Notes under the pieces: generated by a model
The model's input: only the letters and a program-made list of their open reading frames with translations
Told to the model about the DNA's origin: nothing
Databases searched by the model: none
Shown: positions 1-64,000 of the stretch, piece after piece
How positions within the stretch are numbered: position 1 is the first letter of the stretch
Layout of the letters: every line of letters begins with the position of its first letter
Program-made: the position numbers and the translations under genes
Assembly (NCBI GenBank): GCA_022797115.1
Contig: JAAWKB010000002.1
Span: 1 to 64,000, forward strand
DNA length: 64,000 nt
From: Oscillospiraceae bacterium
GTDB lineage: Bacteria; Bacillota; Clostridia; Oscillospirales; Oscillospiraceae
Direction of reading: 5' to 3'

Positions 1-111
1 CTCAACGGCCTGATGGCCATCCCCAACCTGATCGGCGTCCTGCTCCTGTGCCCGGTGGTCTTCAAGCTGACTACAGAGTACTTCTCGGGCGGCAAGAGCC
101 TGCGCAAGTAA
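1..111 (+). CDS. C-terminal end of a sodium:alanine/amino-acid symporter (AGCS-like), partial
   Basis: Frame 1 reads LNGLMAIPNLIGVLLLCPVVFKLTTEYFSGGKSLRK* ending at 111; resembles AGCS C-termini. Confidence 0.6.
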   Translation, partial: LNGLMAIPNLIGVLLLCPVVFKLTTEYFSGGKSLRK

Positions 112-144
112 ACGGATATTTCATAATTATATAAGCGAAACAGC

Positions 145-176
145 GAAGTCTGGCTGCCCTGGGGCGGCCAGATTTC
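145..176 (+). terminator. Rho-independent terminator-like hairpin
   Basis: GAAGTCTGGCTGCC-ctgg-GGCGGCCAGATTTC (14 bp, two wobble positions) followed by GTTTTCC, just after the symporter stop. Confidence 0.65.
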
Positions 177-327
177 GTTTTCCTGCCTGGAAAATGGCAG
201 TAAGTATCCTGATACGCAAAAAAACAAACTCCAGTATACTGATCTGCGCCATATCGGTAATTTCCGGTTGCAGGAAATGGGAAACTATAGTACAATAGGC
301 AGCAATAGACAGATAGGGGGATAACAT

Positions 328-843
328 ATGGTATTAGAGACGGAACGCCTTGTCCTGCGGGAAATGGGGCAGGCGGACCTCCCCGCCCTGTGCGAAATAT
401 TGCAGGACCCGCTGGTTATGTACGCCTATGAACACGCCTTCTCCGACGATGAGGCCCAGGTGTGGCTGGACCGGCAGCGGGAGCGGTACGCCGCATACGG
501 CTTTGGGCTGTGGGCGGTGGTTGAGAAAGCCTCTGGACAGCTTATCGGCCAGTGCGGCGTGACCATGCAGGACTGGTGTGGGCGGGAGGTGCCGGAGGTC
601 GGCTACCTGTTCCGGCGCAGCAAGTGGCATCAGGGCTTTGCCGCCGAGGCTGCCGCTGCCTGCCGGGATTACGCTTTTCATACGCTGGGGTTCCCGGAGG
701 TGTTCTCCATCATCCGGGAGAATAATTTCCCCTCCCAGCATGTGGCCCTCCGCTGCGGTATGTCAGTGCGGGGCGCCTTTGTCAAGCAGTACTATGGCAT
801 GGATATGCCCCACCTGGTTTTCGGTATAAGGAGAAGCTTATGA
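328..843 (+). CDS. GNAT family N-acetyltransferase (RimJ/RimL-like)
   Basis: 171 aa ORF, 'MVLETERLVLREMGQADL...GFAAEAAAACRDYAFHTLGFPEVFSII'; typical acetyltransferase fold motifs. Confidence 0.85.
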   Translation: MVLETERLVLREMGQADLPALCEILQDPLVMYAYEHAFSDDEAQVWLDRQRERYAAYGFGLWAVVEKASGQLIGQCGVTMQDWCGREVPEVGYLFRRSKWHQGFAAEAAAACRDYAFHTLGFPEVFSIIRENNFPSQHVALRCGMSVRGAFVKQYYGMDMPHLVFGIRRSL

Positions 844-1313
844 CAATTTCCCTTGGCGCACGCACAGCGGAGACTGTGGCCGTGTTCTTTCAAAACGCCC
901 AATCCCCCGCCATCCGCCGCACCCTGCCCATGAAGGCGAAAACCCCGGAGGATGCCTTGGCGGACTTCCAGGACACCCAGAAGCCCGGCGCAAGGAGCTA
1001 CGGGCGGACCATCTATGCGGACGGGCAGTATGTAGGGGATGTCTGGTGCTACGGCATGGACCCGGTCGGCGACCCCCAGGCCATGGTGAGCTACTGTATC
1101 TTCGCGCCAGAGCTCTGGGGCCAGGGCGCGGCAACAACGGCCCTGGGGCTGTTTTTGGAGGAAATCCGGGCGCGGTTCGGCCTGGAACGTATCGGGGCGT
1201 TTACCTTCGCCGCCAATACCGCCTCTGTCCGGGTGCTGGAGAAGAACGGGTTCCAGCTGGCAGAAGCCTTTGTGGAGGACGGGGTGGAATCTGCGTATTA
1301 TCTGCGTCAGTGA
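840..1313 (+). CDS. GNAT family N-acetyltransferase
   Basis: 157 aa; ATGA overlap with the upstream GNAT stop; 'ELWGQGAATTALGLFLEEI...NTASVRVLEKNGFQ'. Confidence 0.8.
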   Translation: MTISLGARTAETVAVFFQNAQSPAIRRTLPMKAKTPEDALADFQDTQKPGARSYGRTIYADGQYVGDVWCYGMDPVGDPQAMVSYCIFAPELWGQGAATTALGLFLEEIRARFGLERIGAFTFAANTASVRVLEKNGFQLAEAFVEDGVESAYYLRQ

Positions 1314-1353
1314 CCTGAACCTGGCATAGAAGGGGATGTTGGAGGGGATATCC

Positions 1354-1914
1354 ATGCTGTATTTGAAAGAAGCAAACATGGAGGATGCGGAAAAAGAATA
1401 TTTATTTATAACAAGCACGCCCGCAGATGAAAACGGTTTTACAAATCCGGGGGCGGGCTGTTCAAAGGATGAATTTGTCAATACCATTTTACCCGGTTAT
1501 ATCAACGCAGCAAAGGGCATTGGATTGCAGGAGGGCTGGGTTCCGCAGACAGAATGGTTCTTATGGGATGACGACACCATTGTAGGCGTATTCAGAATCC
1601 GTCATTATCTTACAGAAGCACTGGCAGACGGGGCAGGGCATATCGGATATGGAGTAGGAAAAGAATTCCGCGGAAAGGGATATGCCTCTCAAGGCTTAAA
1701 ACTGGCGGTCGAAAAGGCTTGGGGCCTGATTGCCGAAGAGGAACTATATCTGTCAGTCCACAAGAATAACCCCGCATCGCTGAAAGTGCAGATGAAAAAT
1801 GGAGCCTATATCCACCACGAGGATGAACAGACGCTTTATACCAGAATAAAACGATACCCCCAAGGAAGTATTATTTATCAACAAAAGGAGAACCCATCAT
1901 GGCAATGGACATGA
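1354..1914 (+). CDS. GNAT family N-acetyltransferase
   Basis: 'HIGYGVGKEFRGKGYASQGLKLAVEKAWGL...VHKNNPASLKVQMKNGA'; ATG at 1354 preceded by GGAGGGGAT. Confidence 0.8.
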   Translation: MLYLKEANMEDAEKEYLFITSTPADENGFTNPGAGCSKDEFVNTILPGYINAAKGIGLQEGWVPQTEWFLWDDDTIVGVFRIRHYLTEALADGAGHIGYGVGKEFRGKGYASQGLKLAVEKAWGLIAEEELYLSVHKNNPASLKVQMKNGAYIHHEDEQTLYTRIKRYPQGSIIYQQKENPSWQWT

Positions 1915-3389
1915 CCTATTTTGACGCTATGGAGGCCAAAATCCCCCACGGCAAAATCCGCACCCGTTTCGCCCCCTCCCCCACGGGCTATATGCATGTG
2001 GGCAACCTGCGCACCGCCCTATACACCTGGCTGATCGCCCGGGGCGGGGATGGCACCTTTATCCTGCGCATTGAGGATACCGACCAGGGGCGCCTGGTGG
2101 AGGGCGCGACCGACGTGATCTACCGCACTATGGCTGAGTGCGGCCTCACCTATGACGAGGGACCCGATGTGGGCGGGCCCGTGGCCCCCTATATCCAGTC
2201 GGAGCGGCGGGACACCTACGGCAAGTACGCAAGGCTGCTGGTGGAGAAGGACCACGCCTACTACTGCTTCTGCGAGAAAACCGAGAGCGAGGAGGATTCC
2301 GGGGACTGGGGCCGGGCCGCCGACCCCTGCCGCGCGCTCTCCCCGGAGGAAATCCAGGCCAAGCTGGACGCAGGCGCACCCTACGTCATCCGCCAAAAGA
2401 TCCCCGATGAGGGGAGCACCACCTTCCACGACGCGATTTTCGGTGATATTACGGTAGAGAACGCCACCTTGGACGACCAGGTCCTGCTCAAGCGGGACGG
2501 GCTGCCCACCTACAATTTCGCCAATGTCGTTGACGACCACCTGATGGGCATCACCCACGTCGTCCGGGGCAGCGAGTACCTCAGCTCCGCGCCCAAGTAC
2601 AACCTGCTCTATCAGGCCTTCGGCTGGGCGGTGCCCACCTATGTCCACTGCTCCCCGGTGATGCGGGACCAGAACAACAAGATGAGCAAGCGCCACGGCG
2701 ACCCCTCCTATGAGGACCTGAAGGCCCAGGGCTACCTGACGGAGGCCATCCTGAACTATGTAGCCCTGCTGGGCTGGAGCCCCCGGGGCGAGATCGCGGA
2801 GCAGGAGGTGTTCTCCCTGGATGAGCTGGCCCGAGCTTTCGACATCGCCGGCATCTCCAAATCCCCCGCTATTTTCGATATCGACAAGCTCACCCACTTC
2901 AATGCCCTCTACCTGCGGGCCATGTCCCCGGAGGCGTTCCACGCGGCGGCGGAGCCCTATATCCGCCAGGCGGTGAAAAAGCCTACCCTGGATACCCGCG
3001 CCATCGCCGCCCTGCTCCAGGCCCGGTGCGAGAAGCTGACGGAGATCCCGGAGAAGGTGGGCTTCTTTGAGGCCCTGCCTCCCTACGGGAAGGACCTCTT
3101 TACCAATAAGAAATCCAAGACCAACGATGAGGTGTCCAGGCGGATGCTGGAGTCTGTCATCCCCGCGCTGGATGAGCTCCCGGACTGGAGCCAGGAGGCC
3201 ATCCACGGCTGTCTGATGGGTCTGGCGGCCCGGCTGGAGGTCAAAAACGCCACCCTCATGTGGCCTGTGCGCATCGCGGCAGCGGGCCAGGCCGTCACCC
3301 CCGGCGGCGCGGTAGAAATCTGCCAGATTTTGGGCAGGGATGAGTGCCTGTGGCGGTTGAAGGTTGGACTGGAGATGCTGAACGCATGA
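1899..3389 (+). CDS. gltX: Glutamyl-tRNA synthetase
   Basis: 496 aa, 'IRTRFAPSPTGYMHVGNLRTALYTWLIAR' class I signature and 'KMSKRHGDPS' motif. Confidence 0.95.
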   Translation: MAMDMTYFDAMEAKIPHGKIRTRFAPSPTGYMHVGNLRTALYTWLIARGGDGTFILRIEDTDQGRLVEGATDVIYRTMAECGLTYDEGPDVGGPVAPYIQSERRDTYGKYARLLVEKDHAYYCFCEKTESEEDSGDWGRAADPCRALSPEEIQAKLDAGAPYVIRQKIPDEGSTTFHDAIFGDITVENATLDDQVLLKRDGLPTYNFANVVDDHLMGITHVVRGSEYLSSAPKYNLLYQAFGWAVPTYVHCSPVMRDQNNKMSKRHGDPSYEDLKAQGYLTEAILNYVALLGWSPRGEIAEQEVFSLDELARAFDIAGISKSPAIFDIDKLTHFNALYLRAMSPEAFHAAAEPYIRQAVKKPTLDTRAIAALLQARCEKLTEIPEKVGFFEALPPYGKDLFTNKKSKTNDEVSRRMLESVIPALDELPDWSQEAIHGCLMGLAARLEVKNATLMWPVRIAAAGQAVTPGGAVEICQILGRDECLWRLKVGLEMLNA

Positions 3390-4009
3390 AGTGGCTGATT
3401 GAACAGCTCACGCTGCTGCGGGAATTCCTGCGCTCGGACTTCCGCCGGATCTTTTTGTTGTGCGCACTGGGGATGGTATGTGCCTGTGCGCTGGGCGTGG
3501 GCTTCTCCCTGGCGCGGCCGGACGCGGCCATGGAGGTGATCGGGCTCTTTATTGCCCAGGCGGAGCAGTCCGGCGTGGTGGACGAGCACGGCGGGATGTC
3601 CGTGTTTGCCCTGCTGCTGAACAACTGGCGGGCGATGCTTCTCTCCGCCGCCTACGGCTTTATCCCCTTTATCTTCCTGCCGGTGTTCAGCCTGCTGTCC
3701 AACGGGGCGCTGTTGGGGGTTATGGCGGCGGTTTACGTCTCCAACGAGATGTCCCTGGTCCTCCTGCTGGCCGGCATTTTGCCCCACGGCATATTTGAGC
3801 TGCCGGCCCTGGTGCTGTCCATCGCCTGCGGCGTGTACCTGTGCAGGAATATGTGCCGCTTAGTGACCAGCAGCCCCCGCCGCGTCCCCATGGTGGAGCT
3901 GCTGGGGGATCTGCTGCGGGTGCTTGTGCTGCTGGTGGCGCCAATGACCGTGGCCGCGGCGTTTATCGAGTGCTATGTGACGCCGGTGATCATGGGGCTG
4001 TTCCTCTGA
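3386..4009 (+). CDS. SpoIIM-family (stage II sporulation protein M-like) membrane protein
   Basis: 'NNWRAMLLSAAYGFIPFIFLPVFSLLSNGALLG...GILPHGIFELPALVLSIACG' typical of the SpoIIM/DUF95 family; ATG at 3386. Confidence 0.8.
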   Translation: MKWLIEQLTLLREFLRSDFRRIFLLCALGMVCACALGVGFSLARPDAAMEVIGLFIAQAEQSGVVDEHGGMSVFALLLNNWRAMLLSAAYGFIPFIFLPVFSLLSNGALLGVMAAVYVSNEMSLVLLLAGILPHGIFELPALVLSIACGVYLCRNMCRLVTSSPRRVPMVELLGDLLRVLVLLVAPMTVAAAFIECYVTPVIMGLFL

Positions 4010-4054
4010 GCCTTTTTAAAAGAAAAAGAGCGTTTACCTACGGGAGCTGACGGC

Positions 4055-4711
4055 ATGAAGCGGATTGCGATCATAGACGACGACGTATATATTGGGGACA
4101 TGCTGGATGAGCTGCTCCGGCGGGAGGGGTACGGCGTCCTGCGGGCCTACTCAGGCACGGAGGCGCTGCTGCTCCTGTCCGGCCAGCGGCCGGATCTGGT
4201 ATTGCTGGATCTGATGCTGCCGGGCCTGGGCGGCGAGGAGGTGCTCCCCCATCTGGCGGGCATCCCGACCATTGTACTCTCCGCCCGGGCAGACGTGGGG
4301 GACAAGGTGCGCCTCCTGCTGGGCGGCGCGGCGGACTACCTCACCAAGCCCTTTGACACGCGGGAGCTGCTGGCCCGCATCGCGGTGCAGCTGCGGGGCG
4401 GTCCCGCTGCGCCGCAGCTGCTGCGGTACAAGGGGCTGTCCATGGACACCGCCGCCCGCACCGTGGCGGCGGAGGGCGGCATCATCCGGCTGACCAGGAC
4501 GGAATACGCCATTTTGAAGCTGCTGATGCAGAACCCCAGGCAGGTAGTGACCAAATCCCAGCTGCTTGACCACATCAGTGCGGACACCCCGGACTGCGTG
4601 GAGGGCTCCTTGAAGGTACACGTCAGCAACCTGCGGAAAAAGCTCCGGGACGCCGGGGCGGGCGACTGCATCGAATCAGTGTGGGGGATCGGGTTCAAGC
4701 TTGCGGAGTGA
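4055..4711 (+). CDS. OmpR-family response regulator
   Basis: Receiver 'KRIAIIDDDVYIGDML...DLVLLDLMLPGLGGEE' plus winged-helix 'VHVSNLRKKLRDAGAGDCIESVWGIGFKL'. Confidence 0.95.
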   Translation: MKRIAIIDDDVYIGDMLDELLRREGYGVLRAYSGTEALLLLSGQRPDLVLLDLMLPGLGGEEVLPHLAGIPTIVLSARADVGDKVRLLLGGAADYLTKPFDTRELLARIAVQLRGGPAAPQLLRYKGLSMDTAARTVAAEGGIIRLTRTEYAILKLLMQNPRQVVTKSQLLDHISADTPDCVEGSLKVHVSNLRKKLRDAGAGDCIESVWGIGFKLAE

Positions 4712-4721
4712 ACCCGCCCCC

Positions 4722-4766
4722 TTTCTTTACCATTTCTTATCCCTTCCCTTAACCGCTTTCTTAACC
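4722..4766 (+). promoter_or_regulatory. Putative response-regulator operator: four direct repeats of TTTCTTAACC type
   Basis: TTTCTTTACC (4722), TTTCTTATCC (4733), TCCCTTAACC (4745), TTTCTTAACC (4757): 11-12 bp phasing, 10 bp upstream of a TATACT -10-like box (4776-4781). Confidence 0.6.
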
Positions 4767-4814
4767 ATGCCATACTATACTGTCCCCATCCCATCCAAAT
4801 AAGGAGGCATGGCT

Positions 4815-5729
4815 ATGGACTATGTCCTGCAAACAGAAGAGCTGAGCAAGCACTACAAAACCACCAAGGCCCTGGACCGGCTGACGATGCATGTGGAGAA
4901 GGGCTCGATCTACGGCTTTGTCGGCCGCAACGGCGCAGGCAAAACCACCCTCATCCGCCACATCTGCGGCCTGCAAACCCCTACCAGCGGCTCCTTCACC
5001 CTCTATGGCTGCCCCAACACCAGCCGTGAGATCTGCCGCGCCCGCCGCCGGATCGGCGCGGTGGTGGAGACCCCATCCATCTACCTGTCCATGACGGCGG
5101 AGGAAAACCTGCGCCAGCAGTACCAGATCCTGGGACTTCCGTCCTACGATGGCCTGGGGGAGCTGCTGGAGCTGGTGCGGTTACAGCACACGGGGAAGAA
5201 AAAAGCCCGGGACTTCTCCCTGGGGATGCGCCAGCGGCTGGGCATCGCTGTGGCCCTGGCCGGGGACCCGGACTTCCTCATTCTGGACGAGCCCGCCAAC
5301 GGGCTGGACCCCCAGGGCATTGTGGAGATCCGGGAGCTGATCCTGCGCCTGAACCGGGAACGGCAGATCACCGTCCTGATCTCCAGCCACATCCTCGACG
5401 AGCTGGGCCGCCTGGCCACCCACTACGGGTTCATCGACAACGGCCGCATGATCCAGGAGATCAGCGCCAAGGAGCTGGAGGCCAGCTGCCGCAAGCGGAT
5501 GCGCCTGACCGTCAGCGACACCCGGCCCCTCACCGCCGCCCTGGATAAAATGGGCCTGGAGTACACCGTCTGGTCCGACACGGCGGCGGACGTCTACGGC
5601 GCGGCCTCTGTCACAGAGATGACCCTGGCCCTCCACGCCGCCGGGTGCAAGGTGGAGCGCATCCATGAGCACGACGAGAGCCTGGAGAGCTACTATATGA
5701 ACCTGGTGGGAGGTGGCGGCGATGCGTAA
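4815..5729 (+). CDS. ABC transporter ATP-binding protein (antimicrobial-peptide/lantibiotic-immunity type)
   Basis: Walker A 'GRNGAGKTTLI', signature 'FSLGMRQRLGIAVAL', Walker B 'FLILDEPANGLDP'. ATG at 4809 or 4815. Confidence 0.92.
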   Translation: MDYVLQTEELSKHYKTTKALDRLTMHVEKGSIYGFVGRNGAGKTTLIRHICGLQTPTSGSFTLYGCPNTSREICRARRRIGAVVETPSIYLSMTAEENLRQQYQILGLPSYDGLGELLELVRLQHTGKKKARDFSLGMRQRLGIAVALAGDPDFLILDEPANGLDPQGIVEIRELILRLNRERQITVLISSHILDELGRLATHYGFIDNGRMIQEISAKELEASCRKRMRLTVSDTRPLTAALDKMGLEYTVWSDTAADVYGAASVTEMTLALHAAGCKVERIHEHDESLESYYMNLVGGGGDA

Positions 5730-6555
5730 CCTCCTGCGGGCCAACTTCTACCGCCTGGGCCGGGATCGGACCTTCCGGATGTGCGCCGCCGCAGTGCTGG
5801 CGCTGTCGGTTGTGTTCATGCTGGGCGGCTGCCGGGAGGCCGTCCAGAAGGCAGCGGATTACGGCGCCGTGACGGAACTGGACGGGCTCTACTTCCAGAT
5901 CGTTCCCACGATCGGGATCTTTATCTCCATCCTCGCCTGCCTGTTCCTCGGCGTGGAATACGGGGAGGGTACCGTCCGCAACAAGCTGTCGATGGGCCAT
6001 ACCCGACGGGACGTCTATCTGGCGAATTTCCTCACTGTTGCCGCCGCCTCCCTGATCCTCCAGCTGATGTGGATGGCCGGCGCGTGCGTGGGCATCCCCT
6101 TCCTAGGGACGTGGACCCTGCGCCCCGACGCACTGGCGCTGCTCTTTCTCATGGTGGCCGGCACCAGTGTCGCCATGGCCGCTATCTTCACCTGCATAGA
6201 AATGCTTCATACCGGCCGGTCCTCCAGCATAGTGACGCTGTTGAGCTACTTTGCCATGCTCTTCGCCGCAAGCGCGGTCTACAATATTCTCAGCGAGCCG
6301 GAGTTCTACGCCGGTACGATTGTGACAGTGGAGGGCGTGCAGGTAGTGGAGCCGGAGCCCAACCCTCTCTATGTGACCGGGGCCCTGCGGGCGTTCTATG
6401 AGTTTGTCATGGACTTTCTGCCCACTGGCCAGATTGCCCGCATCCAAAATATGGACATGGGCCATCCCCTGCGGATGTTCCTCTCATCCGTGTTGATCAC
6501 AGCATCCGTCACCCTTGGCGGGGCGAAGCTGTTTGCGCGGACGGATTTGAAGTGA
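5722..6555 (+). CDS. ABC-2 type transporter permease
   Basis: 'MRNLLRANFYRLGRDRTF...VEYGEGTVRNKLSMGHTRRDVYLANF...LFARTDLK'; multiple TM segments. Confidence 0.85.
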   Translation: MRNLLRANFYRLGRDRTFRMCAAAVLALSVVFMLGGCREAVQKAADYGAVTELDGLYFQIVPTIGIFISILACLFLGVEYGEGTVRNKLSMGHTRRDVYLANFLTVAAASLILQLMWMAGACVGIPFLGTWTLRPDALALLFLMVAGTSVAMAAIFTCIEMLHTGRSSSIVTLLSYFAMLFAASAVYNILSEPEFYAGTIVTVEGVQVVEPEPNPLYVTGALRAFYEFVMDFLPTGQIARIQNMDMGHPLRMFLSSVLITASVTLGGAKLFARTDLK

Positions 6556-6567
6556 GGGGGCGGACGG

Positions 6568-7389
6568 ATGCGGAATGTATTGCGCGCCAATCTCTGGCGG
6601 CTGGTGAAAAGCCGCGCGTTCCATCTGGCCCTGGCGGCCATGCTGGCCTACACAGCCCTGATCGTCCTGGTCTGCTGGGACCACTATGCCACCGGTACGG
6701 GCAGCTACACTCTGGAGTCCGTGCTGACCGCCGGGTTCGGCCTGATGGGCTACCTGACCATCCCCTCGCTGATCATGGCCCCGCTGCTGGCCCTCTACCT
6801 GGGCACGGAATATGGGGAGCACACCCTGCGCAACAAACTGACCGTGGGCCACACCCGGACGGAAATCTATCTGGCGGACCTGGCCACCTGCATATTGGCC
6901 GCCGTGGGGCTGGATCTGCTGTCCCTCCTCCTGGCGGGCGCACTGTGCGTCTACCCGGTGATGGGGATGAGCGGGGTCCTGCTGCGGGCCTCCCCCGGGC
7001 AGGTACTGGCCTGGATCGCCACGGCGCTGCTGGCCCGGGCGGCCTGGGCCGCAGTGATGAAGCTGCTGACCGCCTCGATGAGCAGCCCGTCCGCCGCAGC
7101 AGTGGCAGCCCTGCTGCTGGTGGTGCTGGCGTCCCTCCTGTGTTCCTATGGATTCCGCCAGATGGAGTATCTCGTCCACCGCATGGCCGCTGGTACGGCA
7201 GTGGAGAACGGCGAAGCCCGCCTGGCCTTCTGGCAGTTCCTCCTGGACCTGCTTCCCACGGGGCAGTCCCTCCAGGTCAGCCGCCTGGACACGCCCAACC
7301 TCTGGCGTCTGCCGCTGCTGAGCTTGGGCGTTGCCGCCGCCAGTACTGGCGCAGGGCTGGTCCTGTTTCACAAAAAGGACTTGAAATAG
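6568..7389 (+). CDS. ABC-2 type transporter permease (paralogue of the preceding gene)
   Basis: 'MRNVLRANLWRLVKSRAF...TEYGEHTLRNKLTVGHTRTEIYLADL...LFHKKDLK'. Confidence 0.85.
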   Translation: MRNVLRANLWRLVKSRAFHLALAAMLAYTALIVLVCWDHYATGTGSYTLESVLTAGFGLMGYLTIPSLIMAPLLALYLGTEYGEHTLRNKLTVGHTRTEIYLADLATCILAAVGLDLLSLLLAGALCVYPVMGMSGVLLRASPGQVLAWIATALLARAAWAAVMKLLTASMSSPSAAAVAALLLVVLASLLCSYGFRQMEYLVHRMAAGTAVENGEARLAFWQFLLDLLPTGQSLQVSRLDTPNLWRLPLLSLGVAAASTGAGLVLFHKKDLK

Positions 7390-7398
7390 GAGGGGCAA

Positions 7399-7590
7399 AT
7401 GAACCGGCTTTTGAAAAGCGAGATGGTGAAGCTGGCCAAATCCCGCCTGCTGCGGCTGGGCGGCAGCGCCAATGCGGCCGCCTCCTACACACCGGCCGTA
7501 TTGGGGAGGGCCCTTGGCATCAGCGCGGCTTGGATTGCGGACTTTGCACTCCCGGCCTGCTGTCTCTTTCAGAGAGCAGACCTCAAATAG
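7399..7590 (+). pseudogene. Internally deleted remnant of a third ABC-2 permease (63 aa)
   Basis: N-term MNRLLKSEMVKLAKSRLLR and C-term LFQRADLK match the ends of the two upstream permeases; the central region is missing but the frame is kept; RBS GGAGGGG present. Confidence 0.65.
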
Positions 7591-7593
7591 CCC

Positions 7594-7622
7594 GAAGCCC
7601 GGGGGCTGTACCCCCGGGCTTC
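7594..7622. terminator. Bidirectional terminator-like hairpin
   Basis: GAAGCCCGGGGG-ctgta-CCCCCGGGCTTC, 12 bp perfect stem between convergent genes. Confidence 0.75.
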
Positions 7623-7629
7623 TCAGGTT

Positions 7630-8424
7630 CTAATTCAACACCCGTTCCACAGGGAAGAGCACCCCTGTCTCCAGGTCCTCCTCCGCAGTCTGGTGGGGGT
7701 CATTCAGATACCGGTCCATCGCCGCCGCACAGGGCCGGTACTCCACATGCTCCGCCAGCCAGCCGCACAGCGCCTCATAGGCCCGGTGGAGGTTCTCATA
7801 GGACCCCCTGTGCTGCACCGCGGCGCAAAGGGCCCGGGGCTTGACGGACACGTCCGGCCCATCCTGGGCCACCACCATCTGGGCCTCCACATCGGAGCTT
7901 TCACGGCTGAAATCCGGGTCGTGGTAGAGCATTTGGATGGGCCCCGCCTGGGTCAGGCCCCGCGCCGCCGCCTCCCGGCGCAGCTCCTCAAACAGCGCAT
8001 GATACTGGCCTACGCCGATGGTTTTCCGGATGGAAAAGACCTTCTGCTCCGGGTCCTCCAGCAGGACGACATGATATGTGTTTTCCATGATCTCGACTCC
8101 TTCCAACCGGAGAATGTCCAATTCCAACTGGCGCAGCAGCTCCCCCTTTTCCTTCAGCTCCCGCCGGATCACCAGCCGCCGCTGCCGCAGCCGTGCCAGC
8201 AGCTCCCCGTCCTCCATGGACAGCAGCGGGCCGATCTCATGGAGGGAAAACCCGTAACCTGCCAGCCATTGAATCCGGATTAAGGCAGACAGCTGCTCCT
8301 GCCGGTAGTAGCGGTAGCCGTTTTCGCCTACCGCCTCCGGGTGCAGCAAGCCCAGGGCGTCATAGTGGCGCAGCATCCGGGGCGTCACATGGCTCAGGCC
8401 GGAAAATTCACCAATTGTCAGCAT
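7630..8424 (-). CDS. MerR-family transcriptional regulator with GyrI-like effector-binding domain
   Basis: 'MLTIGEFSGLSHVTPRMLRHYDALGLLHPEAVGENGYRYY'; C-terminal region typical of GyrI-like/BltR-type domains. Confidence 0.9.
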   Translation of the reverse strand: MLTIGEFSGLSHVTPRMLRHYDALGLLHPEAVGENGYRYYRQEQLSALIRIQWLAGYGFSLHEIGPLLSMEDGELLARLRQRRLVIRRELKEKGELLRQLELDILRLEGVEIMENTYHVVLLEDPEQKVFSIRKTIGVGQYHALFEELRREAAARGLTQAGPIQMLYHDPDFSRESSDVEAQMVVAQDGPDVSVKPRALCAAVQHRGSYENLHRAYEALCGWLAEHVEYRPCAAAMDRYLNDPHQTAEEDLETGVLFPVERVLN

Positions 8425-8468
8425 GGCATTCTCCTTATCATTTGTTGCGGAACCGGTTCCTGTATGGT

Positions 8469-8499
8469 AGGATACACCTTGACACAGTGAGAATGTCAA
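8469..8499 (-). promoter_or_regulatory. MerR-type promoter with 19-bp spacer and dyad operator
   Basis: Minus strand TTGACA-19 nt-TATCCT; dyad TTGACA(CAGTGAGAA)TGTCAA at 8479-8499. Confidence 0.65.
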
Positions 8500-8561
8500 G
8501 CAGATTTTTCAGAAAATTTAGCAGGGGGCCTGCGCCCCTGCTATCAAAAAGGGGTTCTGCC

Positions 8562-9446
8562 ATGCAATCAGCTCTGATCGCCCTGTGCGCCGCGCTGGCG
8601 GCGGCAGTCCTGCTCCTGATTTGGAAAATTGCCCTGATGCGCCGGGCAGCGGAGGAGATCCGCCGCGGCCTTGACGAGCGTCTGGAGATGGACACGAACA
8701 CGCTCCTGTCGGTCTCCAGCCAGGACAAGGCCATGCGCCTGCTGGCCGCCGGGCTCAACCGCCAGCTCCGGCTGCTGCGCCAGCAGCGCCAACGCTACCA
8801 GCAGGGGGACCAGGCCCTGAAGGAGGCGGTTGCCGGGATGTCCCACGACCTGCGCACCCCGCTGACCGCCATCTGCGGCTACCTGGACCTGCTGGAGGGA
8901 GAGGGGCTGGGCGGCGACGCGGCGCGGTATCTGGCGCTGATCCGCAGCAGGACAGACCACCTGCGGGAGCTGACGGAGGAATTTTTCCAGTATGCCGTCT
9001 CCATCTCCGGGAAGGCCCCAGAGATGGATGAGGTGCGCCTGGACCGCGCCCTGGAGGAGAGCCTTGCGGCCTGGTACGCGGTCCTCTCCGCCCGGGGGAT
9101 TGCGCCGGAGGTCTCCCTTCCGGATGCGCCGGTTGTGCGGCGGCTGGACGCTGCCGCCCTGAGCCGCGTGCTGGGCAACATCCTCTCCAACGCAGTCAAA
9201 TACAGCGCAGGGGATTTGGCCGTCTCTCTGGACAGCGCGGGGACGCTCACCTTCTCCAACTCCGCGCCCAGGATGACACAGGTGCTGGCCCAGCAGCTCT
9301 TTGACCGCTATTTCACGCTGGAGACCGGCCGCCACGCCGCAGGGCTGGGCCTGTCCATTGCCCGCCAGCTGACAGAGCAGCTGGGTGGGACGATTTCCGC
9401 CCAGTGCCAGGACGGGCGGCTGACGGTGACGGTGCATTTCCCCTGA
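8562..9446 (+). CDS. Sensor histidine kinase with short N-terminal membrane anchor
   Basis: H-box 'MSHDLRTPLTAICGYLDLL', N-box 'LGNILSNAVKYS', 'GLGLSIARQL'; ATG at 8562. Confidence 0.92.
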   Translation: MQSALIALCAALAAAVLLLIWKIALMRRAAEEIRRGLDERLEMDTNTLLSVSSQDKAMRLLAAGLNRQLRLLRQQRQRYQQGDQALKEAVAGMSHDLRTPLTAICGYLDLLEGEGLGGDAARYLALIRSRTDHLRELTEEFFQYAVSISGKAPEMDEVRLDRALEESLAAWYAVLSARGIAPEVSLPDAPVVRRLDAAALSRVLGNILSNAVKYSAGDLAVSLDSAGTLTFSNSAPRMTQVLAQQLFDRYFTLETGRHAAGLGLSIARQLTEQLGGTISAQCQDGRLTVTVHFP

Positions 9447-9571
9447 AATCCCGAGACCCGCCGCCACGCCTGCCGCGCCCTGGCATGACCGCGCGCCGCA
9501 GCCGCCGGAGGGCCGCACAGCCCGCCCTTTTTGCCTTATGGATTTTTTGTGGATTTTTGCATAAAAAAGCC

Positions 9572-9600
9572 TTGACAAACCGCTCAGAAATAGATATAAT
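9572..9600 (+). promoter_or_regulatory. Sigma-A-type promoter for rpsU
   Basis: TTGACA (9572-9577)-17 nt-TATAAT (9595-9600). Confidence 0.85.
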
Positions 9601-9677
9601 CATCCCTGTTAAGCCACGAAAATGGCCCGAAAGAGTATCCTGGATAAAGCCGGATATATCGGAGGGAGGGAAAATAG

Positions 9678-9863
9678 ATGTCTGAAGTCCATGTCAAGGA
9701 AAATGAATCTCTGGACAGCGCGCTCAAGCGTTTCAAGCGCAGCTGTGCCAAGGCCGGCGTTCTGGCTGAGGTCCGCCGCAGAGAGCATTACGAGAGCCCC
9801 AGTGTCAAGCGCCGCAAGAAGTCTGAGGCTGCTCGCAAGAACCGCAACAAGCGGTACTATTAA
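9678..9863 (+). CDS. rpsU: 30S ribosomal protein S21
   Basis: 61 aa '[61 protein letters not shown]'. Confidence 0.97.
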
Positions 9864-9879
9864 GACTGTTCCCATTGGA

Positions 9880-9909
9880 ACGACGTCTGGACGTATGTCC
9901 AGGCGTCGT
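9880..9909 (+). terminator. Hairpin downstream of rpsU (terminator/attenuator)
   Basis: ACGACGTCTGGAC-GTAT-GTCCAGGCGTCGT, then CTTCTT. Confidence 0.6.
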
Positions 9910-9957
9910 CTTCTTATCCCAAGCCCACGTCCAAAGCGGGCGATACCGGAGGTACTT

Positions 9958-10920
9958 ATGCGCGAATTCACCATTGGACGCAACGACGCGGGGCAGCGGC
10001 TGGACCGGTTCCTTTCCAAGGCCATGCCCCTGCTGCCCCCCGCCCTGCTGCAAAAATATATCCGCATCAAGCGCGTCAAATGCAATGGCGCCCGCTGCCA
10101 GCGGGACCAGCGGCTGCGGGAGGGCGACGTGCTCCAGCTGTACATCAACGACGAATTTTTCGAGCAGCCCCGGGAGGACAACCTGTTTTTGACCCTGTTC
10201 CAGCCCAAGCTGGCCATCCTTTACGAGGATGAAAACCTCATCCTTGTGGATAAACGCCCCGGTATGGTGGTCCACGCCGACGAGACGGAGAAGGTCAACA
10301 CCCTGATCAATCACATCCAAGCCTACCTGTACCAGAAGCGGGAGTGGAACCCCAAGTGGGAAAATGCCTTTGCCCCGGCCCTCTGCAACCGGATTGACCG
10401 CAACACCGGCGGGATTGTCATTGCCGCAAAGAACGCCGGGGCGCTGCGGGTGCTGACCGCCAAGATCCGGGAGCGGGAGATCACCAAGAAATACCTGTGC
10501 GTGACCCTGGGCCGGATGACGCCGCCCCAGGGCAAGCTGTCCTGCTTTTTATTAAAAGATGAGGCAAAGAAACTGGTGACAGTCCACCACCGCCCGGTCC
10601 CAGGGGGCAAGTCCGCCGTGACCCTCTACCGCACGCTCCAGAGCCGTGGGGAGCTGAGCCTGGTAGAGGCGGAGCTTCTCACCGGCCGCACCCACCAGAT
10701 CCGCGCCTCCTTTGCCGACGCGGGCCACCCTCTGCTGGGCGACGGCAAATACGGCCGGGGGGAGGCCAACCGCGCCTACGGCGAGACGCGGCAGGCCCTG
10801 TACAGCTATTTCCTCCGCTTTGACTTCCCCACGGACGCAGGAGAGCTGGAATACCTGCGGGGAAAGGAATTCCAGGTCCCGCAGATCCCCTTTGTGGACA
10901 AGTACTTCCCTCAAAAATAA
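9958..10920 (+). CDS. RluA-family pseudouridine synthase
   Basis: S4-like N-terminus, 'VVHADETEKVNTL', 'NRIDRNTGGIVIAAKN', 'LLTGRTHQIRASFADAGHPLLGDGKYG'; ATG at 9958. Confidence 0.92.
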   Translation: MREFTIGRNDAGQRLDRFLSKAMPLLPPALLQKYIRIKRVKCNGARCQRDQRLREGDVLQLYINDEFFEQPREDNLFLTLFQPKLAILYEDENLILVDKRPGMVVHADETEKVNTLINHIQAYLYQKREWNPKWENAFAPALCNRIDRNTGGIVIAAKNAGALRVLTAKIREREITKKYLCVTLGRMTPPQGKLSCFLLKDEAKKLVTVHHRPVPGGKSAVTLYRTLQSRGELSLVEAELLTGRTHQIRASFADAGHPLLGDGKYGRGEANRAYGETRQALYSYFLRFDFPTDAGELEYLRGKEFQVPQIPFVDKYFPQK

Positions 10921-10966
10921 GAACCTGTATTCATAACCGGTGTGCAACGGTTGTGAATACAGGTTC
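10921..10966. repeat. Inverted repeat (19-bp arms) after the RluA-type gene
   Basis: GAACCTGTATTCATAACCG-GTGTGCAA-CGGTTGTGAATACAGGTTC. Confidence 0.8.
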
Positions 10967-10972
10967 TCAAAG

Positions 10973-11024
10973 GCTGTACCAATCGCTTCAGCGCAAATTC
11001 ACGCATGTTGGCGATTGGTACAGC
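10973..11024. terminator. Second inverted repeat, terminator-like
   Basis: GCTGTACCAATCGC-24 nt loop-GCGATTGGTACAGC followed by TTTT; 14 bp perfect arms between convergent genes. Confidence 0.6.
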
Positions 11025-11065
11025 TTTTCACGCAAATAACGGTTTTTTCCTAAGAAACCGGATGA

Positions 11066-12373
11066 TTACCGCAGGCGCACCTCCAGCACCGTATCCACCG
11101 GGTCAGGCAGCGCCGGGTCGGGCCCCAGGTCCGCAAACACCAGCTCCGGATAGTCGCTGTGGGTCCAGTCGGTGGATACCTGCACCTCGCTGCCATCCGC
11201 CAGGCGGCGGATGGAGCGGACTTCCTCCTTCTTCACCCCGAACAGGGGCAGCGGCCCCAGCGTATTTTCAAAAACATGGTAGTACAGCCGGTCCCCGCTG
11301 CGGGTAATGCGGCCGTACTCCGGCTTTTCCAGGCCGGACGGCCCGCAGCCGTAGATGCTCGCGCTGTTGCGGTCCATCCACCGGCCAATCCCCTCCAGCA
11401 CCGCCAGGGATTCCTCCGGGATGCGGCCCTGGATGTCCGGCCCTACGTTCAGCAGCAGGTTGCCGCCCTTGCTGACGCACTCTACCAGCTTCTTGATGAG
11501 CATGGGCGCGCTCTTATAAAAGTGGTCTGTGGCGCAGTAGCCCCAGTGGTTGTTCATGGTGATGCAGCTCTCCCAGACCAGGGGGCGGCCCTCCGCGTCC
11601 AGCAGGCCCTTGGGCGGGATGATCCGCTCGGGGCTGACGAAATCCCCGTGGTAGGGGGTGGGCTGGCAGGCCGCCAGGGAGCCGAAGCCCTCGCCGCTGA
11701 CCTCCAGGCGGTTGTCGATGACCACGTCCGGCTGGAGGGAACGGACCATCTCCATCAGCTCTGTGGCGCGCCATGCCTCCCCCCGCAGCTCGCCATAGGA
11801 GAAGTCAAACCACAGGATGTCCAGCTTGCCATAGTTGGTACACACCTCCCGGACCTGCGCGTGGAGGAAATCCAGGTAGCGGTTGAAGTCCCGGCCCTCG
11901 TTGCTGTAGGCCGGATCGCCCCGCATGGGGTGGTTCAGGTCCCCGTAGTGGGGGAAATCCGGATGCCGCCAGTCGATGAGGGAGAAGTACAGCCCCACCT
12001 TCAGCCCGAATTCCCGGGCCGCGTCCACGTACTCCCGCACAAAGTCCCGCCCGGCGGGGCTGTTGGTGGATTTGAAATCCGTATAGGCGCTGTCGAAGAG
12101 GCAGAAGCCGTCGTGGTGCTTGGCCGTGAGGACCACGTACTTCATCCCCGCCGCCTTGGCCGCCTGCATCCATGCGCGGATGTCGCAGTGCTGCGGGTTA
12201 AACTCATCTATATACGGGTCATATGCCTCCTTGGGGATGCGCTCCTCGCTGCGCACCCACTCCCCCCTGGCGGGGATGGCGTAGAGGCCCCAGTGGATGA
12301 ACATACCAAACCGGGCCTGGGTATACCAGGCGGTCCGCCGCTCGTAGTCCTCGCGGGAAAATTGAAATGCCAT
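11066..12373 (-). CDS. Alpha-L-fucosidase (GH29)
   Basis: 'WYTQARFGMFIHWGLYAIPARGEW', 'YVVLTAKHHDGFCLFDS', 'LDILWFDFSYG'; start ATG at 12373 after GGAGGGAC. Confidence 0.93.
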   Translation of the reverse strand: MAFQFSREDYERRTAWYTQARFGMFIHWGLYAIPARGEWVRSEERIPKEAYDPYIDEFNPQHCDIRAWMQAAKAAGMKYVVLTAKHHDGFCLFDSAYTDFKSTNSPAGRDFVREYVDAAREFGLKVGLYFSLIDWRHPDFPHYGDLNHPMRGDPAYSNEGRDFNRYLDFLHAQVREVCTNYGKLDILWFDFSYGELRGEAWRATELMEMVRSLQPDVVIDNRLEVSGEGFGSLAACQPTPYHGDFVSPERIIPPKGLLDAEGRPLVWESCITMNNHWGYCATDHFYKSAPMLIKKLVECVSKGGNLLLNVGPDIQGRIPEESLAVLEGIGRWMDRNSASIYGCGPSGLEKPEYGRITRSGDRLYYHVFENTLGPLPLFGVKKEEVRSIRRLADGSEVQVSTDWTHSDYPELVFADLGPDPALPDPVDTVLEVRLR

Positions 12374-12404
12374 AAAGAAAGTCCCTCCTATCTGTATTGC
12401 GGCC

Positions 12405-12433
12405 ATTATACAGGCTTTCCCGCCTTCTGACAA
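12405..12433 (-). promoter_or_regulatory. Promoter for the GH29 gene
   Basis: Minus strand TTGTCA (12433-12428)-17 nt-TATAAT (12410-12405). Confidence 0.7.
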
Positions 12434-12462
12434 GCCCCATTCGCACGCTTGCACATAAATTA

Positions 12463-12612
12463 TAGTCGACACATTTGAGAAGCGATAAAAAGGAGGCGAG
12501 GAAAAATAGTGCAGGACAAGGCGGAGGATGCAGGCGGGCTGACGCCCGCCAAAGACGACAACGCCGTCCTGCGCTGTTTTAACCGCCGAACTTTACCGAT
12601 TTTCAGGTGTGT
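12463..12612. repeat. MITE-like intergenic element with nested inverted repeats
   Basis: Imperfect terminal inverted repeats (ACACATTTGAGAAGCGATAAA vs rc ACACACCTGAAAATCGGTAAA); internal AGTGCAGGAC/GTCCTGCGCT arms and GGCGGGC-TGAC-GCCCGCC hairpin; right end is a near-copy of 62239-62272. Confidence 0.55.
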
Positions 12613-12615
12613 TAA

Positions 12616-12649
12616 AGGCCGGGAGAGCCCTGCGGGAGCCTCCCGGCCT
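12616..12649. terminator. Terminator-like hairpin downstream of the M56 gene
   Basis: AGGCCGGGAG...CTCCCGGCCT 10-bp perfect arms. Confidence 0.6.
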
Positions 12650-12654
12650 TGCCG

Positions 12655-15162
12655 CTAGCCAAGCCTGCGCTCGTCGGCGGCCTCAAAATGGATGGAATCG
12701 CCAGTGACAGGGTTGATGCAGGTTCCCTCTGTGCTGTTCTCCACCGCCCAGGTGTTGAAGCGGGAAACCACGTCCGCCTCTGTCATCGCCAGCAGCCCGT
12801 CCAGGGGCGTCTCCTCCCAGAAGGACCGGATGGCATTCTCCATCCCTGCGATGCACCGGTCCCGCTCGCCCACGGTGACGCGGGACTTGTCAGGGATGTG
12901 ATAGGAGAGGTCGTAGTACAGATCGCACCAGGCCACGGTGATGCCGTTTTCCATCTGCTGCCAGGTGGGCAGGTTCCGGGCGAAGCCCGCGTCCTCCTCC
13001 GGCCCGCCGGTGAAGAGGCTGCGGACCATCATCCCGTTCTCATTGCCGGACCACTGGCAGGTCTGGGCCACAAATTCCCGTTCCGCCTCTGTCAGATCCA
13101 CCGCGCAATCGTCCCAGATCACGTCGCAGGAGATGCGGTCCCAGGCGCCGCTGTGCTCGTTGCACCAGTCCAGCAGGATCTGGTTGAACGCCTCCAGAGA
13201 CGTCTCCCGGTATCCCTCCGTCCGCAGGGCCAGGATGGAGTCGTAGTCCGCCCGGGTGGCATGGGGGAACTCCCGCTCCTCCTGGCTGCGCAGCAGCCGC
13301 TCCGCGTCCACCATCTGCTGCTCCCGGCCCGCCGTCCATCCCGCCTGCTCCTCCGGCGCGGCCTGGCGCAGGCCGGTGAGCTCGCCGTTGGTGTAGACGG
13401 CGTAGAGCTCCACCGCATCAGGGCCGTAGGTCCCGTTCCCGGTGTGCTCCGTGATCCACACCCCCTCCAGCTCATCAAAGATCCCCCGCACCTCCTGGCC
13501 CTGGAAGGCCATGGCCAGGCCGTTGCCGTCGTGGTCCGGGTCGTCAAATGTGTAGGTCAGGCCAAAGGCCGCATAGGGCGACAGCACCCGGTCCCACTCG
13601 GCGCCAACCCGCTCCGAGTTCTCGGCGTAGAGCGCCGCGTCCGAGCCCGTGTAGGAGGATGCCCGGAGGCTCACCGTCAGCCGCTCGCTGCTCAGGCCGC
13701 CCAGGATGCCCGCCATCTTGTCCGCCAGCGCCTCCTGCATGAAGTCCCAGTCCGCCAGCTGCTGGGCCGTGTACCCCTCCAGCACCCCCTGGAGCCCTGT
13801 TTCCGCATCCCGCCAGCTCTGCTCGTATTCCCCGACGGTCAGTATGTCGCGGTCCAAAATTGTCAGGTCGCAGATATACTCCACAATCGAGCCGTCCAAA
13901 TGCGCCGCGCCGGAAAATTGCCGCTGCTGCCACCGCTCCGCTGTCAGGGGCTCGTAGACGTGATAAAAATAGTCGTGGAAGTCGTCGGCCTCCCTGGTGG
14001 CCGATGCATCATCGAAATAGCTCCCTTTGACGTTGGACTGCCCGTACCGGTCCAGCAATTCCATGTCCTGGGGGGTATCCCGCTCCGCCCACATCTTCTC
14101 CTGGTACGCCGCTACCGTCATGTCCTGGTAGCCCTCAAACCACAGGGAGGCCAGCCGGTCCAGCTCCGCCTGGGTGAACGCGCCGTCCGTCACCTGGGGA
14201 CGGGGCCGCTTTCCTGCCGCCGAGGTGGCAAAGGCCACGCTCACGCCGCACACCAGCAGTACCGCCGCCAGCACGGCGGCCAGGGAACGTTTTCTCATTT
14301 TCATAATCGCTTTGATCCTTTCTTCAATAGCATTCCTGCTGAAGGAGCTGGCGAAGGGGCCCAGCCCGCTCCTGTGCTCCTCCATGGCGATCAGCGTCCT
14401 GGCGTAGGCCGGGCGGCTGTCCGCGCCGAACCGGCGCACCACCGCCTCGTCGCAGCACAGCTCCATGTCCCGGTTGGCCAGCGACAGCATCAACCACACC
14501 AGGGGGTTGAACCAGTGGACGCACACCGCCGCCGTCAGGGCCAGCTTTGCCGCCGCGTCAAAATGCCGGATATGGGCCAGCTCGTGCTCCAGCACATAGT
14601 TTAGCCGCTCAGTATCTGTCCAATCTGTTGATTTTGGGAGCAGAATTACAGGATGTATGATCCCGTAGGTCAGCGGTGCGTCTACATAGCCGGACTGCCG
14701 GATGGAAACCCGCCGCCGCAGGCGGCAATGCCCCTGCCACGCCTGGACATAGGGACAGCCCACAGGGAGGGACTCCCGGAATCTCCGGCGGCATCGGATA
14801 TACGCGGCGGCGTAGTAGGCCGCGCACAGGAGTGCTCCCGCCAGCCAGAGGGCGGTCCAGAGGGGGAAGGGGGTCCCTCCCCTCGCTGTGGCCCCTTCCG
14901 CTACGGGGCGCGCGGCCTGGAGCACCGGCGCAGCCGCCGGGAGAGCCGGCACTCGTACCACAGTGCGGACCGGCTCACTCTCCGCCAGCGTATAGACGCT
15001 CCAGGGCGACGGGATGGACACCGGCACCAGCAGACGCAGCACAGCGATCCCCCACAGCGCCCGGAATGCCCCCCTGGGCAGCCGGTCCCGGGCCACCACC
15101 CGCAGGAGCGCCACCGCCAGGATCAGAATCCCGCCGGTCCAGCTCATCTCAAATACGCTCAT
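12655..15162 (-). CDS. BlaR1/MecR1-like M56 family metallopeptidase, 835 aa, with a long uncharacterised C-terminal region
   Basis: N-terminal TM segments and 'LNYVLEHELAHIRHFDAAAKL' (HExxH); TM before 'ATSAAGKRPRPQ', then ~500 aa without an obvious penicillin-binding motif. Confidence 0.85.
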   Translation of the reverse strand: MSVFEMSWTGGILILAVALLRVVARDRLPRGAFRALWGIAVLRLLVPVSIPSPWSVYTLAESEPVRTVVRVPALPAAAPVLQAARPVAEGATARGGTPFPLWTALWLAGALLCAAYYAAAYIRCRRRFRESLPVGCPYVQAWQGHCRLRRRVSIRQSGYVDAPLTYGIIHPVILLPKSTDWTDTERLNYVLEHELAHIRHFDAAAKLALTAAVCVHWFNPLVWLMLSLANRDMELCCDEAVVRRFGADSRPAYARTLIAMEEHRSGLGPFASSFSRNAIEERIKAIMKMRKRSLAAVLAAVLLVCGVSVAFATSAAGKRPRPQVTDGAFTQAELDRLASLWFEGYQDMTVAAYQEKMWAERDTPQDMELLDRYGQSNVKGSYFDDASATREADDFHDYFYHVYEPLTAERWQQRQFSGAAHLDGSIVEYICDLTILDRDILTVGEYEQSWRDAETGLQGVLEGYTAQQLADWDFMQEALADKMAGILGGLSSERLTVSLRASSYTGSDAALYAENSERVGAEWDRVLSPYAAFGLTYTFDDPDHDGNGLAMAFQGQEVRGIFDELEGVWITEHTGNGTYGPDAVELYAVYTNGELTGLRQAAPEEQAGWTAGREQQMVDAERLLRSQEEREFPHATRADYDSILALRTEGYRETSLEAFNQILLDWCNEHSGAWDRISCDVIWDDCAVDLTEAEREFVAQTCQWSGNENGMMVRSLFTGGPEEDAGFARNLPTWQQMENGITVAWCDLYYDLSYHIPDKSRVTVGERDRCIAGMENAIRSFWEETPLDGLLAMTEADVVSRFNTWAVENSTEGTCINPVTGDSIHFEAADERRLG

Positions 15163-15166
15163 GCCC

Positions 15167-15526
15167 TCACTCCCATTCCCTGACGATCTCCTTCAGCCGC
15201 TCAATCTGCTGGGCGGACAGCCGCTTTTTTCCCAGCAGGGAGGCAAACAGTTTGTCCCGGGAGCCGTCAAAGAGCTTATCCACCAGCTCCCCCGTCTCCG
15301 CCGCCTGGACCGCCTCCCTGTCTACCAGGGGGCGGCAGCGGAAGTTTGGTTCCAGCCGCTCTACGGCCCCCTTCTGGATGCACCGTTTGAGAAGGGTATA
15401 CGTGGTGTTCCGGTTCCACCCCACCTCCGCCGCCAACACCTCGGCCACATGCTTGGCCGTGGTCTCCCCCTCCCGCCAGAGGACCCCCATCACCTTCAGC
15501 TCCGAATCCTGCAATTTCCCGTCCAT
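15167..15526 (-). CDS. BlaI/MecI/CopY family transcriptional repressor
   Basis: 'QDSELKVMGVLWREGETTAKHVAEVLAAEVGWNRNTTYTLLKRCIQKGAVERLEPNFRCRPLV'. Confidence 0.92.
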   Translation of the reverse strand: MDGKLQDSELKVMGVLWREGETTAKHVAEVLAAEVGWNRNTTYTLLKRCIQKGAVERLEPNFRCRPLVDREAVQAAETGELVDKLFDGSRDKLFASLLGKKRLSAQQIERLKEIVREWE

Positions 15527-15554
15527 GTTCCCAACCGCCTTTCATAAGACTGGA

Positions 15555-15578
15555 GTAGTCTACTCACCTGTAGACTAC
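15555..15578. promoter_or_regulatory. Putative BlaI-type operator
   Basis: GTAGTCTAC-TCACCT-GTAGACTAC perfect 9-bp inverted repeat upstream of the repressor gene; extra half-site AGTAGTCT at 15582-15589. Confidence 0.7.
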
Positions 15579-15641
15579 CACAGTAGTCTCTTCCTGTCAA
15601 GCATTTTTTTACAAAGAATCCCCCATACGCCGGATTGGGAC

Positions 15642-15670
15642 TTGTTTCTCTTGAACGGCTGTACTATAAT
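15642..15670 (+). promoter_or_regulatory. Promoter for the PAP2 gene
   Basis: TTGTTT (15642-15647)-17 nt-TATAAT (15665-15670). Confidence 0.6.
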
Positions 15671-15704
15671 CATTTCTATACTATATGGCAAGGAGGACCC
15701 GGCA

Positions 15705-16619
15705 ATGGATTTGTTGTATTGGTTTGCATCCATCCGCACCCCTGTGATGGACACGGTCATGTCCCTGATCACTCACCTGGGGGAGGAAACCTTCTTCATG
15801 GTGGCGGCGCTGTTTGTGTTTTGGTGCGTGGACAAGCGGCGGGGGTACTATCTCCTGTCGGTGGGCTTTGCGGGGACGCTGGTGAGCCAGTGGCTGAAAA
15901 TCATCTGCCGCGTGCCGCGGCCATGGGTAAAGGACCCCCAATTTACCATCGTTGAGGCTGCCCGGGCGGAGGCGGCGGGCTACAGTTTCCCCAGCGGGCA
16001 CACCCAGAGCGCGGTGGGCTGGCTGGGCGGCGTCGCGCGCTTCACCGGGCGCATCTGGCTGCGGGTGGTGTGCATTGTGCTGCTGGTGCTGGTATCCGTG
16101 TCCCGGATGTACCTGGGCGTACACACCCCGGCGGATGTAGGGGTGTCCTTTGCCATCGCCGCAGTCCTGGTGCTCGTCCTCTACCCGCTGGTAGAGAGCA
16201 CCCTGTGGTTTCCAAACCGGATGTATTACATCATCGGCGGGATGCTGGCCGTCAGTTTGGCCTTTGTGGCCTTCATGGAGCTGTTCCCCTTCCCTGCGGA
16301 CATAGACGGGGCAAATTTTGCCGGGGCGCTGAAGAATTCCTACTCCATGGCCGGCGCGGTAGCCGGGGTGCTGGTGGTGAGCGTATTCGACAACCGGCTG
16401 CTCCAGTTCCCCAACCGGGCCCCCTGGTGGGGCCAGCTCATCAAGCTCGTGGGCGGCCTGGTCCTGGTGGTGCTGGTGAAGGCGCTCCTGAAGGAGCCGC
16501 TGCTGTCCCTGTGCGGCGGGCATATGGCTGCCCATGCCATCCGCTACTTCCTGATGGTCCTCACAGCGGGGGCCGTATGGCCTATGACTTTCCGGTTTTT
16601 TGAGCAGTACGCCCCTTGA
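15705..16619 (+). CDS. PAP2-superfamily membrane phosphatase
   Basis: 'KIICRVPRPW', 'YSFPSGHTQSAVGW', 'SRMYLGVHTPADV' PAP2 motifs; ATG at 15705 after AAGGAGG. Confidence 0.9.
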   Translation: MDLLYWFASIRTPVMDTVMSLITHLGEETFFMVAALFVFWCVDKRRGYYLLSVGFAGTLVSQWLKIICRVPRPWVKDPQFTIVEAARAEAAGYSFPSGHTQSAVGWLGGVARFTGRIWLRVVCIVLLVLVSVSRMYLGVHTPADVGVSFAIAAVLVLVLYPLVESTLWFPNRMYYIIGGMLAVSLAFVAFMELFPFPADIDGANFAGALKNSYSMAGAVAGVLVVSVFDNRLLQFPNRAPWWGQLIKLVGGLVLVVLVKALLKEPLLSLCGGHMAAHAIRYFLMVLTAGAVWPMTFRFFEQYAP

Positions 16620-16741
16620 GAGCAGGGGCTGATCCCCCCTCCCGGCGGAAAAAGAACAATCCGCGGCTTGACAAGCGGAACAGGTATCGATTATGATATG
16701 GGGGAAAACAATAGTATGGATGATATGTTAAGGAGGCCCCT

Positions 16742-17500
16742 ATGGCAGAGCGCATCACCAGCCGCACAAACGCCCTGATGGTCCACATCCGCAAGCTGGG
16801 CTCCTCCCGCGCACACCGCCGGGAGGCAGGGGAATACCTGGGCGACGGGGTGAAGCTGCTGGATGAGGCCGTCCGCTGGGGCGCACCCCTGACGGCAGTC
16901 GTACACACAGCGGACGTCCCCCTGCCGGAGCTGGGGCCCGCGGTGCGGGTGGCGGAGGTGCCGGTGGAGCTGATGCGCTCCATCAGCCCCATGGAGACGC
17001 CCCAGGGCGTCCTCTTCCTGGCCCGCCAGCCCTCCCAGGAGCCGCCGGAGCGCCTCTCCGGCTGCCGGTACCTGGCCCTGGAGGGTGTGCAGGACCCCGG
17101 CAACGTAGGGACCATCCTGCGCACTGCCGACGCCTTCGGCGCGGACGGCCTGTTCCTCCTGCCCGGCTGCGCGGACCCCTTCGGCCCCAAGGCGGTGCGC
17201 GCCTCCATGGGGGCGGTGTTCCGCCTGCCGGTGTGGAGCTGTTCCCTCCCTCAGCTGCAGCAATCAGCGGCCCAGGCGGGGCTTCCCCTGCTGGGCGCGG
17301 CCCTGCGGGCGGACACAAGGGACGTCCGGCAGGCAGATCTGGCCCATGGGGTGGCCCTGGTGGGCAGCGAGGGCCGGGGCCTCAGCGAACAGGCCCTCTC
17401 CGCCTGCCAATACACCGTCCGCATCCCGATGGAGGGGCGGTGCGAATCCCTCAACGCGGCGGCGGCCGCCGCTGTGCTTTTGTGGGAGGGCTACCGATAA
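16742..17500 (+). CDS. TrmH/SpoU-family RNA 2'-O-methyltransferase
   Basis: 'LALEGVQDPGNVGTILRTADAFGADGLFLLPGCADPFGPKAVRASMGA', 'LVGSEGRGLSEQ', 'VRIPMEGRCESLNAAAAAAVLL'. Confidence 0.93.
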   Translation: MAERITSRTNALMVHIRKLGSSRAHRREAGEYLGDGVKLLDEAVRWGAPLTAVVHTADVPLPELGPAVRVAEVPVELMRSISPMETPQGVLFLARQPSQEPPERLSGCRYLALEGVQDPGNVGTILRTADAFGADGLFLLPGCADPFGPKAVRASMGAVFRLPVWSCSLPQLQQSAAQAGLPLLGAALRADTRDVRQADLAHGVALVGSEGRGLSEQALSACQYTVRIPMEGRCESLNAAAAAAVLLWEGYR

Positions 17501-17547
17501 GATAGAGAAACGCCCATCCCGCCGGGATGGAGGAAAGGGAAGCTGCC

Positions 17548-18765
17548 ATGGCGTCATTGAAATATTGGCTCTGGCTGGCCAGCCTGCCTAAGCTGAGCCT
17601 GCATATGAAGCTTGCCCTGCTGGAACACTTTGGGGAGCCGGACCGGATCTACTACGGTGAACAGGGGGAATACTTGCTGGTGAAGGGCATGACACGCCCT
17701 ATGGCGGCGTGCCTGGAGGACAAATCCCTCCAGACCGCCGATCAAATCCTGGGCGACTGCGACCGGCTGGGGCTGCGCATCCTCACCATCCGGGACACCG
17801 AATACCCCGAGCGGCTGCAAAATATTGACGCACCGCCCCTCCTGCTCTATGTCCAGGGGCGGATGCCCCGCTTTGAGGATGAGGTTGCCATCGCCATGGT
17901 GGGCACCCGCAGGGCGTCGCCCTACGCCATCACCCAGGGTGAGCGGCTGGCCTTCCAGATGGCTGGACTGGGTGCGGTGATCGTCTCCGGCCTGGCTGCC
18001 GGAGGCGACGCAGCCGCCCACCGCGGTGCGCTGCGGGCCGGCGGTCTCACTGTTGCCGTCATTGGCGGCGGGCATGATATCATTTACCCCAGGGAGAACC
18101 GCCGCCTCTATGAAGATATTGCCATCCAGGGCGCGATCCTCTCCGAGTACCCGCCGGGAACCGAGCACATGGGCCGTCATTTCCCCATCCGCAACCGGAT
18201 CATCAGCGGCCTGAGCCTGGGCGTGCTGGTCACAGAGGCCCCGGAGCGCAGCGGCGCGCTCATCACCGCCAACCGTGCCCTGGACCAGGGCCGGGACCTG
18301 TTCATCCTGCCCGGGCAGGTGGATGACTGGCACTGCGCCGGCAGCAACCGCCTGCTGGGTGAGTGCGGCTACCCTGTGCAGGACGCATGGGACGTCCTCA
18401 GCCACTATGCCGCCAAATTCCCCAACAAAATCCGCCCGCTCCGGGCCAAGGAGCCCCAACATTTCGGCAGCGGGCGGCCTTCTGCCCGGAGGGAGGCGCC
18501 TGCCGCACCGCCGCCGCCCCCTGCCCTGCCGGTACTGGATCTGGCCGGGGACCATGGCCTGACTGACGACCAGCTGCGTATTGTCCGCGCCCTGCGGGGC
18601 GGCACGCTCCAAGTCGACGAGCTCATTGAGCTGACCCAGCTCCCCGCGCGGCGGGTCCTTTCCGCGCTGACCGTCTTAGAAATTGACCGGGTTGTGACCC
18701 AGGAGAGCGGCAAGCGGTTCTCCCTGGCCGTCACCTTGACCCCTTCGCCCCAAGCGGCGTTATAA
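17548..18765 (+). CDS. dprA: DNA processing protein DprA
   Basis: 'VAMVGTRRASPYAITQGERLAFQMAGLGAVIVSGLAAGGDAAAHRGAL', 'YPRENRRLYEDIA', 'FPIRNRIISGLS', C-terminal winged helix. Confidence 0.93.
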   Translation: MASLKYWLWLASLPKLSLHMKLALLEHFGEPDRIYYGEQGEYLLVKGMTRPMAACLEDKSLQTADQILGDCDRLGLRILTIRDTEYPERLQNIDAPPLLLYVQGRMPRFEDEVAIAMVGTRRASPYAITQGERLAFQMAGLGAVIVSGLAAGGDAAAHRGALRAGGLTVAVIGGGHDIIYPRENRRLYEDIAIQGAILSEYPPGTEHMGRHFPIRNRIISGLSLGVLVTEAPERSGALITANRALDQGRDLFILPGQVDDWHCAGSNRLLGECGYPVQDAWDVLSHYAAKFPNKIRPLRAKEPQHFGSGRPSARREAPAAPPPPPALPVLDLAGDHGLTDDQLRIVRALRGGTLQVDELIELTQLPARRVLSALTVLEIDRVVTQESGKRFSLAVTLTPSPQAAL

Positions 18766-18805
18766 CAGCGGTATATCCGAATCCGCATGATCCAGGAGGA
18801 AAACC

Positions 18806-21130
18806 ATGGCAAAAACGAGCCTCGTTATTGTAGAGTCTCCCGCCAAGGCAAAGACAATCGGGAAATATCTCGGTCCCAAGTATGAGGTGAAGGCCTGCAT
18901 GGGCCACCTGCGGGACCTGCCCAAAAGCACCCTGGGTGTAGATGTTGAAAACAACTTCGAGCCCAATTACCGCCCCATCAAGGGGAAAGAGGATATCATC
19001 AACGACCTGAAAAAGTCCGCCAAGGGCAGCGACTTCGTCTACCTCGCCACCGACCCGGACCGGGAGGGCGAGGCCATCAGCTGGCACTTGAAGGAGCTGC
19101 TCAGCCTGGACGACGAAAAGGCCCGGCGCGTCACATTCAACGAGATCACCAAGCGGGTGGTCAGCGAGTCCATCGCCGCCCCCCGGGAGATCGACCAGAG
19201 CCTGGTGGACGCCCAGCAGGCCCGCCGCATCCTGGACCGGATTGTGGGCTACCAGCTCTCCCCCCTGCTGTGGAAGAAGATCCGCCGGGGGCTGTCCGCC
19301 GGGCGGGTCCAGTCCGTGGCCACCCGGATGGTCTGCGACCGGGAGCATGAGATCTCGGATTTCAAGCCCCAGGAGTACTGGTCCCTGGACGCGCGCCTGA
19401 GCACCGACGGCACGGAGAAGAATACCTTCCTTGCCCGCTACCACGGGGAGAACGGGAAAAAGAAGGAGCTCAACTCCGCCGAAGAGGTGGAGGCGGTGGT
19501 GGAGGCGGTCAAAAACGCCGCCTTTGCGGTGAAAACCGTGAAGCGCCAGGACAAGCAGCGTTCCCCGTCCCCGCCCTTTACCACCTCCACCCTCCAGCAG
19601 GAGGCCAGCCGCAAGCTGAGCATGACCCCCCGGCGGACCATGGCCATTGCCCAGCAGCTCTATGAGGGCGTGGACATCTCCGGCGAGGGCGCCGTGGGCC
19701 TGATTACCTATATGCGTACCGACTCCCTGCGCCTGAGCGACGAGGCCCTTGCCGCCGTGCGCGGCTTCATCCAGGGCCGCTACGGCGCGGGCTACTGCCC
19801 CGGCGCGCCCCGGGTCTACAAGACCAAGGCCAGCGCCCAGGACGCCCACGAGGCCATCCGCCCCAGCGATGTAAACCTGACCCCTGAGCAGGTGAAGGGG
19901 GATTTGACGGCAGACCAGTACCGCCTCTACCGCCTGATCTGGAGCCGCTTTGTGGCCTGCCAGATGTCCAACGCCGTCTTTGACAGCGTGTCTATTGAAG
20001 CTGAGGCGGCGGGCCACGGTTTCCGCGCCTCCAGCAGCAGCCTGAAATTCTCCGGCTTTACCGCCGTCTATGAGGAGGGCAAGGACGACGACAAGGAGAA
20101 GGAGGAAAAGGAGGCCAAGCTGCCCCCCCTCACCGAGGGCCAGCCCCTGCAAAGCATGGGGTTCCAGCCCGACCAGCACTTCACCCAGCCCCCGCCCCGC
20201 TACACGGACGCCTCCCTCATCCGGGCCCTGGAGGAAAACGGCATTGGCCGCCCATCCACCTATGCCCCCACCGTCAGCACCATCCTGGACCGGGAGTACG
20301 TCATCAAGGAGGGCAAGTACCTGCGCACCACCCCCCTGGGGGAGGTTGTCAACGGCCTGATGCAGGATAAGTTCGCAGACATTGTGGACACCAGCTTCAC
20401 TGCCAATATGGAAAAGAGCCTGGACGACGTGGAGCGCGGCGGCAAGGAGTGGAGGACTCTGCTCAACGAGTTTTACGCACCCTTCAAGGCCGAGCTGGAC
20501 CAGGCGGAAAAGGACCTGGAGGGGGTGCGTTTAAAAATCCCCGCCGAGGAATCCGACGAGGTCTGCGACGTCTGCGGCAAGCAGATGGTCATTAAGAGCG
20601 GCCGCTTCGGCCGGTTCCTGGCCTGCCCCGGCTACCCGGAATGTACGTTTACCAAGCCTCTGGTTGTGGCTATGCCGGGCCGGTGCCCCAAGTGCAGCGG
20701 CAGGATTTTGAAGAAGACCTCCCGCAACGGCTACACCTACTATGGCTGCGAGCACAACAGCGACAAGGATGAGGCCGTACACTGCGACTTCATGAGCTGG
20801 GACGTGCCGGTGGCGGACGACTGCCCCGTGTGCGGCCAGACTATGTTCAAGAAGTCCGGCAAGGGCTTTAAAAAGCCCTTCTGCATTAACGAGCAGTGCG
20901 CCAATTTCACCCCCGAGGACAAACGGGGCGGCTGGCGGAAGAAGAAGAGCGCGGAGGGCGAAGCGGCGGCAGATGCCGGGAGCACGGAGGCCGCGCCGGA
21001 GAAAAAAGAGGCGAAAAAGCCCGCCAAGAAAGCGTCTTCTAAATCTGTGGCCGCTAAAAAAGCCTCCGCAGAGAAAACCACCCAGCGCAAAGCTGCTGCG
21101 AAGAAGCCTGCGAAAAAGGACGAGGGGTAG
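18806..21130 (+). CDS. topA: DNA topoisomerase I (type IA)
   Basis: 'LVIVESPAKAKTIGKYLG', 'GLITYMRTDSLRLSDEA', Cys4 zinc ribbons, Lys/Ala-rich C-terminal tail. Confidence 0.96.
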   Translation: MAKTSLVIVESPAKAKTIGKYLGPKYEVKACMGHLRDLPKSTLGVDVENNFEPNYRPIKGKEDIINDLKKSAKGSDFVYLATDPDREGEAISWHLKELLSLDDEKARRVTFNEITKRVVSESIAAPREIDQSLVDAQQARRILDRIVGYQLSPLLWKKIRRGLSAGRVQSVATRMVCDREHEISDFKPQEYWSLDARLSTDGTEKNTFLARYHGENGKKKELNSAEEVEAVVEAVKNAAFAVKTVKRQDKQRSPSPPFTTSTLQQEASRKLSMTPRRTMAIAQQLYEGVDISGEGAVGLITYMRTDSLRLSDEALAAVRGFIQGRYGAGYCPGAPRVYKTKASAQDAHEAIRPSDVNLTPEQVKGDLTADQYRLYRLIWSRFVACQMSNAVFDSVSIEAEAAGHGFRASSSSLKFSGFTAVYEEGKDDDKEKEEKEAKLPPLTEGQPLQSMGFQPDQHFTQPPPRYTDASLIRALEENGIGRPSTYAPTVSTILDREYVIKEGKYLRTTPLGEVVNGLMQDKFADIVDTSFTANMEKSLDDVERGGKEWRTLLNEFYAPFKAELDQAEKDLEGVRLKIPAEESDEVCDVCGKQMVIKSGRFGRFLACPGYPECTFTKPLVVAMPGRCPKCSGRILKKTSRNGYTYYGCEHNSDKDEAVHCDFMSWDVPVADDCPVCGQTMFKKSGKGFKKPFCINEQCANFTPEDKRGGWRKKKSAEGEAAADAGSTEAAPEKKEAKKPAKKASSKSVAAKKASAEKTTQRKAAAKKPAKKDEG

Positions 21131-21136
21131 GCAGTC

Positions 21137-21162
21137 ATTCTTTTTCTTAAAAGAAAAAGAAT
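21137..21162. terminator. AT-rich terminator-like hairpin after topA
   Basis: ATTCTTTTTCTT-AA-AAGAAAAAGAAT, 12-bp perfect stem. Confidence 0.55.
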
Positions 21163-21199
21163 CAAAAAGAATTTTAAACCGTTTAACTTGATTGCGCAG

Positions 21200-21454
21200 C
21201 TACAGCCGGGACAGCTCCATCCCCAGGGAGAGGGCGGCCTGGAACATCGCCTCCAGCTCCAGGTCGCCCTTTATCCTGCTGTCGCCGGCATAATCCGCCA
21301 GGGACTGCTGCCCCTCCGGGGGCAGCAGCCTGCGGAGCCTTTCTTCCTGCTGTTCCGTAATCCGGCACTGTTCTTCGTATTCTTCTCCAGTCAGGAATGC
21401 AGGGACACGGTTTTTTAAGGTGTATTCGTACAGAATACGGACGGTATCTAACAT
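21200..21454 (-). CDS. Small conserved hypothetical protein (about 84 aa)
   Basis: 'MLDTVRILYEYTLKNRVPAFLTGEEYEEQCRITEQQEERLRRLLPPEGQQSLADYAGDSRIKGDLELEAMFQAALSLGMELSRL'; AAGGAGG RBS; divergent from an XRE gene. Confidence 0.6.
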   Translation of the reverse strand: MLDTVRILYEYTLKNRVPAFLTGEEYEEQCRITEQQEERLRRLLPPEGQQSLADYAGDSRIKGDLELEAMFQAALSLGMELSRL

Positions 21455-21482
21455 GATAATTCCTCCTTTATGTATAATTTTA

Positions 21483-21532
21483 TTGTACCAATTGGTCCTT
21501 TTTACTATATCAGGGCCAAACGGTCCTGTCAA
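21483..21532. promoter_or_regulatory. Overlapping divergent promoters with duplicated operator
   Basis: Minus strand TTGACA-17-TATAGT (21532-21504); plus strand TTGTAC-17-TATATC (21483-21511); repeats CCAATTGGTCCT (21488-21499) and CCAAACGGTCCT (21516-21527), one in each spacer. Confidence 0.65.
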
Positions 21533-21549
21533 GATCACTGGAGAAAAAT

Positions 21550-21768
21550 ATGGCGAATTTATCTGAGAGAATGCGCACTCTACGTAAAAGCAATGGATGG
21601 AATCAAGAGAAAACCGCTCAGTTAAGCGGTATACACGTCCGATCCTATCGCCGGTACGAGCTTGGGGAGCGAGAGCCTGGGGTTATGATCCTGTGGAAAC
21701 TGGCTGACCTCTACGGGGTCTCCATCGACTACCTGGTCGGCCGGTCAGACGAGAAAGGAACACAATGA
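21550..21768 (+). CDS. XRE-family helix-turn-helix regulator
   Basis: 72 aa 'LSERMRTLRKSNGWNQEKTAQLSGIHVRSYRRYELGEREPGVMILWKLADLYGVSIDYLVGRS'. Confidence 0.9.
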   Translation: MANLSERMRTLRKSNGWNQEKTAQLSGIHVRSYRRYELGEREPGVMILWKLADLYGVSIDYLVGRSDEKGTQ

Positions 21769-23087
21769 AAGCAACTGTCATCGGCGCCGGCCTGGCCGGC
21801 AGCGAGGCTGCCTGGCAGCTGGCCAGGCGGGGCGTCGCGGTTACGCTGTGGGAGATGAAGCCCCGGAAGATGACCCCCGCCCACTCCAGCGGGCTCTTTG
21901 CCGAGCTGGTCTGCTCCAACTCCCTGCGGGGGGCCGGGCTGGAGAACGCCGTGGGCCTGCTCAAAGAGGAGCTGCGGCAGCTGGACAGCCTGATTCTCCA
22001 GGCGGCGGACGCGACGCGGGTGGAGGCGGGCGGCGCGCTGGCGGTGGACCGCCAGGGCTTTGCCGCCTTTGTCACCCAGGCGGTCCGCTCCCATCCCAAC
22101 ATCACGGTGCAGGAGGGCGAGATCACCCAGCTGCCGGAGGGCGAGGTCATTGCCGCCACCGGCCCGCTGACCAGTGACGCCCTGGCCGCCCATTTGCAGG
22201 CCCTCACCGGCGGCGAGGGCTCCGCCCTCCACTTCTTTGATGCCGCCGCGCCCCTGGTCACTTTTGAGAGCATCGACATGTCCCGCGCCTGGTTCGCCTC
22301 CCGCTACGACAAGGGGACGGCGGATTATATCAACTGCGCCCTCAGCGAGGATGAGTACCGCGCCTTCTGGCAGGAGCTGTGCGCGGCCCAGGAGGCGGAG
22401 GTACACGGCTTTGAGGACAAGCAGGTCTTTGAGGGCTGTATGCCCGTGGAGGTCATGGCCCGCCGCGGGGAGGATACCCTGCGCTACGGCCCCCTGAAGC
22501 CCCGGGGACTCCGGGACCCCTCCACAGGCCGCGAGCCCTACGCCGTGGTCCAGCTCCGCCGGGACAATGCGGAGGGCTCCATCTATAATCTGGTGGGGTT
22601 CCAGACCCATTTGAAGTTCGGTGAGCAGCGGCGGGTATTTTCCATGATTCCCGCCCTGCAAAACGCGGAGTATGTCCGCTATGGCGTCATGCACCGCAAT
22701 ACCTATCTGGACTCCCCCCGGCTGCTGAACCGGTACTACCAGCTCAAAGCGGACCCCCGCATCACCTTTGCCGGGCAGATGACCGGGGTGGAGGGCTATG
22801 TGGAATCCGCCGCATCCGGTTTCCTGGCCGCAGTGGAGCTGGCCCGGCGGCTGGCGGGACAGCCCCCCATCGATTTCCCCCGGGAAACTGCCCTGGGGGC
22901 GCTGGCCCTCTACATCTCCGATGGGACGGTGGCGGCTTTCCAGCCGATGAACATTAATTTTGGAATTATTGAGCCCCTGGGCCACCGGGTCAAGGGGAAA
23001 CGGAACAAAAACCTGGAGATCTCCAACCGTTCCCTGGCCGTCATTGGCCAGCTGCGGGACGAGGTGGTAAAGGAGGCTGTCTATTGA
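21765..23087 (+). CDS. trmFO: Methylenetetrahydrofolate-tRNA-(uracil-5-)-methyltransferase
   Basis: 'KATVIGAGLAGSEAAWQLARRGVAVTLWEMKPRKMTPAHSSGLFAELVCSNSLRG', 'FAGQMTGVEGYVESAASG'. Confidence 0.96.
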   Translation: MKATVIGAGLAGSEAAWQLARRGVAVTLWEMKPRKMTPAHSSGLFAELVCSNSLRGAGLENAVGLLKEELRQLDSLILQAADATRVEAGGALAVDRQGFAAFVTQAVRSHPNITVQEGEITQLPEGEVIAATGPLTSDALAAHLQALTGGEGSALHFFDAAAPLVTFESIDMSRAWFASRYDKGTADYINCALSEDEYRAFWQELCAAQEAEVHGFEDKQVFEGCMPVEVMARRGEDTLRYGPLKPRGLRDPSTGREPYAVVQLRRDNAEGSIYNLVGFQTHLKFGEQRRVFSMIPALQNAEYVRYGVMHRNTYLDSPRLLNRYYQLKADPRITFAGQMTGVEGYVESAASGFLAAVELARRLAGQPPIDFPRETALGALALYISDGTVAAFQPMNINFGIIEPLGHRVKGKRNKNLEISNRSLAVIGQLRDEVVKEAVY

Positions 23088-24100
23088 GGATTATTATTGA
23101 CGCCATGGGCGGGGACAACGCCCCTCTGGAGATTGTCCGGGGCGCGCTGAACGCCGCCAAGGCCCGTCCGGGCCTGGAAATTACCCTGGTAGGGCGGGAG
23201 GCTGAGGTCCGGCGTGCAGCTGACCAGTGCGGCGGCCTGCCCCAAGGCGTGTCCATTGTCAACGCCACCGAGGTGATCGACATGCACGACGACCCCGCCA
23301 CCGCCTTCAAGGTCAAGAAGGATTCCTCCATGACCGTCGGGCTGAACCTGCTCAAGGCGGGCGAGGGCGACGCCTTTGTCTCCGCCGGCAGCACCGGTGC
23401 GCTCCTGTCCGCCGGCACCCTGCTGGTCAAGCGGGTGCGCGGCATCCGCCGGGCCGCCATGGCCCCCCTGGTCCCCACCGCCGGGAAGGGGGTTGTCCTG
23501 GTGGACTGCGGCGCAAACGCCGAGTGTACGGCGGAATACCTGATCCAGTTTGCCTATCTGGGCAGCTTCTACGCCGCCAAGGCCCTGGGGATGGAGCGGC
23601 CCCGGGTGGGCCTGCTGAACATCGGCGCAGAGGATTCCAAGGGCGACAGCCTGCGCCGGGAGGCATATCAGGCCCTCACAGAGGCCGGCGAGGCGGGGCA
23701 CTTGCATTTTATTGGCAACATTGAGGCCAAGGAGGCCGTCAAGGGCGGCTGCGATGTGGTGGTGGCCGACGGCTTCTCCGGCAACGTCATGCTGAAAACC
23801 ATCGAGGGGACCGCCTCCTTCTTGGGCAGCGAGCTGAAGGGGATGTTCAAAAAGAGCCCCTTCACCATGCTGGCGGCTCTGCTGGTGAAGGGGGGGCTCG
23901 CCGCCTTCAAGGAGCGGCTGAACCCGGACACCATCGGCGGCACGCCCCTTCTGGGGCTTCAGAAGCCGGTCATCAAGGCCCACGGCTCCAGCGGGGCCAG
24001 GGCGATTGAAAACGCGGTCTATCAGGCTGCGGCAGCTGCCAAAGCGGACCTGTCCGGGGAGATTGCAGCCCATATGGAGTTGATGAAAACAGGCCGCTGA
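23084..24100 (+). CDS. plsX: Phosphate acyltransferase PlsX
   Basis: 'RIIIDAMGGDNAPLEIVRGAL', 'SAGSTGALLSAGTLLVKRVRGI', 'VVVADGFSGNVMLKTIEGT'; TTG start overlapping trmFO. Confidence 0.95.
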   Translation: MRIIIDAMGGDNAPLEIVRGALNAAKARPGLEITLVGREAEVRRAADQCGGLPQGVSIVNATEVIDMHDDPATAFKVKKDSSMTVGLNLLKAGEGDAFVSAGSTGALLSAGTLLVKRVRGIRRAAMAPLVPTAGKGVVLVDCGANAECTAEYLIQFAYLGSFYAAKALGMERPRVGLLNIGAEDSKGDSLRREAYQALTEAGEAGHLHFIGNIEAKEAVKGGCDVVVADGFSGNVMLKTIEGTASFLGSELKGMFKKSPFTMLAALLVKGGLAAFKERLNPDTIGGTPLLGLQKPVIKAHGSSGARAIENAVYQAAAAAKADLSGEIAAHMELMKTGR

Positions 24101-24204
24101 AAAAGAGTGAAGAAATCTGTCACAGCCTATTGACAGGCCGGGCGAAAAGTTTTATCATTCCAATGAACCCCCCAGCAATTCCCTGGGAAAGGAGGAAGAG
24201 GTAC

Positions 24205-24447
24205 ATGCAGGATATTTTTGAGCGGATGCAGCAGATCATTGCCGACCAGTTCTCTGTCGACCCGGACGAGATCAGTACAGAGACATCCTTTGAGGCAGAT
24301 CTGGGCGCCGATTCCGTTGATCTGGTGGAGCTGGTCATGAGCATGGAAGAAGAGTTTGACATCGGCGAGGTCGGTGAGGAGGAGCTTTCCGCCCTGTCTA
24401 CTGTGGGCGATTGTGTCAACTTTCTGACAAATAAGCTGGAGAACTGA
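24205..24447 (+). CDS. acpP: Acyl carrier protein
   Basis: 'FEADLGADSVDLVELVMSMEEEFDI' (phosphopantetheine DSVDLVE site); ATG at 24205. Confidence 0.95.
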   Translation: MQDIFERMQQIIADQFSVDPDEISTETSFEADLGADSVDLVELVMSMEEEFDIGEVGEEELSALSTVGDCVNFLTNKLEN

Positions 24448-24527
24448 TGTATGTAAGGAGAGCCTCGTCATAAGGGCTGTTGCGCCCGGCAGGCGGGGCT
24501 CTCCCGTTCCAGAAGGAGGGATCAGAC

Positions 24528-25205
24528 ATGGAATCTCTGGAGCGGAAGCTGCGCTACTCGTTCCATGACCGGGAGCTGTTGAGCGAGGCCCTGAACCACA
24601 GCTCCTATGCCAACGAGCACCGGAGCGGATTGTCCAGCAATGAACGCCTGGAGTTTTTGGGCGACAGCGTACTGGGCTTTGTGGCCGCAGAGTTCCTGTT
24701 TAAACGCTATGGCGACCTGCCGGAGGGGGATTTGACCCGGATGCGGGCGTCCCTGGTCTGTGAGCAGAGCCTGTATAGCGTGGCCAAGGAGCTGGAGCTG
24801 GGCCGGTACCTGAAGCTGGGCCGCGGCGAGGAGGCCGGCGGGGGCCGGGAGCGGCAGTCTATCCTGGCCGACGCGGTGGAGGCGGTATTTGCCGCCGTGT
24901 ATCTGGACGGCGGGATCGGCCAGGCCCAGGCGCTGATCGACCGGGTCCTGCTCAGCCAGTCCCCCGACACCGAGGAGCGCAGGGACTATAAGACAACCTT
25001 GCAGGAGGTGGTCCAGCGCAGGAGCGGGCAGGTGCTGACCTACCGTATGGTGTCCCAGAGCGGGCCGGACCACAACAAGACCTTCCTGTTCGAGGTCAGC
25101 CTCAATGGCGAGGCCATCGGGCGCGGGGAGGGCCACAGCAAAAAAGAGGCCGAGCAGGCCGCCGCACGGGATGCCCTGGCGGACATGCCGGACACGTTCC
25201 TATGA
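24528..25205 (+). CDS. rnc: Ribonuclease III
   Basis: 'NERLEFLGDSVLGFVAAEFLF' signature plus C-terminal dsRBD 'GEAIGRGEGHSKKEAEQAAARDAL'; ATG at 24528. Confidence 0.96.
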   Translation: MESLERKLRYSFHDRELLSEALNHSSYANEHRSGLSSNERLEFLGDSVLGFVAAEFLFKRYGDLPEGDLTRMRASLVCEQSLYSVAKELELGRYLKLGRGEEAGGGRERQSILADAVEAVFAAVYLDGGIGQAQALIDRVLLSQSPDTEERRDYKTTLQEVVQRRSGQVLTYRMVSQSGPDHNKTFLFEVSLNGEAIGRGEGHSKKEAEQAAARDALADMPDTFL

Positions 25206-25258
25206 AAGAGGGCTGCGCCCCCGCTTACCGTACGCCGGTAACGGTGCGCGCATATCCC

Positions 25259-25318
25259 CTGTCATTCTGAACGGAGTGTAGGATCACGGTTGATCCTCCG
25301 CTGCGTCCAGGATGACAG
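25259..25318. repeat. Intergenic palindromic repeat (CTGTCATTCTGA... type)
   Basis: CTGTCATTCTGAACGGAGTGTAGGATCA-CGGT-TGATCCTCCGCTGCGTCCAGGATGACAG, 28-nt imperfect arms. Confidence 0.75.
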
Positions 25319-25549
25319 TTTTCTTTTCCATTAAGGTTTCAAAAAACTATGGAAAAGCGCAAAGGGTTATGCTATGATAGAGGGCGAAACTTTGGACCTG
25401 TGTCCATAACCGGGGACGCTGGCTGGGCGGGGAGTTTTCCTGCTGGACAAGGAAACTTTCCGCAGGCGCCTGACGCAGTATGCGGGAAGAGGCCGCTCAG
25501 GCGGCGTGCATCGGTGAAGGATACAGATTCTTTATAAGGAGGCTGCGCC

Positions 25550-26416
25550 GTGACACTGTTCAATGCTTTGATTTTAGGTATCATCCAAGGTGTGGCAGAA
25601 TTCCTGCCCATCTCCAGCTCCGGCCATTTGTCCATTGCCCAAAACCTTCTGAACCTGGGCGTAGAGGGGACTGACGACGTGTTTTTTGACGTCCTGCTCC
25701 ATCTGGGGACCCTGGCGGCAGTGTTCGCCGCCTACTGGACCGATATCCAGGAGATGGTGCTGGAGTTCTTCCGCACAATCGGCGATGTGGCGAGGGGGCG
25801 CACCCCGGGGAAGATCCCACCGGCCCGGCGGCTGATCCTGCTGATCGTGGTGGGCACCCTGCCCCTGTTCCTGATCCTGCCCATCAAGGACGTGGTAGAG
25901 GGCCTGTATGCCAACACCTTCTTTGTGGGCGGCGCGCTGCTGGTGACGGGCTTGCTGCTCTATCTCTGCGACCAGGTCCGCAAGGGGCGCAAGAATGAAC
26001 GCACCGCCACCCTGGCCGATGTGCTGGTGGTGGGCGCAGGCCAGGCGATTGCCACCTGCCCGGGCATCTCCCGCTCCGGCATGACCATCTGCATGGGCTG
26101 TTTTCGGGGGATGGAGCGGCGGTTTGCCGTCCGCTTTGCCTTCCTGCTGTCCATCCCTGCCGTGCTGGGGGCCAATATCCTGCAAATTTTTGACGTGGTG
26201 GAGACCGGGGTGAACTGGTCCCTGCTGCCGGCATACCTCCTGGGCGTAGCGGCGGCTGGCCTGTCCGGCTACCTCTCCATCCGTCTGGTGCGGATGGTGG
26301 CGGACAAGGGGAGATTCGGCGCGTTTGCCTACTACTGCTGGGCCGCCGGGGCTGTCACTGTGGTATTGAGCCTGCTGAAGGTGCTGAACCTGCTGCCCTG
26401 GCTCAAGGCGGCCTGA
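25550..26416 (+). CDS. uppP: Undecaprenyl-diphosphatase
   Basis: 'ALILGIIQGVAEFLPISSSGHLSIAQNLL', 'GAGQAIATCPGISRSGMTI'; GTG start. Confidence 0.95.
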   Translation: MTLFNALILGIIQGVAEFLPISSSGHLSIAQNLLNLGVEGTDDVFFDVLLHLGTLAAVFAAYWTDIQEMVLEFFRTIGDVARGRTPGKIPPARRLILLIVVGTLPLFLILPIKDVVEGLYANTFFVGGALLVTGLLLYLCDQVRKGRKNERTATLADVLVVGAGQAIATCPGISRSGMTICMGCFRGMERRFAVRFAFLLSIPAVLGANILQIFDVVETGVNWSLLPAYLLGVAAAGLSGYLSIRLVRMVADKGRFGAFAYYCWAAGAVTVVLSLLKVLNLLPWLKAA

Positions 26417-26429
26417 TCGGGGGGATACT

Positions 26430-26966
26430 ATGGCGGAGCTGTGGGATGCCTATGACCAGGAGTGACGTCCCCTGGGGTTCGACCTGGTGCGGGGTGAGCC
26501 ATTTCCCCCTGGCGCCTGGCATCTGGTAGCGGAGGTCTGCCCTGTCACTACAGATGGCCGGGTACTCCTTACCCAGCGGCACCCGGAAAAGGCTTGGGGC
26601 CTTCTCTGGGAGATTACCGGCGGCGCGGTCCTGAAGGGGGAATCCCCGGTTGCCGGCGCAGCCCGGGAGCTGCGGGAGGAGACTGGCATCACCTTGCCGG
26701 AGAGTTCCCTGCACCCGGTTTATGTCCAGCCCCGGCAGCTGCCCGGCGGGTTCCCCGCCATCTACCACAGTTTCCTGGCTGTCTTTGACCCGGACACGCA
26801 GGCTATCCGCCTCCAGGCGGGGGAAACAGTGGACTACCGCCTGATGCCCTACAAGGAATTCTTACAATTCATGATGACCGAGCACTATATCAGTTTTGTC
26901 CGCCAGCGGTTTCTGGACCATCAGGCGGCTTTTGACCGCCTGATGGCGGAACATATCGGAAAATAG
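26430..26966 (+). pseudogene. Nudix hydrolase with in-frame TGA at codon 12
   Basis: ATG at 26430: MAELWDAYDQE*RPLGFDLVRGEPFPPGAWHLVAEVCPVTTDGRVLLTQRHPEKAWGLLWEITGGAVLKGESPVAGAARELREETGI; Nudix box intact downstream. Internal GTG at 26487 opens the listed ORF. Confidence 0.7.
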
Positions 26967-26980
26967 TAAGAGGGAGAACC

Positions 26981-29575
26981 ATGGCAACTACACAGAAGAA
27001 AACTACATCCGGCGCAAAGGGCGGCAGCCGCAGCGCCGGCAGCCGGAGCGGCGGTTCCCGTACGGCCCCCAAAAGCCGCGCCGCCGCCAGGGCCCCAGCC
27101 AAGCGGCCCGTCCGCCGGGAGGTGGCCGGGATTGTCCTGCTGCTGGTGGCCCTGTGCGTGCTGGTCAGCTATTTTACTGGCGAGGGGTGGCTGATCGACC
27201 TGATCCCCAAGCTGCTCAAGGGCCTGTTCGGCATCGGCTACTATCTGGCCGTCCCCGCCCTGGCGGCGGCCGCCTGGGTCCTGCTCACCCATCGGGGCCG
27301 GCCGGTGGCCCTGCGGACCGCCTGCGCCCTGCTGGTCCCCTACCTGTTCGGCGGGGTGTGCCACATGCTGTTTTGCAGGCTGGATCTGTCTGAGCCGGAG
27401 GGCCTTTTCTCCACGCTCTGGAAAACCGGGCACACCCTGGAATCCGGCGGCGTACTCTCTGGCGGTAGCGCCCACGGCTTTACGGCTGTGCTGGGGAAGC
27501 CCGCGTCGGTGATGATCTTCGTGGTGCTGCTCCTAGTGCTGCTGATGGTGGTGTTCCAGGTGACGCCCGCCCTGCTACTGCAAATGTGGCGGGAGCGGGA
27601 ACGTCCGGACTACCGCGAGGAGGATTACGATGAGGAGGACGGCTTCTTCACGCCTGTCCAGCCCAAGCCCCGCCCCGCCCCGGCCAAAAAGAAGCCCGCC
27701 CGCGCCCGGCCAACCATCGATATCCCCTTGGATGGCACGCCGATTGGCGGCGGACGCCCGCAGCCGGAGCCGCCCCAACCCCAGCCGGATGAGGAACGCG
27801 CCGCTTTCTTCAAGCCCCGGGAGAAGGAGCTGCTGACCCCTGCCGATATCTTGGCCCCGGAGCCGGAGCCGGTCCCGGAACCCGAGCCGGAGCCTGAAAT
27901 CTTTGAATATCCCGCAGAACCGGAGCCCATGCCGGAACCAGAACCACTCCCCACGCCGGCCCCGCCGCCGGAACCGCCGCGGCGCAAAAAGAAGGAGGAA
28001 CCGGAGGATGAGGACGCCACCGCCCAGGTGGCGGCGGAGATTGAGAGCGGCATGGCCGCTGCCGGGGCGGCCTACGACTTCCCCCCCGTCACACTGCTGG
28101 ACCCCAACGTCCAGGACAACTATATCGAGGCCGGCGCGGAGCTGCGCATCAACGCCCAGCGGCTGGCGGACACCCTGCGCAGCTTTGGAGTGGATGCCTC
28201 CGCCGGGGACGTCATCCGCGGCCCGGCCATTACCCGCTATGAATTTGCCCTGGCCCAGGGGGTCAAGCTCAGCAAAGTGACCAATCTGGCCGACGACATC
28301 GCCCTGGCCCTGGGGGCCAGCGGGGTGCGTATCGCCCCCATACCGGACAAGATCTCTGTCGTGGGCATCGAGGTGCCTAACAAGACCGTGAGCCCGGTGC
28401 TGATCCGGGACGTGATCGAGTCCAGAACCTTTTCTGACCACAAGTCCTCTGTAGCATTCGCCGTGGGCCGTGACATCGGCAACAAGGACATTGTCGGGGA
28501 TGTCGCCAAGCTGCCCCACGTGCTGATTGCCGGTACCACCGGTTCCGGCAAGTCGGTATGTACCAACTCCCTGATTATCAGCCTGCTCTACAAGTCCAGC
28601 CCCGAGGACGTCCGCTTCATCATGGTGGACCCGAAGATGGTGGAGCTGGCGCCTTACAATGGCATCCCCCACCTGCTGATCCCGGTGGTGACAGATGCGA
28701 AAAAGGCCGCTGGCGCGCTGCAATGGGCAGTATTTGAGATGATGAAGCGGTACAAGACCTTCTCCGAACTGGGTGTGAAAAAGCTGGAGGAATACAATGC
28801 CATTGCCGCCCAGCGGGAGGATCTGTCCCATATGCCGTCGGTAGTGGTAGTCATCGACGAGCTGGCGGACCTGATGGTAGTAGCCGCCAAGGAGGTGGAG
28901 GAATCCATCTGCCGGGTCGCCCAGATGGGCCGCGCTGCCGGGATGCACTTGGTCATTGCCACCCAGCGGCCGTCTGCCGACGTGATTACGGGCCTGATGA
29001 AGGCCAATATCCCCAGCCGTATTGCCTTTGCAGTGGATTCTGCCATCAACTCCCGCATCATCCTGGACAACCCGGGTGCAGAGAAGCTGGTGGGACGGGG
29101 CGACATGCTGTACGCACCCCTGGGGATCGGCAAGCCCATCCGTGTGCAGGGCTGTTTCATCACCCCTGAGGAGATTGAGCGGGTAGTTGGCTATGTGAAG
29201 TCCACCGGTGAGGCCCAGTACTCTGATGAGGTCATGCGGAAGATTGAGGAGTCCGTGCAGGAGAAGGAGCGGAAGGGCGGTTCCTCCGCCCCGGAACCGT
29301 CGGACGACAATGAGAGCGACGAGCTGCTGCCCGCCGCTGTGGATGTGATCTTTGAGACCGGCCAAGCCTCTGTTTCTATGCTGCAGCGCCGTCTGAAGCT
29401 GGGCTACTCCCGTGCCGCCCGCCTGGTGGATCAGATGGAGGAGCGTGGGATTGTTGGCCCTCTGGAGGGCTCCAAGCCCCGCCAGCTGCTGATTACCCGC
29501 GCGCAGTGGCAGGAGATGCAGATGGGCGGCGCAGCCGCCCCAGAGGAAGAGGACGCGCCTTGGGGTGAGGAATAG
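26981..29575 (+). CDS. DNA translocase FtsK/SpoIIIE
   Basis: Four TM segments, Pro/Glu-rich linker, 'HVLIAGTTGSGKSVCTNSLI', 'FIMVDPKMVELAPYN', C-terminal gamma winged helix. Confidence 0.95.
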   Translation: MATTQKKTTSGAKGGSRSAGSRSGGSRTAPKSRAAARAPAKRPVRREVAGIVLLLVALCVLVSYFTGEGWLIDLIPKLLKGLFGIGYYLAVPALAAAAWVLLTHRGRPVALRTACALLVPYLFGGVCHMLFCRLDLSEPEGLFSTLWKTGHTLESGGVLSGGSAHGFTAVLGKPASVMIFVVLLLVLLMVVFQVTPALLLQMWRERERPDYREEDYDEEDGFFTPVQPKPRPAPAKKKPARARPTIDIPLDGTPIGGGRPQPEPPQPQPDEERAAFFKPREKELLTPADILAPEPEPVPEPEPEPEIFEYPAEPEPMPEPEPLPTPAPPPEPPRRKKKEEPEDEDATAQVAAEIESGMAAAGAAYDFPPVTLLDPNVQDNYIEAGAELRINAQRLADTLRSFGVDASAGDVIRGPAITRYEFALAQGVKLSKVTNLADDIALALGASGVRIAPIPDKISVVGIEVPNKTVSPVLIRDVIESRTFSDHKSSVAFAVGRDIGNKDIVGDVAKLPHVLIAGTTGSGKSVCTNSLIISLLYKSSPEDVRFIMVDPKMVELAPYNGIPHLLIPVVTDAKKAAGALQWAVFEMMKRYKTFSELGVKKLEEYNAIAAQREDLSHMPSVVVVIDELADLMVVAAKEVEESICRVAQMGRAAGMHLVIATQRPSADVITGLMKANIPSRIAFAVDSAINSRIILDNPGAEKLVGRGDMLYAPLGIGKPIRVQGCFITPEEIERVVGYVKSTGEAQYSDEVMRKIEESVQEKERKGGSSAPEPSDDNESDELLPAAVDVIFETGQASVSMLQRRLKLGYSRAARLVDQMEERGIVGPLEGSKPRQLLITRAQWQEMQMGGAAAPEEEDAPWGEE

Positions 29576-29654
29576 GTTGTCCTACTTTTTCCTTGGCCAA
29601 GGTTGCCAGGATCAGAACAGCAACTTCCGGCAGAGCAAGTTTTCATATGAAACT

Positions 29655-29684
29655 GGACAGCCGGGCCGACAGGTCCGGCTGTTC
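29655..29684 (+). terminator. Terminator-like hairpin after ftsK/spoIIIE
   Basis: GGACAGCCGG-gccgacaggt-CCGGCTGTTC. Confidence 0.6.
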
Positions 29685-29767
29685 TATCATGAATCTTCAG
29701 TCACACAAAACTGAGATATACTGATCCAACCTGCATAAGCACGTTTTCAGGGGAGGTTACACAATGC

Positions 29768-30967
29768 ATGGGTAACAAGGTTCTATTTCTATTCAGCAAG
29801 GGTGTATCACACATTGGCACAAAATTGTTTACATTTGCCTTGAGCTGGTATATTTTATCCGAAACAGGCTCCGGTTTGAGCTTTAGTATCTCGTTGCTTG
29901 TCAATTACTTACCAACGATCATTATATCAACGTTTGTAGGGTATATCAGTGACCGCATAGATCAGCCGAACCGCATCTTAGTTCTATGCGATATAGTGAG
30001 TGCCGCTGTTTGCATTCTTCCGTTTTTGCATCTTGGGCTCGCCTCTGTATACACTTCTATTTTTCTGCTGTCCGCTATCTCGGCCGTATTCAATAATACA
30101 ATTGATACTCATCTTACAAATCTGGATGGGCTTGATGGCGTACAGTCGCTTAAAAAAATGGCCTCACTGACGCAATTTATTACAGCCAGTGTTAATATTG
30201 CCGCACCATCCTTTGGTGGCGTTATGATCAGAGTGTTTCCAATCCAAACGTTCGCTCTTATTAATATGGCCTCATTTTTACTGTCGGCATTTGGGGAACT
30301 ATTTCTGCGGTTCAGACCCCGTTTAGGAAAGGAAACACCCCGGGTAGCAGAACTAGCACAAGTGAAGCCAGGTGCGTTCCTCCGCTATTTATTTCGGCAA
30401 AAAGAACTCCGCACATTTTTGCTTGGAGACAGTTTGGGTAATTTTTGTTTCAGCGCAGGCTTTAATGTGGCTCTCCCTTTGATTGTCACAGTAACGCTGG
30501 GAATTTCATCCAGCGGCTACGGCTTTATTTCAAGCAGTGCGGCGGTAGGTTCTGTGCTGTGTGCGCTGGTGCGGACAAAATATCCCAGCAAGACGGAGTT
30601 TCGATATCCGTTCTTAAAAACAGGAGGACTCGGCCTATCAATGTTGATATTAGCCCTGACTGCATGGTTTCCCTATCACGCTGTCTGGTCGGTAGCAGTA
30701 CTCTGTATACTCAAATTTATTGTTGGGTGGCTGGCAGTTGATATCAACATCCAAACAAAGACGACACTCCAGATTTATGTGGACAGCTCATATCTTGGAA
30801 AAGCCTTCGGTGTTTCTACCTCTATATCGTATATCCTGATCCCGTTGTCTCTGATTCTTGGCGGAATGATGGCAGAGCTCTGGCCCGCTTATTTACTGCC
30901 AGCCATCTCCGGTTCGGCCCTGATTTTCGCTCTTTGCCTTCTCAAGCTGGCTGAAAAGAATTCGTGA
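29768..30967 (+). CDS. Major facilitator superfamily transporter, visibly AT-richer than flanks
   Basis: 399 aa, about 12 TM; 'MGNKVLFLFSKGVSHIGTKLFTFALSWYILSETGSGLSFSISLLVNYLPTI', 'GYISDRIDQPNRILV'. Confidence 0.85.
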   Translation: MGNKVLFLFSKGVSHIGTKLFTFALSWYILSETGSGLSFSISLLVNYLPTIIISTFVGYISDRIDQPNRILVLCDIVSAAVCILPFLHLGLASVYTSIFLLSAISAVFNNTIDTHLTNLDGLDGVQSLKKMASLTQFITASVNIAAPSFGGVMIRVFPIQTFALINMASFLLSAFGELFLRFRPRLGKETPRVAELAQVKPGAFLRYLFRQKELRTFLLGDSLGNFCFSAGFNVALPLIVTVTLGISSSGYGFISSSAAVGSVLCALVRTKYPSKTEFRYPFLKTGGLGLSMLILALTAWFPYHAVWSVAVLCILKFIVGWLAVDINIQTKTTLQIYVDSSYLGKAFGVSTSISYILIPLSLILGGMMAELWPAYLLPAISGSALIFALCLLKLAEKNS

Positions 30968-31055
30968 GGAATTGCTGAGGCCAGTGAGGCCAGTATTATC
31001 CAGAAAATTTCGCGCAGGAGGAAAATCTGTAAGCCCATAGGCGTGGAAATGAATC

Positions 31056-31086
31056 TGCCCAGCAGCAATTTTTTTGCTGCTGGGCA
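31056..31086. terminator. Bidirectional terminator
   Basis: TGCCCAGCAGCAA-TTTTT-TTGCTGCTGGGCA, 13-bp perfect stem between convergent genes. Confidence 0.8.
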
Positions 31087-31096
31087 AACTGTATGT

Positions 31097-33598
31097 TTAT
31101 TCCACTGCCTCGATGGAATCCACAATGCTCATTTTACTGATTCTTCTCAATGGGATGCAGGTTGCCAACAGGCAGGCGGCTATCGCAAGCACCGCCGCCT
31201 CTGCGATAGGAATTACAGGAACAGCGACCAGCTGGAGCATATCCGTCGTTGCAGCCTCTACAAAAATCGTGCAGATATATCCGGCGATACTTCCAATCAC
31301 CGCTGCGCTCATGCCATAGTAGGCCCCTTCCCATAAAAACACCTTGAACAGGCTCCCCGCGCTCATGCCAATGGCCCGCTGCATCCCGATCTCGGTGACA
31401 CGGGTGTGGATGTTGGTGTAGACTGTGTTGACAATGTTCAAAAGGCCGATCAGCGCCACAAACAGGATCAGGCCCCAGGCCAGAAGCTGAATCTGTTGGA
31501 AGCTCTCCGCCAGCTGACGGTCGGTGTCCTCGTAGGACAGCCAGAGAGTACCGGGAGTGCGCCCCGCCAGGGCCTCCAACACAGCGTCAAAGTCCGCTCG
31601 GTCAACCCCCTCCGTCAAGGTGGGCAGCAGCTCGTTATACTCCGCTTTCCCCGTGAGGGCGGCATACAGGTCCTCATTCACAACGATCTGAACTCCGTTG
31701 ACAAAGCCGTTGTTTCCCACACTCAAATAGGTCTCATAGCCGTCCAGGGTGGCCAGTACGGTCAGCTCTCGCCCCGCCACGGTGATGGTATCCCCTGCCC
31801 GTATGCTGGTGCGGGGAATCTCCTGTCCCTCAAAGACCAGGGGCAGAGGATTGCGGACCATGCATCCCTCCCCGGCCTTCAGCTTTTCCAGGAGCTCCGG
31901 CGGCAGGGAGGAAAAAGCCCGATCCCAGTAAGCGCCGTTCAGCCCCACCACCTGGAATGTCTCCGCCGGCTGGAGGGGAAATCCAAATGCAATGCCCAAA
32001 GGATAGCCATCTGTCCCCTGCTCATAGTAGGAAAACTGCATTGCGGTCAGCTCTTCCACGCGGGTATCGTCCCGCATGGCCTGGTATTCCTCGGTGGAAA
32101 AGCCCGCCGCTTCGTTGGTGATGGAGTAGTCCCCATAGTGCTCTGCCACGCCACTCCCGGCGGTGTCCAGCAGCCCTATCGCCCCCTGGAGTGCGATAAA
32201 AACAGTGATACTCATGACCAGGGACAGGACGGTAATAGCGGTGCGGCCCCGACTGCGCTTCAAATTGAGCCGGGCATAAAACGCCTCGAAATTGCGGATT
32301 TTCTGTTCCTTCCGGCTCCGGCGCCTGACCTTTACCCGGCTCCCCGCCATCGCAACGGTGGGAGCTACCCGTGCCGCATACCGGGCAGCGGGGAGGGCGG
32401 CGGTCAGGGCGAAAACCAGGGTGACGGCTACGCTGGCCAGTAGGAACAGGCCCTTGCTGCCGCTGTTTTCTGTGATCAGCCGGTTCAGTTCCCCAGCATC
32501 CCGCGCCAAGAATATTTTTGGAGAGAGCAGTCCCGTGGCGGCGGTGAGGATGCCCTTGGCGGACAGGCTCCCCAGCAGCAGGCCCGCAGGAATACCAACG
32601 GCACACAGCAGCAGAACCTGTGCGGCGACCAGAACATACAGCTGCCCCTTGTCCGCGCCCATGGCCCGGAGGACGCCATACTGGGTCGTGCGGCGGGAAA
32701 CGGCGATTTTCAGGATGTTGTAGATCACCAGCCCTGCCGCCAGCAGGAGCAGCGCCCCCACCAGGATTCCCGCCGCCAGCATCAGGGGGAAGCCCTCGCC
32801 AGAGGCTCCCGTCACATCGGCGGCCTCCGCACGGTACCGGATGCCCAGAGCGTCCAAATACGGGATGTTGTATGTGGTATCCAGCTCATGAACGTTCAAC
32901 TCCGCTGCCAAATCGTCCATGGTGGCCTGGAAGGTCCCTTTGTCCGCTACGCGGACGTCTACATTGTAATAGAAATACTCCTCCGGCAGCAGGTCCTCCG
33001 CTGTACCAGACCCTACGATGCCGTTGACGACTCCCGCTGCGTAGTTGAGGTAGTTGCTCTCGGTAATACCCACCAAGGTGAAAGCCGCAGTGAAGTCATG
33101 GGACTGGGTGAGTACCCCGTGGCGCAGGGCCTTGGACAGGGAGAGGGATATGGTATCCCCCAGCTCCCCTGAGAACCTCAGATACCCCAGCACATCCTCG
33201 GGTAGGGCGACCTCCATGGGAGCCTCCGGCAGGCGCCCTTTTTTGACAGCGGAAATGGCGGGGTAGGCTGTGCCCACATCCTCCTGGAACTCGCTGAGGC
33301 CCAGTATCAGCGTGTTGTCCAGCTGCACACTCCCCAGCACCACGTAGCTGCCCACAAAGGACAGCCTGGGGTCGCCCTTCAGCGTCTCCAGCTGCTCCCT
33401 GTCCATCTGGACAAACCCGGCGTGGCGGTTCCCGCCGATGGCGATAGCCTGCTGCTGCCGCATGGCGGACAGCACGCCCAGGGACTGGCCGATCACCGCT
33501 GTCATCATGGTAGACAGGATGATCGCCAGGAGAATCAAAACGGAGGTGAGCCGCTGGGCCAGCAGCTCCTTCAGGGCCAGCGTTTGATATTGTTTCAT
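31097..33598 (-). CDS. FtsX-like ABC transporter permease (two-module)
   Basis: 833 aa with N- and C-terminal FtsX-type TM regions: 'LLAAGLVIYNILKIAVSRRTTQYGVLRAMGADKGQL', 'LLNIVNTVYTNIHTRVTEIGMQRAIGMSAGSL'. Confidence 0.92.
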   Translation of the reverse strand: MKQYQTLALKELLAQRLTSVLILLAIILSTMMTAVIGQSLGVLSAMRQQQAIAIGGNRHAGFVQMDREQLETLKGDPRLSFVGSYVVLGSVQLDNTLILGLSEFQEDVGTAYPAISAVKKGRLPEAPMEVALPEDVLGYLRFSGELGDTISLSLSKALRHGVLTQSHDFTAAFTLVGITESNYLNYAAGVVNGIVGSGTAEDLLPEEYFYYNVDVRVADKGTFQATMDDLAAELNVHELDTTYNIPYLDALGIRYRAEAADVTGASGEGFPLMLAAGILVGALLLLAAGLVIYNILKIAVSRRTTQYGVLRAMGADKGQLYVLVAAQVLLLCAVGIPAGLLLGSLSAKGILTAATGLLSPKIFLARDAGELNRLITENSGSKGLFLLASVAVTLVFALTAALPAARYAARVAPTVAMAGSRVKVRRRSRKEQKIRNFEAFYARLNLKRSRGRTAITVLSLVMSITVFIALQGAIGLLDTAGSGVAEHYGDYSITNEAAGFSTEEYQAMRDDTRVEELTAMQFSYYEQGTDGYPLGIAFGFPLQPAETFQVVGLNGAYWDRAFSSLPPELLEKLKAGEGCMVRNPLPLVFEGQEIPRTSIRAGDTITVAGRELTVLATLDGYETYLSVGNNGFVNGVQIVVNEDLYAALTGKAEYNELLPTLTEGVDRADFDAVLEALAGRTPGTLWLSYEDTDRQLAESFQQIQLLAWGLILFVALIGLLNIVNTVYTNIHTRVTEIGMQRAIGMSAGSLFKVFLWEGAYYGMSAAVIGSIAGYICTIFVEAATTDMLQLVAVPVIPIAEAAVLAIAACLLATCIPLRRISKMSIVDSIEAVE

Positions 33599-34269
33599 CC
33601 TGCCGCCACCTCCGACAACACCCCGTCCACAATGGTGAGCCGGCGCTCCGCCATGGCTGCGATGCGGCTGTCATGGGTGATGACCACCAGGGCTTTCCCC
33701 ATGTCCTTGCCCACCGCTTTCAGAAGCTCCATCACCTCGCTGCCGCTCCGGCTGTCCAGGTTGCCGGTGGGCTCGTCGGCAAAGATCACATCCGGCTTTG
33801 CTATCAGCGCCCGGGCGATGGCTACCCGCTGCTGTTGTCCGCCGGAGAGCTCATGGGGCAGGTGGGTCAGGCGGTCCTGAATGCCCAGCATTTGGGCCAG
33901 GTCCTGGAGATACCCCTCGTTTGGCTGCTTTCTATCCAGAAGCAGGGGCATGGTGATATTTTCCCGGGCCGTCAGGACGGGCAGCAGGTGGAACTGCTGG
34001 AAGATGAAGCCGATCCGCTGGCGCCGGAAGGCGGACAGCTCCTTGTCGGACAGGCTGTAGATGGCCTTGCCGTCATAGGTCAGATGGCCGGAGGTGGGGC
34101 GGTCCAGCCCGGAGAGCAGGTGCAGGAGCGTGCTCTTTCCACTGCCGGACGGCCCCATAATGGAGATGAAATCGCCGGGGGCGATAGTCAGCGAGGCCCG
34201 GTCCAGGGCCGTCACCCGGTTTTCGCCCTCTCCATAGATTTTGGAAAGTTCCTTTGCTTCGATGTTCAT
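33595..34269 (-). CDS. ABC transporter ATP-binding protein (LolD/MacB/BceA type)
   Basis: 'SIMGPSGSGKSTLLHLLSGLDRPTSG', 'LSGGQQQRVAIARALIAKPDVIFADEPTGNLDSRSG'. Confidence 0.95.
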   Translation of the reverse strand: MNIEAKELSKIYGEGENRVTALDRASLTIAPGDFISIMGPSGSGKSTLLHLLSGLDRPTSGHLTYDGKAIYSLSDKELSAFRRQRIGFIFQQFHLLPVLTARENITMPLLLDRKQPNEGYLQDLAQMLGIQDRLTHLPHELSGGQQQRVAIARALIAKPDVIFADEPTGNLDSRSGSEVMELLKAVGKDMGKALVVITHDSRIAAMAERRLTIVDGVLSEVAAG

Positions 34270-34314
34270 AAAAACACCCTCCTTATTGGTGTAAGGAGAG
34301 TGTACTCGGTAAAT

Positions 34315-34331
34315 CTCAAGAAACGCTCAAG
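34315..34331 (-). promoter_or_regulatory. Putative response-regulator operator upstream of the ABC operon
   Basis: AAATCTCAAGAAACGCTCAAG (34311-34331): two CTCAAG half-sites 11 bp apart; -10-like TACACT on the minus strand 10 bp downstream of the proximal half-site. Confidence 0.65.
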
Positions 34332-34335
34332 GCTG

Positions 34336-35448
34336 TCATTTGATTTGGAAGGACGCTGTGACCGCTGCGCCGCCTGCCTCTCGGTTCTCCAGACGGAGAT
34401 CGCCGCCGTGCTTGCAGCACAAGAGGCCGCTGCTGTATAGGCCCATACCGAAATGCCCATCGGTCCCCTCTGCCGTTCCAAAAGGCTTTGGCCCGTTTTT
34501 TAGCAGTTCAGGGGGGAATCCGGGGCCGTCATCCGCAACGGAGAGAAGCAGCATATTGTTCTCCAGTACGAGGGCAATTTCCAGCTTCTTTTGCGCGAAA
34601 CAGGCCGCGTTTCCAATCAGGTTTTCCGCCACAGTCAGGAAAATCCCGTGGTCAATCTGTACCGATCCCATATCTGGCCCGCAGATCGCCGGTTCCCGCC
34701 CCGGGGCCAACAGCCGCGCCGTTTCCGCCAGCTCTGCGCGCAGGTCCACCCAGGCCACGCCGGCGGGTTGCACCGGCATTTGCTCCAGCCGCTGAATGCT
34801 GCTCATGGCCTCCACATACCGCTCAATTCGCAATGTGTAGCTCTCCAGGCGGTCAAGGGCCTGCTGATTGGAGGCGTCCTGGCGCAGTAATTTGACGTTC
34901 CCCTTCAAGACAGTGATGGGATTGCGCAGATCGTGGGCAAAGGCGGCATTGAGCCGCTTTCGTTCCTCCGCCTGCCGCCATAATTCCTGATTTGTCTTCA
35001 GCAGCTCCAGCCTCATGTTTTCAAATGCCGTGCAGATTTGCCCCAGTTCGTCAGCGGAGAGGTTGGGGATGGTGAAATCCAGATCATGGGCCTGGACCCG
35101 CTGCGTCCCCTCCAGCAGCAGGGCGAGGGGTTCTTTCAGTTTCCAGCGGTAAAAGAGCATTCCAGCTGCCGCCAGACCGGCTGCCGGAAACAGGATGCAG
35201 CCCAGCAGAAAGATAAGATCCACTGCTGCCCGCATCCTCATTTGCTCTGGCGTGGGCGCAGGCAGCGGCTGGATCACGCCGTTGCTGTCGACCATCACCC
35301 CGCCTGACGGATATTGGGACGAAACCGCCTGGCACCCTTTCCACAGCAGGGCCGTCAGGATCAGCGCCGCCAGCAGTCCGCAGAGGGTCAGCAGAAAAAA
35401 GGACCGCCGCAGGCTCATATTCTTCAGCCGTTCCACCTGTACCCGCAC
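34336..35448 (-). CDS. Sensor histidine kinase
   Basis: TM, HAMP-like region, 'AFAHDLRNPITVLKGNVKLL', 'VADDGPGFP', 'GMGLYSSGLLCCKHGG'. Confidence 0.93.
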   Translation of the reverse strand: MRVQVERLKNMSLRRSFFLLTLCGLLAALILTALLWKGCQAVSSQYPSGGVMVDSNGVIQPLPAPTPEQMRMRAAVDLIFLLGCILFPAAGLAAAGMLFYRWKLKEPLALLLEGTQRVQAHDLDFTIPNLSADELGQICTAFENMRLELLKTNQELWRQAEERKRLNAAFAHDLRNPITVLKGNVKLLRQDASNQQALDRLESYTLRIERYVEAMSSIQRLEQMPVQPAGVAWVDLRAELAETARLLAPGREPAICGPDMGSVQIDHGIFLTVAENLIGNAACFAQKKLEIALVLENNMLLLSVADDGPGFPPELLKNGPKPFGTAEGTDGHFGMGLYSSGLLCCKHGGDLRLENREAGGAAVTASFQIK

Positions 35449-36095
35449 CCCCAGACTGTCTCAATATAGCTGTGGAGCGTATGGACGGCCAGCTTGGCCC
35501 GAATCTTTCGGATATGCTCCATGACAGTATCGCTGCTGCCCTCGCCGTCAATGCCCCACACCGTCTCATAGATCCGTTCCCGGTCGAAAACCTGTCCTGC
35601 ATTCAGGGACAGCAGCTCCAGAATGTCAAATTCCCGGCGGGAAAGCGGTACGGCCCCGCCGCGGACGGTCACAGTCCGGGCGGAGTAGTCCACCACGCAC
35701 TCCCCGAAAAAGCGCAGGTTAGACGGGCTGCTCCTCCGCTGTTCCCGGCGCAGATGGGCGGCGATCCGCGCCGCCAGCTCGTCCAGATCAAAGGGCTTCA
35801 CAATGTAGTCGTCCGCCCCCGCTTGAAAGCCGATGATCTGGTCAGAGGATTCTATGCGGGCTGTTAAAAATAAAATGGGGCAGGACACATGGTCCCGGAT
35901 GGTCTGACAGACAGCCAGGCCGTCCATCCCCGGCATATTGATGTCCAGCAGGATCAGATCCGGTTGTTTCTCCGCCTTTTGAATGGCCTCCTGCCCGCTG
36001 TAGGCTGTCAGAATCTCATATTGCGGGGAAAAGTAAGCTCTCATTGTGTCCACGATACCGCGTTCATCGTCCACAATCAGCAGCGTCGGTTTCAA
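35424..36095 (-). CDS. OmpR-family response regulator
   Basis: 'KPTLLIVDDERGIVDTMRAYF', 'DLILLDINMPGMDGLAVC', winged helix 'IRKIRAKLAVHTLHSYIETVWGCGYRW'; TTG start at 36095 after AGAGGAGA. Confidence 0.93.
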   Translation of the reverse strand: MKPTLLIVDDERGIVDTMRAYFSPQYEILTAYSGQEAIQKAEKQPDLILLDINMPGMDGLAVCQTIRDHVSCPILFLTARIESSDQIIGFQAGADDYIVKPFDLDELAARIAAHLRREQRRSSPSNLRFFGECVVDYSARTVTVRGGAVPLSRREFDILELLSLNAGQVFDRERIYETVWGIDGEGSSDTVMEHIRKIRAKLAVHTLHSYIETVWGCGYRWNG

Positions 36096-36141
36096 ACAGA
36101 TTCTCCTCTCTAAGGGATTTTTTCTATTATACCACATAAAT

Positions 36142-36158
36142 CTCAAGAAAAGCTCAAG
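36142..36158 (-). promoter_or_regulatory. Putative autoregulatory response-regulator operator
   Basis: AAATCTCAAGAAAAGCTCAAG (36138-36158), 20/21 identical to 34311-34331; TATAAT -10 on the minus strand at the same 10-bp distance. Confidence 0.65.
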
Positions 36159-36305
36159 ATTTTCCTGATTATTTTCCTATCATATGCTTGTGAAAGCCGC
36201 ATCCTTCCTTTATACTATCCATCGCAGACAGAACCGGCTGAAACGGTATCATTTCTTTGTCACAAATCCAGTTCATGCCAGTCAAATCCTACAGGAGGTG
36301 TTTTT

Positions 36306-37151
36306 ATGAACACAAAAGAAAATCAACCATTAGCCGCTCTGATTGAACAGGCCACCGCTGGGGATAGAGCTGCGCTGGAGACGGTGCTGGCCGGTGTGCA
36401 GGATCTGGTATTCAACCTATCCCTGCGGATGCTGGGTACCTTCCATGATGCGGAAGATGCGTCCCAGGACATTTTGTTGAAAATCATGACCCATCTGTCA
36501 TCTTTCAAGGGGGAGAGCGCCTTTACGACCTGGGTATTTCGCATTGCAGTGAACCATCTCAAGGACTACAGGAAGTATATGTTCGCTCAGTTCCCTCTAA
36601 GCTTTGAGTACTACGGAAACGACATCCGCAGCGGAAAGGTTCAGGATGTGCCCGACCTGACCCAGAATGTGGAAAAGGCGATTCTGGCCGAGGAGCTGAA
36701 GCTGTCCTGCACAAACGTCATGCTTCAGTGTCTGGACCCGGAGAGCCGCTGTATCTTCATCCTGGGCACGATGTTCCATGTGGACAGCCGGATCGCCGGG
36801 GACATCCTGGGCATCACTCCGGAAGCCTATCGCCAGCGGCTTTCCCGGGTACGGAAAAAGATGGCCGAGTTCCTGTCGGAATACTGCGGCGAGTACGGGC
36901 AGGGTTCCTGCCGCTGTGCCGGCCGGGTGAACTATGCGATACAGAACCACCGGATTGCACCTGGACAGCTGGACTTTACCTCCGCCAAGCCGAGCGATGC
37001 CGCTGTGGAGGTGACAGCGGCTATGGAAGAAATCGACGGATACTCCCAGCAGTTTTCGTTCTGCCGGGCGTACCAGTCCACGGAACGGCTCAAGCAGATG
37101 ATCCGGGACTTTCTGAACGGCCCAGCCTTTTCCACGGTTGCGGGAGCGTAG
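36306..37151 (+). CDS. ECF-type RNA polymerase sigma factor with Cys-containing C-terminal extension
   Basis: 'DLVFNLSLRMLGTFHDAEDASQDILLKIMTHLSSFKGESAFTTWVFRIAVNHLKDYRK', region 4 'GITPEAYRQRLSRVRKKM', then 'YCGEYGQGSCRCAGRVNYAI'. Confidence 0.88.
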   Translation: MNTKENQPLAALIEQATAGDRAALETVLAGVQDLVFNLSLRMLGTFHDAEDASQDILLKIMTHLSSFKGESAFTTWVFRIAVNHLKDYRKYMFAQFPLSFEYYGNDIRSGKVQDVPDLTQNVEKAILAEELKLSCTNVMLQCLDPESRCIFILGTMFHVDSRIAGDILGITPEAYRQRLSRVRKKMAEFLSEYCGEYGQGSCRCAGRVNYAIQNHRIAPGQLDFTSAKPSDAAVEVTAAMEEIDGYSQQFSFCRAYQSTERLKQMIRDFLNGPAFSTVAGA

Positions 37152-37162
37152 GGGGTGGAGAG

Positions 37163-37846
37163 ATGAATACACAGATGATGATGGGCTATCTGACCGAGCT
37201 GAGCGCCAACAATAATCGGGAATGGTACCATGCCCATAAGGCCGGGTACCAGGCGGCCAACGCACAGTTTGAGGAACTGGTTCAGGCTCTGATCCTCCAA
37301 ATCGGGGAATTTGACAGCAGTATCCTCGGCTACGCGCCCAAGGAGCTGACCTTTAAGCTGGTTCGGGACACCAGGTTCAGCCATGACAAGTCCCCTTACA
37401 ACCCGGCGTTCCGGGCGCATATCTCGTCCATGGGAAAGCTGCCTATCCCGGTAGGCTACTATCTGATGCTCAAGCCGGGTGGACAATCCTTTCTGGGCGG
37501 CGGCCTGTTTGCTGATATGTTCAAGGATGCCACCAGGATGGTGCGGGATTACATCTCAGAGCATGGCAGCGAGTGGGAAACGATCATCACTGCCCCGTCT
37601 TTTCAGGAGTGTTTTACGGTGAATGGTACGGCGCTGAAAAATGTCCCAGTTGGATACGAAAAGGATCATCCCCAAGCTGAATATCTAAAGTATAAAAGCT
37701 GGTATCTGGAATATCCGGTCCAAGACGAAGATCTGACGGACGCCGGTCTATTTCTGTCCAAAGCGGTGGGGATCTTCCGCCAGATGAAGCCGTTCAACGA
37801 TTATCTGAACAAGGCTCTTATAGGCTTCAAAATGCCAGAGAGATAG
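37163..37846 (+). CDS. DUF2461 family protein
   Basis: 'LSANNNREWYHAHKAGYQAANAQFEELV', 'FKLVRDTRFSHDKSPYNPAFRAHIS', 'GYYLMLKPGGQSFLGGGLF'. Confidence 0.85.
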   Translation: MNTQMMMGYLTELSANNNREWYHAHKAGYQAANAQFEELVQALILQIGEFDSSILGYAPKELTFKLVRDTRFSHDKSPYNPAFRAHISSMGKLPIPVGYYLMLKPGGQSFLGGGLFADMFKDATRMVRDYISEHGSEWETIITAPSFQECFTVNGTALKNVPVGYEKDHPQAEYLKYKSWYLEYPVQDEDLTDAGLFLSKAVGIFRQMKPFNDYLNKALIGFKMPER

Positions 37847-37881
37847 CTGGGCAAGGCCGCAAATATCGCTGAGGAACAGTG

Positions 37882-37913
37882 AACGGACAAGGCTTGTTTG
37901 AGCCCTGTCCGTT
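37882..37913 (+). terminator. Terminator-like hairpin
   Basis: AACGGACA...TGTCCGTT with inner GGC/GCC pairing, then TCCTTCT. Confidence 0.6.
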
Positions 37914-38131
37914 TCCTTCTCGCAGGCATTGTCAATTCTGAAAAATCCAGCGCAGCTTAACGCCGCGCCGGCTCTCGCTATACATGTTTTCTTGGCTTAC
38001 CAGCCTATTTATCATTGCCCTTTTCCTGAAAGTATAGTAGAATAGACCCTGCCAAACCGTTTCCACTTCTTTTTGCTCCCTTTTCTTGCAGGAAAAAGGA
38101 TGGCTACCTTCCAACAAAGGAGAAATATCCC

Positions 38132-38638
38132 ATGGAATGCACATTCATCACCGCCGGGCAGATTGTCAACACCCACGGCATCCGGGGCGAGGTCAAGCTG
38201 CTGCCCCAGGGCGTTGACCTGGATCTCCTGGCCCAATGCGGCGTTTTTTACGTGGACGGCGCCCCTTACACCGCCGCCGCCTGCCGGGAGCACAAGGGCT
38301 GCCTGCTTCTCAAGCTCAAGGGGGTGGACGATATGGACGCCGCCCTGTCCTTGAAGGGGAAACCCGTCTCCATCCTGCGCGCAGGCGCCCCCCTGCCGCC
38401 GGGAGGATACTTTGACCAGGAGCTGGTGGGCCTCACCGCCAGGGACGCCGCCACCGGCGAGGCCCTGGGAACAGTGGAGGAAGTCCTGAGCTACCCCGCC
38501 CACAAAATTTATGCTGTCCGCGGCGGGGCGGACGAGTATTTGATCCCCGCCGTGCCGGCCTTCGTCGCCGCTGTCGACCTGGCGGGCGGGACGATGGATA
38601 TCCATGTGTGGGAGGGGATGGGCAGCCATGCGGATTGA
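38132..38638 (+). CDS. rimM: 16S rRNA processing protein RimM
   Basis: 'FITAGQIVNTHGIRGEVKLLPQ', PRC-barrel C-terminus; directly upstream of trmD. Confidence 0.93.
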   Translation: MECTFITAGQIVNTHGIRGEVKLLPQGVDLDLLAQCGVFYVDGAPYTAAACREHKGCLLLKLKGVDDMDAALSLKGKPVSILRAGAPLPPGGYFDQELVGLTARDAATGEALGTVEEVLSYPAHKIYAVRGGADEYLIPAVPAFVAAVDLAGGTMDIHVWEGMGSHAD

Positions 38639-39422
38639 TATCATGACCCTGTTCCCCGAGACCGTGGGGGATATGATGAACGAATCCATCCTGGGCAGGG
38701 CCCAGGAGCGGGGCTATATCCGTATCGAGGCCCATCAGATCCGGGACTATACGGTCAACAAGCAGAAGCAGGTAGACGACTACCCTTACGGCGGCGGCCG
38801 GGGGGCCGTCATGCAGGCGGACCCCCTTTACCGCTGCTGGGCATCCATTCAAGAGGCATTTGGGACGCCGCGCAGCCGTACCATCTACCTCTCCCCCTGC
38901 GGGACCACCTTCTGCCAGGCCAAGGCCCGGCAGCTGCTGGCGGACTATGACCACCTGATTTTAGTCTGCGGCCACTATGAGGGCATTGACGAGCGGTTTA
39001 TCGAGGAATGCGTGGACGAGGAGATCTCCATGGGGGATTTCGTCCTCACCGGCGGGGAGATCCCGGCTATGGCAGTGGCGGACGCAGTATGCCGGATGGT
39101 GCCTGGGGTCCTGCCGGAGGCGGCCTGCTACGAGGAAGAGAGCCACTGGAACGGCCTGCTGGAATACCCACAGTACAGCCGCCCGGAGACGTGGCATGGC
39201 CGGAAGGTGCCGGAGGTCCTCCTCAGCGGCCACCATGCCAACGTAGCAGCGTGGCGGCTGCGCCAGTCCATGCTGCGCACCCTCCGCCGCCGGCCGGACA
39301 TGTTCCGGGAGGCGGATTTCCAGGGCACCAAGGCCAGCCGGAAGCTGCTGGCGGAGGTCTATGGGGAGCTGGAGAGGGAGAAGGGCTCAACCACCGGTTT
39401 ACCCGGCGAATCGACCAATTAG
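38628..39422 (+). CDS. trmD: tRNA (guanine-N1)-methyltransferase
   Basis: 'MRIDIMTLFPETVGDMMNESILGRA', 'YGGGRGAVMQADPLY', 'LVCGHYEGIDERFIEECVDEEISMGDFVLTGGEIPAMAV'. Confidence 0.96.
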   Translation: MRIDIMTLFPETVGDMMNESILGRAQERGYIRIEAHQIRDYTVNKQKQVDDYPYGGGRGAVMQADPLYRCWASIQEAFGTPRSRTIYLSPCGTTFCQAKARQLLADYDHLILVCGHYEGIDERFIEECVDEEISMGDFVLTGGEIPAMAVADAVCRMVPGVLPEAACYEEESHWNGLLEYPQYSRPETWHGRKVPEVLLSGHHANVAAWRLRQSMLRTLRRRPDMFREADFQGTKASRKLLAEVYGELEREKGSTTGLPGESTN

Positions 39423-39484
39423 CGGTTGCTTTTCCCACCCTGGACGGCCTACAATAGCCCCAACACATAAAGGAGGGCACGAAC

Positions 39485-40282
39485 ATGGAAGAGAATCCGA
39501 TCTGCCTGTTTATCCGGGACCGGCGGCTGGAGCTGGGCCTGACCCAGCAGCAGCTGGCGGACCGGCTGGGCATCACCGATAAGGCGGTGAGCAAGTGGGA
39601 GCGGGGGGTCTGCTATCCGGACATCACGCTCCTGCGCACCTTGGCGGACGCGCTGGAGGTGACGGTCTCCGAGCTGCTGGCCGGGCAGCGGGATGAGGCC
39701 GCCCCGGTACCGTCAGAGCTGACGGACGTGGTGCTGGACACGGTCAGCTATGCGGAGACGGCCCGGCGGAAAAACAGCGGCTGGCGGTTCTGGCTGTTTG
39801 TGGCCCTCACCGCCGGCTGCCTGATAGCGGCGCTGGTGCTGTCCATTATCCTCCTGACCGTGGACAGCGAGCATAAGCAGGCCATGCTGCTGGCCATCAA
39901 ATGCGTGGCCTTTGGCTGGGCGCTCTGCTGCCCCCTGCTGCGCTCAGCGCGGCCCGTGCGGGATTTCCTGCTGATGCTGTCGTTTGCTATCGTACCCTTC
40001 CTCACGCAGTTCCCCGGCTGGTACTGGACCCCCTGGATTGCCCTGCTCTCTGTCATCTATCTGTGGGCTGTGTATTTTATCTGCCGGAGATGGCTGCGGC
40101 AGCGGCTGTGGCTGGCAGCGGGGTGGAGCCTCCTGCTGTGCGTCCCCCTGTCCTTTGGAATCCTCTGTATCCTGGCATCACGCGGCATCTACGGCAGCCT
40201 GGCCAACATCACCATTGCCGCCCTGAGCGCCGGCGCGTGCTTTCTCCTTGATTTCGTCCTCCATCGGCGGGAACGGGAATAG
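39485..40282 (+). CDS. XRE-family regulator with C-terminal membrane domain
   Basis: N-terminal 'LTQQQLADRLGITDKAVSKWERGVCYPDI', then several hydrophobic segments. Confidence 0.88.
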   Translation: MEENPICLFIRDRRLELGLTQQQLADRLGITDKAVSKWERGVCYPDITLLRTLADALEVTVSELLAGQRDEAAPVPSELTDVVLDTVSYAETARRKNSGWRFWLFVALTAGCLIAALVLSIILLTVDSEHKQAMLLAIKCVAFGWALCCPLLRSARPVRDFLLMLSFAIVPFLTQFPGWYWTPWIALLSVIYLWAVYFICRRWLRQRLWLAAGWSLLLCVPLSFGILCILASRGIYGSLANITIAALSAGACFLLDFVLHRRERE

Positions 40283-40327
40283 CCGCCCCGCGGCGTATGT
40301 ATAGGAGCTTCTCTATCATAACAGCCT

Positions 40328-40362
40328 GAACCGGGCAGCCCTCAGCGGGGGCTGCCCGGTTC
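40328..40362. terminator. Bidirectional terminator
   Basis: GAACCGGGCAGCCC...GGGCTGCCCGGTTC, 14-bp perfect arms. Confidence 0.75.
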
Positions 40363-40378
40363 TCCCTATCGCAGCTGT

Positions 40379-40921
40379 TCAGTTTTCCATATGCTTTCCC
40401 AAAAAAGCGGCGATGGTCTGGGCCAGCTTGTACTCGGTCTCACCTGTGACCTGGGGGTCGCCGTCCTCTACAAACAGCACCAGTCCCAGCACATCCCCCT
40501 CGGAGATAATGGGGGCCGCCACGGCAGCGCAGAACTTTTCGCCTGACTCTGTGACAAAAATCCGGCGGTCATCACCTGTGTGCTGGTAGATCCGCCGGTC
40601 CTCCATGATCTGCTCCAGCTGGGAGCTGATCCGCTTGCCCATCAGCTCCCGCTTGCCGCCGCCGGCTACGGCGATGATGGTGTCCCGGTCCGTGACGGCG
40701 GTAATCGCGCCGCAGCTCTTGGACAGGGTTTCACAAAATTGGGCCGCAAAGTCGTCCAGCCCGCCCATCAGGGAATACTTCTTAAAGATGACCTCGCCGT
40801 CACGGCTGGTGTAAATCTCTAAGGGGTCGCCCTCCCGAATACGCATCGTGCGCCGGATTTCCTTGGGGATTACCACCCGTCCCAGGTCGTCAATGCGGCG
40901 CACAATTCCGGTTGCTTTCAT
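40379..40921 (-). CDS. spoVT: Stage V sporulation protein T (AbrB-like + GAF-like)
   Basis: 'MKATGIVRRIDDLGRVVIPKEIRRTMRIREGDPLEIYTSRDGEVIFKKYS' and C-terminal GAF-like domain; CAT start at 40919-40921. Confidence 0.93.
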   Translation of the reverse strand: MKATGIVRRIDDLGRVVIPKEIRRTMRIREGDPLEIYTSRDGEVIFKKYSLMGGLDDFAAQFCETLSKSCGAITAVTDRDTIIAVAGGGKRELMGKRISSQLEQIMEDRRIYQHTGDDRRIFVTESGEKFCAAVAAPIISEGDVLGLVLFVEDGDPQVTGETEYKLAQTIAAFLGKHMEN

Positions 40922-41083
40922 TCTCGATTCCTCCCATGTTTTTCTTTGGAAAACATGGATAGTATCCGCAGATATTGGGAAGGTATGCAGATTGCTGGCT
41001 GGATTTGTTTGCCTGCCGCGCAGCGTGCAAACGGTATACAACGCAGGCCCTCCGGGTAAAATAAGGAAAAAGGAGGGATTGGC

Positions 41084-41332
41084 ATGGATCTCAAGCGTCA
41101 GGCGGAGCAGCAGCTCCAGCGGGCAGATTTCAATAAATATGAGCTCCCCGACATCACAGGCATCTCCCTGCCCAACGCCGGCCCCCAGGCAAAGGCCCGG
41201 GCCTTCCTGCGGGCGGCCGGGAACCCGTACCTGTTCCGCGTCGGTGATATCGGCGTCCATGTGGCCTTTTCTGGGGAAACTGGCGACACTTTACAGGATC
41301 GGATGTGCCGTTTGCTGTCAAAATCCATTTAA
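41084..41332 (+). CDS. Small protein, DUF6870-like
   Basis: 82 aa '...ARAFLRAAGNPYLFRVGDIGVHVAFSGETGDTLQDRMCRLLSKSI'; family assignment from recall only. Confidence 0.6.
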   Translation: MDLKRQAEQQLQRADFNKYELPDITGISLPNAGPQAKARAFLRAAGNPYLFRVGDIGVHVAFSGETGDTLQDRMCRLLSKSI

Positions 41333-41414
41333 TTTGCGTGGGCTGTATGCTATAATGGCGGCGTGTGATGCGGCCATGGCATACGGCCTTCTATCATTTA
41401 CAAGGAGGTATCCT

Positions 41415-43103
41415 ATGGCCAGAAGGAACCGTTATGATGAGTATGTCAAAAAAAAGCAGGGGATCGCGCCGGCTGCCGCCCAGTGGCGGGCGGCGGCTTA
41501 TCTGCGTATCTCCAGAGAGGACGGCGATAAAGAGGAAAGCGACAGCATCGCCACACAAAAGGATATCACCCGCGAATACGTGGACGGCAGCGGCGATATC
41601 AGCCTGACGGGCACGTATATCGACGACGGCTGGACCGGGACGAACTTCAACCGCCCGGATTTCGAGCGGATGATGGACGACATCAAAAGCGGCGCAGTCA
41701 ACTGCATCGTCGTCAAGGACCTGTCCCGGCTGGGCAGGAACTACATCCTGGTCGGCCAGTATCTGGAGATGGTCTTCCCCCTGTTCAACATCCGTTTTGT
41801 CTCCGTGGTGGACCACATCGACAGCGTGAAGGACCCCGCCTCCATCAACAACGCCCTCGTATCCTTTAAAAACGTGATGAACGATGAGTACTGCCGGGAT
41901 ATCTCCAACAAGGTCCGCTCCTCCCTGGACCGGAAACGGGGCAAGGGGGAGTTCATCGGCTCCTTCGCCTCCTACGGCTACCGCAAGGACCCGGACGACC
42001 GCCACCATCTGGTGGTGGACCCGGCTGCCGCCGAAGTGGTCCGCAGCATCTTCCAGTGGTTCCTGGAGGGCATGAGCATCATCGGCATTGCGAAACGGCT
42101 CAACCAGATGGGCGTCCCCAACCCCACCCTGTACAAGCGGCAGCTGGGCCTGCGCTACCGGCACCCCACCGGCGAGATCTGCGACGGGCTCTGGCCCGAC
42201 TCCTCCGTGCGCCGTATCCTGAAAAACCAGATCTACGCCGGCGACATGGTCCAGAGCCGGACGCGCACCAAGAGCTACAAGGTCCAGGTCTCCGCCGCCG
42301 TGCCCCAGGAGCAGTGGACCGTCGTCCCGGACACCCACGAGCCCATTATCCCCCGGGAGCAGTTTGAGGCGGTGCAGCAGCTCCTGCTGCGGGACACCCG
42401 CGCCGCCCCCGGCGTATCCCATGTGAGCATTTTCAGCGGCTATATCCGCTGCGCGGACTGCCGCCGGGCCATGGCGAAGAAAACCGCCTGCCAGCCCTAT
42501 CAAACGTACCGCTACTATGTGTGCCAGACCTTCCGCAAGGGCGACCGGTCCGCCTGCACCAAGCACACCATCCGGGAGGAAAAGCTCTACCAGGCCGTAC
42601 TGGCCACCGTCCAGGCACAGATCCAGCTGGCGGTATCCATGGACGAGCTGCTGCGGGAGCTGCAAAAGCGGAACCTCCAGGCGTCCAGGTCCTCCCGGCT
42701 GGAGGCCATGCTCCAGCTGCAGGAGCAGGAGCGGGAAAAGCTGGCCCAGTACAAGGCCGACCTCTATCCCGACTGGAAATCCGGCGTGCTCACCAAGGAG
42801 GAATACCTCACCTTGAAGGGACGGTTTGACAGCCAGCTGGAGCAGGTCGAGCGGTCCATCGCCGGGCTGCGGGAGGAGATGCGCCAGTACCGGCAGTCCG
42901 CCGCCGCAGAGAGCCAGTTCGTCCAGCATTTCCTGAAGTACCGGAACATCCGGGAGCTGACGCGGGAGGTCGTGGTGGAGCTGATTGAGATGATCTACGT
43001 CCACGAGGGCGGGACCATCACCATCCTGTTTCAATATCAGGACGAATACCAGCGGCTGCTGGACCTGCTGGACGAGCACGGCCTGTCCGCCAAGGCGGGA
43101 TAA
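41415..43103 (+). CDS. Large serine recombinase (resolvase/invertase family)
   Basis: 'AAYLRISREDGDKEESDSIATQKDI', 'IVVKDLSRLGRNYILVGQYLE', recombinase domain, Zn ribbon 'GYIRCADCRRAM...YVCQTF', coiled coil. Confidence 0.96.
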   Translation: MARRNRYDEYVKKKQGIAPAAAQWRAAAYLRISREDGDKEESDSIATQKDITREYVDGSGDISLTGTYIDDGWTGTNFNRPDFERMMDDIKSGAVNCIVVKDLSRLGRNYILVGQYLEMVFPLFNIRFVSVVDHIDSVKDPASINNALVSFKNVMNDEYCRDISNKVRSSLDRKRGKGEFIGSFASYGYRKDPDDRHHLVVDPAAAEVVRSIFQWFLEGMSIIGIAKRLNQMGVPNPTLYKRQLGLRYRHPTGEICDGLWPDSSVRRILKNQIYAGDMVQSRTRTKSYKVQVSAAVPQEQWTVVPDTHEPIIPREQFEAVQQLLLRDTRAAPGVSHVSIFSGYIRCADCRRAMAKKTACQPYQTYRYYVCQTFRKGDRSACTKHTIREEKLYQAVLATVQAQIQLAVSMDELLRELQKRNLQASRSSRLEAMLQLQEQEREKLAQYKADLYPDWKSGVLTKEEYLTLKGRFDSQLEQVERSIAGLREEMRQYRQSAAAESQFVQHFLKYRNIRELTREVVVELIEMIYVHEGGTITILFQYQDEYQRLLDLLDEHGLSAKAG

Positions 43104-43132
43104 TTTCTATTATGGGCCTAATCTTCCACCAG

Positions 43133-43524
43133 CCCCCGCTGCTTATGACACCCTGTCCGCCCACTTTGCCGCCACCGGCACCGGCCCAAAGGACTACGAC
43201 CTGGTGCTGACCGGGGATCTGGGGGTGTTGGGCCACCAGATTATCGTGGACCTGTTCGCCCAGGACGGGGTGGACATGAGCCAAAACTACCAGGACTGCG
43301 GGATGCTGCTCTACGACATCGAAAAGCAGGACATGCACGCCGGGGCCAGCGGCTGCGGATGCTCCGCGTCGGTGCTGTGCGGGTACCTGCTGCGGGAGAT
43401 GGATGAGGGGCGTTGGAAAAAGCTGCTCTTTGCCCCCACGGGCGCGCTGCTCTCCCCTACCTCGTCCTTCCAGGGCGAGAGCATCCCCTCGATCTGCCAT
43501 GCAGTCACCATCGAAATGCAGTGA
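43133..43524 (+). pseudogene. spoVAD: 3' fragment of stage V sporulation protein AD (spoVAD), 5' part missing
   Basis: 'APAAYDTLSAHFAATGTGPKDYDLVLTGDLGVLGHQIIVDLF...DCGMLLYDIEKQDMHAGASGCGCSASVLCGYLL...LFAPTGALLSPTSSFQGESIPSICHAVTIE' is the SpoVAD C-terminus; similarity stops about 30 nt after the recombinase stop. Confidence 0.85.
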
Positions 43525-43575
43525 CGCCTTCCGCGGGACAGGCAACTATTCAAATAACAGGAGAAGGAGCTATGT

Positions 43576-43932
43576 ATGCAGTATCTGAACGCATTCCTCT
43601 GCGGCGGCATCCTATGTGCCATCGGACAGATTTTCATCGACAGAACCCAGCTGACCCCTGCCCGTATCCTGACGGGGTTTGTGGTAGCCGGCGTGTTTTT
43701 GGAGGCTATCGGTGTGTACGCCCCCATTGCGGAGTGGGGCGGTGCGGGCGCGAGCGTACCCCTGACGGGATTTGGCTCTAACCTCGCCAAGGGCGTCGCC
43801 AAGGCTGTGGGCGAAAAGGGCTGGCTGGGTGTGATGACCGGCGGGCTGACAGCCGCGGCCGGCGGCATCGCGGCGGCTGTGCTGTTCAGCTTCCTGGCCG
43901 CCCTGATCTTCCGGCCCGGCGAAAAACGGTAG
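43576..43932 (+). CDS. spoVAE: Stage V sporulation protein AE
   Basis: 'YLNAFLCGGILCAIGQIFIDRTQLTPARILTGFVVAGVFLEAIGVYAPIAEWGGAGASVPLTGFGSNLAKGV'. Confidence 0.93.
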   Translation: MQYLNAFLCGGILCAIGQIFIDRTQLTPARILTGFVVAGVFLEAIGVYAPIAEWGGAGASVPLTGFGSNLAKGVAKAVGEKGWLGVMTGGLTAAAGGIAAAVLFSFLAALIFRPGEKR

Positions 43933-43935
43933 CAG

Positions 43936-43973
43936 AAGCCCCCGGTCCCTCGCAGCAGAGGGGCCGGGGGCTT
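43936..43973. terminator. Terminator-like hairpin after spoVAE
   Basis: AAGCCCCCGG...CCGGGGGCTT, 10-bp perfect arms. Confidence 0.7.
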
Positions 43974-43994
43974 GCCGCAGATCCGGGCGGGGCG

Positions 43995-44735
43995 TTATTC
44001 CGTTTTCCCCTCCGCATCCAGCAGCTGGTCCACCGCCGGGGCAAAGAGGGCCTGGGTGGTGACGCTCAGCAGGACCGGCAGCCCGGTAATCACGCACAGC
44101 GGGAATACCACCGGATACCAGAAGGCCAGCCCCGTCAGGAACGCCAGCCACACTCCCCCGACCGCCAAGCTCCGCCACCCGGCGGCGAACAGCAGCAGCA
44201 GGCTGTTGGTCAGAATCCCGCGCAGCCGCAGTTCCCACCGGGCGGCCTGATAGAAGGCATAGCCCCCGGCGGACGCCAGCGCCAGTGCGCCGGCCCCCAG
44301 GCAGATCCACAGCCAAACCGGCATGGGTGCGCCGCCCAGCAGGGCTATGATGGCCGGGGAGAGCAGCAACGTCCACAGGGCCGCAGCCAGGACCCCCAGC
44401 ACAGCCCCCTGCCCCAGGCTGTCCCGCAGCCAGTGGAGCAGACTGCGGTAGAGGTAGCAGGGATGTCCGAATTGCAGCTCCCACGCGGCCCGCTGCACCG
44501 CCGTCCAGACCGGCCCAACCGCCGCCCCGGAGAGAACCCAGCCCAACACAAAGAGCAGTGCGCCGGTGGAGAGGAACCCGTATACACACAGCACAGCCGG
44601 GACCAACGAGAGCCCCAGCAGCAGGCCGGTGCAGACCACGAAGCAGAAATGCCCCGTAACCGCCTGGAACCAGCGGTTTACCGGCCCCAGGGGCTTTGCG
44701 TCCTCCCGGGGCGGATCATTTTGAAAGTAATTCAT
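43995..44735 (-). CDS. Integral membrane protein, DUF624/YesL-like
   Basis: 246 aa, several TM helices; overall pattern like DUF624 proteins. Confidence 0.5.
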   Translation of the reverse strand: MNYFQNDPPREDAKPLGPVNRWFQAVTGHFCFVVCTGLLLGLSLVPAVLCVYGFLSTGALLFVLGWVLSGAAVGPVWTAVQRAAWELQFGHPCYLYRSLLHWLRDSLGQGAVLGVLAAALWTLLLSPAIIALLGGAPMPVWLWICLGAGALALASAGGYAFYQAARWELRLRGILTNSLLLLFAAGWRSLAVGGVWLAFLTGLAFWYPVVFPLCVITGLPVLLSVTTQALFAPAVDQLLDAEGKTE

Positions 44736-44800
44736 GGCAAAACTCCCTGGACCTCCCGACTGCGCAGCCCGGCCGAAGCCGGGCCGCGCAGTCTTTCTGT

Positions 44801-47800
44801 TTACTGCTTCATCATCCCGTCAAAGCGCATCAGGATGGCCGCAATTTCCGCCCGCGTGGCTGTCTCCCGAGGCATGAGCTGCCCGTCCGTCCCCTGGAGG
44901 ATGCCCGTGCTGACAGCCCAGGACAGGGCCGTCTCCGCCCAAGAGCTGGCCGCGTCCCTGTCGGAGAAGCCCTCCAGGCTGGCCCGGGCGGTGGTATCCA
45001 CGCCCAGATGCGCCGCCATGCGGCAGAGCATCACGGCCACCTGCTCCCGGGTCACAAGACCGTCGGGGCTGAACAGGTTGCTGCCAGTCCCTGTGAGTAT
45101 ACCGGCCTCCGCTGTCCAGGACACCGCGCCGGCAAACCATCTCCCGGCTGCCACATCGGCGAAGCTGCTGGCGGCTGTACTGGCGGGGGCTCCCGCCAGG
45201 CGGTGGAGTACGGCAGCCATCATCGCCCGGGTCATGTGCCCATCCGGCTCAAAACGCCCCTCGGCGGCGCCTACCATCAGGCCGCGTTCGCTCACAAAGC
45301 GCACAGCGGGCGCGAACCACCGGTCCTCGGCTACGTCGCTGTACACAGGACGGGAGACCGGCTTTTCCGGCTCCGGCTGGCTGGGCTGCTGTGGTTCAGT
45401 GGGCTGCTGGCTCTCCTCGCTGCTGCCAGCATTGGGCTTGGACGGCTTCTGGGAGCCAGGCCGCTGGATCACCCCGGGCCAGACGGGCCAAGCCGGCGGC
45501 TCAGGGCTGGGCCCGGCAGGAAGCTCCGGCAGGCCGATCTCCCCCCGGTAATTCCTGCGCAGGTTCGTGTCAAATTGGGTTATGACCTCGTAATTCCTGG
45601 CATGATCCATTACCACCAGCACATCGCCGTCCACGCCGGCGCTGTAGTAGGCGATGCCCATGCCGGGCGCCGCCTCAGCGATGACAGAGCTGCCCACATC
45701 GTCATTTTCCGTCACCATCACCAGCGGGGAGACCGCCTCCAGCCACTCCCTGCTGTTGGAGGTATACAGGCCGTGGTGGTTGGCCTTCACCACATCCGCC
45801 TGCAATTGGCTGCCCAGGCGGTCGATCAGGAGCAGCTCCTGGCTGATATACAGATCACCGCCGGTAAGGTAGGTGGAGGACCCGTAGGTCATCTTCAGTA
45901 CGATGGATACATTGTTGACAAACTCGTCCTCGGTGTTGCCGGAGGTGACTTCGGCCTCCGTCGGCCCCAGCACATCCACTGTTACGCCGCCGATTGCCCA
46001 CTGCTGCCCGGCGTGGACATTTCGGTCAATCGCTACGCCCTTGCCGGCCATGAAATCCGCGATGTCAGACTCAGTGGTCTTGTTGTCCGGCGCGGGATAG
46101 CCGGAGTAATAGTATGCCCCGATCTGTCCGCCCGCGTCATAAATGGCCTGCGCCGCCGCCAAGGCGTTGCCTGCATGGTCGGTGTGGGGATGGGTCAGGA
46201 CAAAGTAGTCCAGGCTGGTGAGCGCAAGAGCGCGCATCATGTTCAGGACATTCGCCTCGCTGTTTTTCACGCCGGAGTCAATCAGCATCGTCTGGCCGTT
46301 GGGGAAGACAATCAGCGTGCAGTCGCCAGTCTTTGCCGACTTGGTGGATTCGGTCAGGTCCGGGGCCAGGATATACAGCTTGCCGTCCCCGCCCTGCTCC
46401 AGCGCGGCGCGGACAACTGCAAATATCTCGTCCTGGCGGTCTGCCGCGGACACACCGGCCTGGAGATACCGCGCCAGGACAGCGGCGGCCTGCGCCCGGG
46501 TCAGGACACTGCCGGAGGGGCTGGCAATCCCGGACAGCAGGTCCTCCGCCCAGGCCATCGCGGCAGACAGCTCCGCATCCGCCACCCTCCCGGCCAGGGT
46601 ATACTGCCCATTATACGCTGCTGTCCGCGCCAGCACAAGGGAAAGCTCCCCGGCAGTCAGATATTCCTGGGAAATTCCCGCGGCCAAGCCATTGCGCCTG
46701 CCCCAGTCAACCGCGTTGGCATACATGCCGGGCGTTCCGGCGCGGCGGTACAGGATGTCCAGCACCATCTCCAGGGTGGCAGGCGCTTCGCCGTTGAAAC
46801 GGCCGCCGGTGAGATAGCCGTCCTCCACCAGAGCATCCAGGGCCTCCGCATACCATTCGCCGCCAGTGACATCGGAGAAGATTGCGGCGGCGGTGTCCGG
46901 CGTGCCGGTGCAGTGCAGCGATGCGTTCAGCAGGTTCGCGTTGCCCTTCCCGGAGTTGGTCAGACGGATCTGCTCCCACTGGCGCGGGGTGCCGCCGTAG
47001 TAGACATCCTGGATGGCGGTGTCATAGTTGAACGCCTTCATGTCCACAGCCTCCAGGGTGGCGGGCAGATAGATGGTCCGCAGGTTCTTCGTATCGCTGA
47101 ATGCCTTTGCCGCAAGAATCCGCGTCCCCTCCGGGATTGTGATTTCCGTCAGGGCATAGCAGCCGCTGAAGGTGTAGGTCCCGATCCGCTCCAGGGAGCG
47201 GGGCAGTTCCACTTGCTCCAGGCTCTTGCAGTTTTGGAATGCGCTGTCGCCCAAGGTGGTGACACCAGCCTCCACGACCACCGCCTTTACCGCGTCCACG
47301 CTGTAGCGCCAGGGCACCTTGCTGGTTGAGCGGTAATCTTCCATGGGGCCGTATCCGCTGATGGTCAGGACAGCCTCGTCCGGGCTGAGCGACCAGGTGA
47401 CGTTTTCACCGCAGCTGCCGGAGGCCGCCAGCGTGACGGCTGCGGCCAGGAGCGGGCCGTTCCCCGCTTGAATACTCGTCTGGAATCCCATCCATCCATT
47501 CTCATCGCCCACGTAGTAGACCTCCCTGAGGTTGGAGAAATTCTGGAACGCGTTTTCTCCGATCCCAGTGATCCCCGGCCGGATCACAAGGGTGTGTACT
47601 CCGTAGGCATCGTCAGACCAGTCCGGATTGTCCGGGATGGCACCGGTACCACTGAAGGACAGCACACCATTTACAATCGTATAGTCCAGATCGCCCACCG
47701 TATCTTTCCCGTAGATATAGTCCCTGTCCGCACAGTGGACGACAATATCGTCCCGCTGCAGGACGTCCGCCTTGCCGGAATCGGCCAGGGCCTTGTACTC

Positions 47801-49474
47801 GCTGACGGTCCCGGTGTAAAAAATCTCCGTCAGATTGGTTTTTTCAAACGCTTTTTTCTCAAATGTAACCAGCGTTTTGGGGAGCGTCAGCCGCTCCAGC
47901 TGGGAGCAGCCATTGAACAGATTCCCGCCCAGGACCGCCACCGGGGCCGCAGACAGGTCCAGGCTCACGAGGGATGTGCAGTTCATAAAGGTTTTCTGCG
48001 CGATCTCCGTCAGCGTGGAGGGGACGGTTACGCTGGCCAGTCTGTATGAGTTAATAAACAGGCGGTCCCCCAGCTTGGTAATGCCCTCGCCGATAACTAC
48101 GTTTTCCAGCTCCGGCGCGTATGCGACATTCTCATCTAGCCTGCCATACCAGGGAGGGACATCGCTGGGATAGCTGTAGGTCTCCCCGGTGCCAGTCAGA
48201 GTCAGGGTCTTGGTACCGGGGTCGTAGGTCCAGACGACGTGGTCGCCGACACTGCCGGTATAGGGGTTCGCCGGGTCAATCGGCTCCAGCTTGGGTTCTT
48301 CCGGCTTGGGTTCTTCCGGCTTGGGTTCTTCCGGCTTGGGTTCTTCCGGCTTGGGTTCTTCCGGTCCAGGTGTTTCCGTTCCGGAATCGCCAAATGCATA
48401 GTCCCCATCACTGCATGTCACAGTGAACGCTTCTACCGTGACACCGGTATTTTCTTTTTCAAACAGCGCCTTACACTCCTCTGCCGTCCCGGCATAGGTG
48501 ACAGTGCCAGATGTCCATAAGCTGTCCGGGCAGCCGGTGAAGGGCCCCTTATCCTTATTCGCAGTAAAATCCGTCACAGCCGGAAGTGTCAGGGTATTCA
48601 GTGCTGTATCGCTGAACACCTGGTCGCCCATCGTGTAGATTCTGCCCGGTTCATTCTCCCAGATAACCGCAGTAAGCGCCGTGTCCTTAAAAAACGAAAC
48701 CCGCCCCAGTTCCGTGACACTGCTGGGAATGGTGATGGTTTTTAATGCGGCACATTGACGAAAGGTACCTTCACCAATTGCGGTCAAGGAATCCGGCAGG
48801 GTAACGGATGCCAGCTTCACAGCGCCGATCACCAGCCGGTCCCCCAATTCTGTGACTCCATCCCTCACTTCTAAAGCAGTGATTTTCTTTATATCACCAG
48901 ACCAGGGGAGATCTTCTTTACTCGCATAGTTCCCGGTTGGACCTTCTCCGTCCAGAATCAGTGTCCCATCCTCGATCTTCCATCTAATGGAGGTGTTTGG
49001 CTCCTGATTCCATCCAGCGCCCTCATCCTCTGCCGCCGGTGCGCTGGCCCCCTCCTCAGGTTCGGGATTGGCATCCGGCGGCGTGCCTGCATCCCCGCCG
49101 GACGGTGCGGCCGCCTCATCCTCTACCGGATCACCAACATCCTCTACCGGATTGTCCACCGGCGGCGTGCCGTCCTCTGCCGGTGCTTCGGGAATCACAG
49201 TTCCCTCCCCAGGTTCGATTGCAGGGTTGCCGGCATCCTCCCCGCTCACAGGAAGATTGCCATCAGTGGCAGCCTCTGCGTTGCTTTCATCATTCATTTC
49301 TGCACCTTCATCAATAGGATCGGAAACCCCGGCGGAAACAGGGATTTCAGAGGGAGTCCCTCCCTCCGGTAACTCACTGGCCGCCCGTGCGGCAGGCAGC
49401 ATCTGTGCCGACAGCAGCAGGGCCAGTGCAGTACTGATGGTCCGCCTCAAAAAACGTCTCTCTTTGTGTCTCAT
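44801..49474 (-). CDS. Very large secreted protein: BspA-like leucine-rich repeats + ComEC-type metallo-beta-lactamase domain + SLH domains
   Basis: Signal peptide 'MRHKERRFLRRTISTALALLLSAQMLPAARA'; LRR_5 units ('LTSVTLPDSLTAIGEGTFRQCAALKTITIPSSVTELG'); MBL 'GDCTLIVFPNGQTMLIDSG...LTHPHTDHAGN...KANHHG'; three C-terminal SLH units. Confidence 0.88.
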   Translation of the reverse strand: MRHKERRFLRRTISTALALLLSAQMLPAARAASELPEGGTPSEIPVSAGVSDPIDEGAEMNDESNAEAATDGNLPVSGEDAGNPAIEPGEGTVIPEAPAEDGTPPVDNPVEDVGDPVEDEAAAPSGGDAGTPPDANPEPEEGASAPAAEDEGAGWNQEPNTSIRWKIEDGTLILDGEGPTGNYASKEDLPWSGDIKKITALEVRDGVTELGDRLVIGAVKLASVTLPDSLTAIGEGTFRQCAALKTITIPSSVTELGRVSFFKDTALTAVIWENEPGRIYTMGDQVFSDTALNTLTLPAVTDFTANKDKGPFTGCPDSLWTSGTVTYAGTAEECKALFEKENTGVTVEAFTVTCSDGDYAFGDSGTETPGPEEPKPEEPKPEEPKPEEPKPEEPKLEPIDPANPYTGSVGDHVVWTYDPGTKTLTLTGTGETYSYPSDVPPWYGRLDENVAYAPELENVVIGEGITKLGDRLFINSYRLASVTVPSTLTEIAQKTFMNCTSLVSLDLSAAPVAVLGGNLFNGCSQLERLTLPKTLVTFEKKAFEKTNLTEIFYTGTVSEYKALADSGKADVLQRDDIVVHCADRDYIYGKDTVGDLDYTIVNGVLSFSGTGAIPDNPDWSDDAYGVHTLVIRPGITGIGENAFQNFSNLREVYYVGDENGWMGFQTSIQAGNGPLLAAAVTLAASGSCGENVTWSLSPDEAVLTISGYGPMEDYRSTSKVPWRYSVDAVKAVVVEAGVTTLGDSAFQNCKSLEQVELPRSLERIGTYTFSGCYALTEITIPEGTRILAAKAFSDTKNLRTIYLPATLEAVDMKAFNYDTAIQDVYYGGTPRQWEQIRLTNSGKGNANLLNASLHCTGTPDTAAAIFSDVTGGEWYAEALDALVEDGYLTGGRFNGEAPATLEMVLDILYRRAGTPGMYANAVDWGRRNGLAAGISQEYLTAGELSLVLARTAAYNGQYTLAGRVADAELSAAMAWAEDLLSGIASPSGSVLTRAQAAAVLARYLQAGVSAADRQDEIFAVVRAALEQGGDGKLYILAPDLTESTKSAKTGDCTLIVFPNGQTMLIDSGVKNSEANVLNMMRALALTSLDYFVLTHPHTDHAGNALAAAQAIYDAGGQIGAYYYSGYPAPDNKTTESDIADFMAGKGVAIDRNVHAGQQWAIGGVTVDVLGPTEAEVTSGNTEDEFVNNVSIVLKMTYGSSTYLTGGDLYISQELLLIDRLGSQLQADVVKANHHGLYTSNSREWLEAVSPLVMVTENDDVGSSVIAEAAPGMGIAYYSAGVDGDVLVVMDHARNYEVITQFDTNLRRNYRGEIGLPELPAGPSPEPPAWPVWPGVIQRPGSQKPSKPNAGSSEESQQPTEPQQPSQPEPEKPVSRPVYSDVAEDRWFAPAVRFVSERGLMVGAAEGRFEPDGHMTRAMMAAVLHRLAGAPASTAASSFADVAAGRWFAGAVSWTAEAGILTGTGSNLFSPDGLVTREQVAVMLCRMAAHLGVDTTARASLEGFSDRDAASSWAETALSWAVSTGILQGTDGQLMPRETATRAEIAAILMRFDGMMKQ
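48291..48365 (-). repeat. Five tandem copies of a 15-bp unit
   Basis: (TTGGGTTCTTCCGGC)x5, last copy ends in T; encodes (PEEPK)n linker. Confidence 0.95.
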
Positions 49475-49568
49475 AGCACCCTCCATCTCTTATATATTAC
49501 ACCCGCCCAAGGCCGCTGTGCGGCCCTGGGCGGGCGCCTTTCAGGCAGCCCGCGCCGCCCGTTTCCCC

Positions 49569-51026
49569 TTATTCTGGTTTCTTCAGCCGTTGGCTGAGCT
49601 TGGAGAAAGCCGGGATCTCCGACAGACCGCCCCGGGAGGCGTTGAGCCGGTAATCCTCCGCCGCCTTTTCGTTCAGATAGGTCTGCATCAGCTGCGCCGC
49701 TACCCCCTGGTAGGCCGGGTCCTGCGCCAAGTCCCGCAGCTCCTGGGGGTCCCGCTCCATGTCAAACAGCTGCATTTCGTTGGTGTCATGGTAGAGATTC
49801 AGCTTATACCGCGTCCCCCGGATCATCGTCGCCTGGACCGGATGCGGGAACACGCCCAAATCCATCTGGCTGCATCCCCGGTATTCGCACACGGCAATCT
49901 TCCGCTGCTGCCCGCCCTGGAGCGGGCGGCTCTCCGCCGGGATGGGGGCCTCCAGCCCCGCCGCACACATGGCGGTGGCAAACAGGTCGTTGAGCTGTAC
50001 CGGGCTGCTGTTGACGTCCGCCTCCCGCTGGCCGGGGTATTTCACAATCAGCGGCACATTGGTACAGCCGTCGTAGAAATAGGCCCCCTTCCCCAGCAGG
50101 TTGTGGTCGCAGATCATATCCCCGTGGTCGGATGAGTAGATTATGAGGGTGTTGTCATAGATCCCCTCATCCTTCAGCGCGTTAATGATCTTCCCCAGCT
50201 GGGCGTCCAGGAAGGACACGCCGGCAAAATAGCCCCGGCGGAGCTGTTCCGCCTCCTCCGGTGTGAAGCGGGTGCGCGGGTCGCGGCACTGGAGACGGCG
50301 GATTTCCTCCAGCGCCTCCAGGCGGCAGCCCGCCGGTTCCCCCTCCGGCGCGGCAAGGGGCGGCCGGGACTGCTCATGCAGCATCGCCTCGCTGCCGTCG
50401 GGATGGTTGTCATAGGGGCTGTGGGGGTCAAAGTAGCCCACGGACAGGAAAAAGGGCTTCTCCTTGTCACGCTCCCGGATGAAGGCGGCGGACCGCTCGC
50501 TGACCCAGGTGGAAAAGTGGGTCTCCGGGGGACGGCCCTTCCAGGCGCGGCCCTCCCGTTTGATTTTCTCATAGGTTTCCGGGTGGTTTTCCCGCAGCCA
50601 TTTGCCGTAGGCGTTCAGCGGCTCGTCCAGCAGCACATTGGGGTCATGGCTGAGCTCATAGTGGTCAAAGCCGTCCCCCGGGTTCCGCTGGCGGGTCTCA
50701 TAGAGGATGCCGCTGACGTGGAGCTTCCCCACCAGCCCGGTCTGATACCCCGCCTCCCGCAGGTGCCAGGGCAGCAGCCGCTCTGTCTGGGGCAGGATGT
50801 CGAAGAGGTTGTATACCCCGTGTCCGCTCAGGCGCTTGCCTGTGAGGATACAGGCCCGGCTGGGGGTGCAGACCGGGGCGTTGCAGTAGGCGTGGTCATA
50901 GCGGGTGCCCTCCGCTGCCAGGGCGTCCAGGTTCGGGGTGCTGACATATTGGCAGCCGTAGGCCCCCAGGGAGTCGCGCCGCTGCTGGTCGGACAGGATC
51001 AGCAGGATATTGGGCCGCCTGTCCAT
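49569..51026 (-). CDS. Type I (Cys-type) sulfatase
   Basis: 'RPNILLILSDQQRRDSLGAYG', 'APVCTPSRACILTGK' (CxPSR formylglycine motif), 'IIYSSDHGDMICDHNLLGKG'. Confidence 0.95.
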   Translation of the reverse strand: MDRRPNILLILSDQQRRDSLGAYGCQYVSTPNLDALAAEGTRYDHAYCNAPVCTPSRACILTGKRLSGHGVYNLFDILPQTERLLPWHLREAGYQTGLVGKLHVSGILYETRQRNPGDGFDHYELSHDPNVLLDEPLNAYGKWLRENHPETYEKIKREGRAWKGRPPETHFSTWVSERSAAFIRERDKEKPFFLSVGYFDPHSPYDNHPDGSEAMLHEQSRPPLAAPEGEPAGCRLEALEEIRRLQCRDPRTRFTPEEAEQLRRGYFAGVSFLDAQLGKIINALKDEGIYDNTLIIYSSDHGDMICDHNLLGKGAYFYDGCTNVPLIVKYPGQREADVNSSPVQLNDLFATAMCAAGLEAPIPAESRPLQGGQQRKIAVCEYRGCSQMDLGVFPHPVQATMIRGTRYKLNLYHDTNEMQLFDMERDPQELRDLAQDPAYQGVAAQLMQTYLNEKAAEDYRLNASRGGLSEIPAFSKLSQRLKKPE

Positions 51027-51029
51027 GGC

Positions 51030-51842
51030 TCAGCCTCTGGTCTTTCCGCCGGCCACATTCAGGGTCACGCCGTGGATGTAGCTGGCCCGGCCGCTGAGGA
51101 GGAAGGCCACGGTATTGGCCACCTCGCTGAGCTTGCCGGAGCGGCCCAGGGGTGTGGTGCTGGTTTTTGCATAGCCCGCGCGCAGATCCTCAATGGTGAT
51201 GCCCCGGGTGTAGGCCAGGGCGGTCTCATAGCTGAGGGTCCGCAGGCCCGTGGCCTCCAGGATGCCGGGGGCCACGCCCACCACGCGCACACCCTTCTTG
51301 CCCAGCTCCTTGGCCCAGGAGCGGGTCAGGGAGTTGACCGCGTTCTTGGTGGCGGCATAGACGCTCTGGCCCTCGCTGCCCTCCAGGCCGGACTCGGAGG
51401 ACATGTTCAGGATCACGCCGGAACCCTGCTTGACCATAACGCGGCCCGCCGCCTGGGCGCACAGGTACACGCCCTTCAGGTTCACGCCCATGACCTTGTC
51501 CCAGGTACCCTCGTCCAGCTCGTACTGGTCGCCCTCGTCCACCAGGAGGCGGGGGATGTTGATGCCCGCATTGTTGACAATGCCGTCAATCCGGCCAAAG
51601 GCGGCCAGGACGTCCGCCACCATCTGATCCACACTCTCCTTGCTGGTCACGTTCGTGACCAGGTAGAGCACCTGCCCCTCGGCGGCGTTCTCAAAGGTGG
51701 GGGCCTGGGGGTTCATATCGCAGACGGCGACCTTCGCCCCGTCCGCCAGCAGCTCCTCCACGACAGCGCGGCCAATCCCCGACGCGCCGCCGGTTACGAT
51801 GATTACACGGCCCTCCAGGCCGAGCCAAGATGTTTGTTCCAT
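51030..51842 (-). CDS. SDR family oxidoreductase, sorbitol-6-phosphate dehydrogenase-like
   Basis: 'VIIVTGGASGIGRAVVEELL', 'VNNAGINIPRLLVDEG', 'MSSESGLEGSEGQSVYAATKNAVNSLTRSWAKELG', 'NVAGGKTRG'. Confidence 0.85.
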   Translation of the reverse strand: MEQTSWLGLEGRVIIVTGGASGIGRAVVEELLADGAKVAVCDMNPQAPTFENAAEGQVLYLVTNVTSKESVDQMVADVLAAFGRIDGIVNNAGINIPRLLVDEGDQYELDEGTWDKVMGVNLKGVYLCAQAAGRVMVKQGSGVILNMSSESGLEGSEGQSVYAATKNAVNSLTRSWAKELGKKGVRVVGVAPGILEATGLRTLSYETALAYTRGITIEDLRAGYAKTSTTPLGRSGKLSEVANTVAFLLSGRASYIHGVTLNVAGGKTRG

Positions 51843-51878
51843 GTTGCTCCCTCTCGTTTCTACATTATATTATCATGA

Positions 51879-52775
51879 TTAGCCCTTGACGGCTCCCACC
51901 GTCAGGCCCTTGACAAAGAATTTCTGTCCGCACAGGAACACGACGAACACCGGGATAACGGTCAGGCAGCAGGCCGCAGTGATCAGGTTGTACTGGGCGC
52001 CCTCCTCGCTGACGAACTGGTTCAGGGCGATGGGCAGGGTCCGCAGCCGCCAGTCGGACAGGAACACCAGGGGGTCCAGGTAGCTGTTCCAGCTGTCCAG
52101 GAACTGCACCGTTGCCAGGGCGGCCAGGGTGGGCTTCACAGAGGGGATCATGATCTGGCCCCAGATCCGCCACTCCCCTGCGCCGTCGATCATGGCAGAC
52201 TCCCGCAGGTCGTTGGGGACGCCTATAAATGCCTGCCGCATCATGAAGGTGGCGGACACGGCGATGAGCTTGGGGGCGATGATGGAGAAATGGGTGTTGG
52301 TCATCTCCAGGGCGGAGAACATGACGAACCGGGGGATCAAGGTCAGCTGGGAGGGGACCATCATCTGGGCCAGGTAGATCAGGAAGAGAACATTGGCCCC
52401 CTTGAAGCGCAGCTTGGCAAAGGCATAGCCCGCCGTGGCCGCGGTGGTAACGCTGACCAGGGTGTTCAATACGGACACCTTAATGGAGTTCCAGTAGGAC
52501 AGCAGGAAGTGGTAGTCCTTTTTGTTGGTATCAATGTGGAGCACTACCTTGTAGTTGTCCCAGCTGGGGTTCTGGGGAATCCACTGGATGGGGATGCTCA
52601 TGACATCCCGCTCCGCTTTAAACGAGGAGGAAACCATCCAGATAAAGGGCACAATCATCAGGACAGCGAAGCCGATCAGCAGGATTGTCATCACAATCTT
52701 TCCCGGCAGCTGGCGCTGGCGCATGGTCAGCACGGGGCCGTCCTTGGTATGTTTTACGTTTGTTGCAGCACTCAT
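51879..52775 (-). CDS. Carbohydrate ABC transporter permease (MalG-like)
   Basis: 'FIGVPNDLRESAMIDGAGEWRIWGQIMIPSVKPTLAAL' EAA motif; six TM. Confidence 0.93.
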   Translation of the reverse strand: MSAATNVKHTKDGPVLTMRQRQLPGKIVMTILLIGFAVLMIVPFIWMVSSSFKAERDVMSIPIQWIPQNPSWDNYKVVLHIDTNKKDYHFLLSYWNSIKVSVLNTLVSVTTAATAGYAFAKLRFKGANVLFLIYLAQMMVPSQLTLIPRFVMFSALEMTNTHFSIIAPKLIAVSATFMMRQAFIGVPNDLRESAMIDGAGEWRIWGQIMIPSVKPTLAALATVQFLDSWNSYLDPLVFLSDWRLRTLPIALNQFVSEEGAQYNLITAACCLTVIPVFVVFLCGQKFFVKGLTVGAVKG

Positions 52776-52789
52776 CTTCGGTCACCTCC

Positions 52790-53710
52790 TTAATCTTCTT
52801 TGTTATGCTTCCACTGGAAAACGGTGACGCACAGCAGAAGCAGGAACAGGATCATGGCTACCGCCGAGGCGTAACCCATGTTGTAGTAGCTGAATGCCTG
52901 CTTATAAATGTAGTACACCAGCGTGTAGGTGGAGGTGCCCGGCCCGCCCTGGGTCATGACGTTGATCTGGCCGAAGACCTTAAAGGAGCTGATGATGCCG
53001 GTAATGGTCAGAAAGAACGTGGTGGGCTTCAGCTGGGGCAGGGTCACGTAGAAAAACCGCTGGATACCGTTGACGCCGTCCAGGTCCGCCGCCTCATAGA
53101 GGTCCTTGGGCAGGGCGGTGAGGGAGGCGCTGTAGATGAATACCTGATAGCCCAGGCTGCTCCAGATGCACATGAGCATCACTGCCGGCAGGGCCCAGGT
53201 GTAGCTGACCAGGAAACGGGGCGGGTCATCCCAGCCCAGGGACCGCATCAGCTGGGTGAAGGGGCCGTAGGAGGAATAGAGCATCACCCAAACCGCCGAG
53301 GAGGCAACGATATTGCAGATCTTCGGCATGTACATGGTAATGCGCACCAGGCCCTGGAGCTTCTTTGCACAGAAGGTGTCAATGAGCACCGCCAGCACCA
53401 CGGCCAAAAACAGGCCGATGGGCACGGTGACGACAGTAAAGATAATGGTGTTGACCAGCGAGGCGGTAAACCACTCGTCGGACCACAGGTCAATAAAGTT
53501 TTTCAGCCCAACGACATTCCAGTTGCCAATGCCCTTGAGGAAATTCCAGTCAGTAAAGCTGATAAACAGAGAGAACAGCATGGGGATGACGCTGAAGCAG
53601 ACCAGGCCCACCAGGCTGGGCAGGAGGAACGTGCTTGCCACCAGGTTGGGGTGGGCGCGGTGCTGCCTGGCGCTGGCGCGCAGCTGCCGGGTTGTGTGTT
53701 CTTGTGCCAT
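52790..53710 (-). CDS. Carbohydrate ABC transporter permease (MalF-like)
   Basis: 'LTALPKDLYEAADLDGVNGIQRFFYVTLPQLKPTTFFL' EAA motif. Confidence 0.93.
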   Translation of the reverse strand: MAQEHTTRQLRASARQHRAHPNLVASTFLLPSLVGLVCFSVIPMLFSLFISFTDWNFLKGIGNWNVVGLKNFIDLWSDEWFTASLVNTIIFTVVTVPIGLFLAVVLAVLIDTFCAKKLQGLVRITMYMPKICNIVASSAVWVMLYSSYGPFTQLMRSLGWDDPPRFLVSYTWALPAVMLMCIWSSLGYQVFIYSASLTALPKDLYEAADLDGVNGIQRFFYVTLPQLKPTTFFLTITGIISSFKVFGQINVMTQGGPGTSTYTLVYYIYKQAFSYYNMGYASAVAMILFLLLLCVTVFQWKHNKED

Positions 53711-53862
53711 AGGATCTCCTTCCTAAAAGTTGCAGTCAGACCAGGGAACCGTCTTTTTTGCTGCCTTTTCTGGTTTTTGATATGGAACAGCCTGGAGCGG
53801 CGCGTATTCTTCGCCGCTCCAGGCTGCAGTTCTCAGCCCACGGGCCGAGACCAGGGTGTGTT

Positions 53863-55296
53863 TTACTTCAGCAGCGCATCGGAACGGCTCTTCATATCGG
53901 CCAAGCCCTGCTCAACGGACTTCTGGCCGTACATGATCGCCTGGAGCTCCTCGTCAAAAATGGTTTCCACCTCGGCATCCTTGTCAGTGACCAGGACAGT
54001 CTCGTCGAAGCCGGTGCCGATGGACAGGTACGCCTTCAGGGACTCTGCGTCAAACGCGCCGCCCTCGATGGCGTCCGTGGTGCCCTCGTTGACTGCGTCC
54101 ACGATGCTGGACTTGTCAAAGCCGCTCCACAGGGGGATGCGCCCGCCAGAGGCCAGAGGGGCCATGCCGCCCTGGATATACCAGACGATGAAATCAATGC
54201 ACTCCTGGGGATACTGGGTCTTGGAGTTGACCACGATCAGGTCGCCCGCGTCGGACATGATGCCGTGGTCAGCCCGGTCCATGTAGCTCTCATCGGGCAC
54301 AGGGAAGGGCACCAGGGCGGTCTGGAAATCGTGGGGATAGGTCTCCAGGTCGCGGGCAACACGGATGTTGGCCACGCCCAGGCTCATGGCGCACTTGCCC
54401 TCCAGGAAGGAGTTGGCGAAGGAGACGTCGTCAGCCACCTCGTCGTCCCAGCCGTAGGCATAACCGGCTTCCACCGTATCCCACAGCAGCTGGATGCCGT
54501 TCTTCCAGACCTCGCTATCAAAGTTGGTCTCCGCAGCGCCGTCCTTATAGATGCTGTTGATGCCGAGGGGGCTGCCCATGCCGGCGCGGAGGTAGTCCTT
54601 GGTGTCCGCGAAGCAGAAACGCACTGCGTAGGTCTTGTCCAGGCCCTCGCCCTTGGTCAGCTTCTGGCAGGCGTCGGTGAACTGGGCATAGGTCCAGCCG
54701 TTGACAGGCAGCTCAATGCCGGCTTCCTTGAACATGTCGGCGTTGACCATCATCCAAGCCTTGTTGTCGGTCTTGGTAGGCATGGCGTAGTAGCGGCCGT
54801 CGATGGCGTAGGGGGCCACGTTGGTTGCGCCCAGCTCCTCGGCGGGGTCAAAGCCGCGGGCGGTCAGCTCGTCGGTCAGGTCCAGGCACAGGCCGGCGTC
54901 CACACGGTTGTAGTAGCGGGTGGTGCCGCCGTAGCACATGAAAATGTCGATGTCGCTGCCGGCGGACAGGTAGGTGTCCAGCTGGAGGTTGCCGTCGGCG
55001 TTGTTGACGTAGCGGGTGTACTCGACCTGGATGCCCTTGTCTGCGAACTCCTTGTTGAAGTTCTCCACCAGGGTGTCGTAGCCGTACTCACCCTGGACGC
55101 CGCCCCACATCTTCAGGGTGACGGTCTCCTTGGGTGTTTCGGGGGTAGTGGCGGGCGTCTCATCAGACGGCGTGCTGGGGGTGTTGCCAGCAGGGGTGCT
55201 GGGGGTGTCCTGCTGGCCGCCGTTATTGCCGCCGCAGGCCGCGAGGCTCAGGGTCATGACAAGAGCCAGGAAAAGCGCGATCCATTTCTTTTTCAT
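53863..55296 (-). CDS. Carbohydrate ABC transporter substrate-binding lipoprotein
   Basis: Lipobox 'LALVMTLSLAACGG', Thr/Pro linker, 'VTLKMWGGVQGEYGYDTLVENFNKEF'. Confidence 0.93.
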   Translation of the reverse strand: MKKKWIALFLALVMTLSLAACGGNNGGQQDTPSTPAGNTPSTPSDETPATTPETPKETVTLKMWGGVQGEYGYDTLVENFNKEFADKGIQVEYTRYVNNADGNLQLDTYLSAGSDIDIFMCYGGTTRYYNRVDAGLCLDLTDELTARGFDPAEELGATNVAPYAIDGRYYAMPTKTDNKAWMMVNADMFKEAGIELPVNGWTYAQFTDACQKLTKGEGLDKTYAVRFCFADTKDYLRAGMGSPLGINSIYKDGAAETNFDSEVWKNGIQLLWDTVEAGYAYGWDDEVADDVSFANSFLEGKCAMSLGVANIRVARDLETYPHDFQTALVPFPVPDESYMDRADHGIMSDAGDLIVVNSKTQYPQECIDFIVWYIQGGMAPLASGGRIPLWSGFDKSSIVDAVNEGTTDAIEGGAFDAESLKAYLSIGTGFDETVLVTDKDAEVETIFDEELQAIMYGQKSVEQGLADMKSRSDALLK

Positions 55297-55358
55297 CTTG
55301 ATTTGTCCCTTTCTCATATATTTGGCATGAATGGTATCTCAAGAGCGGGGCTTGCGCC

Positions 55359-57230
55359 TCACCCATATGCCCGTACTTCAAAGACCCTTGCGTTGGGATA
55401 GCCGTTGGTGGCGGTGACCCGGAGCTCGATGGCGTCGCACAGGGGCGCATCCGGGAAGTCCAGCACGTTCAGGCGCTGGTAGTTGCCCTCCACCCGCCGG
55501 GCCGCTGCCGTCTCCCCGCCCCGGAGCAGGCGCAGCTCATAGTCCCGCACCAGCTCCGCCGGGGGGCCTACCTGCTGCTGTGCGATCCGCTTGGCGGAGA
55601 GGGTGATCTTGATCGAGCGGTTCAGGTTGGAGTCAAAGGTCACGCGCACCTGGGAGAGCTTTGCCGGCTGCTCCAGATGCAGGGTCAGCACCTCGCCCTC
55701 CGGCGAGAGCCCCTCGGACTCCCAGCAGTTGACGGCATCCTCTGTGTCCCGGGAGACGCCGTTGAGGACGTTGGCGGCAGAGTGTTTCTGGCTGGACGCC
55801 TCCGCCCGGGCCCGGCGGGCCAGATCTGCGGCGTCCTGGTTGGTAAAGCCGGGGAGATAGCAGTCGTTGCGCAGCAGCCTCTGCTGGAGCTCCCCCATCC
55901 GGCCCCCTATCTCCCGGGGCAGGCAGCCGTACCGCACGCACATGGCCGCCGCCGTCCCCGCCGCCTGGCCGCCCACAGAGCAGGTCCCCATCACCCGGGA
56001 GCTGGCCATGGCCAGCTTCGATGCGCTGAGAATCCGCCCCGCCTGCATCAAATTGGCAACCTTCCCGCTGCAATAGCAGCGGTAGGGGATCGTATACAGC
56101 CCCGGGAAGTGCCGGACGGTGGAGGGCATCACGTCCTTGTCGTCCAGCCCCCCGGCGGTGTGGTTGTCAACCGGCCAGCCGCCGTAGGCCACCGCGTCCG
56201 GGAAAATGCGGTTGGACAGGATATCGTTCTCTGTCAATATGTAGTCCCCCATGAAGCGGCGGCTCTCGCGGATGCCGGGGAGCATCCCCACCCACTCCAG
56301 GTCGTAGTTCTCCGCCCCATGATCGCCGCTGTTCTTGAGGTGGTCCCACACACCGTAGACGCACCGCACCAGCTCATCGCGGATGGCCTCATACTCGTCA
56401 ATGATGTCCGGCCCCTTGCCGGGCAGCTCAATCCACCAGTAGCCGTAGTCCAGGCCATAGCAGTCAAAGGCCTTCTTCCCCTCGCCTTCCTCCTCCTTGC
56501 CCGGCGCGGGGCAGGCCGCGTCGGTGGCAAACAGCAGCATGGGCTGGTGGTTGCCGTGGCCCCGGAGCTTCAAATCGTCCTCGGTGAAGTGCCGCACCCA
56601 CTCCGGCGTCCGGAAGGGGACCGGGTGGCCCCGGTTTACCGCCTTAAACAGCAGGGTGTTGCCCATGCGGTTGTTGTTGGGCTGGTCCGGGGCGTCCGGC
56701 TCCTGGAACTCCGCCTTCCCCTCGCTGCCGGTGCGGTAGTCCGCCCCGGCGAAGTAGCTCAGCGTACCATTGCCTGTGCAGTCGATGAACACCTTTCCGG
56801 CAATCCGCAGGTTGGTCTCCGTGGTACCTTGGTAGCAGACGATGCGCTTGATGGCGTCCCCTTCCAGCTCTGCGTCGTGCATACTGGTGTTCAGGAACAG
56901 CGTCAGCCCCTCCTGCCGGTAGACGGTCTGCAGCAGCGTGCTGTCCCAGATCGAATAATTATAGTAGTCATTGCGGGCCTTGTTTTCCAGCATGATCTCG
57001 TGGATGATGCCGGTCTCCGCCGCGTTGCGTTTAAATTGGTTGGCATCTGCGCCGCAAATGTGCATCCGGATCTCCGAGCTGGCGTTCCCGCCCAGTACGG
57101 ACCGGTCCTGGACCAGCGCCGTCCGGGCGCCTTCCCGGGCGCTGGCCAGAGCCGCGCACAAGCCGGTCATACCGCCGCCGACTACCACAACGTCAAAGGC
57201 CTCATCCCTCCATTTGCTGCGTATCCCCAT
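55359..57230 (-). CDS. FAD-dependent oxidoreductase (FAD_oxidored-type) with C-terminal extension
   Basis: 'DVVVVGGGMTGLCAALASAREGARTALVQDRSVLGGNASSEIRMH'; C-terminal beta-rich 'ANVLNGVSRDTEDAVNCWESEGLSPEGEVLTLHLEQPAKLSQVRVTFDS'. Confidence 0.85.
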   Translation of the reverse strand: MGIRSKWRDEAFDVVVVGGGMTGLCAALASAREGARTALVQDRSVLGGNASSEIRMHICGADANQFKRNAAETGIIHEIMLENKARNDYYNYSIWDSTLLQTVYRQEGLTLFLNTSMHDAELEGDAIKRIVCYQGTTETNLRIAGKVFIDCTGNGTLSYFAGADYRTGSEGKAEFQEPDAPDQPNNNRMGNTLLFKAVNRGHPVPFRTPEWVRHFTEDDLKLRGHGNHQPMLLFATDAACPAPGKEEEGEGKKAFDCYGLDYGYWWIELPGKGPDIIDEYEAIRDELVRCVYGVWDHLKNSGDHGAENYDLEWVGMLPGIRESRRFMGDYILTENDILSNRIFPDAVAYGGWPVDNHTAGGLDDKDVMPSTVRHFPGLYTIPYRCYCSGKVANLMQAGRILSASKLAMASSRVMGTCSVGGQAAGTAAAMCVRYGCLPREIGGRMGELQQRLLRNDCYLPGFTNQDAADLARRARAEASSQKHSAANVLNGVSRDTEDAVNCWESEGLSPEGEVLTLHLEQPAKLSQVRVTFDSNLNRSIKITLSAKRIAQQQVGPPAELVRDYELRLLRGGETAAARRVEGNYQRLNVLDFPDAPLCDAIELRVTATNGYPNARVFEVRAYG

Positions 57231-57278
57231 TACATTCATCTCCCCTAAAAACATCACATTTCGCTGTCTGTGCTGTGA

Positions 57279-57333
57279 ATTTTAGCAGAGTTTCCCGCGC
57301 ATGTCAATACATTGCACAAAATATACGTATATT
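57279..57333 (-). promoter_or_regulatory. Promoter of the minus-strand oxidoreductase/ABC/sulfatase operon with upstream palindrome
   Basis: Minus strand TTGACA (57307-57302)-17 nt-TAAAAT (57284-57279); palindrome AATATACGTATATT at 57320-57333. Confidence 0.65.
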
Positions 57334-57449
57334 GTAAGAACATTTCAGAAGAAATCACAAAAGATACCCCATGTTTTTGCCATATTTGACAGGACATAAT
57401 TGCAAGAAGCTGCGGTATTCTGGATTTGCCGAATTATGGCAGAAACTGT

Positions 57450-57478
57450 TTGACATCCCCTATGCCCTGTGATATAGT
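57450..57478 (+). promoter_or_regulatory. Promoter of the GntR-family gene
   Basis: TTGACA (57450-57455)-17 nt-TATAGT (57473-57478). Confidence 0.75.
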
Positions 57479-57556
57479 AGTAAAAAACCTTTAACCTGGG
57501 ATGTGGTGTAGGGATTTCCTTCCCGCTTCTTTTTGCCCAGGAACGGAACGAGGTGG

Positions 57557-58276
57557 ATGATGAAGCCGCTGCACGCCCAAATATCTGATTATGTTATGAC
57601 AAATATCAAAAACGGAGAGTGGCCTGTCGGCCATCTGCTGCCTACGGAAATGGAGCTATGCGAGCAATTCGGCGTCAGCCGCGCCTCCGTGCGCACGGCG
57701 CTGCTGGGCCTGGTCAACGACGGGTATCTGATCCGCGTGAAGGGCCGGGGCACCTTTGTCACCAACCCCCAGCGGGTGGAGGAATCCACGGTGTTTATCG
57801 AGAGCTTTGCCGAGGAGATGCACCGGCGGGGCGAGGCGATTGAGACGGAGGTGCTGGAATTCCGGGTGATGCCCGCTGACGAACGGATCAGCGCCAGCCT
57901 CCAGATCCCGCTCAACAGCTCCGTAATCAAGCTGACCCGCCTGCGCTACCGCAAGGATCACATCGATGAGGGGCCTATTGTGCTGACCACCTCCTATTAT
58001 ACAATGAAGCTCAGTTTCCTCCAGCACTACGATTTCGCCTCCATCTCCGTCCACCAGGCGATGTCGGAGCACGGGATGGCGAAGAAGTTTACGGAAAAGC
58101 ACATCAATGTCACATTCCTGGACACCCGCTCCAGCCGCCTGATGGGCGTGGAGTCGGGTGCGCCTGCGCTGACTATCGTCTCTTACACCCGGGATATGGA
58201 CGACGAGCTGGTGGAATACTGCGAGAGCTACTACCCCGCCAGCCGGAACGAATTTATTTTGAAGATCCGGCTGTAG
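57557..58276 (+). CDS. GntR-family regulator with UTRA domain (HutC subfamily)
   Basis: 'LHAQISDYVMTNIKNGEWPVGHLLPTEMELCEQFGVSRASVRTALLGLVNDGYLIRVKGRGTFV' plus UTRA C-terminus. Confidence 0.92.
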   Translation: MMKPLHAQISDYVMTNIKNGEWPVGHLLPTEMELCEQFGVSRASVRTALLGLVNDGYLIRVKGRGTFVTNPQRVEESTVFIESFAEEMHRRGEAIETEVLEFRVMPADERISASLQIPLNSSVIKLTRLRYRKDHIDEGPIVLTTSYYTMKLSFLQHYDFASISVHQAMSEHGMAKKFTEKHINVTFLDTRSSRLMGVESGAPALTIVSYTRDMDDELVEYCESYYPASRNEFILKIRL

Positions 58277-58329
58277 CGGCCGGGCGCCGCCTCCATTGGA
58301 GGCGGCGTTTTACAAAGGAGGAGTACGAC

Positions 58330-59007
58330 GTGAAAAAAGAAATCCTGTGCTATGGCGACTCCAACACCTGGGGCTGTATCCCCCGTTGGAAGGACCTGGG
58401 CGTCCCCTCGGAGCGTTACGACCAGGATACCCGCTGGACCGGCCGTCTGTCCGCCCTGCTGGGGGACGGGTACCACATCATTGAGGAGGGGCTGGGCGGG
58501 CGGACCTCCATTTATGATTTCCCCGGCGAGTCCTGGCGCAACGGGCTGCCCTATTTCCAGCCCTGCCTGCTCAGCCACCGGCCTTTAGACCTGGTGGTCA
58601 TCATGCTGGGGACCAACGACCTCCACGCCTGCCTCCACCCTTCCGCGGAGCGGCTGGGGGACGGCATCCGCACCTTGGTGGATGTCGTCCGGGCTACGCC
58701 CAAGTGCGGCCGGGACAATACGCCGCCGCCCATCCTGGTCATCGCCCCCGCCCACATCAAGGAGGCCCAGGGCCGGAAGGAGGTCTATCCCAAGCTGGGC
58801 GGGGAGAAGGGGGAGGCGCTCTCCCGCCAGTTTGCCGCCGTGTACCGTCAGGCGGCGGAGGATTTGGGATGCCATTTCCTGGACGCCGCCCGATACGCCC
58901 AGCCCAGCGATGCCGACGGCCTCCACTGGATGCCGGAATCCCACCGCCTGCTGGCGGACGCGCTGGCCCAGGCCATCCCGGCCATCTTTGCGGAGGGCTT
59001 ACAATGA
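58330..59007 (+). CDS. SGNH/GDSL-family hydrolase (esterase)
   Basis: 'EILCYGDSNTWGCIP', 'VVIMLGTNDLH', 'DADGLHWMPESHRLLADAL' (GDS / GTND / DxxH blocks); GTG start. Confidence 0.9.
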   Translation: MKKEILCYGDSNTWGCIPRWKDLGVPSERYDQDTRWTGRLSALLGDGYHIIEEGLGGRTSIYDFPGESWRNGLPYFQPCLLSHRPLDLVVIMLGTNDLHACLHPSAERLGDGIRTLVDVVRATPKCGRDNTPPPILVIAPAHIKEAQGRKEVYPKLGGEKGEALSRQFAAVYRQAAEDLGCHFLDAARYAQPSDADGLHWMPESHRLLADALAQAIPAIFAEGLQ

Positions 59008-59822
59008 GACGGATTGATCTTGCGCCCCTTACGCCGGAGGGCGGCAGCCTGGTTGGCTATCTCCACGACCCGGACAATTCCTATATCCACCGCAGCCCCC
59101 GGCCCGCCATCCTGGTCATCCCAGGGGGCGGCTACCGGAAGCTGGTGGAGCATGAGGGGGACCCGGTGGCCTGGGAGTTTTTTACCGCCGGATTCCACAC
59201 CTTTATCCTCTCCTACTCCCTGTGGAACGCCGAAGCGCCGGAGCCCCTGGGCTGGACGCCGCTGGCCCAGGCATCCCAGGCCCTGCGCCTGATCCGGGAG
59301 CACGCGGCGGAGTGGGACGTCCGCCCCGACCGGGTGGCCGTCATGGGCTTCTCCGCCGGGGGGAATCTGGCCGGGTCCTGCGCCGTGCTGTGGGACCGGC
59401 CGGAGCTGAAGGCCCGCCTGGGTGCGGCGGACGGCCGCAACCGCCCGGATGCGGCCGTACTGGCCTACCCGGCAACCCTGATGCTGGGCCCCTATGTCCA
59501 CCAGAGCTCCCGGCGGTGCCTGGTGGGGGAGGGGGACCCGGCCCCCTTCGACCTGCCCAGCCAGGTCCGGGCGGACACGCCGCCCTGCTTCGTCTGGTCC
59601 ACCATGGCCGACGACCATGTGCCGGTGGAGAACTCCCTGGAGTTCGCCCAGGCCCTGCGCCGCTGCGGCGTCCCCTGTGAGCTGCATCTCTATACGGAGG
59701 GCCGGCACGGCCTGGGGCTGGGGACAGTGGAGGCTGTGGAGGCGCATCCCCACCTGGCCTCCTGGGCGCCGCTGTGCAAGCAGTGGCTGGGCAGGCAGCT
59801 GGACTTTCCAGTCAGTATGTAG
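59004..59822 (+). CDS. Alpha/beta hydrolase (acetylesterase-like)
   Basis: 'PAILVIPGGGYRKLVEHEGDPVAWEF', 'VAVMGFSAGGNLAGS', 'EGRHGLGLG'; ATGA overlap with the upstream gene. Confidence 0.88.
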   Translation: MRRIDLAPLTPEGGSLVGYLHDPDNSYIHRSPRPAILVIPGGGYRKLVEHEGDPVAWEFFTAGFHTFILSYSLWNAEAPEPLGWTPLAQASQALRLIREHAAEWDVRPDRVAVMGFSAGGNLAGSCAVLWDRPELKARLGAADGRNRPDAAVLAYPATLMLGPYVHQSSRRCLVGEGDPAPFDLPSQVRADTPPCFVWSTMADDHVPVENSLEFAQALRRCGVPCELHLYTEGRHGLGLGTVEAVEAHPHLASWAPLCKQWLGRQLDFPVSM

Positions 59823-59846
59823 CCGGGCCAACCCGGCGGCAGGAGG

Positions 59847-61142
59847 ATGGAAACCATGAGAAAATTTTCCCAGCAATATGACGTAATAGCCGCAGGCGGC
59901 GGCCCGGCGGGGATCTGCGCGGCAGTGGCCGCTGCCCGCCAGGGGGCCAGGACAGCACTGGTGGAGCGTTCCGGCATTTTGGGCGGGATGTTCACCTCCG
60001 GCTATGTCAACCCGATTCTGGGCGCGGTGGCCCCCGGTACAATGTACAGCGAGATCCTCTCCCTGTTGGGCGCTGCCAGCATGAAGACGCGCAATGGGCA
60101 GGAGATGAGCGTGGACACCGAGCGGGCCAAGGGCCTCCTCCTGCAATTCGCCTGCGACGCAGGGGTGGATATCTTCCTCCAGACCCCCGTAGTGGAGGTC
60201 CTGAAGGATGGCAGCGCCGTCAAGGGGCTGGTCATTGGCACCCAGGAGGGGCTCAAGGACCTGTATGCCGGCGTGGTGGTGGACGCCACCGGCGACGGCT
60301 TTGTGGCCGCCCGTGCGGGAGCAGAGTACCAAATGGGCCGGGAGTGCGACGGCCGCTGCCAGCCTGCCACCCTTGAGTTTAGCCTGTACGGTGTGGACGA
60401 GGAAACCGGCATCACCTGCTGGGGCGGCAGCGACCCGGTCACGCTGCCCGATGGGACGAAATATGCGGATTTCTGCAAGGCGGCCAACGCCCGGGGCGAG
60501 CTGCCGGAGCATGTGACCATTGTCCGCATTCACCGCACCAACCGCCCCGGCGAGCGCAGCATCAACGCCACCCAGGCCAACGGCTTCGACACCCTCACCC
60601 CGGAGGGCGTTTTAGGCGCGGAGGCTTCGCTCCGGGGGCAGATTGACCAGATCATCCGCTTTCTGCGCCAGTACGTCCCCGGTTTTGCGGGCTGTGAGCT
60701 GAAGGGCAGCGGCAGCGCCCTGGGCGTGCGGGAGACCCGGCGGATTATGGGGGACTATGTGATCTCCGACCACGACGTGGAAACCGGTGCGCGGCAGGCG
60801 GACGTGGTGGTGCATGACGCCTGGTTCCTCATCGATATCCACAACCCCGCCGGGGGCGGGCAGGCCGAGGGCCGCTCCCAGCCCGCCATCCCCTACGACA
60901 TCCCCTACCGCAGCCTGCTGCCCCGGGGGCTGGACAATCTGCTCACCGCCGGGCGCTGCATCTCCGGCACCCACCGCGCCCACGCCAGCTACCGCATCGG
61001 CGGCGTATGCCTGGCTACCGGCCAGGCCGCAGGCGTGGCCGCCGCCCTGGCGGCCCTGGGGCACGTCGCCCCCCGGGAGCTGGAAGTGAAAAAGGTGCAG
61101 GACGCCCTGGCCAGGCAGGGCGCGGTCCTCTTTGACCAGTAA
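59847..61142 (+). CDS. FAD-dependent oxidoreductase (FAD_oxidored-type)
   Basis: 'YDVIAAGGGPAGICAAVAAARQGARTALVERSGILGGMFTSGYVNP', 'LLTAGRCISGTHRAHASYRIGGVCLATGQAAGVAAALA'. Confidence 0.88.
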   Translation: METMRKFSQQYDVIAAGGGPAGICAAVAAARQGARTALVERSGILGGMFTSGYVNPILGAVAPGTMYSEILSLLGAASMKTRNGQEMSVDTERAKGLLLQFACDAGVDIFLQTPVVEVLKDGSAVKGLVIGTQEGLKDLYAGVVVDATGDGFVAARAGAEYQMGRECDGRCQPATLEFSLYGVDEETGITCWGGSDPVTLPDGTKYADFCKAANARGELPEHVTIVRIHRTNRPGERSINATQANGFDTLTPEGVLGAEASLRGQIDQIIRFLRQYVPGFAGCELKGSGSALGVRETRRIMGDYVISDHDVETGARQADVVVHDAWFLIDIHNPAGGGQAEGRSQPAIPYDIPYRSLLPRGLDNLLTAGRCISGTHRAHASYRIGGVCLATGQAAGVAAALAALGHVAPRELEVKKVQDALARQGAVLFDQ

Positions 61143-61279
61143 ACAGCGTACCACCCCGTTTGTCAAAGCATGTGGCGCCCATTCTGACAGATGGGGTGAT
61201 TTCCCTTTCACTGCCCGCTTTGATCAACTGGGCCACCGGCTGTCCCGATGGCCGTATGTATCTGAATTGGAGGTTGGCT

Positions 61280-62242
61280 ATGCATCCATTTGAGGAAGAA
61301 TATGTCCCTGTCAATGGCATCCGCCATTTTTTGCTGCACTATCCCAAGACGCCCGGCACGCCGGTTCTGCTCTACCTGCACGGCGGCCCCGGCATCTTTG
61401 AATCCCTGTTCGCGTACCAGCTGGACAAGGGATGGGGGGATCTCTTTACCCAGGTACACTGGGACCAGCGCGGGGCCGGGAAAACCCTCCGGATCAACAA
61501 GCGGGCCGGTATGCCGGAAACAACCGGCCAGATGCTGGACGATCTGCACGGTATTGTCCAGTACTTGCAGCAGAAATACCAGGCAGAAAAAATTGCCCTG
61601 CTCGGCCACTCCTGGGGGAGCATACTTGGCAGCCTGTACGCATTGCGGCACCCTGAAAATGTTTTATGCTATATCGGGGCAGGACAGGTGATCAGCATAA
61701 TGGAAAATGAACGGGCCGGGTATCAGAAAATGCGGGAGTTGGCCCGGAAGGCGGGGAACCAGAAGCACCTCCAGGCGCTGGAGAAGCTGGGGGAGTATCC
61801 TCCCAGCGACCCGGAGCTGCTGCTGAAGCGTCTGCCCGCCATGCGGAAAATACAGGAGGCCTATGACAACGGCCCTGTTTCCGGCTCGGGCCTGGGCGGC
61901 ATGCTGAAGGTTATCTGCCGCAGCCCCTCCTTCCGGTGGGGCGACCTCGCCAGCTTCCTGCGGATCATGCAGGTAAATCATCCGCTCCATCTGCAAATGG
62001 CTTCCTTTGACCTCTTCCAATTCCCGGCGCACTACCAGACGCCGGTCCATTATATCCTGGGCGGGGCGGACAATATCACGCCTGTGCCGCTCAGCGAAGC
62101 CTACTTTGATACGATTGACGCACCCCAGAAAACGATCGCCGTCATCCCGGACGCCGGGCATAACCTCATGTACGAAAAACCGGATGCCTTTGCCGCCGCC
62201 CTCCGCAGGGTGCGGGAAACCCTATATAGTCGAAGCGGCTGA
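61280..62242 (+). CDS. Alpha/beta hydrolase (proline iminopeptidase-like)
   Basis: 'PVLLYLHGGPGIFESLFAYQLDKGWGDLFTQVHWDQRGAGKT', 'IALLGHSWGSILGSLYA'; likely ATG 61280 (ORF extends to 61160). Confidence 0.85.
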   Translation: MHPFEEEYVPVNGIRHFLLHYPKTPGTPVLLYLHGGPGIFESLFAYQLDKGWGDLFTQVHWDQRGAGKTLRINKRAGMPETTGQMLDDLHGIVQYLQQKYQAEKIALLGHSWGSILGSLYALRHPENVLCYIGAGQVISIMENERAGYQKMRELARKAGNQKHLQALEKLGEYPPSDPELLLKRLPAMRKIQEAYDNGPVSGSGLGGMLKVICRSPSFRWGDLASFLRIMQVNHPLHLQMASFDLFQFPAHYQTPVHYILGGADNITPVPLSEAYFDTIDAPQKTIAVIPDAGHNLMYEKPDAFAAALRRVRETLYSRSG

Positions 62243-62272
62243 GAATCAGTAAAGTTCGGCGGCTAAAACAGC
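62239..62272 (-). repeat. Partial second copy of the intergenic repeat found at 12573-12606 (inverted)
   Basis: Reverse complement GCTGTTTTAGCCGCCGAACTTTACTGATTCTCAG vs GCTGTTTTAACCGCCGAACTTTACCGATTTTCAG, 31/34 identical by eye. Confidence 0.7.
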
Positions 62273-62316
62273 ATCCCGCGCACAGGGACCACAAGACTGC
62301 TCGGAGGAGATATGCC

Positions 62317-63441
62317 ATGCAATCTGTAAATCTATTGATCAAACCGGCCTCCAGCCTCTGCAACCTGCGCTGCCGCTACTGCTTTTATGAGGACATCTCC
62401 AACCACCGCAGTGAAAAGAGCACGGGGATCATGCCGGACAGCGTCGTGGGGACGCTGCTGGAAAACGTATTCCGCCTTGTGGACGCCAACGGCGCGGCCA
62501 GCTTCGCATTCCAGGGCGGGGAGCCCACCTTGGCCGGCCTCCCCTTCTTTGAACGCTTCGCGGCAGAGGCCCGGCGGCTCTGCCCCGCCAGGGTATCGCT
62601 GCATTTCTCCCTCCAGACCAACGGGACCCTGCTGGACGAGGACTGGGCCGCCTTCTTCCGCCGCCAGCAATTCCTGGTGGGCCTCTCCCTGGACGGCTAT
62701 AAGGATCTGCACAACCTGTACCGGGTAGACGAAAAGGGCGGCGGCAGCTGGAACCGGACTGTCCGCGCCCTGCGTCTGCTACAAAAGCAGCATGTCATGA
62801 CAAATGCCCTCTGCGTCGTCACCGCCCAGTGCGCACGGCACCCGGACCGGGCCTATACGGAGCTGAAACGGCTGGGGTTCGACTGTATGCAGTTCATCCC
62901 CTGCCTGGACCCCATCGGCCAGGAGCGGGGCGCCCTGCCCTTTTCCCTGACGCCGGAGCGGTATGGACAATTCCTGTGCCGCCTGTTCGACCGCTGGTAT
63001 GAGGACTGGGCAAGCGGCCGCTATCACAGCATCCGCCTGTTCGACGATTACGTCCACCTGCTCCTGGGGGACCTGCCGGGGACCTGCTCCACCTGCGGGC
63101 AATGCGGCGGCTATTTTGTGGTGGAGAGCGACGGGAGCGTCTATCCCTGTGACTTTTTCGTGCTGGACCAGTGGAGGCTCGGGACGCTGGGCCGGACGCC
63201 CCTGGCGGAGATGGCGGCCGGGGACCGCCTCCAGGCGTTCTTCCAGCAGGGCAGCGAAAAGCCCGCGGAATGTGCCGGCTGCCGCTGGTGCAGGCTGTGC
63301 GGCGGCGGCTGCAAAAACGACTGGGTTTCCGCCCCGGACCCGCACAACTATTTCTGCCCAGCCCTCCAACAGTTTTTCGCCTATGCCGAAGACCGCCTGC
63401 TCTCCATCGCCCAGGAGGAACGGATCATGCGGCGCAGATAG
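62317..63441 (+). CDS. Anaerobic sulfatase maturase (radical SAM/SPASM)
   Basis: 'KPASSLCNLRCRYCFYEDIS' (CxxxCxxC), 'FAFQGGEPTLAGLPFF', SPASM Cys motifs 'CGQCGGYFVVESDGSVYPCDFF...CAGCRWCRLCGGGCKND'. Confidence 0.93.
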   Translation: MQSVNLLIKPASSLCNLRCRYCFYEDISNHRSEKSTGIMPDSVVGTLLENVFRLVDANGAASFAFQGGEPTLAGLPFFERFAAEARRLCPARVSLHFSLQTNGTLLDEDWAAFFRRQQFLVGLSLDGYKDLHNLYRVDEKGGGSWNRTVRALRLLQKQHVMTNALCVVTAQCARHPDRAYTELKRLGFDCMQFIPCLDPIGQERGALPFSLTPERYGQFLCRLFDRWYEDWASGRYHSIRLFDDYVHLLLGDLPGTCSTCGQCGGYFVVESDGSVYPCDFFVLDQWRLGTLGRTPLAEMAAGDRLQAFFQQGSEKPAECAGCRWCRLCGGGCKNDWVSAPDPHNYFCPALQQFFAYAEDRLLSIAQEERIMRRR

Positions 63442-63476
63442 CAGGATGCAGCGTCCGCCGGGGGTTACACGCCTGC

Positions 63477-64000
63477 CTAAAGCGGCGTTTCCCGCTGGGA
63501 TTGGAACCAGGCCCGGTTCTGGAGGACCGCCGGACTGTCCGGCTTGCAGGCTGCGGCCAGCTCATTGAAGGCTTCCGCCCGCTTCTGGTCGCCCAGGCGG
63601 CTGTAGCAGACACAGAGCTGGATATAGGGGAGGTATCCATAGCAGTCCGGGGAGACAAAGCAGCCCCGGCGGTCGTCCCGGGAGCAGGTCAGCGCAAGGG
63701 TGTACCAATAGGCCGCCTGCGCAAGCCGCTCCCGCTGGAGGAACCAGCGCCCCATCTCGCAGCAGGTCTCAGCCCTGGGCAGGTCATAGGCAAAGGTGCG
63801 CAGAAGCGCCGCCAGGGCCGCCTCGGGCTGGTCAAGCTGCTCATGGCAGTAGGCGCAGAGGCAGCAGGCGTCAATGCAGTTCTCCACCCAGCCCCGGCCC
63901 TCCTCCAAAAACTCTTCAAACACCGCCAGGGCCTCATCCCAGCGTTGGTGGTAGTAGAGCTCCCGGCCGTAGTAAAACCGCTGGCGGGGATCCAGCTCCG
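63477..64000 (-). CDS. C-terminal part of a TPR-containing protein, probably a glycosyltransferase (partial)
   Basis: Minus strand reads '...ELDPRQRFYYGRELYYHQRWDEALAVFEEFLEEGRGWVENCIDACCLCAYCHEQLDQPEAALAALLRTF...'; such repeats follow family 2 glycosyltransferases. Confidence 0.6.
   Translation of the reverse strand, partial: ELDPRQRFYYGRELYYHQRWDEALAVFEEFLEEGRGWVENCIDACCLCAYCHEQLDQPEAALAALLRTFAYDLPRAETCCEMGRWFLQRERLAQAAYWYTLALTCSRDDRRGCFVSPDCYGYLPYIQLCVCYSRLGDQKRAEAFNELAAACKPDSPAVLQNRAWFQSQRETPL

Follow-up and report, generated by a model that had tools for sequence, protein, structure and literature searches.

A large serine recombinase beside a divided spoVAD gene in an Oscillospiraceae genome and other Clostridia

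In the Oscillospiraceae genome studied here (G000), a coding sequence for the C-terminal part of SpoVAD begins just behind a large serine recombinase gene, which raises the questions of where the rest of the gene lies, how it came to be divided, and whether the cell can put it back together. In C. difficile, the spoVAC-AD-AE genes are sigma-G dependent and required for dipicolinic acid (DPA) import into the forespore (PMC3789822), while the known intervening elements interrupt sigK, gerE, spoVFB, yabG, and spsM (PMC10747680, PMC5595907). To our knowledge, none of these five is anything but a mother-cell gene, and there the loss of DNA is harmless to descendants. The literature that we searched contained no report linking spoVAD to a serine recombinase, an attachment site, or an intervening element.

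The divided gene, its attachment sites, and its recombinase

A Pfam search of the G000 genome recovered SpoVAD solely as two pieces, with no intact copy. The 3′ part lies on the plus strand at positions 43132..43524 of the window, i.e., the whole 64,000-nucleotide stretch that was analyzed, and matches PF07451 with 181.7 bits over profile positions 202-329 (positions 201-327 of the NCBIfam model spore_V_AD). It is followed on the same strand by spoVAE (43576..43932; SpoVAC/SpoVAEB family, PF03862, E 2e-34). The 5′ part was found on another contig, C52 (21298-21915), and covers SpoVAD Pfam positions 1-206. In blastn comparisons with congeners carrying spoVAD in one place, homology started at window position 43132 for 18/18 loci and, for the C52 piece, stopped at 21911-21912, with an overlap of 11-12 bp between the homology ends of both junctions. 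The earliest in-frame start codon of the 3′ half in the list of open reading frames is at 43204, i.e., 72 bases inside. G000 is a 75%-complete metagenome-assembled genome (MAG) of 139 contigs in which C52 and the contig of the window (C86) are separate, and both junctions sit inside their contigs (at 21.9 of 30 kb and 43.1 of 68 kb, respectively). One hallmark of skin-type systems, a sporulation gene that is split with both halves kept, is thereby met in G000.

The two junctions have in common a 12-bp core, GCCCCCGCTGCT, at window positions 43132-43143 and C52 positions 21901-21912, and nothing else: the C52 junction reads ATG-GCCCCCGCTGCT-GCTTGATTAGG, and the window junction reads CCACCA-GCCCCCGCTGCT-TATGACACC. 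Intact genes encode NMGAAM|APAAYDT at the break (nucleotides NNMGAAMAPAAYDT). A first-pass annotation made from the sequence alone had proposed an attachment-site junction at 43104-43140, between the recombinase stop and the resumption of SpoVAD homology, and had predicted an intact form resembling (D/N)MGxAM|APAAYDT, a breakpoint at 43132/43133, and a crossover confined to a few bases. The quoted sequence was present and the predicted form was confirmed; the breakpoint held with a small shift, the edge of homology being 43131/43132, and the crossover could be narrowed to the dinucleotide CC at 43135-43136 by comparing attL and attR across 18 genomes. Neither of the outcomes that would have refuted the claim was observed, as no homology to intact spoVAD was found upstream of 43132 and the 12-bp core was found at a partner locus, on C52. 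The attachment-site reading is further supported by a palindromic attP and by recombinases at the same codon in >20 genomes. The implied element with two ends held only in part for G000: because housekeeping genes adjoin both att sites, the DNA between the spoVAD halves is not a recognizable mobile element.

The window site, attR (43105..43143, plus strand), consists of a left attP arm (43105-43134), the CC crossover, and the core common with attL. When attP was rebuilt by joining the outer arms of attR and attL in 18 genomes, the resulting site of ~60 bp was an imperfect palindrome, roughly TTATGGT...CTTGACATcTtCC-CC-tGTAGATGTTAA...ACCATAA. Its arms matched at 18/30 positions in G000 and at a mean of 16.9/30 over the 18 genomes, against 9.9 ± 2.1 (s.d.) for shuffled arms. 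CC represents the only bases common to attL and attR in all 18 genomes, and because in G347 (attL GCACCTgta, attR TCCCCGgcg) the common stretch around the crossover is reduced to CC alone, we placed the crossover at bases 1 and 2 of the proline codon. Since the palindromic attP is drawn from both flanks, we infer that C52 and C86 carry the products of one reaction, and the combination of imperfect inverted repeats in attP with a short attL/attR core satisfies what is expected of a large serine recombinase. Taken together, the window junction (attR) and the C52 junction (attL) are very likely the reciprocal products of a single large serine recombinase reaction. In the mechanism we propose, attB would be the Ala-Pro codon pair of spoVAD (NNMGAAM|APAAYDT), and attP × attB recombination would have broken the gene within the proline codon, at its CC, leaving attL behind the 5′ half on C52.

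The recombinase gene (41415..43103, plus strand, 562 aa) encodes Resolvase, Recombinase, Zn ribbon, and DUF4368 domains (PF00239, PF07508, PF13408, and PF14287, all above cut-off), meeting the domain criterion for large serine recombinases, and the motif YxR(I/L)SRE with the catalytic serine is conserved across six spoVAD recombinases. It ends 28 bases before the junction (stop at 43103, junction at 43132), which fits the skin-type arrangement of a recombinase gene at the end of the element, next to the junction. We consider it likely to be the enzyme of the spoVAD reaction, its activity on these sites being inferred. Before it lies a gene for a small DUF6870 protein (41084..41332, plus strand, 82 aa; PF21757, E 1.5e-13). 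DUF6870 genes precede most recombinases of the spoVAD-linked family and are absent or distantly matched in some relatives, e.g., in G345 and G365 the small gene before the recombinase has only a weak DUF6870 match (E about 0.005). Large serine recombinases normally need a directionality factor for the reverse reaction. DUF6870 may be a candidate for this role, a function inferred by position only. Scans for sporulation promoters before the DUF6870 and recombinase genes gave nothing worth claiming above chance, and G000 has a sigma-G-like gene scoring 426 bits, below the cut-off of 457.

Recurrence of the split and selection on both halves

We found no close copy of the window recombinase in other genomes of the genus, where the best match was 43% identical, and the split was not seen in any congener in which spoVAD was detected (G018 has a frame break further down the gene). 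Beyond the genus, the closest homologues (42-57% identity) lie beside the same broken spoVAD codon in >20 other Clostridia genomes. Within a family sample of 300 genomes, each of the five closest homologues (46-56% identity) precedes a spoVAD 3′ half, immediately in four genomes and at a distance of about 7 kb in the fifth (G285). Three of these five genomes also yielded the corresponding 5′ half, and about 5/300 family genomes carry the recombinase split of spoVAD. Scanning 84,980 species genomes gave 80 loci, and this structure is shared by most of the closest ~19. In a Pfam search of 18 of those genomes, spoVAD was split in 16, usually with both pieces found, and the break was always near Pfam profile position 194-208. 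Two IMG/VR contigs also show a spoVAD split with a recombinase. The recombinase tree groups the spoVAD-linked enzymes into a single supported set of 32 rows, in which the window enzyme neighbors those of G126, G196, G343, and G344.

Other arrangements were observed among related recombinases. One genome, G355, was considered as a possible ON form and rejected, its related recombinase being located at another gene with spoVAD intact. In G356 (L175), a full-length spoVAD (4801-5844) lies just inside attR and is followed by the host 3′ half (5965-6351), i.e., this element may bring a spare copy of the very gene that it breaks. Recombinases of more distant kinship (L126, L128, L129, L058, L060, and L062) end in or beside collagen-like GPTGPTG genes, which may encode spore-surface proteins and could hint at a third target class. 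Finally, G345 contains a dispersed repeat of ~100 bp, 88-99% identical, in dozens of places of the genome (L273 query 3506-3610; L164 query 4414-4530).

We next asked whether a divided spoVAD is still used. The split in G000 is perhaps too recent for its own halves to be informative, and selection was evaluated in three Lachnospiraceae (G345, G346, and G365) that have one spoVAD split with the same flanks in all three: on the 5′ side, spoVAC and the spoVAD 5′ half precede a GH43 gene and pyruvate:ferredoxin oxidoreductase; the 3′ side reads GH51-recombinase-spoVAD 3′ half-spoVAE-aldo/keto reductase (GH and reductase names were assigned by reading of the sequence). In their relatives G361-G364 and G366, spoVAD is intact. 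We used pN/pS because synonymous sites were near saturation. Across the three species, the 5′ part gave ratios of 0.10-0.17 and the 3′ part ratios of 0.08-0.09, compared to 0.09-0.34 for intact pairs. Both halves are under strong purifying selection in these Lachnospiraceae, within or below the range of intact pairs, and for this reason spoVAD is probably reassembled. Combined with the absence of a start codon in the 3′ half before 43204, this selection favors rejoining over either decay or the production of two peptides. We thus consider it likely that spoVAD is rejoined by regulated recombination during sporulation, an inference made without expression or read data.

Restoration by inversion, by excision, or not at all

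In the proposed mechanism, the recombinase, with DUF6870 as directionality factor, would recombine attL with attR during sporulation, and the rejoined spoVAD would let DPA uptake proceed. This overall explanation, an att-site split of spoVAD followed by reassembly, is likely to be correct. In G000, the restoring reaction would most likely invert a segment of the chromosome rather than excise an element. Within 8 kb after attL, C52 encodes a thioesterase-like gene, polA, a rimI-like gene, dnaG, and rpoD (thioesterase, rimI, and rpoD named from sequence), and the recombinase side of attR carries spoVT, trmD, rimM, rnc, plsX, trmFO, topA, and gltX (rimM and trmD at 38132..39422, plus strand, with NCBIfam TIGR02273 and NF000648 above cut-off). 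Reading of open reading frames and the families tested, which was not a systematic search, revealed no phage or conjugation genes near the G000 att sites. Inversion is favored in this genome because a circle with housekeeping genes could not be discarded by a surviving cell; since C52 and C86 are unlinked and their orientation is unproven, we regard inversion rather than excision as a possibility that could fall either way. GC skew across both junctions gave no sign of an inversion, and gene order within the genus was too scrambled to infer how the C52 and C86 flanks were originally arranged; one weak hint, a small gene near spoVT in G024, was set aside. An intact (ON) form of this strain was not observed.

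In a relative, G344 (L162), both halves lie on one contig, the 5′ half read from the minus strand and the 3′ half from the plus strand; the 5.6 kb separating them contains the spoVAC, DUF6870, and recombinase genes. Because the halves are in opposite orientation, this spoVAD can be rejoined by inversion only. G344 is a termite gut MAG by its isolate name, and its inverted contig could be a misassembly. A bolder reading is that spoVAD stays divided during growth and is restored by a programmed inversion, reversible and catalyzed by the large serine recombinase, of the chromosome that the spore inherits. The evidence currently falls short of making this the better bet; if true, no DNA would be lost, in contrast to skin-type excision in a mother cell that dies, and the switch would have to be reset after germination.

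The strongest rival explanation, which remains possible, is a skin-type excision in which attL and attR, in direct orientation, bound a large integrated element whose removal as a circle in sporulation would restore spoVAD. In its favor, the halves are in direct orientation on a single contig in three relatives, separated by 4.7 kb in G196 (chemotaxis gene, DUF6870, and recombinase), 6.6 kb in G353 (including a semialdehyde-dehydrogenase gene), and 34 kb in G351; open reading frames next to the junction in G255 and G360 resemble those of mobile elements; and known elements do behave in this way (PMC5595907, PMC4191935). Against it, polA, dnaG, rpoD, trmD, topA, and gltX lie by the G000 att sites and a forespore cannot lose essential genes, and G345, G346, and G365 likewise have chromosomal flanks on either side.

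Alternatively, the recombinase may once have split spoVAD in a strain that has simply lost the gene, with no programmed repair. Such a dead rearrangement would be consistent with the lack of an observed ON form, the reliance on a MAG, and a split in G000 that could be recent, and the spare full-length gene in the G356 element suggests that disruption can need another remedy. We nevertheless find it unlikely, as, in the examined cases, the halves remain open reading frames and are conserved, with strong purifying selection on both in three species that have one split in common, and as one codon has been hit repeatedly with the recombinase and mostly DUF6870 kept. That the halves are instead made as separate polypeptides assembling into a working SpoVAD without any rejoining of DNA would also fit the conservation of both, yet this is very unlikely given the late first start codon of the 3′ half and would leave the palindromic att site at every junction unexplained. 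An assembly artefact, i.e., chimeric joins in both contigs of a fragmented MAG (139 contigs) whose spoVAD is really intact, is all but excluded by two independent junctions with only 12 bp in common (below assembly k-mer length), located inside contigs and with flanks that pair as palindromic attP arms, and by the recurrence of this break, with a recombinase of this type, in >20 independently assembled genomes.

Comparison with known systems and the neighboring spoVT

The preferred reading, an att-site split followed by regulated rejoining, makes spoVAD a relative of skin-type systems with a forespore target, unlike the split sporulation genes reported so far. The gin element in gerE of Bacillus cereus ATCC10987 (PMC5595907) is similar in that non-phage DNA with a serine recombinase splits a sporulation gene, and gerE is rebuilt by attL × attR recombination with a small helper, GirX, which resembles the scheme proposed for spoVAD. 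It differs in acting on a mother-cell gene and in being excised, whereas spoVAD is a member of the forespore (sigma-G) regulon in C. difficile (PMC3789822) and has an inversion topology in at least one relative. Likewise, skin in sigK of Bacillus subtilis and Clostridioides difficile (PMC5025042) combines a serine recombinase and a directionality factor with a split sporulation gene, but its target is a mother-cell gene and the prophage-like element is excised as a circle from a cell that will die. SP-beta in spsM, vfbin in spoVFB, and yin in yabG (PMC4191935, PMC10747680) are also serine recombinase elements in sporulation genes, with targets other than spoVAD, and are described as excised. 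Reversible site-specific inversion controlling a gene is known from the C. difficile flagellar switch (PMC7446863), although there RecV acts on a short segment upstream of an operon, whereas in spoVAD the coding sequence itself is cut between attL and attR.

Because spoVAD is a forespore gene, its rejoining would change the chromosome inherited by the spore, as inferred from its known role. The same split is found in many different gut Clostridia, one relative having a topology that only inversion can repair, which raises the question of whether some spore formers rearrange the chromosome that they pass on, and how this is reset. The ~60-bp att sites and compact DUF6870-recombinase pairs may also represent possible tools for genome engineering.

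The window itself encodes an intact spoVT (40379..40921, minus strand), divergent from the DUF6870-recombinase pair, which scored 211.7 bits against TIGR02851 (spore_V_T), just under the curated cut-off of 235.9, and 141 bits against the SpoVT_C Pfam. Further along on the minus strand (44801-49486) is a 1561-aa protein with apparent leucine-rich-like repeats, a metallo-beta-lactamase-like part, and S-layer-like repeats, as judged by sequence reading only. In several congeners, spoVT, itself a sporulation regulator, is split too, at RIREGDP with the core GGCGACCCG (L149+L150, L110, L152, L097, L154, L109, L151, L153, L155, and L156). In G018 (C66, L149+L150), 32 kb separates the two spoVT parts (2792-2923 and 33775-35892), which are directly oriented; the spoVT 3′ half there forms an in-frame fusion with a different serine recombinase (about 27% identical). 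G000 also contains, on contig C35 (L108, 291-749), a second and diverged spoVT 3′ half, 58% identical and adjoining another serine recombinase, which may be a paralogue or derive from a contaminating contig.
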